Of a DNA stretch of 40,828 bases, positions 1 to 40,828 are shown in pieces. The stretch spans positions 1 to 40,828 of the IMG/VR virus record IMGVR_UViG_3300022723_000252. One strand, 5' to 3'. The stretch's first letter is position 1, and every line of letters starts with the position of its first letter. The DNA is from a virus. A program made the translations under genes and the position numbers. The notes below the pieces were generated by a model, which searched no databases, was not told where the DNA came from, and saw only the letters and a program-made list of their open reading frames with translations.

Positions 1-127
1 GACTGTCGTTAGACTGTCGTTCATGGCCGGCGATGTCGTTGACCGGGACGAGTTCAGCCGTGAGTGCGTGAGGATCGGGTTCAAAGCGTCCCAGGTTCTT
101 GCTTGCGTGCAGCAATAGCCGAAAAAA
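1..127. repeat. Terminal direct repeat, left copy (circular-assembly overlap)
   Basis: Bases 1-127 are identical to 40702-40828. The length of exactly 127 equals the largest k-mer commonly used by short-read assemblers, so I read this as the overlap left when a circular graph path is written linearly, not as a packaged terminal repeat. The repeat lies inside a coding sequence that reads on across it without a stop, which fits a circle. Unique length is therefore 40,701 bp. Confidence 0.9.
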
Positions 128-271
128 GATAGCCTGCTTTTCGCACGTAAAACGTTTTAAGACGGCATGTTCCATTAGATCTAAGTGGAGCTTGATCCAT
201 ACCGGCCAGCGATCGGAGTAATGCTGATATTTCTTCCAATCGCAGAAAGTGGCGGTCAAATTCACATGCAT
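1..271 (-). CDS. Replication-initiator-like protein, N-terminal part (gene continues at 40701 across the circular junction)
   Basis: This is the 5' end of the gene listed at 39794-40828. Read leftward from ATG at 271 (protein starts MHVNLTATFCDWKKY) the frame stays open to base 1 and continues at 40701 on the circle, giving 392 aa. The first ~45 residues hold a W-K-K-Y then WPVWIKLHLDL block, the pattern seen at the start of many phage replication proteins whose N-terminal domain is a helix-turn-helix-like DNA binder. Bases 1-127 are repeated at the other end, so they must be counted once. The start is supported by the frame and the conserved block; its ribosome-binding site is weak (GAG three bases before ATG, with a GGGAGG 17 bases away inside a terminator stem). 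Confidence 0.75.
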   Translation of the reverse strand, partial: MHVNLTATFCDWKKYQHYSDRWPVWIKLHLDLMEHAVLKRFTCEKQAIFFRLLLHASKNLGRFEPDPHALTAELVPVNDIAGHERQSNDS

Positions 272-281
272 TTCTCGATAC

Positions 282-330
282 AAAAAAGCCTCCCTGTAAC
301 AAGAATATCAAGCTTGATAACAGGGAGGCT
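282..330 (-). terminator. Intrinsic terminator or attenuator directly upstream of the initiator-like gene
   Basis: Reading leftward, AGCCTCCCTGT (330-320) and its perfect 11-bp complement (297-287) form a strong stem; the loop contains the palindrome ATCAAGCTTGAT, and six T follow (287-282). This is a textbook Rho-independent terminator. It lies between the Acb2-like gene (stop at 351) and the initiator start at 271, only 10 bases from the start codon. The 3' arm contains GGGAGG, a potential ribosome-binding sequence, so the hairpin could also mask translation. It may act as an attenuator setting the level of initiator. Confidence 0.85.
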
Positions 331-350
331 AGCAGGGAGAAAACATGGTG

Positions 351-611
351 TCAAGAAGAACGTGGCTGCAAGGTCGCCTCATCCGGCATCCAGTAGCCAT
401 CCATGTGGCGAGCGATGGATGCGAAAGCCCACATCGCCACCTCCTCGAGCTTTTTGATTGCGATCGCCCGTTCCCTGGAAACGGGGCAATTGAGTTGGAT
501 GGTTTTGGCCAGCTGTGCGCATTCCTCTGCGAGCTGGTCATAGAACCCAATCTGAGCATCGGTCGGCCGATGATACTTGAAGTTCTTTTCGATGTCGGTG
601 ACTTTTTCCAT
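351..611 (-). CDS. acb2: Acb2-like cyclic-oligonucleotide sponge (anti-CBASS)
   Basis: An 86-aa protein with the features of the Acb2/Tad1 hairpin family (T4 Vs.4 type): an N-terminal F-K-Y-H-x-P segment near residues 10-14, an alpha-hairpin, then the conserved run CPVSRERAIAIKKLEE and MWAFASIARH in the second helix (about residues 44-70). Family members assemble into hexamers that bind cyclic di- and trinucleotides and so blunt CBASS effectors; some also bind Thoeris signals. Start chosen at ATG 611 because GAGGTGAAA precedes it; the upstream extension is not conserved-looking. It sits between recT and the initiator gene, so it would be expressed early, when such protection is needed. A C-terminal tail of about 16 residues after the hairpin is unusual. 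Function is inferred from sequence pattern. Confidence 0.8.
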   Translation of the reverse strand: MEKVTDIEKNFKYHRPTDAQIGFYDQLAEECAQLAKTIQLNCPVSRERAIAIKKLEEVAMWAFASIARHMDGYWMPDEATLQPRSS

Positions 612-732
612 TTTCACCTCTCCAGTTAAACAGGTCGATCCCTTGATCAACGTATACCCATCTTCCACGGTCTCCGGTGCCGAGCAGTTCGACCTCCTGG
701 TGACATCGATACCGCTGCCATCCCTCAGCCAT
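538..732 (-). CDS. Possible small protein overlapping the acb2-like gene
   Basis: Leftward frame of 64 aa from ATG 732, running 74 bases into the Acb2-like gene in another frame. The first ~45 residues (YRCHQEVELLGTGD, WVYVDQGIDLF) look like a natural small beta-rich phage protein, while the tail inside acb2 is basic and could be read-through. No clear ribosome-binding site is visible. The alternative is that 612-732 is untranslated leader of acb2. I do not recognise a function. Confidence 0.35.
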   Translation of the reverse strand: MAEGWQRYRCHQEVELLGTGDRGRWVYVDQGIDLFNWRGENGKSHRHRKELQVSSADRCSDWVL

Positions 733-757
733 TTCATGCAGGTGTGAAGTTGTAAGA

Positions 758-827
758 GTCAGCACTCACTCGAACTAGGAAAGGAAAGCCTAACCCTGGG
801 GAGGATTAGAGGTGCGTGAGTGCTGAC
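758..827. repeat. 12-bp perfect inverted repeat flanking a 46-base loop
   Basis: GTCAGCACTCAC at 758-769 is matched perfectly by GTGAGTGCTGAC at 816-827. It fills the gap just after the recT stop codon (833) and before the acb2 region. No T-run follows on the minus strand, so it is not a standard terminator; it may fold in the mRNA (processing or 3' protection of the recT message) or bind a dimeric protein. Confidence 0.7.
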
Positions 828-832
828 AGTTT

Positions 833-1879
833 CTACTTAGCCTTGATGGCTTCGATGCTGCTTTGGAATTCGTCTTCGAACACCTCCGAAGCCGAATTGA
901 TCGAACGACCCAGGGTCTGGCTGAGCCAGTGGTAGCTTAGGTCTTTGGACTCCATCCACTCATCCAACTGGATCTCTTGCGCCTCGGTCAAGGGCGCCCT
1001 CCGATCCTGCAAGGAGTCCGTAGGTTGCGGAGGCGCAGGCTGGGAGGGCGACGTATGAAGGACCTCTTCTTTCTCGGCTGAAATGGCGAGCAAGTCAAGC
1101 GGGTTTCCGTTTTCGGCATCGGGGCGGATCAAGACGTCGAGACCTTGCGACATGTTGCTGGCCACCATGTCGTCGTAGGCCGCCGCCTTGACGAGGTGCT
1201 CGTCCTCGGTCAAGGCGACCGGAAGCTGTTTGCACACCCGCAGGATAGCCGTCTTGGCAGCCATTCGATCTGGGTGGCTCGCCCAAGGTCCTCGGCCTCT
1301 CGAGCCCGCCTGAGACTGGGCCCGAATCTGATCGATCTCCCAGCGCCACATGACTTCGGGCCGCACCACGTCTCCTCTGAGATATACCAGGGCGTAAGCC
1401 GCCTTGTAATGGCGAGGATCGGACTGTTGGCTCGAGGGCCGATGGATGAGGACCTCGCGCGGTTGGCCGGTCCCATACTCGTACTCGAAGTGATCGTGCT
1501 CTTGGACGGTCCGGGCCGTGATGTTCCGGATCTGGGGATTGCGTGAGCACAGAGTGATGACACCTCGGTATCCCGGGATGAGCTGGCACTCGTACCTTTT
1601 TGCCTTGCCGTTGTAGAACGGGACGAAGTGGACGAGTCCAAGCTGGGGTGCGGGGTCGAGTCCGATGGCAGCCGCCTCGATCACGGAGCCCGCAATCGTG
1701 TACGGGTCACACTGGAGTAAGGACGTCGAGCGTCGACACAGGTGGGCCAGGACGGTGTAGAAGTACTTGAGGTCCATGACGCCTCTGAGGGCGTTCTCGA
1801 CCCTTCGTGCGATCTCGGGCTGCTTGAGGGTTCCCTCGATTCTGGCGAGGGCCACGGTCGGTTTCAGTCGGTCAGTCAT
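833..1879 (-). CDS. recT: RecT-family single-strand annealing protein
   Basis: A 348-aa RecT homologue. RecT proteins coat single-stranded DNA left by a partner exonuclease and anneal it to complementary strands. Diagnostic blocks: CDPYTIAGSVIEAAAIGLDP (about residues 57-76), then LVHFVPFYNGKAKRYECQLI and PGYRGVITLC, and a basic MAAKTAILRVCKQLP stretch near residue 215. The C-terminal third is Pro/Gln/Glu-rich and variable, as in other RecTs where it carries protein contacts. Start chosen at ATG 1879 because GGGAG lies six bases upstream; the longer frame is basic and not family-like. The stop of the exonuclease gene lies one base upstream, so the two are translationally coupled, the usual exo-recT pairing. 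In the absence of a phage polymerase this pair probably supports recombination-dependent replication or concatemer formation. Confidence 0.93.
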   Translation of the reverse strand: MTDRLKPTVALARIEGTLKQPEIARRVENALRGVMDLKYFYTVLAHLCRRSTSLLQCDPYTIAGSVIEAAAIGLDPAPQLGLVHFVPFYNGKAKRYECQLIPGYRGVITLCSRNPQIRNITARTVQEHDHFEYEYGTGQPREVLIHRPSSQQSDPRHYKAAYALVYLRGDVVRPEVMWRWEIDQIRAQSQAGSRGRGPWASHPDRMAAKTAILRVCKQLPVALTEDEHLVKAAAYDDMVASNMSQGLDVLIRPDAENGNPLDLLAISAEKEEVLHTSPSQPAPPQPTDSLQDRRAPLTEAQEIQLDEWMESKDLSYHWLSQTLGRSINSASEVFEDEFQSSIEAIKAK

Positions 1880-1880
1880 G

Positions 1881-2846
1881 TCAGTCTCCCTTCGGTCGAT
1901 AGGCTTTGATCTGGACGTAAGGTTTCTTGGGCGGCTTGGCCTTGACCGTGACGGCCTTCCACGCCGGCTCGCCATCGCCCCACAGCAGCAGGTTCACCCC
2001 CTTGGCCTGCATCTCCTCGATGACGACAGCCTTGGTGGTGTCACACATTGTCTTGATGGACTGCATATCGTCCTTGCAATCCCAGTAACCGAAGGAAGTG
2101 TCTTGAAGTGCGGAGCTCATGGCCGCTGACGCCTCGATAGGCGGCGACCAGTCCTCCTTGAGGTGGTCGATGTCAGCCCACGAGGCCGGTGGCCGCTCGT
2201 CCTTGTCGACGTACCACAAGAACTCGTCGATGCCCGCCTTGACCTTCTCGGCGTAGGCTTCGGACCACTGGGTGTGGAAGAATCCAGGTCGATCGATTTG
2301 GTGCCAGAAGCCAGCACCCACGACAGCTTCACGGTACCCGGTGATCATCATCTGGGCTACGACCTGCGCAAGGACGTACTCGGGAGGCCCCTCGTCATAC
2401 TGCGCACTGTAGTTGGTCCACTTGACCTCGAGGACCCAGTCGGGATGATCGCCATCGCGGGAGACCAAGAAGTCCGGCGTACAAGCCAGACGAGGAAACT
2501 CCTTCGAGGCGACCATGGTATAGGGTCCCAGGTCGAGGCACTCGTGATCCGGCTGTTCTTCCTCGTACCAATGGGCAATCATGATCTCATTGTGATTGCC
2601 CATCTGCATGAGCCTGTTGCTGCAAGGCTCCGGCTCCCTCTTACCGGTCTTCTCTGCCCACAGTTGGAGCCGCGACCAGTAGGGATGGACTCCCATGGCA
2701 GCGGGAATCTGGGAAGCGGTGAGATACGCCCTGCGCTCTTTGAGCCACTGCTCCTCGTCGAAACAGGGGATCACCTCATGGTAGCTCCGAAGCCCAATGA
2801 GGTTCTTGTGGTGATCGTCCCAAATGTTCCAGTCGTAGGATTTCAT
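1881..2846 (-). CDS. YqaJ/lambda-exonuclease-type recombination nuclease
   Basis: A 321-aa PD-(D/E)XK nuclease of the YqaJ viral recombinase family, the 5'-3' exonuclease partner of RecT. Visible signatures: WLKERRAYLTASQIPAAMG (about residues 31-49; the conserved RxxxITAS-type substrate motif), NRLMQMGNHNEIMI, then the catalytic set TPDF (Asp, near residue 125), LEVKW (Glu-x-Lys, near residue 141) and a glutamine-containing helix YVLAQVVAQMM. Start chosen at ATG 2846, which overlaps the previous stop as ATGA; upstream codons in this frame are antisense-like. It lies between the 131-aa protein and recT in the early leftward operon. Confidence 0.9.
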   Translation of the reverse strand: MKSYDWNIWDDHHKNLIGLRSYHEVIPCFDEEQWLKERRAYLTASQIPAAMGVHPYWSRLQLWAEKTGKREPEPCSNRLMQMGNHNEIMIAHWYEEEQPDHECLDLGPYTMVASKEFPRLACTPDFLVSRDGDHPDWVLEVKWTNYSAQYDEGPPEYVLAQVVAQMMITGYREAVVGAGFWHQIDRPGFFHTQWSEAYAEKVKAGIDEFLWYVDKDERPPASWADIDHLKEDWSPPIEASAAMSSALQDTSFGYWDCKDDMQSIKTMCDTTKAVVIEEMQAKGVNLLLWGDGEPAWKAVTVKAKPPKKPYVQIKAYRPKGD

Positions 2847-3238
2847 CCGTGTTTTTCCCTGCGGCTCAGGCTCGAGCCATGCCATGAGCGGACCATGCGT
2901 TGCTTGACTTGCTCGAGCACCAGCTCGGGCACATAGACACCCCAGTTCTTGGCAAACTTCTTGCGGACCGCCAAGACGGGGATCAGCTTGGATTCGATCG
3001 AGATCTCCAGGATCTCCAAGCGCTCCCGAAGTTCCTTGGCGACTCGAGAGGCAGCGAGCTGACCGATCGGGGTCTTCGAGGGCAGGTACGCCCATTCGAT
3101 GTCCTTGCCTCGGATCCCCGTGACAATTTTGCTTCCCGTCTCGAAGGCCACCTCGGGCCACACCTCGAGGTGGAACAGGAGTGGATCGTCAAAGATCTTG
3201 CTAGCTTGCTGTTTAAGTATCGACTTCGTGTTGCGCAT
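2843..3238 (-). CDS. Hypothetical protein, first gene of the recombination operon (probably leaderless)
   Basis: A 131-aa mixed alpha/beta protein I do not recognise. The centre (residues 55-95) is Lys/Arg/Glu-rich and helical, with K-L-I-P-V-L-A-V-R-K-K. Its stop overlaps the exonuclease start (ATGA), so it is translated with exo and recT and may be an accessory to them. No Shine-Dalgarno sequence precedes ATG 3238; the predicted -10 element (3246-3251) lies so close that transcription would begin at or within one or two bases of the ATG, implying a leaderless mRNA. Confidence 0.7.
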   Translation of the reverse strand: MRNTKSILKQQASKIFDDPLLFHLEVWPEVAFETGSKIVTGIRGKDIEWAYLPSKTPIGQLAASRVAKELRERLEILEISIESKLIPVLAVRKKFAKNWGVYVPELVLEQVKQRMVRSWHGSSLSRREKHG

Positions 3239-3245
3239 AGGCGAT

Positions 3246-3274
3246 AGTATAGCTACACTGTACCCTCAACACAA
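3246..3274 (-). promoter_or_regulatory. Sigma70-like promoter of the leftward recombination operon
   Basis: On the minus strand TTGTGT (3274-3269), a 17-base spacer and TATACT (3251-3246). The predicted start is about 3239-3240, immediately before the ATG at 3238. It stands back to back with the rightward promoter at 3289-3317. A 7-bp word GTACCCT occurs once in each promoter (3260-3266 and 3283-3289), a possible shared operator. Confidence 0.65.
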
Positions 3275-3288
3275 GAACAAAAGTACCC

Positions 3289-3317
3289 TTGCGGATCTCG
3301 GCGATACCGTGTAGAGT
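3289..3317 (+). promoter_or_regulatory. Sigma70-like rightward promoter
   Basis: TTGCGG (3289-3294), a 17-base spacer and TAGAGT (3312-3317). The predicted start near 3324 gives a ~68-base leader containing the hairpin at 3345-3380 before the ATG at 3392. Confidence 0.5.
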
Positions 3318-3344
3318 GAGAAGCGGTTGTACTATCGTGCAGTG

Positions 3345-3380
3345 AGAGCCGAGTGTCCGCAAGACCTCGGCTCTTTCTTT
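3345..3380 (+). terminator. Terminator-like hairpin in the leader of the 3392 gene
   Basis: AGAGCCGAG (3345-3353) and CTCGGCTCT (3366-3374) form a perfect 9-bp stem with a 12-base loop, followed by TTCTTT (3375-3380). It lies between the rightward promoter and the AGGAGG ribosome-binding site of the gene at 3392. It could terminate most transcripts (leaving a ~55-base RNA) or act as an attenuator. Confidence 0.6.
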
Positions 3381-3391
3381 AGGAGGCAAGT

Positions 3392-3757
3392 ATGTATTGC
3401 ACTGAAGCACGCAAGTGGGCCATCAAGGGCATGATCGGCATGGTCGTGGGCAAGACCCATAAGGTCGACGTCCTGCTGCACATCGGTGACTGCGAGGATT
3501 GTTCGAGGTTCATCGAGCAATCGAAAGGCTTGAAGCAGGATTGTTTCACCGAACCTGGGATGCCTGCTGCGCTCGGGCCTGAAGGACCGCGCCCAGTTGA
3601 CTCACCAGATTCACCCAATCCCGAGCCTCGGCCGCATCCAGATCCCCCTTCCGCACCCGCTCCGTCAACTCCGCCTCCGTTTGAGCGATCCCAAACAGCA
3701 CGGCCGCCGCTTCCTGCGGACGACCTTGAAGGAAGGTTAGGCCTTCCGGGCTTTTGA
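3392..3757 (+). CDS. Small rightward CxxC protein, 3' end antisense to the giant virion gene
   Basis: A 121-aa frame with an excellent ribosome-binding site (AGGAGG, five-base spacer). Residues 1-50 look like a real small protein: alternating charged and hydrophobic, with a C-E-D-C pair near residues 34-37 and single cysteines at 3 and 50. From about residue 52 the chain becomes Pro/Ser-rich, because it runs 212 bases antisense into the end of the 2729-aa gene (stop at 3546). Either the tail is genuinely translated, or the functional part is the N-terminal half. It is the only gene under the rightward early promoter, a position where phages often keep a regulator, but no DNA-binding motif is visible. 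Confidence 0.6.
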   Translation: MYCTEARKWAIKGMIGMVVGKTHKVDVLLHIGDCEDCSRFIEQSKGLKQDCFTEPGMPAALGPEGPRPVDSPDSPNPEPRPHPDPPSAPAPSTPPPFERSQTARPPLPADDLEGRLGLPGF

Positions 3758-6700
3758 GGATCCGGATCTGGGAGGACAGGTTAAGTTGGTTGAGCTGGCG
3801 TACGGTTGGGGACTGGAAGTTGGTCTCGATACGAGCCATCAGAAAGTTCTCGACGTCTCGCCCGGTGCGCCAGCCCATCTTGCGTGCGTTGTTACCCGCC
3901 CACGCCTCGAACTGGCGGTAGCGCTTGTGGTCTCCCGTGTTCAGGTACTCCTGGAACAGCCTGAACCCCTGATCGCGCAGGGTCTGGAGACGATCGGACT
4001 CGAGGCGCACCCTCCGGCCGAAATCCCAGACCTCATCGATCTGCGGCAGGGATCCCGGGAAGAGGAGGTCGACCAGCATCTCGGCGGCTCCGAACGTTTG
4101 GCGCTGACGGCCATCGAGGAAGCGAGCCAGCGGTTTCTCGGGAGGCAGCCCGGTGATCGGATCGTTCTTGGCGGGACCGATGTGGTCGATCAGACCGGCC
4201 GATTCTTGGGCGAGCTTTTGGACGGGCCCCTGGGCCACGGAGAAGACGTCTGCGGCTTGATCCTCCCGGTCTTGGGCCAAGTACCACTCGCCGATCTGCA
4301 TGAGCTCCAGGAGCATCCTGGGCATCCTGCCGGTGATCAGGGTGCGGCGACGCCGGGTGACCTCTTTGAAGGTCGACGGGTCTTTCTTCTCGACCCAGTC
4401 TCTCAGTGCCCCGAAGTAATCGACGAGGAGCTCGACGGCAGGTGAGGGCCCGATGCCGGCGGAAGGGATCCCAGGGATCACACGTCCTCGAAACGCCGCA
4501 GCGAGCGGCTCAGGCAGCTTGTCGGGAATCCCTGCCTCGAGCAGTCCGGTGTCGATCATGGAGCCGAAGAGCGGGATGTTCTGGACCCGAGTTCCCGTGA
4601 GGCTGGAGATCGAGACGGCCTTGCCGAGGAGGAACTCGGAGAGCTCCTCAGCGAAGTAGCTGGCGGCCGCAACGCCGAGCATGCCGGTGATGTAACTCTT
4701 GGCGAACTCGAAGCGCTTCGAAGGCTCGAGGTTGCGGATCGAGGCAAACGACTGCACGCCTTCCGAGATCGCTCGGTGAGTGAACGTCGTCAGCGTGGTC
4801 GCGAAGGAGAGCTTGCGGTTGCGAAGGAAGCGGGGTGAGTAGGCCCGGTCGTACTGGAACATGGTCTGAGCTTCGAGCTGGCGCGCATAACGCACGGCAT
4901 CTTGCACGACCATGCCGTTCTCGACCGCTTGCTGAAAGCCCGTGAGCCAGGTGGCCCCTCGGACAAACTTCTCGCTGGTATCGAAGAGCACGAACGACAG
5001 GTCTTTGAGGTTCCGGTCGCCTCGTGTCTCGAGGGTGCGTGCTTCGGCGCCCTCGGCCACGCCAGCCAGCTCTTCGGGCGACATCTTCTTCACCAGCCGC
5101 TGGAAGGCGGTGTCGAAAGCGGCGCCGTGTGCGCGCATCAGATCGAAGGCCTTGACCTTCGATCCATCGGGCAGAGCAATGGCTCGGTTCGTGAGCATTG
5201 CGTTGATGCCCTTAAGGCTGGCGGTGGGGCCCGCTCGAAAGACGGTGAAGAGCAGCTGGGTCAGGTTGGTCATCGCTGCTTGCGGTGACATGAGCCCCAG
5301 GAGCAGGTGGTACTGGGCACCCGAGATCGCCTCCGAGATCTTCTGGAACCGGGTGGCTTCTTCGAACGAGAAGATGTCCTTCATCCATCGCTCGAGCGCC
5401 TCGACCCGGTTGAGCTGTTGTGGAATCTTGGAGACGAGAAGACGGCTACCCGCTGAAAGCTGACCCAGTTTCTCGGCCGGCTGCCCGAACTCACGGATCC
5501 CGACCTTGCGGACGCCGAAGTCTTTCATGAGGCGCTCATAAGCGATCGTGACTTCGTTACCGACGGGCCTGCCGGCCGAGAGCTCGGTCGCGACGATGGT
5601 CCGGTCGTTGACGTTGTTCGCGATGACGAGGTGGGACTCATTCTCGACGAGGCCTTTCTTGGCCTGAGCCGGGTTGGGCTTATACAGCAGGTCGCCGTGT
5701 GACACATCGGTCACGTCGGCCATGGTGCGACCTTGCAGGAAGTTCCTCGCGCCTCCCAACGGACCATCATAGTTGGGGATGATGGCACTGCGCGCTTGTG
5801 AAGTAAACATCCAATGATACATCCTGGGGATGATCACATGATAGGCAGCGACGGCGGAGCGGATGTAGTGTTCGCCGTCCTTGACCTTGCGCCGGAAGGC
5901 TTGATCCGGCGTGGCCGACTTCAGGACATCGGACGGCTGCCAGACCCGGGACTTCCATCTCGCCGGGCTCATCTCCTTGGTCATCTCGATGACCTCGGGA
6001 CCGAAGACCTCGAGCGCCACATGCTTTGGGAGCGCCTTGAGCAGGCGTGGCATCCAGCCTTCGATCATGCCGAAGGGTTGAGTCTCGGCCAGCCCGATCT
6101 TTTTCGCGACCTGCTCCGAGATCTCACCGCGATCGAAGCGGGCTTGGAGCTCTCGGCCCAAATCTTGGCGCAGCTTCTCGTTGACGACCTTGAGCCGGAG
6201 GTAACGGCTCTCAAGGTTCTTGTCTCCGATCCGGCTGAGCCACTGGGAAGCCGTGAGCGTGTCCATCTCGCCCAAGGCATAAAGCACCCGGTCGACCAGA
6301 GATCCCGCCTTGATGCCTGCGAGCACCCCGCGTACAGGATGATAGAGCTCCTGCAAGAGGTTCTCCGTTCGGCGGTCTCTGAGCTTCCGGGCGCCGGTCA
6401 GTACGTCAAAGATCCGAGAGCCAAAGTTCTGAACGGGATCGAGAGCGCCGCCCGCACCCAAGTCATTCTTGAACCCGCCGCGAGTCACCTTCCCGGCGGC
6501 TGTCCAGTACTCTCTTTGGTTCTGGGCTCCCATCCAGAAGTGGCGAAAGATCGGTCGCTGAAAGATGCGCTTCTCGACCGCTGACAGCTTGGTCGCATCG
6601 AGCGTTTTCGAGTAGATGTCGACCATGTTGTCGAAGAACCCGGCATACAGCTTGAAGGCCGGCGAGAAGATCTTCTTCGCGATCTCGAAGAAGGACCGAT

Positions 6701-9700
6701 CCTTTTGTTGCCACGTGTTCACGCACCCGCAGCCGATGTCCTCGAAGGACTTGGGCAAGGTGCGCCGGCGAACGTCATAGCGCTGCTTCGTCTCGAGCTT
6801 CAGGTTTTCGAACTGGTGTCGGAACCATCCTTCAGAGATTTCAAAGACGTGGGCGCGTCCTTGCTCGAACTGGGCTCTTGCCCACTCGGCTCGTATGAGA
6901 CCCGGGTCCTCGATGCGAAAGCCCCAACCATCGGCATTGCGGATATCCCAAAACACCTTGGGACGTCCTTCCACCACAACGGTTGTTGGGACCAGCTTAA
7001 ATCCCTCGCCGGAAGCCGAGGCCAGAGCAAAGCTACCGACATCATCGAACAGTAAGCGGCGGCGGTCAGCTCCGAGTACACGCGTTCCGTCATGAGAGTC
7101 TGCCTCATGGAACAAAACGTCTCGTCGCTCACGGGCGCCCCGTTCGGAAAGGTTCTCGGAAAGGCGGACAGTTCTTCTCAGCAGCTCAGTGTTGACCTTG
7201 CCGAGTTGGTCGTTGATAGCTCGTGCTCGTTCGGCGACGAGTTCGCGGTACACCTCGACAACGTTGGTCCCCTCTTCCTCCAGGCGACCTCGTTGATTCT
7301 CGATCATCTCTTGCTGAGCCAGCAAGTACCTCAGATCCTTGAGCTGCCTCTCAAGGGGCGCGTGCGCCTCGAGCGAGCGATCGACGATCCTTGCATCCTC
7401 GACCGTGGGGAGCGGAATGCGAGGATCGATCTTGTTCGGGCCCGCTTCGTTGATGACGTCCCGCACAGCCTGATCGCTCAGACCCACGAGGTCATCGATT
7501 GGAGTGGCGTTGCTCTTGCGCAGTCGCTCGCCGGTCTCGAACGACTCCTCGATGGTCTCTCGGACTTTGCCCGTAAAGATGTCGAGGAACCGGAAGGCTC
7601 TTTCCTTGACCGCCCCATGCGCGGTCTCAGTCGAGAGGTCGATACCGAGCTGAGCTTGGTAGGTCTTGGCGATCTTCTTCGCTCGTGTCTCGAGGGGCTC
7701 GGCTCGCTCGCCTCCGGAAAGAGCCAAGGCTTGAGGGTCCCGAGCGAAGATGCCCCGCAAGCGCTCGACCTGCTGAGGCTGACGCAGATCGGCGGCACTC
7801 AGCTTGAGTCCAGCGGCCTCACCCACGCGCCGAAGCAAGTCGAGCTCAGAGACCGTTAACCGGCCGCCCTTGGCCAGAGCCGAGGCGACCTGTCCGAGCT
7901 CGGCCGACTCGAAACCGGCAAACGTTCCACGGCGATCCACAGGCTCGATGCGCCTCACGTGCGTGAAGAGCTCCCCGTCGATCTCGAAGCGCTGCGCCTT
8001 ACCCGAACGCTGAAACAACTCGATCTCACCCGCCTCGCGCAACGTCGACAGGTTCTCGAGGATGTTCCCCTCGGAAGTTTCTGAGCGCTCGATCAGTTTG
8101 CCGATCGTCTCGCCGTCTTCTTTAATCTCGCTCTTGGTACGAGCGAGCGTTTCGCGAGGCGCACCGGTCGGCTCGGGGAAGAGCGTCTCTTCGGCGACGC
8201 GCTCACGAGGCGGCGGCTCCGTCACCCGGATGAAGTTGGCCACGGCGGTCTTCGACCCGGGCACCAAGGCAACCTCGGACTCGCGCACGAGATCGGGGTT
8301 CATGCCCTCGACGAAATCAGCTCGAGCCAAAGACAGCTCGCCCGCCTGGTTGGCTTCGACCAGTTTCTGTTTGAACTGCTCGAGCTTCATACGGCTCTGC
8401 GGGTTGCGATTCTTGAAGACCTCGAAGGCTTCGGAGATGAACACCTTGTCCGAGCCGGATCGCCCTGTCTCGGAGACGTCCCCAAGCGCCTCCAGCACAT
8501 CCCGCGCAAAGGTGCGCACTTCCGGCTCCGCTTCCACACTCGGCTCGGCTTGCCGCTGGAGCTGAGCCTCTCTCACCTCGCGTGCCCCAACGCGATCCGC
8601 AACGAGACCTTCGATCCGATCGAGGCTTCGACCGGCCAGATCCCTGCCCGAGAGTTCGATCCCCATGTTGCGCCCGAAGAACTCGATGGCGATCGCATCC
8701 TTGCGACTCAAGGCTTCGGCCCCGTCTCGGGTCGCTGCTCGAGCCAGCTCCATCAGAAAGAGCCGGTCGGCCAGGGCACGTTCACGCGGGGGGATGAGAT
8801 CCCGTGAAGACTGCCCATGAGCCGACCGGCGCAAATCCGTCACCGGCATCGTGAAGGCGTTGATGGCGAGCTCACGTAACAGATGGCGAGCTCGGTCTCC
8901 AGCAGTGCCTTTCTGGGAGAAGGACTGGAGACGCCGGCGGATCTCAGGTGTGGGCGGGAGATGGTCGCGAAGTTGGGAGAGGACGGCGAGACCAAAATCG
9001 GAATCCACCTGGGAAGGTTGGCGGTTGATTGCTTCGACGACCAACCGTAAGGCTCTCGACTGCTCCGAGCTGAGGTCATCGAGGTTGCGAGGAGCTCGCC
9101 GTCCCATGAAGCCGTCCAGGATACGAAGTGCATCGCCCCGTGTCATGGGATTCTCCGGACCAAAAGCTGAAAGCTCGCGCTCGAACTCGAAGCTGTTCAT
9201 CCGCTGGCTCATCCAGAGCAACACCTTGTCGACCTGGCTCTCGCTCAAAGGCTCCCTCGCGGCCGGCTGTCGGCCATCGCTCTCACCGCTTGTTTGCTGG
9301 AACATCTCCATCACCGCCTCGGCATCGCTCATGTCTCGAGGCAACGTCTCGAGCTTGGCCAAGATCTGATTGCGGATATCGAGCTTGTCTTGGCGCAAGG
9401 AGGGCCTTGCCTTGGAGGGCTCCATCCGTTCGATCTTTTCGAGAAAGGGATCGATGAGGTTTTGCTTCTCAAGCCGAGGGACCATGACGTTGATCAGATA
9501 TTCGATTGAATCCTTGGCCGTCGAGGATCGCATCTTCGCGAGCGGCTTGAAGCTGGAACGCACCGCTAGCTCGACCTCGATGGAAGGTACCTCGATCCCC
9601 AGCTCATTCCCAAAGGCGCGAAAGGTCCGCCCCATGGCCACGAGCTCGCGCGTCCTTGGATCGGTGATGTCGGTGGACTTGACCTTGTCGTTGTCCAAGA

Positions 9701-11735
9701 CCCACCGCTGCACGGCATCGAGGCGCTCGAGATCGTTGAACTCCAACAGATCGATGTCTTTCCGATCGGCGCCCAATTGCTCGAGGATCTTCTCGGTGGC
9801 CGGAAACCGCTGCCCCTTGAGCTTGTCGGAGCGAGCTCGGGTCTGCTTGCGAAGCTCCGTGATACGCGCTCCCGTATCACCACTCACCCGTGCGTCTCGG
9901 TTCTGCACGGCGGTGCGGAGCGCCTCGAGAAGGAACGTCTCGAAGGACTCTGCATGGCGTCCCTGCTGGCGAGCCAGGTGGCGGCCGTACTCGGTGAATT
10001 CGGCGACTGACTTCTCGAACGGAGTCTCGCCTCGGAGCTGGTCGATGCGGATCGCTTTATCAAACGTGAACTGCATGGCCTGCTCGAGGTCGTTGAGGAT
10101 CAGCAGATCCGCTCGGTCGAAGTCGGTCTCTCGGATGCCGAGCCCTGAGGACTTGGCGAACCGCTTGATCGAATCGCCTAGGTTCTTGTCGACTCCCGAC
10201 TCGACCTCGAGGGCTCGCTGGAAGAGCATGAGCCGGAAGGTGCGATCCGTGAGCTCGACGTCCTTGGCCCTCGAGGCGACCGATTGCATGACCGCGTCGG
10301 TCAGCTCGCGCTCTTGTTTGTCGTACCCGCCCTTGAGGAGCTGGTCGATCTCGCGGAGATCCGAGCGCCTGCGACGCTCGGAGCCAAATGCCCCGCGCAT
10401 GTTCATCCCACCGAACACCGTGAGCATCGGCAGGATCTTGATCCCCATCTCTTTCCAGCGCCCCTGGATGAAGTCATCTTGGATCGCTGGATCCGCGAAC
10501 GCCCAGGGTGCCGTCTCGGCCACCGACTCGAGGAACTTGAAAGCCGCGAACCGACCGCCCGTTTCCTCGGCCCATCGACCCAGCGCTTTGTCGACCCCCT
10601 TGCGACCGAGCCCACCCAAGGCTCCGAGCCCGACCACGGTGACGCCCTCCAGCGCCCCCTGCTTGAACTTCTCGGCAAACTTGGTGCTGAGTCCCTCTTC
10701 GAGCCCTCGCACCCGTCCTTGGCCCATCAGGAAGCCCACCGTGAAATTGGCGCCCGCATGCCGGAGCCATTGGTTCACCTTCTGGGCACGCGTGAACTGA
10801 GTCGCCAGCGATGCCTGAGCGGTCTTCTCCAGACCGAAGAGCTTGTTGACCAGCGAAGGACTCTTGCCCCCACGCAGCGCACCCTTGAACGTCAACACGA
10901 TCCCCGTCAGGTCACCGATCCCCTTGGCGATCTGCACGCCCCCTGCCGATCGTTCGTCGACCCCGATCCTCTGGGATCCCAGGGCGGCGAGCGAGCGGAG
11001 TTCCTCGTCTTCGGGGGCGAAAGGATTGAGCGCTGTGGTGAAAGAAGCGATCGCGTCGTTGAACGTTCCATCGGGAATGTCCTGCCCGATGAAACTGGCC
11101 ACGAGATCGGCAAGGCCCTCACCGAAGTTGACGATCTGTTGCTGGGCTCCGATCAGAGGCGAGGTGATCCCTGCCAGGACAGGGTGCTCCTCCTCGAAGG
11201 CAAGCCCGGCCAGACGGGCCCTGGTTTGGTTGAACTGATCGCGCAGTGGGAGCGGAACCTCTTCGGCTCGATTAAACGTAATCGCGCTCAGAACATCAAG
11301 CCCGAGCTTGCGCAGAGAGCCTCGGTCCGCGACCCCCATGCCGCGCCCGATCGACATGATCTCATTCACGAGCTGCGCCTTCGGGCCCTTCGGTCTCTCG
11401 AGATCGGTGAAGGCTTGGAACTGGCGACCGACCAAGCGCCGGCGCGTGCGGAAGGCGAGGAACAGCAAGAGATCTTCGGCGTTGTCGATCGTCTGCGGGA
11501 TCAAGCCGGCTGCCCGTTGTTTCGCGTTGGGATCGGAGTCGATCTGCTGAAACGCGGTGGCCAGCCCCGCCTTGGCTTTCAGCAAATCGACACGGCGCCT
11601 CAGCCGAGGGAGCTGCTGGCGCCCTTCCGGAGACAGCTCGAGGGCTTGAGATAAATTCAAGGCTCTCTGATCGATCGCCTGGAAGATGCGACCCACCGGG
11701 TTGTTCAGGATAAGCGCACTCGGGTCATCGGCCAT
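3546..11735 (-). CDS. Giant internal virion/ejection protein (gp16-like position), 2729 aa
   Basis: The last gene of the late operon and a fifth of the genome. It starts at ATG 11735 inside TGATG of the previous stop. Position after gp13-, gp14- and gp15-like genes matches T7 gp16, the inner-core protein ejected to build the DNA channel, but it is about twice that length. Visible: an N-terminal helical region with a Gly-rich amphipathic stretch (VVGLGALGGLGRKG, near residue 370); long charged helical regions with many degenerate repeats (600-1500); a C-terminal part with the segment LLLGLMSPQAAMTNLTQLLF, a pattern shared by large ejection proteins of podoviruses, and a hydrophobic run GMLGVAAASYFAEELSEFLL. 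I found no lysozyme or transglycosylase signature (no clear E-x8-D/T or SLT motif), but one could be hidden. Assigned by length, position and general style, not by a recognised domain. Confidence 0.7.
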   Translation of the reverse strand: MADDPSALILNNPVGRIFQAIDQRALNLSQALELSPEGRQQLPRLRRRVDLLKAKAGLATAFQQIDSDPNAKQRAAGLIPQTIDNAEDLLLFLAFRTRRRLVGRQFQAFTDLERPKGPKAQLVNEIMSIGRGMGVADRGSLRKLGLDVLSAITFNRAEEVPLPLRDQFNQTRARLAGLAFEEEHPVLAGITSPLIGAQQQIVNFGEGLADLVASFIGQDIPDGTFNDAIASFTTALNPFAPEDEELRSLAALGSQRIGVDERSAGGVQIAKGIGDLTGIVLTFKGALRGGKSPSLVNKLFGLEKTAQASLATQFTRAQKVNQWLRHAGANFTVGFLMGQGRVRGLEEGLSTKFAEKFKQGALEGVTVVGLGALGGLGRKGVDKALGRWAEETGGRFAAFKFLESVAETAPWAFADPAIQDDFIQGRWKEMGIKILPMLTVFGGMNMRGAFGSERRRRSDLREIDQLLKGGYDKQERELTDAVMQSVASRAKDVELTDRTFRLMLFQRALEVESGVDKNLGDSIKRFAKSSGLGIRETDFDRADLLILNDLEQAMQFTFDKAIRIDQLRGETPFEKSVAEFTEYGRHLARQQGRHAESFETFLLEALRTAVQNRDARVSGDTGARITELRKQTRARSDKLKGQRFPATEKILEQLGADRKDIDLLEFNDLERLDAVQRWVLDNDKVKSTDITDPRTRELVAMGRTFRAFGNELGIEVPSIEVELAVRSSFKPLAKMRSSTAKDSIEYLINVMVPRLEKQNLIDPFLEKIERMEPSKARPSLRQDKLDIRNQILAKLETLPRDMSDAEAVMEMFQQTSGESDGRQPAAREPLSESQVDKVLLWMSQRMNSFEFERELSAFGPENPMTRGDALRILDGFMGRRAPRNLDDLSSEQSRALRLVVEAINRQPSQVDSDFGLAVLSQLRDHLPPTPEIRRRLQSFSQKGTAGDRARHLLRELAINAFTMPVTDLRRSAHGQSSRDLIPPRERALADRLFLMELARAATRDGAEALSRKDAIAIEFFGRNMGIELSGRDLAGRSLDRIEGLVADRVGAREVREAQLQRQAEPSVEAEPEVRTFARDVLEALGDVSETGRSGSDKVFISEAFEVFKNRNPQSRMKLEQFKQKLVEANQAGELSLARADFVEGMNPDLVRESEVALVPGSKTAVANFIRVTEPPPRERVAEETLFPEPTGAPRETLARTKSEIKEDGETIGKLIERSETSEGNILENLSTLREAGEIELFQRSGKAQRFEIDGELFTHVRRIEPVDRRGTFAGFESAELGQVASALAKGGRLTVSELDLLRRVGEAAGLKLSAADLRQPQQVERLRGIFARDPQALALSGGERAEPLETRAKKIAKTYQAQLGIDLSTETAHGAVKERAFRFLDIFTGKVRETIEESFETGERLRKSNATPIDDLVGLSDQAVRDVINEAGPNKIDPRIPLPTVEDARIVDRSLEAHAPLERQLKDLRYLLAQQEMIENQRGRLEEEGTNVVEVYRELVAERARAINDQLGKVNTELLRRTVRLSENLSERGARERRDVLFHEADSHDGTRVLGADRRRLLFDDVGSFALASASGEGFKLVPTTVVVEGRPKVFWDIRNADGWGFRIEDPGLIRAEWARAQFEQGRAHVFEISEGWFRHQFENLKLETKQRYDVRRRTLPKSFEDIGCGCVNTWQQKDRSFFEIAKKIFSPAFKLYAGFFDNMVDIYSKTLDATKLSAVEKRIFQRPIFRHFWMGAQNQREYWTAAGKVTRGGFKNDLGAGGALDPVQNFGSRIFDVLTGARKLRDRRTENLLQELYHPVRGVLAGIKAGSLVDRVLYALGEMDTLTASQWLSRIGDKNLESRYLRLKVVNEKLRQDLGRELQARFDRGEISEQVAKKIGLAETQPFGMIEGWMPRLLKALPKHVALEVFGPEVIEMTKEMSPARWKSRVWQPSDVLKSATPDQAFRRKVKDGEHYIRSAVAAYHVIIPRMYHWMFTSQARSAIIPNYDGPLGGARNFLQGRTMADVTDVSHGDLLYKPNPAQAKKGLVENESHLVIANNVNDRTIVATELSAGRPVGNEVTIAYERLMKDFGVRKVGIREFGQPAEKLGQLSAGSRLLVSKIPQQLNRVEALERWMKDIFSFEEATRFQKISEAISGAQYHLLLGLMSPQAAMTNLTQLLFTVFRAGPTASLKGINAMLTNRAIALPDGSKVKAFDLMRAHGAAFDTAFQRLVKKMSPEELAGVAEGAEARTLETRGDRNLKDLSFVLFDTSEKFVRGATWLTGFQQAVENGMVVQDAVRYARQLEAQTMFQYDRAYSPRFLRNRKLSFATTLTTFTHRAISEGVQSFASIRNLEPSKRFEFAKSYITGMLGVAAASYFAEELSEFLLGKAVSISSLTGTRVQNIPLFGSMIDTGLLEAGIPDKLPEPLAAAFRGRVIPGIPSAGIGPSPAVELLVDYFGALRDWVEKKDPSTFKEVTRRRRTLITGRMPRMLLELMQIGEWYLAQDREDQAADVFSVAQGPVQKLAQESAGLIDHIGPAKNDPITGLPPEKPLARFLDGRQRQTFGAAEMLVDLLFPGSLPQIDEVWDFGRRVRLESDRLQTLRDQGFRLFQEYLNTGDHKRYRQFEAWAGNNARKMGWRTGRDVENFLMARIETNFQSPTVRQLNQLNLSSQIRILKSPEGLTFLQGRPQEAAAVLFGIAQTEAELTERVRKGDLDAAEARDWVNLVSQLGAVLQARAQQASQVR

Positions 11736-13420
11736 CAGCGGTTTTCTCTCTCACGGCGTCGAAGCTCCTTCTGCGTGGCAGATTGAAGACCTTCGTTGAC
11801 GTTGCCTTCGATCTGACGTGCCAAACGTCGGATGTCTCGAGGATTGTCTTGAGGGAACACACGGCGGATTTCTTCATCCGTCGCCTCCGCAAGACCTCGC
11901 AACACATCTTGCTGCGTCGGTCCCGAAGGTTTCGGTGGTTCCTCGCCCGGCGAGGGAAGCGAGGGCTCCGGTTCTCCTTGACCGAGAGCTGCGAGAATAG
12001 CCGCGTCGAGATCTTGGTCGAAACGGCCAAAGATGTCGGCCGGACCTCCGGTGGCTTCGCCGCGTGCCGCTGCCAAGATGTCGCGCAAGGAGCGTCCACC
12101 AAAGGCACCTTCGTTTTGCCCCGCTTGAGCCAATATGGTCGTCGCCATATTGAAACCGAACGTCCCAATTAAGGCGCTCAGGTCCTCGCCCAAATTATTT
12201 TGGAGTTGTTCGTTCTCCCCCTCCATGATCTTGCGAAATTCTTCCTTTAAGGCGGTGATGTTATCGACGCCTTGCGTTTGCCCGAGAAGACGCAGCATCT
12301 GGAAACCCGCGTCGAGCTGCAAACCGAAGATCTCGAGCTCACCCGCATCCCGAAGCTCGAGGCGGATGCGAGGGATCGTATCTTGCAAGATGAACTCAAG
12401 CGTCTCGCCTGGCTTCATCTGGAGGAGCCCTTGCTCTCCCTTGTTCGGATCACCAAAGAGCGCGGCCATCGCCGCCTCTTGGACCTTCCGAGGCGTTCTT
12501 CCTTCCCCGGCGGCGAGCGAGAAGACGAGCTGCTTCATACCGTCGGCAAACTTCTTGCGTTCGACTTCACTTTGGAACGCTGCCAGTTTGGGAAACCCGA
12601 TGGACTGGAGGACTGCTCTCGGTAGGTTCTCGATGAGTTGCTGAGAAAACGCCATCTTGGCCGCCATAGCTTGAACACCCAGGATGTCTCGCTCGACACC
12701 TTCACGGCCTTCGAGTCTCGCGGTCTCCGAACGGATGGCCTCGGTTCGAACGCGCGTACCTTCCGTGCCTGCCTTGGTGGCTTCGAGGTCTGCCTCGAGG
12801 CGCTCCCTCTCAGATTCCGACCGAGCTTCACGGATCTGGCTCTCGATGTCGAGGCCTCGAATCTGCGATTGCAGCAGCTCACGGGCGCCTTTGAGTTGCT
12901 CGTCGATCTGTCCGGCTTTGGCGCGCTGAATCTCGGCGAGGGCCGTGTTGCCTTGGAGTTCGGCCTCACGTGCCAAGATCTGGAGGCGTTTCAGCTCCGA
13001 GGCACCTGAGAGCTCGATCTCGCGAATCTTCTGTTCGAACTCTTCTTGGTTCAGCTCGAAGGGAGCGATCTTGGCCGCTTGCTCAATCTCTTGGCGAAGC
13101 TGTTGGGTCTGCGCCGTAATGAGCGGGACTTGCACCGCCGAAAGAGTTTGCTGGATCTCGGCCAGCTTGTCGCGCACACCGACCTCTTGGCGCAAGATAT
13201 CTAAGCGCTCTGCTTCTTGCGTGAGCTGTTGTTGCTGGGCGTCAATCTGAGCTTGATCACCGAGACCCGAGACGAGGAGCTGGGTCGCCGACTGGATCCC
13301 CTGCTGCAAGTTTTGGGCGGAGGCAAGCTGGGCTTGCAAGTTGGCCTGGAATCCTTGCTGCGCAATCTGGGACACACCAAGGATACCAGGCACGAGAGAC
13401 TCTTGACGTGGCAGTGCCAT
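11735..13420 (-). CDS. Coiled-coil internal virion protein (gp15-like position)
   Basis: A 561-aa protein. Residues ~25-270 are almost entirely Gln/Glu/Ala/Arg/Leu heptad-like helix, predicted coiled coil; a more globular section follows (~280-450) and then a Pro/Glu-rich linker (~465-500) before a helical C-terminus rich in Arg. Ribosome-binding site AAAGGACC precedes ATG 13420, 11 bases after the previous stop. Between a gp14-like and a gp16-like gene, this is where T7 has gp15, the middle-core ejection protein; long helical composition agrees. No enzyme motif seen. Confidence 0.65.
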   Translation of the reverse strand: MALPRQESLVPGILGVSQIAQQGFQANLQAQLASAQNLQQGIQSATQLLVSGLGDQAQIDAQQQQLTQEAERLDILRQEVGVRDKLAEIQQTLSAVQVPLITAQTQQLRQEIEQAAKIAPFELNQEEFEQKIREIELSGASELKRLQILAREAELQGNTALAEIQRAKAGQIDEQLKGARELLQSQIRGLDIESQIREARSESERERLEADLEATKAGTEGTRVRTEAIRSETARLEGREGVERDILGVQAMAAKMAFSQQLIENLPRAVLQSIGFPKLAAFQSEVERKKFADGMKQLVFSLAAGEGRTPRKVQEAAMAALFGDPNKGEQGLLQMKPGETLEFILQDTIPRIRLELRDAGELEIFGLQLDAGFQMLRLLGQTQGVDNITALKEEFRKIMEGENEQLQNNLGEDLSALIGTFGFNMATTILAQAGQNEGAFGGRSLRDILAAARGEATGGPADIFGRFDQDLDAAILAALGQGEPEPSLPSPGEEPPKPSGPTQQDVLRGLAEATDEEIRRVFPQDNPRDIRRLARQIEGNVNEGLQSATQKELRRRERENR

Positions 13421-13431
13421 GGCTGGGTCCT

Positions 13432-14286
13432 TTACGTAAAGCTACCGGCCTCAGCGGCCGCGAACTCTTCGAACAGGGAAAAGATGTCGAGGAGACCGGC
13501 GCGATTGGCCTGGGCGGCCTGAAGCTCTCTCGCGGAGGATCTCGCTGCGACCCCGGAGAAGAGCTGCTGCTGGGTCGCCTGGTTGAGGGCTTGGCCGCCA
13601 ATCGCTCCTGTGAAACCTCGAGAGGCTTCGGCCTGGGAGGCGGCCAGGTTGTTCTGCGTGATGAGCCCGGCCACTTGTTGCTGTTCTTGGGAGCGGATCG
13701 ACTCGAGCAGTTCGCGCGAAATGATGTCCGTGTTCTGGAGGGTCACAGGCCCCGAGATGCCCGCCGCCTCGAACGGATTGATCGCGCCCGAACCCGTAGG
13801 GGCCAGCCCGGCCTGCGACCTCAAGGTCTGGAGTTCGTTCAAGATGTCGCGGGTCCGTTCGGCTTCCCCGACCGAGAGACCTCCCTGGCGAAGCTGGGAG
13901 AGTTCGCTCTCGAGGTTAATCGCTCGCGACTGATCCTGCCTCGAGCCAAAGCCTTGGAAGGGTCCGCTCGGCTGAGGCGTCTGCGTCTCCGTGAACGGAT
14001 CGGCTGAGGCGGCTCTCGACTGCAGGAGGCTGGACGCTTGCTGTTCATTGAGGTTCGTGAACTGAGAGAGCAAGCTCGTCCCGAACGCCTGGAATCCTGG
14101 TGAGCGCCTCAGCGCCAGGATGTCTCGGTTGCGGGCGTTCTTGATCTGCCCGAACGTGGCAGCGGCCTGGAATTGAGAAAAGCGCTGCGCTTCCCTTCCG
14201 GCACGTCGCTGCTGCTCAGACGTGATCGCGGTCGTTCCCGCCCCCACAATGGCCGAGATGCCGGCTGCGATAGCTAATTCGCCCAT
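13432..14286 (-). CDS. Internal virion protein with hydrophobic N-terminus (gp14-like position)
   Basis: A 284-aa protein starting with a short hydrophobic, Gly/Ala-rich segment (LAIAAGISAIVGAGTTAI, residues 4-21) followed by a basic/Gln-rich helix (EQQRRAGREAQRFSQFQ). T7 gp14, which forms the outer-membrane pore during ejection, and its equivalents in many podoviruses have the same layout: a membrane-active N-terminus and a Gln/Ala/Ser-rich helical body. Start chosen at ATG 14286, with GGAG seven bases upstream; the frame is open further but lacks a site. It overlaps the gp13-like gene by 71 bases, more than neighbouring pairs. Confidence 0.65.
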   Translation of the reverse strand: MGELAIAAGISAIVGAGTTAITSEQQRRAGREAQRFSQFQAAATFGQIKNARNRDILALRRSPGFQAFGTSLLSQFTNLNEQQASSLLQSRAASADPFTETQTPQPSGPFQGFGSRQDQSRAINLESELSQLRQGGLSVGEAERTRDILNELQTLRSQAGLAPTGSGAINPFEAAGISGPVTLQNTDIISRELLESIRSQEQQQVAGLITQNNLAASQAEASRGFTGAIGGQALNQATQQQLFSGVAARSSARELQAAQANRAGLLDIFSLFEEFAAAEAGSFT

Positions 14287-14689
14287 GAGAGTACTCCACC
14301 ACGTGTTCAATCTCGTAACGGATCGATACTTGGCGAAATCCCATTCGACGCCAGTATCTCATCATAGACACCGAAGTTTGCCCTGTAAACTTTTGGATCC
14401 CGAGCTGGCGTCCAATAAGAAAGACCTGGCGAGCGACCTCGGCCATCACGACAAATGGTTGAGCAGACTTCAAATACAGAAAGCGGATCCGAGCAAAACC
14501 CACCCCCTCTCCGTCCAAAAGGATCCCGCCATGAAAACCCCGAGAAGGGCCATGCCGGATCGAGAGGACGATCGCCTTGGACTCTTCGGGTTCACCGTGG
14601 CATTCATGGCGAGGAATGCCCGTGAGCCACGAAAGGTAAGCTTGGTGGATCACGTTGCGTTCGGGAACTGATGGCAAGGTCCACACCAC
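14216..14689 (-). CDS. GNAT-fold-like protein (T7 gp13-like position)
   Basis: About 157 aa from a GTG at 14689 (another GTG follows directly). Central block GILLDGEGVGFARIRFLYL, then a helix VVMAEVARQVFLIGRQLG and F-T-G-Q-T-S-V-S-M-M-R-Y-W-R-R-M-G-F resemble the acetyl-CoA-binding half of N-acetyltransferases, where '...xxNxxxxxxYxxxGF' ends the domain. T7 gp13 (138 aa) has a related GNAT-like sequence and the same place between nozzle and gp14. Activity is doubtful; in T7 it is a virion assembly protein. The start is uncertain: no strong ribosome-binding site, and the previous stop lies 14 bases upstream. The last ~24 residues overlap the next gene. Confidence 0.55.
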   Translation of the reverse strand: MVWTLPSVPERNVIHQAYLSWLTGIPRHECHGEPEESKAIVLSIRHGPSRGFHGGILLDGEGVGFARIRFLYLKSAQPFVVMAEVARQVFLIGRQLGIQKFTGQTSVSMMRYWRRMGFRQVSIRYEIEHVVEYSHGRISYRSRHLGHCGGGNDRDHV

Positions 14690-14703
14690 GACTTCGTCAG
14701 GAC

Positions 14704-15093
14704 TCAGACGAGAAGCAGGCGGATCTTCTGCCGGCCGGTTGTTCTCTCGTTGCTCACATAGACCACGATCTCTTTCTCGTTCCACCGTGCTTCTCCATCT
14801 GCGACGCCATTGGTCCTGGCAACGACTTCCGTTGCTGTGGGGGTCGCCGCTGAATTGTAGCGATCCGGAATACACTGGACCACACAGACCGGAGTCCGGC
14901 CCAAGGAATGACGGATCTTGACTTCGAGCTCCGAGCTCTGGGCCTCGACTTCGAACTCGACGGTGGCGAAGAAGTTGCCCCTGCCGACACCGAACGCATC
15001 GAAGGTCTCACCATCACCCACGCGCACCTGGCGATCGAGATCGGCGGTGCGCAAGTGAAGGTCCGACTTGGAGAAGGTGTCGCGTCCGGTCAT
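14704..15093 (-). CDS. Hypothetical structural protein after the nozzle gene
   Basis: A 129-aa beta-rich protein of unknown function. Its ATG overlaps the stop of the nozzle gene (ATGA), and the gp13-like gene follows 14 bases on. Alternating hydrophobic stretches (FFATVEFEVEAQ, PVCVVQCIPDRY, EIVVYVSNERT) suggest a small beta-sandwich. It probably belongs to the tail or core assembly because of its position; no T7 gene occupies this slot. Confidence 0.7.
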   Translation of the reverse strand: MTGRDTFSKSDLHLRTADLDRQVRVGDGETFDAFGVGRGNFFATVEFEVEAQSSELEVKIRHSLGRTPVCVVQCIPDRYNSAATPTATEVVARTNGVADGEARWNEKEIVVYVSNERTTGRQKIRLLLV

Positions 15094-23873: not shown

Positions 23874-24143
23874 TTACTCCTTTTTTTTCTCTAGACGTTG
23901 TTCTAAACGGGTCAAACTATCGAGGATGATCTTGAACTCCTCTTTCGAAACCATATCCGGGTGCCTCGTGAGACGGTGGCGATCGAGTTCGACCATCATC
24001 ACTTCACGTGCCTCGTAAAGCATGGACGGCACAATGAACTGAGCGTGGATGGCCCCGAGAGCCGCAATCCCAGTGACCAGAGAGATCGCAAAGATGACCA
24101 CGGATCCATTACGAATTGTCTTACCGTTTTTCTGATCATTCAC
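23874..24143 (-). CDS. Single-span membrane protein with coiled-coil tail (holin or spanin candidate)
   Basis: 89 aa from GTG 24143, whose GTGA overlaps the stop of the zinc-ribbon gene. A basic N-terminus (NDQKNGKTIRNG) is followed by one hydrophobic span, SVVIFAISLVTGIAALGAI (residues ~16-34), then an amphipathic helix and a Lys/Glu-rich coiled coil ending EQRLEKKKE. N-in/C-out topology is likely. Size and layout suit a class III-type holin, an Rz-like spanin or a small capsid-associated membrane protein; I cannot choose. It is one of two lysis candidates in the genome. Confidence 0.6.
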   Translation of the reverse strand: MNDQKNGKTIRNGSVVIFAISLVTGIAALGAIHAQFIVPSMLYEAREVMMVELDRHRLTRHPDMVSKEEFKIILDSLTRLEQRLEKKKE

Positions 24144-24460
24144 AGGCGAGTTGTCCGCACAAGGTTCGGTCGTTTTGACTTCAAGATCCGCTCGGCTTCT
24201 CTCACCTCCTCTCGTGGGCTGAGGCCTCGACGCTGATAGCCTCGGAGCCATCCAAGATCGCCGTTGGTGGCGCAGCGTTTCTCGTCCTTGTAACAATCGG
24301 ATCTCAAGCGACCCCCCGGCACACGGACCTGGGCGATCTCGCGGCCCCTGTTGCGAGGCGAGTGGCTCTCGCACTCCGGACAAGGCGCGAAGCGGGGCGC
24401 CTTGTCCAAGAGGTCTTCGAAAGATCCATGTTGCTCGCACTCGAACACAAAAAACGGCAT
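24140..24460 (-). CDS. FmdB-like zinc-ribbon protein
   Basis: 106 aa from ATG 24460. The start M-P-F-F-V-F-E-C-E-Q-H-G-S-F-E with A-P-C-P-E-C-E about residues 25-31 is the FmdB/CxxC zinc-ribbon layout (one Cys plus His, then a CPxC pair). The remainder is basic (many Arg) and could bind nucleic acid. Found directly after the capsid gene (stop TAA five bases upstream). Such small zinc ribbons occur widely in phage structural operons without a known role. Confidence 0.65.
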   Translation of the reverse strand: MPFFVFECEQHGSFEDLLDKAPRFAPCPECESHSPRNRGREIAQVRVPGGRLRSDCYKDEKRCATNGDLGWLRGYQRRGLSPREEVREAERILKSKRPNLVRTTRL

Positions 24461-24464
24461 CGCA

Positions 24465-25826
24465 TTATCCGGTGAAGTAAGTCGAGAGAGCTTGACTATC
24501 GACCGCACCGAGCAGGACCTTGCACCAGCGTGCCTGAAGCACGATCCGGGCTATGGTGGCCGTATAGCCGATGGTCGAGAACAGGTTCGTGGGATCCGCC
24601 TTGTCGGCGCCATCGGTCGTCACGACGTCGAGGTTCATCCCCTCGAGCCGTAAGCTCCCAAAACTGTTCATCCCCATCACAAACGAAGGGATCAGCGGAC
24701 CGGTCGAGTTGGTGACGCCCGAACTGGAGGTCTGCTCCTGCCAGTAGGTATCCGCCCCGGCCGAGTTGGCTTCCCCACTGAACTCCGCGATCGATTGACG
24801 GGGCTTCATCAGAGTGCCGACATCGACATTGCCCGTCGCGCCTGCCGAGGAGTCGTCACCGCTCGTTTCGGTTCCTTCGGTGAGATCGGCGTCATCGCGT
24901 ACGCCCACGACCCAGCCAAACTCGCTCGTCTTGACCATCCGAACGCCGTGGATCTGGCCGATCTCCCCCGTGAAGAGCTCCATCGCATCGGCGTACTTGG
25001 CCGCTTGAATGAAGTCACTGTCATCCAGCAACCTCTCTTCAATCGCGCTCGTGATGATCCCCACGTAGGTACCGCCGGGAAAGCGCATGGCGCGTTCGCC
25101 ATCGAGCAACGCCTTGACGATGCGGAAATCCCGCAGCGTATACCACGAGGGTGTGGCATTGCCGGAGTTCGATCCTCCTCCGACCAAGCCTTCCGGCGCC
25201 GCCACAATGTTCGTATTGCCGGCGCTCCCTCCGGCTCCACCGTTGGCGGCGATCGTCGTTTTGTTGTTGGCACCGAGAATCTGGATCTCACGATTGCCAT
25301 CGCCGGAAAACGGCGCGAGACCCAGGTTGGTATCGACGGCGTTTTTGAGCAGCAGCTTTTGGAGCAGCCAATCCTTGGAGCGCGTGAGTTGATCCGAAAG
25401 CAGCTCGACGGCGCCCAGCATGTTCTGATCGATCGCGACCGCCTTTTGCAGCCGCCCAATCTTCACGAACTTCGAATAGAGCTCGATGTTCGCATTCACA
25501 CGCCTCGTTGTGAGATCGGTGATCTCTTGGGCGGTGATTTCGTCGCCGCCTCCCACAGTGGCTCCCGTGGATCCGGCCAGGTTATCGCTATCGTCGAAGA
25601 TGTCGAGCGGCTCGTATCCCGTGAACTCGATCGACTTGATGGACTGAGCAGCGGAGACGGACGTCTGGAAGGTCTCCGGAAAACCGGAGGACCCTTGACC
25701 AATCGATCGTTGCTGCGCGAACTGCTCAAAGACCTGATTGCCTTGAATCAGATCGAGGAACTGCGTCACGAAGAACGATCGCCTCACCTGTTCGAGTGAG
25801 GTGGGCGATGCGGTTGTTACAGCCAT
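24465..25826 (-). CDS. Major capsid protein (N4 gp56-like HK97 fold)
   Basis: 453 aa with the layout of N4-gp56-type capsid proteins: N-terminal VRRSFFVTQFLDLIQGNQVFEQ helix, a Thr-Arg-rich strand, a long 'spine' helix (AVELLSDQLTRSKDWLLQKLLL), and the central G-G-T-Y-V-G-I-I-T ... L-L-D-D-S-D-F-I-Q-A ... L-F-T-G-E-I-G-Q-I-H-G-V-R block (about residues 255-300). The C-terminus is beta-rich. It directly follows the scaffold gene, the order seen in most podoviruses. AGGAG eight bases upstream of ATG. Gly/Ser-rich loops (residues 195-225, 320-345) are longer than usual and may be surface-exposed. Confidence 0.9.
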   Translation of the reverse strand: MAVTTASPTSLEQVRRSFFVTQFLDLIQGNQVFEQFAQQRSIGQGSSGFPETFQTSVSAAQSIKSIEFTGYEPLDIFDDSDNLAGSTGATVGGGDEITAQEITDLTTRRVNANIELYSKFVKIGRLQKAVAIDQNMLGAVELLSDQLTRSKDWLLQKLLLKNAVDTNLGLAPFSGDGNREIQILGANNKTTIAANGGAGGSAGNTNIVAAPEGLVGGGSNSGNATPSWYTLRDFRIVKALLDGERAMRFPGGTYVGIITSAIEERLLDDSDFIQAAKYADAMELFTGEIGQIHGVRMVKTSEFGWVVGVRDDADLTEGTETSGDDSSAGATGNVDVGTLMKPRQSIAEFSGEANSAGADTYWQEQTSSSGVTNSTGPLIPSFVMGMNSFGSLRLEGMNLDVVTTDGADKADPTNLFSTIGYTATIARIVLQARWCKVLLGAVDSQALSTYFTG

Positions 25827-25841
25827 CGTGCAGGCTCCTTG

Positions 25842-26870
25842 TTAGGAAATGAGGTTTTGTCCGCCGAGCTGCTCAAACAGGGCGAGCTTCTCTTCGGACG
25901 TCATCGTGGCCATCCTCCTTTCGAGGTCCATTGGCGCCATCTGCGAGACCTTCTGTTGCATCGAGGTCTGCTGAGGCGCCGTCGCTGGCTCCGTATGCAC
26001 GGGGGGGCGAGACTCGGGCGGGATGAAGTATTGAGAGATCGACGAGGATGGGGCTTGTTGCTCCGTGTCAGGTTGAGGAGGCCCCGACTGGGGCAGCCTG
26101 CCCGCAAACTTTTGCATCAGGTACGTGGCCACCGCGCCCTTCATGACGCGATCCATGGCCTCGTTGGAGAGCTGCGTCTTCGCAAAGTGATTCGCGAGAT
26201 CTTGATAGATCTCGCTCTTGGCGGATTGCACCCCCTGCGCATCGAGCGGGAAGCCGGACTTCGTGATCATCGCCTCGATCCGTCCCAGGAAGCCGTCCCT
26301 CGCTCGGTTGGCTTCCTGAGCCCGCAGGTACTCGATGAAGCCCTTATCCACCGATTGACTCTTCACGAGCTGCTCGACGCTTTGCAGGCGCTTCTCCACG
26401 TATTTTTGCACCGCTCGCTGCTGATCGGCGGTCAAGTCGGCACTTTCCAACAGATCCGTCTCAGGCTCTTCTTGCTCAGGCTCCTGACTCCTCGAGGACA
26501 GAATCATCTTCTCGAGCTCAGCTATCCTTTTGTTGGCGGCCTTGTCTCTCCTGGCCATCTCTTGCAGCAACGCCTGAAAGTCACTGCCATCCGATGGCGG
26601 GTCTTGCGTCGTCTCATTTGGGTCGGCGACCTGCTCTTCCCAGATCGTGCGCTCTTTCGGGTGAGCCGGACTCTCAGCGTCTTGATCCGCGAGCTCGGCG
26701 GGCATCGCTTCGTCCGGCATGTTCTGAGCCCACTTGGCGACGTCAACTGACTGGAACAGATCTTTCAAGTGCGGGTCATCAAAGTGAGCGAGCTGTTCGT
26801 CGCGCAGCTTCTCGAGCACTTGTTCCTTGTGGGTTTTTTCACCGACGCCGTTTGGACTTTCTTTCGGCAC
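25842..26870 (-). CDS. Scaffolding protein
   Basis: 342 aa, acidic N-terminal half, Gln/Glu/Pro-rich, with a helical core (ADLTADQQRAVQKYVEKRL, residues ~145-165) and a C-terminal tail rich in Gln and Met. No enzyme motif. Composition and position between portal and capsid gene are typical of scaffold proteins that line the procapsid and leave during maturation. Start is GTG 26870 with AAGGAG seven bases upstream; its first 32 bases overlap the end of the preceding gene. Confidence 0.82.
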   Translation of the reverse strand: MPKESPNGVGEKTHKEQVLEKLRDEQLAHFDDPHLKDLFQSVDVAKWAQNMPDEAMPAELADQDAESPAHPKERTIWEEQVADPNETTQDPPSDGSDFQALLQEMARRDKAANKRIAELEKMILSSRSQEPEQEEPETDLLESADLTADQQRAVQKYVEKRLQSVEQLVKSQSVDKGFIEYLRAQEANRARDGFLGRIEAMITKSGFPLDAQGVQSAKSEIYQDLANHFAKTQLSNEAMDRVMKGAVATYLMQKFAGRLPQSGPPQPDTEQQAPSSSISQYFIPPESRPPVHTEPATAPQQTSMQQKVSQMAPMDLERRMATMTSEEKLALFEQLGGQNLIS

Positions 26871-27216
26871 GATAAGGCTCCTTCACGATGCGGTTTTGAC
26901 CGTTGTCTCGATGTTTCCTGCGGTTTTGTTGGTCCTCGACCACTTGGAAAATCCGCAGCAGATTCTCGGCGAATGCGTTGGCTGTATCGACAGCCCTCAA
27001 AATCTCCCTCGCTTTCTCGAGGTCCCCTTCCCGGACCGCATCGAGGCAATGATTGATATGTTGGTGACACAGATCAAAGCGACACGAATTGATCATAACC
27101 CTCGCGAAAGGATTGTTCGTGAAGTTCTCGGCCACCTCAAAAGCGTCCTCGAACGTCCTCCCTTCTTTGAGGTGTCCCTCAAGAAACCGCGCGGCCACTT
27201 CATCGGTAATGTCCAT
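26839..27216 (-). CDS. Hypothetical protein between portal and scaffold
   Basis: 125 aa, helical. It starts in TAATG overlapping the portal stop, with GGGAGGT upstream. The C-terminal ~30 residues are very basic (QQNRRKHRDNGQNR, ERKSKRRR) and could bind DNA or the acidic scaffold. No family recognised. Confidence 0.7.
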   Translation of the reverse strand: MDITDEVAARFLEGHLKEGRTFEDAFEVAENFTNNPFARVMINSCRFDLCHQHINHCLDAVREGDLEKAREILRAVDTANAFAENLLRIFQVVEDQQNRRKHRDNGQNRIVKEPYRAERKSKRRR

Positions 27217-29204
27217 TAAGTACCTCCCTGGGAGGTGAGAGCCCCAAAGGCACCCGGCACGGCCGGCACTCCCACATCTGCAATGATGCCTTGAGTAATC
27301 GAACGGTTGTTGGCTTTGACCTTCGCGATCAATTGTTGAAAGTGCTGTTTGATGTGGACCTGCAGCTCACCCGCCAGTTCGGGATGAGCTTTCTGCGCAA
27401 AAAGGTGATCCTCGATGTGAGCGACATCGTTATCGCTGGGCATCACTTCAATCGGAATCCCTTGCAGCAGCCGGAGGTGTTCCTCCGACGGCAACAACCC
27501 TTCAAAGGACACATCGGCAAAGCGCTCGGGCATGAGGATCAACGGATCGCGGTGATGGAAGCCGAAGGACTCGAGCAGCTTCTCGAAGACCCGGCGCAGG
27601 TTGACGTTCGTCGCACCTCCCGGCACTTGGAACACCGTCTGGATCAGCGATAAGAAACGCGCCCGGTTGCCCGGCACATCGGCGCGTTCCGGATCCGCGT
27701 TGACACGGATCATGTCCGCGACCCTCGCCATGTCTTGGCGCAAGGACGTGATCGTCTGCTGACTCTCCGTCCCTTGGATCGAGAGCAGCACCTTCTCGTC
27801 GGCGTGCTCGGAGAGGATCATCAAGAGATGCTTGTGCATCTCGTTCAGGCTATCACCTAACACCTCGACATGGATCCGAAAGCGCGTCGAGATGTTCGAG
27901 GAGAGTCTACGCACTTCTCCTCGCGTCTTGCGCGGAGGCGTCGTTTCGCCGCGCACGAGATCCGTGATCGCCACCGATTCCCGCGCCCGCTGGCTGAAGA
28001 GCTGCGACTCGACGAAAGCACCCTCCGGCGGCCGAGGACTGTCCAAAGCTTGGAGGCCGCCTGGATCCTTGCCGATGCGCACCACCTTGCCCGGCTCGTA
28101 ATAGAGCCGATCCTGCGAGAGCTCGACGTCATCGGTGGCCGTGTACATGTTCTCGACGTTCTGCGCCCACAGATCGAGGCGCATGTTCGTCATCTCCGAC
28201 TCGGCCTTCGTCAAAGGCTCGATCGCTTCGATCACCGACTTGCCGAACGGACCCGCCTCGTGCGGGATCAAACGACCCGTGATGACCGGGATGGCATGAA
28301 ACGGGTTCTCGATGTCACGCATCGGCACGGCGCCCCAGGCCATCGTCTGCAAGCGATCCTTGGCGATCTCACCTTGCTCGTCCACAAAATCCCCATACCC
28401 CTCGATGATCGGGATCAAGGGATCGACCGGGTCGATGTCATCGAAGGGCGATGGCAGCTTGAGAAGCGTCATGACACGATGGACCGCATCAGGCCCCACG
28501 ATGTCATTGAAGACCTGCGCCGAAAACTCACCTGCGTCCCGGATGGTGTCGATTTGCTCGAGCGCCTCTCGGTTGTAGATCCCTTCGGAGACCAGCTCGG
28601 CAATCCGGCTCCGGCGCATCGAGGTCCTCAGAAAGAAGAACGAGGGCTCGATCAGCTCGTTCGACATCGGATCCAGCCAGTGCTCCTCGAACAGCAGCGG
28701 CGAGAGATGAAGCCCTTGGGAACTCGAGCCATCCTTGAAACGGTTGAACGTCAGGCCGTAATAGAAACTGGAATGACCCGCAATGCAAAGCTCCCTCAGC
28801 CAACGATTGACCGCGCGAGCATAGCGCGCTTCCTTGAGCCGATTGTTGTGGAACCGCTGAATCGATTCCACCGCCTCGACAAGCAGATCGTTGTCCGTCA
28901 CCAGGAACGTCGCCGGATCCGCCACCAGCGCACTGTAAAGCTGAGCGACCATCGCCTCCACGATCTCGTAAGGCGTCTGCGAGGGCAGGTTCGATCCATC
29001 CGGCCTCTCGTCCACCACCCGCAGGTGATACATCTGACGCCAGACCCACACCCGGCCCAACTGCTGCTCGCGAAACCGATCGGCGTATTCCAGCCGCCCC
29101 AAAAACGCATCGATCTTCGGGCTGCCCACAGGCGTGCCCATGATGTCTCGGACCAACTCGTCAACGCGGCGACGATCCGTCATCCCGGGCGACATCGTTG
29201 CCAT
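27216..29204 (-). CDS. Portal protein (podovirus type)
   Basis: 662 aa. N-terminal helical region with RFREQQLGRVWVWRQMYHL, EAMVAQLYSALVADPATFLV, and a barrel/stem region around SFYYGLTFNR and LFEEHWLDPMS; a long C-terminal helical zone (RLSSNISTRFRIHVEVLGDS to ~ residue 540) fits the portal crown and barrel. This is the pattern of podoviral portals that form the dodecameric DNA gate. ATG 29204 lies in TGATG of the terminase stop, GGAG six bases upstream. Placed directly after terL, as in many non-T7 podoviruses. Confidence 0.85.
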   Translation of the reverse strand: MATMSPGMTDRRRVDELVRDIMGTPVGSPKIDAFLGRLEYADRFREQQLGRVWVWRQMYHLRVVDERPDGSNLPSQTPYEIVEAMVAQLYSALVADPATFLVTDNDLLVEAVESIQRFHNNRLKEARYARAVNRWLRELCIAGHSSFYYGLTFNRFKDGSSSQGLHLSPLLFEEHWLDPMSNELIEPSFFFLRTSMRRSRIAELVSEGIYNREALEQIDTIRDAGEFSAQVFNDIVGPDAVHRVMTLLKLPSPFDDIDPVDPLIPIIEGYGDFVDEQGEIAKDRLQTMAWGAVPMRDIENPFHAIPVITGRLIPHEAGPFGKSVIEAIEPLTKAESEMTNMRLDLWAQNVENMYTATDDVELSQDRLYYEPGKVVRIGKDPGGLQALDSPRPPEGAFVESQLFSQRARESVAITDLVRGETTPPRKTRGEVRRLSSNISTRFRIHVEVLGDSLNEMHKHLLMILSEHADEKVLLSIQGTESQQTITSLRQDMARVADMIRVNADPERADVPGNRARFLSLIQTVFQVPGGATNVNLRRVFEKLLESFGFHHRDPLILMPERFADVSFEGLLPSEEHLRLLQGIPIEVMPSDNDVAHIEDHLFAQKAHPELAGELQVHIKQHFQQLIAKVKANNRSITQGIIADVGVPAVPGAFGALTSQGGT

Positions 29205-31186
29205 CAGCGTCTCCGATAACCGACACGGTAAGGCGACGATTCACCCTGAGGGGAAGGCACCTGGCGGTCTCGCCTCAGAGGCGCTCTCCAGATCCCCAAG
29301 GCTTCATCCTTGAGCTTTTGCCGCTTCTTCAGGTCGCCCAGCGAAAAGCGCACCATCCGATTCCCCTTGCGATCCATGGCGTTCCAAAGCGTCAACGCAT
29401 CGGGACCGTCCTTGTGCTTGCTCTTGCCAAACTTCACGAATTGAGACACCACCACCTGGCGAAACTGCTTGTTCGCCTTCAGCTCCTCATCGAAGCGAAG
29501 CTCCCCCCTCACAATCGGACCCTCGAGCTGGTAAATGCGCGAGTCCTTGTGGCGCTCCGAGATGTCCCTCGCCGCAAACTCCCAGTCGTAGCGCAGCGCA
29601 TGGCTCAAGGCGTACTGGTCAAACCCTTGCGTGAACGACCGCGAGAAACCGTTCTGCTCCGAGATCACCGTCCTCACCGGCCAGACCAGCAACAGATCCT
29701 TCAACACCTCCCAGCTATCTTTGGGGAGCCAACGACCGATCTTGACCTCCCTCACATACACGGTCCGCGCCATGTCGACTTGCACCACCCAAAAGCACGT
29801 GTAGCAAGCCTGAGGACGATCCGAGTCGGCCACATCGCACAAGATGTACGTACACACCTCCTCAGGGATCTGGTCCTCATCCACCCACTTGCCTTGATCC
29901 AGCGGATTGATGAACGAGGGACGGATCTTCAGGAAGCTCAGCAAATATTGACCCGAAAACTCGAACGAGCCCATCGCGATCCGTTCTTCCCGAATGAACT
30001 CCATCGACATCGACCGGGGAAACCGACTGCGAGCCGTCTCCTTGATCTGCACCTCGCCATCATCATCGACCGTGTAGTCGCTCTCCTTCAAACACGGATC
30101 AAAGTAAAACTCCCAGATCTTCTGCTGCTCCTCGAACCAGTAATGATACAGATCCGAAGGATCGTACAGCGTCCCGACCGACTGCATCACCGCTTCCATG
30201 TTCCGGCCCATGATCGGCTGCAGAAGATGGTACAGGTGCTTCAGTCGGTTCAGATTCTCCCCCCGACAATTCGAGGGGTCCTGAATGTCATCGAGAAAAA
30301 TGACATCGCCGTGCTGACCCGTGTAACCCGAGTCCATCCCAAACGCGATGAAAGACGGCTCCTTCATCGAGGGCGCCGACACCGAACGCGCCTTGAACGT
30401 GAACGCCTCGCCCTCCTCGTCCGCCGCCTTGAAATCCAACCACGGATGCTCGTCCGTGTGACCCACGGCCTCACGCACACTGTCCAGCTTGAGCAGACGC
30501 TCGATCACCCCTTTGCTCTGAAGCGCCAATCGCTTCACGCGCGAAAAATACAGCACCCGCGTAAACAGACCGCTCTTGGCACAGTCCAACACCCAAGGAC
30601 GCTCCAGCTCCCGGACAAACTCCACGTCCTCCTCGTAGAAGACCCCCGAGGACTCCTCCGTCGCCCCAATCACCTCCTTCACAAACAACAGCAAGTCCTC
30701 GGCCCAGGGCGCCTTCGGCTTCAACGCCCGGCAGTAGATCCACACCACCAAATACTGACACCACTGCGTCTTGCGCATGAACCGGCTGCGAAACAACGCC
30801 CGACGCCTCTTCGTCTTGATCGCCTTCTTCTTGAGCTGCTTCTGGTCTCGAGCGTGATAACGGTTCGCAAACTGCTTGATCAGACGCAAACGCACCCCGG
30901 TCTTCTTGCCATCGATCAACCGGTAAATGTCCGTGTCCCCCTCAAACGGCAACCCCTTGATCCGCGCAATCTCCTTCCTCTTCTCCTTGGCGTCCCCTAA
31001 ACGCGGCAGCTCCTTGTCCTTGCGCCAAACGTAAATGTTTTTCCGCGCTAACTCGTCACGCACCTCGTACAGCGTGATGTAACCCTCAAAGACACCCCGA
31101 CCTAACTTCTCACGGACGCTCCGGATCCCGATCCCCGTCAGCTCCGAAATCGCCTGCGCATTGATCCCGTCCGGATCCTCATCCAT
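29204..31186 (-). CDS. terL: Terminase large subunit, with N-terminal helix-turn-helix-like extension
   Basis: 660 aa from ATG 31186 (GGAG nine bases upstream and downstream of the TATAAT at 31241; the open frame extends to a TTG at 31354). Order: a winged-helix-like segment (AQAISELTGIGIRSVREKL, residues ~10-28) that could be a fused small-terminase-like DNA binder, a basic linker, an ATPase domain, then a nuclease domain. The ATPase Walker B is G-D-V-I-F-L-D-D-I (near residue 325); the nuclease has C-D-V-A-D-S-D, a following V-I-S-E-Q-N-G and H-K-D-G-P-D-A-L. A normal Walker A is missing: the matching place reads LDCAKSGLFTRVLYFSR, too short for P-loop plus helix. No separate small terminase gene was found. 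Confidence 0.85.
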   Translation of the reverse strand: MDEDPDGINAQAISELTGIGIRSVREKLGRGVFEGYITLYEVRDELARKNIYVWRKDKELPRLGDAKEKRKEIARIKGLPFEGDTDIYRLIDGKKTGVRLRLIKQFANRYHARDQKQLKKKAIKTKRRRALFRSRFMRKTQWCQYLVVWIYCRALKPKAPWAEDLLLFVKEVIGATEESSGVFYEEDVEFVRELERPWVLDCAKSGLFTRVLYFSRVKRLALQSKGVIERLLKLDSVREAVGHTDEHPWLDFKAADEEGEAFTFKARSVSAPSMKEPSFIAFGMDSGYTGQHGDVIFLDDIQDPSNCRGENLNRLKHLYHLLQPIMGRNMEAVMQSVGTLYDPSDLYHYWFEEQQKIWEFYFDPCLKESDYTVDDDGEVQIKETARSRFPRSMSMEFIREERIAMGSFEFSGQYLLSFLKIRPSFINPLDQGKWVDEDQIPEEVCTYILCDVADSDRPQACYTCFWVVQVDMARTVYVREVKIGRWLPKDSWEVLKDLLLVWPVRTVISEQNGFSRSFTQGFDQYALSHALRYDWEFAARDISERHKDSRIYQLEGPIVRGELRFDEELKANKQFRQVVVSQFVKFGKSKHKDGPDALTLWNAMDRKGNRMVRFSLGDLKKRQKLKDEALGIWRAPLRRDRQVPSPQGESSPYRVGYRRR

Positions 31187-31240
31187 CCGCACACACTCCA
31201 GCACCGTGCGGTAAATCGAAGGATCAACAGCCGTCAGACG

Positions 31241-31246
31241 ATTATA
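31241..31246 (-). promoter_or_regulatory. -10 element of the late (terminase) operon
   Basis: Perfect TATAAT on the minus strand, 55 bases before ATG 31186; predicted start near 31234. No clear -35 hexamer stands 16-18 bases upstream (the place holds a run of nine T), which suggests activation by another protein. It drives the ~28-kb leftward structural operon. Confidence 0.5.
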
Positions 31247-31299
31247 AGCGAGTGGCAAAAAAAAACCGATGACCGAAAGGGAAGGCTCGCTCTCGATCA

Positions 31300-31417
31300 C
31301 CGGTGAAAGGAATGCTACCGAACCATGCCTACCAGGATTTGACGCACAGGTCAATCAAGAGGTAGACTCCACTCACGAGCGGTTGGGGCTCTGTGATTGG
31401 CGAACTCCTTTCACCGG
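31300..31417. repeat. 12-bp inverted repeat flanking the divergent terminase/31470 control region
   Basis: CCGGTGAAAGGA at 31300-31311 is matched by TCCTTTCACCGG at 31406-31417. The arms bracket the rightward promoter at 31339-31368 and lie upstream of the leftward TATAAT. A protein binding both arms could control both operons. Confidence 0.5.
31339..31368 (+). promoter_or_regulatory. Sigma70-like promoter of the rightward groES-like operon
   Basis: TTGACG (31339-31344), an 18-base spacer and TAGACT (31363-31368), about 100 bases upstream of ATG 31470. It lies between the arms of the 12-bp inverted repeat. Confidence 0.5.
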
Positions 31418-31469
31418 GAAGCTTACGGGCGGAGTCCCAACGCTCTCTCTTACACCCTGGAGATCCACC

Positions 31470-31910
31470 ATGCTCGATGAGCCTATCGAAAAACTCTTCC
31501 AGTTCCTGAGAGGACAACAATACACCCGCCAACAAACCCTCCTCCTCTACCAGTACCTCTCCTCCCGCGGCATCGAATGCCCCATCGAAGAAGTCGAAGG
31601 ACCCATCAAGCCTCCCTCGGACGACGAAAAAAAATTCGCCGATTACTTCCACCAAGAAGAGTGCAAAGACCCCCGATGCCCCTGGGAATATGAGGTCCTC
31701 GAGTACCAAGAAAAAGCCTACGAAAAAGGCAATCACCACAAAAAGTGGATCGCCGTCGCCCGAAAAAACCCCGGACTCGGCACCCGACAGCCCACCGTCG
31801 CACCCCAAGATCAGACCCAACCCTCCGGATCCACTCCCGTCGTTTATGCCTCCTGGAGCAAAGCCGTCACCTACGACCCAAACGGAAACCCTCGACCGAT
31901 CGATGACTGA
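31470..31910 (+). CDS. Hypothetical Cys-containing protein
   Basis: 146 aa from ATG 31470 (GGAG eight bases upstream). Residues 1-45 are helical; HQEECKDPRCPWEYEVLEYQ (about 60-80) is acidic with two Cys; then EKAYEKGNHHKKWIAVARKN, and a Pro/Gln/Thr-rich C-terminus. Natural-looking composition in a very C-rich strand. It is the first of three rightward genes, followed 23 bases on by the next. No family recognised. Confidence 0.7.
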   Translation: MLDEPIEKLFQFLRGQQYTRQQTLLLYQYLSSRGIECPIEEVEGPIKPPSDDEKKFADYFHQEECKDPRCPWEYEVLEYQEKAYEKGNHHKKWIAVARKNPGLGTRQPTVAPQDQTQPSGSTPVVYASWSKAVTYDPNGNPRPIDD

Positions 31911-31933
31911 TCCCACTCTCACGGAGATCCCCC

Positions 31934-32926
31934 ATGACCCACCCCCTGATGCTTCCCCAAGCCACTGAAGATGACCCGTTGGGGCTCCGCTCCATCGCTC
32001 ACCGCTTCCCCGAACAACCACACACTCAAATCCAACTCCTCGCTCAGCGCATGGAAATGGCCCTCCGTGCCCTCTACCAAGAACAACAACGAAACGACAT
32101 CTCCTACTCCCTCTCCCTCTCCTTCCGCAAAGGACCCCCCTGGCACGACGGCGTCTCCTTCTGCGGCCACCAATGGCTCGTCCAAGCCACCGTCACAAGA
32201 CGCCTCGGCACATCCTGCGAAATCTCCTCCCACTCCGCACCCATCCCTCTCGACCTCGTCCCTCCCGATGCCGGACGTCCTCCCACCGGCGAACTCCTCT
32301 GCCAGTGCCAAGGACCCTTTCGCTACCCGCACCGTCGCTTCCCATGGACCCATCACTGCTCGGTCTGCAACGCCCTCATCCCCAAGGATCCCTCATGCCC
32401 ACTCCCCAAAATCCAGCTCCAACACACACCCAAAACTTCCAGCCCTACGCCAACTGGCTCCTCGTCCAACCTCTCTCCCCCCAAGAACTCTCCCCCGGAG
32501 GTCTCCTCCTCCCCCGAAAAGACCACGACCTCCTCACCGCCTGGGCTACCGTCCTCGACACCGGACCCGGACTCTACTCCGACCGCGAAAAACGATTCCT
32601 CCCCATCTCCGCCTCCCCAGGAGACCTCGTCGTCTACAACAAAAACCTCACCCTCCAGTTCGCTCAACCTGACGGCTCCTACGCCCACCTCCTCCAAGAA
32701 CCAAACATCCTCGCAATCCTCCACCCAAAATCAACCACTCACTCCTCCCTCTGACGCCCTCCAGCACTCCTCGATCCACAAATCGAACACTCAAAAAAGC
32801 ACGATCGTTCGATATCCATTCCAAAAAAAGCACGATCGTTCTCTTTACAATCAACCCTGTTTACCGTACCACTTGACACGGTGTGGTACGCTACGGGGAA
32901 GGCGGGTGGAAGACGCGGCTCCGTGA
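31934..32926 (+). CDS. Zinc-ribbon-like protein whose frame runs through the groES-like gene
   Basis: GGAG lies seven bases before ATG 31934. The first ~152 residues look real: helical start (IAHRFPEQPHTQIQLLAQRM), a hydrophobic centre (HDGVSFCGHQWLVQATVT) and Cys/His groups (C-Q-C, then H-H-C-S-V-C-N-A-L-I-P-K-D near residues 140-152). After that the frame is only Pro/Ser/Thr and overlaps the whole groES-like gene in another frame until a stop at 32926. So the true protein probably ends near 32393, where the groES start lies; a stop may have been lost by a real mutation, an indel in the assembly, or the tail may be translated. Treat the end as unresolved. Confidence 0.5.
   Translation: MTHPLMLPQATEDDPLGLRSIAHRFPEQPHTQIQLLAQRMEMALRALYQEQQRNDISYSLSLSFRKGPPWHDGVSFCGHQWLVQATVTRRLGTSCEISSHSAPIPLDLVPPDAGRPPTGELLCQCQGPFRYPHRRFPWTHHCSVCNALIPKDPSCPLPKIQLQHTPKTSSPTPTGSSSNLSPPKNSPPEVSSSPEKTTTSSPPGLPSSTPDPDSTPTAKNDSSPSPPPQETSSSTTKTSPSSSLNLTAPTPTSSKNQTSSQSSTQNQPLTPPSDALQHSSIHKSNTQKSTIVRYPFQKKHDRSLYNQPCLPYHLTRCGTLRGRRVEDAAP
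32395..32754 (+). CDS. groES: GroES-like co-chaperonin
   Basis: 119 aa from ATG 32395 (AAGGA six bases upstream). After a ~15-residue extension the chain follows GroES: N-W-L-L-V-Q-P-L-S-P (strand 1), G-G-L-L-L-P-R-K-D (the 'T.GGI.LP' mobile-loop exit), A-T-V-L-D-T-G-P-G, P-I-S-A-S-P-G-D-L-V-V-Y (the 'VGD.V.F' strand) and ending in E-P-N-I-L-A-I-L. GroES caps GroEL; phage versions such as T4 gp31 replace host GroES to fold capsid protein. No GroEL gene is present, so the host's would be used. The mobile loop is shorter in the middle than in bacterial GroES. Codon third positions are overwhelmingly C. Confidence 0.8.
   Translation: MPTPQNPAPTHTQNFQPYANWLLVQPLSPQELSPGGLLLPRKDHDLLTAWATVLDTGPGLYSDREKRFLPISASPGDLVVYNKNLTLQFAQPDGSYAHLLQEPNILAILHPKSTTHSSL
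32793..32841. repeat. Two 18-bp direct repeats with CGATCG centre
   Basis: AAAAAAGCACGATCGTTC occurs at 32793-32810 and again at 32824-32841, start to start 31 bp (three helical turns). Each contains the palindrome ACGATCGT. They may be paired binding sites. Confidence 0.8.
32865..32890. repeat. 8-bp inverted repeat, 10-base loop
   Basis: CGTACCAC (32865-32872) and GTGGTACG (32883-32890) around TTGACACGGT. The loop contains a -35-like TTGACA without a -10 at the right distance. Possible operator or hairpin. Confidence 0.6.
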
Positions 32927-32993
32927 GTCCGATCCACTCCACCCACCAAGAACCTCCCCTTGCGGCGCTCTCGCTCCTCCTTCACGCTCTCTC

Positions 32994-33031
32994 CTCCAAG
33001 CTCGGGGCCACTCCAAGCTCGGGGCCACTCC
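32994..33031. repeat. 17-bp tandem repeat, 2.2 copies
   Basis: CTCCAAGCTCGGGGCCA is repeated at 32994-33010 and 33011-33027, then CTCC. It lies in the non-coding region between the groES-like gene and the small leftward operon. Confidence 0.85.
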
Positions 33032-33448
33032 GCGTTCGACTGGATCTACCCTCGGTGCCGGGGGTGCGGGCCCCCCATTGGGCTCGGTGGGATCGGGCGG
33101 ACCGTGGGGCCCCTGGGCGATCGACCCGGTTCCGATAATAGGCGTTATGTTGAATTGCGTCGTCACTCGCTCCGATCGACCATGAGCCACGGGTCACGAT
33201 CGATCGTCGAAAGGCCGTGACGAGCCTCTCAGAGCGCCGATTCTCCGACCATCGATCGTCGTGAGGGCCAGTCGCAGACGGATCGACGGGCCGGGCCGGC
33301 TACGGTCGACGACCGAGAGCCAGACGGACGCACGCAGCGGGGTCGAATCACGAGTCGGGGCCATCGGACGAGGTGGCCGCGACGCCGCAAGATGTTGCCG
33401 AGCTAGGATATGTGAGTGGCAGACGTGAGGTGGGAGATCGAGAGGGGA

Positions 33449-33483
33449 ACGGATCGACGACTCAGAGTGAGTCGTCGATCCGT
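33449..33483. terminator. Perfect 16-bp hairpin after the small leftward operon
   Basis: ACGGATCGACGACTCA (33449-33464) and its exact complement (33468-33483) leave a three-base loop. It begins 20 bases after the stop codon of the last gene (33503) of the leftward operon. No T-run follows, so it is a strong 3'-end hairpin without an intrinsic-terminator tail. Confidence 0.6.
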
Positions 33484-33502
33484 GTGAGCGAGGTGGTGGG
33501 TA

Positions 33503-33676
33503 TCACTCGTCGTCGGACACGCACACCGACTGGCAGCGATGGCAGACGGGGATGGTGTGCCCTGCGACGACGACATCGACATCGGCCTCGGTATCGCTGA
33601 CCGGAGAGGAGCCGAGAGCGCATCGCAGAGGTGCGCTCGCGTCGAGTCGACGGGAGGCGAGCAGGTCGCCGATCAC
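33503..33676 (-). CDS. Small CxxC protein
   Basis: 57 aa from GTG 33676; the GTGA overlaps the previous stop exactly, the normal coupling in this phage. C-terminal C-H-R-C-Q-S-V-C near residues 45-52 is a small metal-binding-like knuckle; the rest is short beta segments (EADVDVVVAGHTIPV). Function unknown. Confidence 0.55.
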   Translation of the reverse strand: MIGDLLASRRLDASAPLRCALGSSPVSDTEADVDVVVAGHTIPVCHRCQSVCVSDDE

Positions 33677-34326
33677 GACGTGCTCGCGGTAGGAGTGTCG
33701 GTGGCCAGCCGCCAATGCTCAGCCCGCAGAGCCATCCGCTCGTGTCTCGCCGACACAATGCGCAGCAGTGTGGCGACGGCGCGATCGGCGTCGATCTGAG
33801 CATCGCGCTCGGACTCGGCGATGGTGGGCCGACTGTAAGTCCTGGATCGATACCGCCGTCCCAGCTCATGGGCGCCCCAGAGCCGGTCCATCGATCGGTC
33901 GAGGAGTCGGTCATTAGATTGGAGTGCCGAGTGCAGGTAGGGATGCACGCCCACGTCAGTAGGCAGCTCGATCCGGAGCTGCAGCCGCGGACGGTCGTAC
34001 TCCTCGGGCCAGTCCGAGCCAGAGCTCGGAGGCTCGAGAGGACCGAGATCTCCGATCGAGACCCACACGGGTAGATCCGCGCGCGGCCAGAGGCGGTCGA
34101 GTCGCAGAGCCGATGCGAGTCGCAGGCGGGCCGCGCGCCGGAGCGCATCGTCCTCATCGGCACGGGACAGGATCCGGCCGTCGTCGGTGGCGTGATCGCT
34201 GATCACACCATCAGAATGGACTCGCACGATGGCGGGCCAATCGTGCGGCCCGGTGAGGGCCAGATAGTCTCGGACGCACGCAGCGGGATAGGGTCGTGAC
34301 ATGTCATGGTCATGGAGATCAGTCAT
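33673..34326 (-). CDS. Hypothetical protein
   Basis: 217 aa, rich in Arg, Asp and Leu. Ribosome-binding site AAAGGT six bases before ATG 34326, matching the first gene of this operon. Visible: an N-terminal YPAACVRDYLALTGPHDWPA, a helical LRRAARLRLASALRLDRLWP (about residues 62-81), and a beta segment PVWVSIGDLGPLEPP. No family recognised. Codon use is strongly GC3, as for its operon neighbours. Confidence 0.6.
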   Translation of the reverse strand: MTDLHDHDMSRPYPAACVRDYLALTGPHDWPAIVRVHSDGVISDHATDDGRILSRADEDDALRRAARLRLASALRLDRLWPRADLPVWVSIGDLGPLEPPSSGSDWPEEYDRPRLQLRIELPTDVGVHPYLHSALQSNDRLLDRSMDRLWGAHELGRRYRSRTYSRPTIAESERDAQIDADRAVATLLRIVSARHERMALRAEHWRLATDTPTASTS

Positions 34327-34358
34327 GGTAGCACCTTTCTAGCGCTGGGGTGTTAGGT

Positions 34359-34553
34359 TCAGGAATCTGGGAGAAGACGGGCCAATGCCTCGCAGCGGCC
34401 CTGCCAGTACTGGGACATCGACGAGGAGAGCGCGCGCTGATCTGCGATGGTACGTGCGCAGGTCAGCGCGCCGCCAAGATCCCCGCGCTCGAGACAGCGA
34501 AGGAATATCTCGCGGACGCAATTGATCTGGCTGAGCGTCAATCGTCCAGTCAT
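34359..34553 (-). CDS. Small helical protein
   Basis: 64 aa; ATG 34553 overlaps the previous stop (TGATG) with GGAGGTG upstream. Almost all helix: LTLSQINCVREIFLRCLERG, then GGALTCARTIADQRALSSSM. Two-helix bundle likely; no family recognised. Confidence 0.6.
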   Translation of the reverse strand: MTGRLTLSQINCVREIFLRCLERGDLGGALTCARTIADQRALSSSMSQYWQGRCEALARLLPDS

Positions 34554-34813
34554 CAGAGCACCTCCGCGAGCACGAGCCCGGAGATGACGGTCGACTGGTG
34601 ACACTCCGCGCACCAATTGCTGTCGGCATCCGGCTCAGAGGGCCAGACCTCGTCGCACTCGGCACAGATGCCCTCACAGGCATCGTCCGACCACAGGGCC
34701 AGACAATCGTCGTATTGCTCTTGCTCGGCGGCATCGTAGCCGCTGGTGGCCATGAGCGTATGCAGGAGGTGGAGACGATCGGCAGGGGAGATGGAGAGTC
34801 GTAGTCGAGACAT
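34553..34813 (-). CDS. Small zinc-ribbon-like protein, first gene of the 34.8-kb leftward operon
   Basis: 86 aa from ATG 34813 (AAAGGT eight bases upstream). Helical N-terminus, then a treble-clef-like pair G-I-C-A-E-C-D-E-V-W-P and N-W-C-A-E-C-H (CxxC-x13-16-CxxC). Such ribbons may bind DNA or protein. It directly follows the promoter at 34862-34890. Confidence 0.6.
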   Translation of the reverse strand: MSRLRLSISPADRLHLLHTLMATSGYDAAEQEQYDDCLALWSDDACEGICAECDEVWPSEPDADSNWCAECHQSTVISGLVLAEVL

Positions 34814-34861
34814 GATAGGATACCTTTCGTTCGAGTGAGTGAGTGATAATTGTCTACCTGC

Positions 34862-34890
34862 ACTATACGCCCGGAATATCACCGGCGCAA
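34862..34890 (-). promoter_or_regulatory. Sigma70-like promoter of the small leftward operon
   Basis: On the minus strand TTGCGC (34890-34885), a 17-base spacer and TATAGT (34867-34862). The predicted start near 34855 gives a 42-base leader to ATG 34813. Confidence 0.65.
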
Positions 34891-34989
34891 TGCAAAAAAA
34901 AGAAAAAGAGTACCTCGCCTACTAGTGTTTGTTCGGCACGTCGATTACAATCGAGTGGACTGAACGACTGGCTGACTCGCTTGGCGGAA

Positions 34990-35100
34990 ATGGTGTTCGA
35001 GCTGGCGGACCTGGTGGATCGAGAGGTCGAGAGGGAGCGTGGATCGAGAGGTGCACGGGAGGGGAAGGCTGGGCCGGCCGAAGTGGGGGACGATGGGTGA
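34990..35100 (+). CDS. Possible short rightward peptide
   Basis: 36 aa; MVFELADLVDREVERERGSR is helical and plausible, and its stop TGA directly abuts a GTG in frame with the next gene's open frame. Ribosome-binding site (GGCGGAA) is weak. May be only a leader. Confidence 0.25.
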   Translation: MVFELADLVDREVERERGSRGAREGKAGPAEVGDDG

Positions 35101-35145
35101 GTGACGAGGACAGCGAGGGAGGCACGGCGTGCGCTGGAGGATGGG

Positions 35146-35871
35146 ATGAGCCGGCTGTCGGATTTTGCGATGGCTTTGGAGTGCTGCTCGCCGGACACGG
35201 CGGCTGCTTGCAGGGGTCCTGTGATCCACCAGGATTGGAGGGATCGTTTTGCGGGTCATGCGGGGGTGGTGATCGGCAACGGCCCGTCACGGCTGGACTG
35301 GGGGGATCTGAGCGAGCTTCACGGCTACGGTGGCGTGAAGACGTACGGTTGCAATGCGATTGTGGATGAGTTTGCCCCGACGGTGCTGAGTGTGATCGAC
35401 TCGAAGATGTGCCGAGAGCTTTGGGAGTGGGAAGCGGACCGGTACTTTCCGATCTTCACGGCGCAGGGTTACCGGCATCGGGTGCATGTGTTGAAGTCGC
35501 AGCTCACGCGGGGGTGCGGTTCGAGCGCGGGGATCTTGGCGGCGCACTTGGCGGTAGCGATGGGGTGTCACCCGCTGATTTTGATGGGTTTCGACGAGTC
35601 GAGGGCCAACGTGTACCGAGGTCGTCGCAACTACGCGGGAGGGAAGCCGCCGAAGGAGCCGGATCGTCAGCGGCAGCTCCACTTCCGGGCGTGGAAGACG
35701 TTCTTCCCGGAGTGCTCGAGGCGTCAGGTGCGGGTGTACCAGGTGGGCAAGGCGACGCTCAGTTGTCGTCAGCTTTCGTGGGTTCAGGTGCGTCAGCTCC
35801 TGGAGCATTTTCGCCAGGCGCCGAGGGATCGACGGGGAATCGATCGGTGGCTAGCGAGGTGCTTTGCTTGA
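35146..35871 (+). CDS. DUF115/MptE-like or sialyltransferase-fold protein ('norphogenetic' type)
   Basis: 241 aa from ATG 35146 (GGAGG five bases upstream; a GTG 45 bases earlier is the alternative). The N-terminal GVVIGNGPSRLDWGDLSEL (nucleotide-binding-like GxGPS loop, about residues 36-54), the centre YGCNAIVDEFAPTVLSVIDS and SSAGILAAHLAVAMGCHPLI followed by L-M-G-F-D are the marks of the DUF115/MptE-like and GT29-like fold seen in marine-phage 'norphogenetic proteins'. Family members act in sugar transfer or nucleotide-sugar chemistry. It may work with the glycan genes on the other strand (36.3-39 kb). Its last 113 bases overlap the gene at 35759 in antisense. Confidence 0.6.
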   Translation: MSRLSDFAMALECCSPDTAAACRGPVIHQDWRDRFAGHAGVVIGNGPSRLDWGDLSELHGYGGVKTYGCNAIVDEFAPTVLSVIDSKMCRELWEWEADRYFPIFTAQGYRHRVHVLKSQLTRGCGSSAGILAAHLAVAMGCHPLILMGFDESRANVYRGRRNYAGGKPPKEPDRQRQLHFRAWKTFFPECSRRQVRVYQVGKATLSCRQLSWVQVRQLLEHFRQAPRDRRGIDRWLARCFA

Positions 35872-36037
35872 ACTCGCCGCACCAATCGTGGTGGAACGTA
35901 CTGGGATGCGAGCTCCCATGCTGCGCCCGATCGATGGAGTACACCTGAGGTGGGTAGCGTTCACAGAACCCTTCGGTGTTATCGATCAAGAAGGGCATCC
36001 AGTAGTGACACTGGAAGCAGCGATCGTGCCCCCTCAT
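35759..36037 (-). CDS. Small Cys-rich protein ending the early leftward transcript
   Basis: 92 aa from ATG 36037 (AAGGAG five bases upstream; ATGA overlap). R-C-F-Q-C-H-Y-W, then G-F-C-E-R-Y-P-P and D-W-C-G-E-F-K give four conserved cysteines in the C-x2-C-xn-C-R-Y-P-P-xn-W-C-G-E-F pattern common to small phage proteins thought to bind a metal or iron-sulfur centre. The C-terminal ~30 residues are Pro/Asp-rich, in the part antisense to the 35146 gene. Confidence 0.7.
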   Translation of the reverse strand: MRGHDRCFQCHYWMPFLIDNTEGFCERYPPQVYSIDRAQHGSSHPSTFHHDWCGEFKQSTSLATDRFPVDPSAPGENAPGADAPEPTKADDN

Positions 36038-36300
36038 CGATGCTCCTTTCGTCGCCCCGAAGGGCAAGTGGCAAGGTGGGAAGTGTAGATGCCTTCCTTG
36101 TCCGGCATGGCATCGACGGGCATGCGCTTATCGTTTTTGGTGATGGTCCAGACGATCGTGGCACCACACCGGCACATGAAGAAAGGATCTCTTCCTCGGT
36201 CCCTGCTGCGCTGGACTTGAAAGACCCCCTTCTCTTCGCCGGTCTGGTTGTCTTTGAACCAGACGTAGAGTTCCTGGGGAGGCGGTGGGAATCGGCTCAT
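36034..36300 (-). CDS. Small zinc-binding-like protein
   Basis: 88 aa from ATG 36300 (GGAA eight bases upstream; ATGA overlap). F-M-C-R-C-G-A-T-I-V-W-T, then K-R-M-P-V-D-A-M-P-D and S-H-L-A-T-C-P-S-G match a widespread phage domain (CxxCG...W...T..G..MPVD......SHFATCP). Metal binding by Cys/His is likely. Role unknown. Confidence 0.72.
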   Translation of the reverse strand: MSRFPPPPQELYVWFKDNQTGEEKGVFQVQRSRDRGRDPFFMCRCGATIVWTITKNDKRMPVDAMPDKEGIYTSHLATCPSGRRKEHR

Positions 36301-37052
36301 GATCGCTGTTCCTTTTCGTAGGAGTGAGCGAGCTCGCGCAGCTCGGCTTGTTGCTGCGGTGAAAGGAGAGTTCGGATGATCTCGTCGTCGGACATCGACA
36401 CCTTTTTGTCGGGCCAATCTTTCGAGAGGTCCTCGAAGTCGGCATCGATATCGTAGTCCGATTCCATGAAGGGATACTCATACCGAGAGCAGTCCTCCAG
36501 TGCCGAGTGCACGTTCGCCAGAGCCACGCACTCCGGAGTCCACAATTGGGGAAAATCGAATTGTCTCCATGCGGAACTCTCGTGGATATGAGGCACGATC
36601 AGGTCGGAGGGTAGTTCAGCCAGCCTTCGCAGTCGCGGTTGGGCTTCCACCAGTGGGATCATGGTGGCATTGAACGGGTAAAACTGAGCTTGGCTCCCGT
36701 TCTGCCCTGGGGCGAAACTGCGGGACATGGGGGGACGTTCAAACTTCGTCTTGATCAGAAATCGGAGGAACTGGGCCAGATCCCACGCTTCGACATGCAA
36801 TTGTCCATGGCGAGATCGGATCGCATGACGACTCGGCTCCCGACACCAGAACCACCACCAACTGACGAGTCTCTCGTAGGGATTGCGATGAATGCCGATC
36901 ACCGTTGGGTTCGTCATCGAGCTGGGTATTCGGTTGTCATGGAACGCCCCATGACTCCGACCCCCAAGCCGTGAGAACAGTCGATGAAAAGAGCGGCATC
37001 CCGTTTTTGGGGCTCCCAGGTAAACCCAGTTTTGTTTCGCATGAATGATCAT
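36297..37052 (-). CDS. Sulfotransferase family protein
   Basis: 251 aa from ATG 37052 (ATGA overlap with the glycosyltransferase stop). It would move sulfate from PAPS to a sugar hydroxyl. The 5'-phosphosulfate loop is Y-L-G-A-P-K-T-G-C-R-S-F (residues ~11-22), and the 3'-phosphate site is G-I-H-R-N-P-Y-E-R-L-V-S-W-W-W-F (near residues 52-67). Downstream FYPFNATMIPLVEAQPRLRR and a Trp-rich segment fill the usual acceptor region. Few phages carry a sulfotransferase; beside two glycosyltransferases and a methyltransferase it probably decorates a surface or virion glycan. Catalytic His not identified with certainty. Confidence 0.78.
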   Translation of the reverse strand: MIIHAKQNWVYLGAPKTGCRSFHRLFSRLGGRSHGAFHDNRIPSSMTNPTVIGIHRNPYERLVSWWWFWCREPSRHAIRSRHGQLHVEAWDLAQFLRFLIKTKFERPPMSRSFAPGQNGSQAQFYPFNATMIPLVEAQPRLRRLAELPSDLIVPHIHESSAWRQFDFPQLWTPECVALANVHSALEDCSRYEYPFMESDYDIDADFEDLSKDWPDKKVSMSDDEIIRTLLSPQQQAELRELAHSYEKEQRS

Positions 37053-37675
37053 GCTTCTTTTCCTTTCCATTTCTCGACCCAGAGTTTTTGATTGTTTTGA
37101 TTGAGGCGGCGTCGCGGCCACCCCTGTTTTTCAAGTCTTGAAGACGACGAGCCTTGATGGTGGATGAGATCCGACGGCGTGATGTGGAACTGACCACCGG
37201 CCAGGAAGTGGCGGTAGAAAAAGTCGGTGTCCTCGTAGTAGGCGGGGGTGAACCGCTCATCGAAGGGGCCCAGCTTCTCGAAGCGCTCCCGGGTGAGCGA
37301 GAAGCAATACCCTTTCGGGATGCGATCGAAGTCTTGGGGCCACGCTTGGCCGAAGAGCTGGAGGAAGGCGGGCTCTTGGCGTGTAGGTCGGGAGGCGTCC
37401 GCGCAGATCTCATCGTCGGCGGGATGGAGCAACTGGTCATGGAGATGACCCAAGAGTTCGACGTCGTCGTTGAGGAAGACAAGGACGGACGTCTTGGAGG
37501 CCCGGACTCCCTCGTTCCACTTCGAGGCGATCGATGGGTCGCCGTCGATCACGATCCAATGCGCCTCGGGATGGAAGCCGGTGAGCAGCCTCACGCACCG
37601 GGCTGCGAGCTCGGGAAAGACGGACGGGATGATCACGTCGAAAGGATCGGCTTGGGTCTTGATGATCTGGCTCAC
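37049..37675 (-). CDS. Family 2 glycosyltransferase
   Basis: 208 aa from GTG 37675 (GTGA overlap, GGAG six bases upstream; ATG 37687 is possible but lacks a site). GT-A fold marks: F-D-V-I-I-P-S-V strand, V-F-L-N-D-D-V-E metal-binding DxD, and the acceptor motif F-D-E-R-F-T-P-A-Y-Y-E-D-T-D-F-F-Y-R with D-L-I-H-H-Q-G-S-S-S, typical of rhamnosyl/galactosyl-type GT2 enzymes. It transfers a sugar from a nucleotide donor. Short for the family (usually 250-330 aa), but both core motifs are present. Confidence 0.82.
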   Translation of the reverse strand: MSQIIKTQADPFDVIIPSVFPELAARCVRLLTGFHPEAHWIVIDGDPSIASKWNEGVRASKTSVLVFLNDDVELLGHLHDQLLHPADDEICADASRPTRQEPAFLQLFGQAWPQDFDRIPKGYCFSLTRERFEKLGPFDERFTPAYYEDTDFFYRHFLAGGQFHITPSDLIHHQGSSSSRLEKQGWPRRRLNQNNQKLWVEKWKGKEA

Positions 37676-38295
37676 TTCTTTCTCCATTCGGCAAAGAAGG
37701 AGTCCATCGGTTTCATGCCGATCTTTTGATGGCCTCGATAGCGGAGGCGATGCGACTTTCGCAACGCCAAGATCTCCCACTCACCTCCGCGAGGCAGATC
37801 TTCGGGTATCCATCCGCATCGGTGTTCCTGCCAGACCATGCCGTCCAGACCCCAGGGGTCTTTGGCATGGCCGATCTGTTCTTGCGGGTGGAATCCGTAG
37901 GGTGTGTACAGGAGCACATGATCGACGAGTGCCATCGATCGAAGCAAACATTCGAGGCCGGCGTCTTTGTCGAGATGTTCGATGACATCGAGTGCGATGA
38001 GGAGATCGGGTTTCGGTTCTCCCTCGTTCAAGCGCGCTTCGAGCTCGGTGAGGCCTTGAGCCCAGTCGACTTGATCGACCCGATAGGCTTGCGACTCGAA
38101 GGCGCGCGGGTAGTCTTGTCGAAGCCGATCGACATAGGTCCCGTGAGGTTCCCACATCTGGGTGACGACGGCCTTGACGACGGTTTGTGGTCGGATGCCA
38201 GGACCGACGTCGATGACCGAAGCAAACGATCGTGCTTGATAACGTTTTCGGATGGCTCCCATAGGATCTCGACCGTTCGTCCACGTGATGTTCAT
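37672..38295 (-). CDS. Class I SAM-dependent methyltransferase
   Basis: 207 aa (ATGA overlap at both ends). Motif I is S-V-I-D-V-G-P-G-I-R-P-Q (residues ~26-37), motif II-like acid near E-P-H-G-T-Y-V-D, and D-L-L-I-A-L-D-V-I-E-H-L-D (residues ~97-109) is the standard post-motif II of sugar and small-molecule methyltransferases. Probably methylates the glycan made by its neighbours; DNA methylation is unlikely (no N/DPPY). Confidence 0.8.
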   Translation of the reverse strand: MNITWTNGRDPMGAIRKRYQARSFASVIDVGPGIRPQTVVKAVVTQMWEPHGTYVDRLRQDYPRAFESQAYRVDQVDWAQGLTELEARLNEGEPKPDLLIALDVIEHLDKDAGLECLLRSMALVDHVLLYTPYGFHPQEQIGHAKDPWGLDGMVWQEHRCGWIPEDLPRGGEWEILALRKSHRLRYRGHQKIGMKPMDSFFAEWRKK

Positions 38296-38951
38296 GATCC
38301 TCCCACCTTTTTCTTGAGCCAGCGCGACGCCTGCCAGTGGAAGACCACGGGCGGGATTGGTTCCTCCCGATCCAGGCTCCGGATAAAGCAGTAGCTCTTG
38401 GGCAGATCGTAGTAGGTCAGCGCTTCGTGTCCAGGCCGGAACTCACTCGCCGAGCCGGCGTCGGGTCCCAAGAACTCCACCCAACGAAAGCTCTGCACCG
38501 CCTGGTAGAGATTCTTTTGGTCCCAGACCTTGCTGCTTGCGATCGCCTGCTTCATCCACCGATCGAGCAAGTCCCGAGCGGTTTCATTCTGGCGGAAGAA
38601 CAGCGTCCCGCTCAGGAGTTCGACGGCTCCTCGCTTCGTACCTTCCTGACCTCGAGGCCGGAAGCGGGCCGCGAAGTCGACCTCGGTGGGCAACTGGTCG
38701 AACAGGCGGGGAGAGCCCATGAGCTGGGCATCGGCGTCGAGCCAGACGATGTCGTCTGAGGGAAACTGATCCATGCAATCGCGCAGGAACGCCGGCTTCA
38801 TGTTGCCGTTGACGGCCCAGTGGCCGTGATTCGGCAGCCTCTGCACGAAGAAAGGCACGTCGAACTTCTTGAGCGAGGGCGCGAGGGTCTCGTGCATCAC
38901 GCGCTCATACGGGGTGCCATCGGTCCAGAAGGAACACACGCGAAAGCTCAT
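38292..38951 (-). CDS. Nucleotide-diphospho-sugar transferase-like protein (GT8/GT77 type)
   Basis: 219 aa from ATG 38951 (GGAG eight bases upstream; ATGA overlap). I-V-W-L-D-A-D-A-Q-L carries the DxD, K-N-L-Y-Q-A-V near residue 150 and P-P-V-V-F-H-W-Q-A-S-R at the C-terminus are the other conserved parts of this group (retaining transferases using UDP-sugars). It begins the glycan cassette. Confidence 0.72.
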   Translation of the reverse strand: MSFRVCSFWTDGTPYERVMHETLAPSLKKFDVPFFVQRLPNHGHWAVNGNMKPAFLRDCMDQFPSDDIVWLDADAQLMGSPRLFDQLPTEVDFAARFRPRGQEGTKRGAVELLSGTLFFRQNETARDLLDRWMKQAIASSKVWDQKNLYQAVQSFRWVEFLGPDAGSASEFRPGHEALTYYDLPKSYCFIRSLDREEPIPPVVFHWQASRWLKKKVGGS

Positions 38952-39328
38952 GGCTGGTGCTCCTGCACATCCCACTGGCAGGTGGCTTGGGCGTGGGTGG
39001 CATCCTGGAAGCGTGATCGAGGGAGCAGCCAATCGGGCTCGCCCAAGATCTCACGCATCGTGTCGGCCTCGAAGAACCGATCCTTCCATCGGATCACTCG
39101 GAGCCGCTGTCGAGGCCCTCGAATGAGTTTGAGCCTCTCCTCATCGGACACGTGGACCTTGCGGTCTTTGCCGCACAGGTTGCACCTTCTGAGCCCGATC
39201 CTGGTCACCCACCTTTCCCAGGATCGAGGAAGTCGAGAGTGAGCGGCCCGCCCCATTTGGCGAGCGTGCTCGAGATCGCACTGAAACAGCATCGGTTCCT
39301 CGATGCCTAGTTGGACGGTGGTGGTCAT
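38948..39328 (-). CDS. Hypothetical protein with CxxC pair
   Basis: 126 aa from ATG 39328 (AGGAG six bases upstream; ATG 39334 is too close to it). R-C-N-L-C-G-K-D-R-K-V-H-V-S near residues 49-62, then a basic stretch. No family recognised. It links the nuclease-like gene to the glycan genes by overlap (ATGA). Confidence 0.65.
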   Translation of the reverse strand: MTTTVQLGIEEPMLFQCDLEHARQMGRAAHSRLPRSWERWVTRIGLRRCNLCGKDRKVHVSDEERLKLIRGPRQRLRVIRWKDRFFEADTMREILGEPDWLLPRSRFQDATHAQATCQWDVQEHQP

Positions 39329-39392
39329 GAGCATCTCCTTTCTGAGGGCCCTGAGAGCCTCGTCACTGGGATCGGGCTCGAGCAGGACTCAA

Positions 39393-39797
39393 TCATCGTT
39401 TCTTCCCTCTCGTTCTGCGTGGTGGCCGCCACAGGCCGCCTGTCACGAGAGACGCAGGGACCTGGCGCATCGTCACGGACTCGGACTGCTGCAACTTGTG
39501 CCGCAGGAGTTTCCATTTGAGCTGGAACGCCTGAGTTCTGACACCTTTCACGTCCTCGATGACGTACTGCAACAGTTCGTGATCGAAGTAGACGAAGTCG
39601 GCGATGTACGTAACCGGGCGCACCCAAACCCCTTCGGACCAGAACCCATCGAGCAAGGTGTATCTCACCTGGGTCTGGACGTCGCGGACCTTGCCGGCGC
39701 GCTCGAGGAGTTTGAGCTGCTGGTAGCGGAGGGCCTCGGCCTTGGAGTCGAACTGGATTCCGTCGACCTCGGTGCACTTGTTGCCGTACTTGCTCAT
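39393..39797 (-). CDS. DUF1064-family nuclease-like protein
   Basis: 134 aa (ATGA overlap). S-K-Y-G-N-K at the start, F-D-S-K-A-E-A-L-R-Y, Y-I-A-D-F-V-Y and I-E-D-V-K-G form the DUF1064 signature, a PD-(D/E)XK-like fold (Asp of ADF; E-x-V-K) suspected to be a small phage resolvase or endonuclease. Beside the initiator and the RecT/exonuclease operon a role in recombination or branch cutting is likely. GGGAG eight bases upstream. Confidence 0.8.
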   Translation of the reverse strand: MSKYGNKCTEVDGIQFDSKAEALRYQQLKLLERAGKVRDVQTQVRYTLLDGFWSEGVWVRPVTYIADFVYFDHELLQYVIEDVKGVRTQAFQLKWKLLRHKLQQSESVTMRQVPASLVTGGLWRPPRRTRGKKR

Positions 39798-40828
39798 GAG
39801 GATCTCCCGGTGCGGGCCAGGTAGCGCTCGAGCGGCTCGCCATCCTGGATGCCGGGGTACTTGCTGGCTCGCTCGTCACGCAAGCGGTTGACGTAGGCGA
39901 GGACGTCCTCGCCGTCTCGGATGCCGGGGTACTTGTCCTGGCGGGTCGGCTCCCTTGCTGGCTCGAGGATCTCGCCCCTGGGATCGCGCTTGAGAGGCTT
40001 GTGCTCCTCGTTCTTGCGCTTGAGGAGCTTGCGCAGCCACGGGAGGTAGTCCCGCACTTGCTTGGGCTCGTGGCCGTCGACCTCGATCCACACCCGGCGG
40101 CCGTACTTCGAGCTGTTGATCCGAGAGGCGCCCTGAGAGCGGCACCACGCCTCGATGTCCTGGACCTCCTCGAACACGTCGATGAACGTGAAGTCGACCT
40201 TGAGCCGTTCGTTCTCGAGGTCCGGGATGAGGAACCGATCGCCGGTCCAGGTGGTCGGCCACGACCGAGGGGCTCCGGCTTTGGTCTTGGCTTGTGCTTC
40301 GGTCTGGGCACTCGGTGCCTGACTCTCGGGCTCCGGCTTCTTCGGGGCGACAGCCTGGCTCGAGGACTTCGAGGCCGAAGGCTTGCCCTTCGGTGAACTC
40401 GGCGCAGCCGAGCGCTTCTTCTTGGGGGCCTTCGACCGCTTGCCGGGGGAAGGAGTTAGTTGGTTCTTTCTCCTACCAAGAACCTTCTTTTTCTCTCTCT
40501 CTGTTCTCTGTTCTCTTAGGGCTAGCAGGTCTGCTATTTCCACGACCTCTCCGACTTCCGGTGGATCCCATTCTCTTTCGATAGGTCGACCGGAAGGCCA
40601 TTGATCACCTAGGTTTACGAAACCGTGGCAATCAAGCTCTCGAAGAAAGTCGCGCATCCATCTCGTCCAAGCAGCGAACGACCTTCGTTCCACCTTCGTT
40701 CGACTGTCGTTAGACTGTCGTTCATGGCCGGCGATGTCGTTGACCGGGACGAGTTCAGCCGTGAGTGCGTGAGGATCGGGTTCAAAGCGTCCCAGGTTCT
40801 TGCTTGCGTGCAGCAATAGCCGAAAAAA
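39794..40828 (-). CDS. Replication-initiator-like protein, main part (starts at base 271 across the junction)
   Basis: The gene is 392 aa in all: ATG at 271 leftward to base 1, then 40701 down to 39794. Domains: N-terminal helical domain (WPVWIKLHLDL, EKQAIFFRLLLHASKN, F-E-P-D-P-H-A-L-T-A-E-L) ending L-R-E-L-D-C-H-G-F-V-N-L, the typical fold of phage replication organisers; a Lys/Pro/Ser-rich linker (~residues 165-230); a beta-alpha domain (DFTFIDVFEEVQDIEAW, RRVWIEVDGHEPKQVRDYL); and a C-terminal tail with two K-Y-P-G-I-(R/Q)-D-G-E repeats. A 44-bp iteron array lies inside its N-terminal coding sequence. A window-only view would start it wrongly at TTG 40816. Confidence 0.72.
   Translation of the reverse strand, partial: FFRLLLHASKNLGRFEPDPHALTAELVPVNDIAGHERQSNDSRTKVERRSFAAWTRWMRDFLRELDCHGFVNLGDQWPSGRPIEREWDPPEVGEVVEIADLLALREQRTEREKKKVLGRRKNQLTPSPGKRSKAPKKKRSAAPSSPKGKPSASKSSSQAVAPKKPEPESQAPSAQTEAQAKTKAGAPRSWPTTWTGDRFLIPDLENERLKVDFTFIDVFEEVQDIEAWCRSQGASRINSSKYGRRVWIEVDGHEPKQVRDYLPWLRKLLKRKNEEHKPLKRDPRGEILEPAREPTRQDKYPGIRDGEDVLAYVNRLRDERASKYPGIQDGEPLERYLARTGRSS
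40462..40519. other. Pyrimidine-rich tract beside the iterons
   Basis: The top strand from 40462 to 40519 is nearly all pyrimidine (TTCTTTTTCTCTCTCTCTG and similar), and its left part contains the inverted repeat GGTTCTT/AAGAACC (40462-40468, 40478-40484). A strand-asymmetric purine/pyrimidine tract next to iterons is a feature of lambda ori and could be the place where strands open. Confidence 0.55.
40679..40722. repeat. Four 11-bp iterons inside the initiator-like gene (candidate replication origin)
   Basis: Four head-to-tail units of 11 bp, each ending TCGTT: CGACCTTCGTT (40679-40689), CCACCTTCGTT (40690), CGACTGTCGTT (40701), AGACTGTCGTT (40712-40722). They fall in the initiator coding region (encoding E-R-Q-S-N-D-S-R-T-K-V-E-R-R) near the assembly junction. 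Spacing of one helical turn puts all sites on the same face. Initiator genes carrying their own iterons are known from lambda O and related phages. Confidence 0.7.
40702..40828. repeat. Terminal direct repeat, right copy (circular-assembly overlap)
   Basis: Identical to bases 1-127. It begins within the iteron array, 23 bases after its start, a repeat that would favour a break there during assembly. See the left copy for interpretation. Confidence 0.9.

Follow-up and report, generated by a model that had tools for sequence, protein, structure and literature searches.

A putative replication origin with 11-bp repeats inside the winged-helix initiator gene of a circular phage genome

The stretch of DNA analyzed in the present study (hereafter, the window) is a virus record of 40,828 nt. 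Its terminal 127 bases are the same at both ends, which gives a circle of 40,701 bp; this 127-base overlap resembles the word size of an assembler and does not look like a biological repeat. An initiator-like gene had been predicted to span the circular junction, and the minus-strand frame joined across it (1–271 plus 39794–40701) does yield a product of 392 aa if translation starts with the ATG at 271. The TTG at 283 is preceded by GGGAGG at a distance of five bases and is as good a start as this ATG. An inverted repeat in the 272–330 region overlaps the GGGAGG ribosome-binding site of the TTG start. It is possibly a leader terminator or a hairpin that masks GGGAGG, and translation of the initiator or read-through may be regulated there. 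The loop of this inverted repeat exceeds the length that the consensus terminator scan allows, and the scan therefore did not report it. The features of the locus are listed in Table 1.

Table 1. Features at the initiator locus of the window
Feature	Position	Strand	Remarks
Initiator gene, body	39794..40701	(-)	Stop-free frame up to the circular junction; stop at 39794; continues to 40828 within the duplicated end
Initiator gene, start	1..271	(-)	ATG at 271; residues 8–74 match the winged-helix initiator family
Inverted repeat and TTTTTT	287..330	(-)	11-bp arms AGCCTCCCTGT/ACAGGGAGGCT, 22-nt loop; just upstream of the initiator start
Four 11-bp units, proposed initiator binding sites	40679..40722	(-)	Coding strand (G/T)AACGA(CA/AG)GT(C/G)
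Purine-rich tract, proposed unwinding element	40464..40517	(-)	Purines prevail on the coding strand and pyrimidines on +; ~160 bp from the array, on its downstream side
Single TGCTAGCC	40520..40527	(-)	Directly before the purine tract, at the position of the last TGCTAGCA-type unit of relatives

The gene next to the initiator encodes a DUF1064/Holliday-junction-resolvase-like protein, and RecT and a YqaJ-type exonuclease are encoded nearby. Neither a helicase nor a loader, including the P type, was recognized among the neighboring proteins searched with Pfam and PHROGs, and no second initiator candidate was recognized among the window genes searched.

The original prediction left the initiator family unnamed and suggested a remote-homology or structure search. 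A profile of 46 relatives, from which the window was left out, matched the window protein over residues 8–74 (56 bits, i-E 5.5e-16), and the PHROGs search linked the protein to phrog_26426 ‘replication protein’ (E 0.0026). The tblastn matches to isolated phages, among them gp04 of Iodobacter phage PhiPLPE, ‘replication protein O’ of Cylindrospermopsis phage Cr-LKS3, and ‘replication protein’ of PBR31, were weak and all ran through the motif WxxxQHxxxRxPxWIKLH. Family members carry replication-protein annotations. Two relatives matched phrog_26426 at 3e-32 and 8e-15. In their C-terminal parts, one of them matched ‘replication initiation O-like’ and the other ‘primosomal’ and ‘replication initiation’ families. 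The window protein can thus be named, as far as sequence comparison indicates, a putative winged-helix replication protein of the phrog_26426 type. Pfam gave no family for it up to E 10, no O-like PHROG was found up to E 1, and its C-terminal half matched no known O-like domain in Pfam or PHROGs.

The fold predicted for one relative, L092, consists of a winged helix, a disordered linker at approximately residues 95–130, and C-terminal helices. This linker is the part encoded by the array and the tract. Foldseek matched L092 to the viral proteins PhiPLPE gp04 (7e-9), Lactobacillus phage DNA replication proteins, Lin1244, a RepA-like initiator, and DUF1376. Searches of the PDB gave no match by sequence and nothing significant by fold. 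The fragment of the window protein, folded alone, gave a low-confidence prediction (pLDDT 50), and alignments of window fragments with family fragments were rejected because they put helices in the wrong places. Residue 74, where the family profile match ends, lies immediately ahead of the array; therefore, the recognition helix is not clearly placed. The array is followed by the stretch SFAAWTRWMRDFLRELDCHGFVNL, which may correspond to the final helix of the winged helix in a displaced position.

Four 11-bp units occur exactly where they had been predicted: CGACCTTCGTT, CCACCTTCGTT, CGACTGTCGTT, and AGACTGTCGTT, which read GAACGACAGTC TAACGACAGTC GAACGAAGGTG GAACGAAGGTC on the coding strand. 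Units 3 and 4 recur as bases 1–22 because of the end overlap. The identity at lag 11 is 28/33, a score that no other place in the window attains for lags of 8–25 and that was reached in none of 2,000 synonymous-codon shuffles and none of 2,000 codon-order shuffles. Since 11 is not divisible by 3, the units lie in different codon phases, and a repeated peptide therefore cannot account for the array. Tandem Repeats Finder scored the array at only 50, and one other array of the window at 76. The top-scoring tandem repeat of the window is a 17-bp unit, CTCCAAGCTCGGGGCCA, present in 2.2 exact copies at 32994–33031.

The purine tract is the second strongest Y/R tract of the window. The predicted 58-base pyrimidine tract is real; however, it is interrupted, the 58 bases at 40459–40516 being 81% pyrimidine. 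In terms of 60-bp stability (z = 3.7), the tract belongs to approximately the top 0.02% of the circle and is among its four least stable 60-bp stretches. It codes for a charged linker and is the counterpart of the ETERETE-coding tract of relatives. The TGCTAGCC directly before it is possibly a weak remnant of the relatives’ unit. As proof of an ancestral site it was rejected, because a GCTAGC before the tract is expected in ~5% of protein-preserving shuffles. No second GCTAGC or GATATC unit was present in the window initiator gene, whereas most family genes have at least three. GC skew was uninformative as an origin marker and showed no clear turn in the region of the initiator gene.

In the genes of relatives, TGATATCA-NNN or TGCTAGCA-NNN units stand three to four in a row and are followed directly by a purine tract of the CAGAGACAGAG type, which codes for an ETETE linker. 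These 11-bp repeats are palindromic. Among 46 representatives, the lag-11 identity upstream of the tract exceeded that of synonymous shuffles (z = 10.9, a conservative value because some tract anchors were misplaced). At least three units at a spacing of 11 occurred in 58 of 77 non-redundant family genes (34 with TGATATCA and 24 with TGCTAGCA), and only 0–4 of the 77 had such units at the control spacings of 9, 10, and 12–14. The repeat type tracks the protein subfamily (34:2 versus 0:36; Fisher p 3e-18, which is too small because of shared ancestry among the genes), a pairing that would be expected if each protein reads its own repeats. In several cases, the genes downstream of the relatives, and of genes with the repeat class of the window, encode a DnaC, P-like, or other loader, a DnaB helicase, or a primase.

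The array of the window departs from this pattern. Its units are of a third type, AACGANNGTNN, and AACGA-type units were found in only one of the 77 family genes, that of the window. The array lies at about the same distance from the gene start as the arrays of relatives; its distance from the purine tract is ~160 bp versus a few bp in relatives. No direct relatives of the initiator, RecT, or portal of the window, and no window-specific DNA motif for RWPxWIKLH, were found in viral contigs. Among isolated phages, the terminase had no relatives and the portal had only weak matches, to cyanophages of the PP/Pf-WMP3 type. No close relative of the window phage was found.

The AACGA type itself is widespread. 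A pattern of three AACGANNGTNN units was found in 90 other viral contigs, with well under ten expected by our estimate from base composition. The consensus of these arrays is AACGACCGTTN, and most of them are located near residues 110–160 of genes of 220–300 aa. The AGKxSA-type motif of DUF1376-like proteins was present in 62 of the 90 contigs, and of eight representatives run against Pfam, five had DUF1376 or Lin1244_N, with four of these five scoring above the curated cut-off. The arrays are followed by short-repeat, strand-asymmetric tracts with a period 5–8 identity of 0.54 versus 0.34 in control stretches and a GC content of 0.38 versus 0.48. A control spacing of 12 bp retrieved 28 contigs, mostly with tetrapeptide repeats in other genes and only three with the initiator motif, and thus supports the 11-bp result and does not weaken it. 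Isolated phages with AACGA-type arrays include Moraxella phage Mcat18, Bordetella phage vB_BaM-IFTN2, and Pseudomonas phage UFJF_PfDIW6, in which the array is AACGACCGTT and a DnaC gene comes next. The ydaU gene of E. coli Rac has no AACGA-type array. In the window protein, Pfam matched neither DUF1376 nor Lin1244_N; PF07120 was not found in the window record in a search that matched no control genome either. The DUF1376-type genes of Thalassomonas BA3 (L276) and Vibrio vB_VpaS_PGA (L278) were without AACGA arrays and had 14-bp-period repeats around AACCCAGTSGGTT, which may represent one more class of repeats that differs in its spacing.

For lambda, it is established that the origin consists of in-gene iterons together with a tract that opens easily (PMC7466680). 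As in lambda O/ori-lambda and its Shiga-phage relatives, the putative iterons and the proposed opening tract of the window stand in the gene between the presumed DNA-binding N-terminus and the C-terminal part, and lambda also has four units (PMC7466680). In contrast to lambda, where array and tract are adjacent, they are ~160 bp apart in the window, and the window units are spaced at 11 bp. The term ‘lambda-like’ holds for the layout, namely an in-gene array with a purine tract in the same gene. It does not hold for membership, because no Phage_rep_O domain, O-like C-terminus, or P-type loader was recognized. The phrog_26426-type proteins (PhiPLPE gp04, Cr-LKS3, and PBR31) share the N-terminal winged-helix sequence, the linker purine tract, and 11-bp in-gene repeats. 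However, their TGATATCA/TGCTAGCA units are directly beside the tract, whereas the AACGA-type units of the window are away from it, and a helicase, loader, or primase gene is often next to theirs in place of the resolvase-like gene. The DUF1376 (YdaU-like)/Lin1244_N primosomal proteins with AACGACCGTTN arrays have in common with the window the 11-bp type, its orientation to a downstream asymmetric tract, and the location in an initiator-like gene. They differ in their N-terminal domain family, in an array that adjoins the tract, and in units that are nearly palindromic (AACGNNCGTT), whereas those of the window are palindromic only in the left half. In the RepA_N plasmid pSK41, the N-terminal domain binds four boxes central in its own gene, and the protein can do without the linker that the origin encodes (PMC5703833). 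RepA_N is a family of Gram-positive plasmids with its own Pfam domain, which is unmatched in the window protein.

The initiator-like gene of the window probably encodes a winged-helix phage replication initiator, with the phage origin lying within the gene in a lambda-like layout. The predicted origin is favored by an initiator-like gene, an origin-type array, a purine tract in the same gene, and a plan that recurs in relatives; the position of the array ~160 bp from the tract, instead of adjoining it, counts against it, as do the end of the profile match ahead of the array, the C-terminal half that matches no O-like domain, and a GC skew with no clear turn. From the array, the tract, the family, the winged helix predicted for the relative, and the in-gene layout in relatives, we infer origin activity at the window array, with binding, opening, and helicase loading as its steps. 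The N-terminal domain of the initiator would bind the four units, one per helical turn, and since 11 bp is approximately one turn, bound units would lie on one face of the helix. The complex would strain and open the easily melted, purine-rich tract that lies further along the gene. As with lambda O, the host DnaB helicase may then be loaded onto the opened strand; we propose the host’s own loader for this step because no helicase or loader was recognized among the window genes examined. The loader, helicase, and primase genes found beside relatives agree with this mechanism.

Other readings of the locus need to be considered. Replication may start at the purine tract with the single TGCTAGCC and weak sites, and the AACGA array may be a separate element, such as an operator for the initiator or a regulator. 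The TGCTAGCC lies exactly at the position of the last unit of relatives, and the AACGA array is displaced and has units of a kind that otherwise accompanies other initiator families. However, the shuffles yield one GCTAGC before the tract by chance at the frequency given above, and the second and third units that most family genes have are lacking; we consider this reading unlikely. It is less probable still that a different phage protein or a factor of the host occupies the array and that replication begins at another place. In favor of this reading, repeats of this type usually occur together with DUF1376 or Lin1244 proteins, which were not found in the window. However, many initiator genes, belonging to several families, combine an in-gene array with an asymmetric tract downstream of it, and the genes searched contain no recognizable second initiator candidate.

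A functionless tandem repeat, arisen by chance or slippage in a coding region, would agree with the moderate Tandem Repeats Finder score. We regard it as very improbable, given that none of the 2,000 shuffles equaled the array, that the 11-bp period breaks the codon phase, and that the repeat type occurs in 90 other viral contigs versus 28 at the 12-bp control spacing, three of which have the initiator motif.

Origins within genes are already known. We found no description of these 11-bp in-gene repeats in the open-access literature, neither of an 11-bp, one-turn repeat design common to several phage initiator families nor of a member with a foreign-type array set apart from its tract. We tentatively speculate, with more doubt than confidence, that several winged-helix initiator families share one design, in which in-gene palindromic units 11 bp apart are followed by an asymmetric short-repeat tract and only a few interchangeable repeat types are used. 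The window protein would have taken the type of another family and moved the array off the tract, and repeats and initiators would be exchangeable in evolution.

To our knowledge, the replication origins of most environmental phages are unknown. A signature of 11-bp palindromic in-gene units followed by an asymmetric tract would give origins from sequence in many uncultured phages. The natural pairs of protein and repeat may assist in working out how winged-helix initiators choose their sites. With its array and tract separated, the window is a test case that would reveal whether adjacency is required.

Other genes of the window were also noted. The gene upstream of the initiator (351–737, minus strand) encodes a protein with the Acb2/Tad1 hairpin domain (PF24729, E 5e-16), which is likely a sponge against CBASS/Thoeris-type signaling. 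A sulfotransferase-like gene (PF03567, E 3e-5) lies at 36297–37121 on the minus strand, with possible sugar or methyl transferase genes near it at 35–39 kb. A single minus-strand frame of 2,729 aa (3546–11735) occupies approximately one fifth of the genome.
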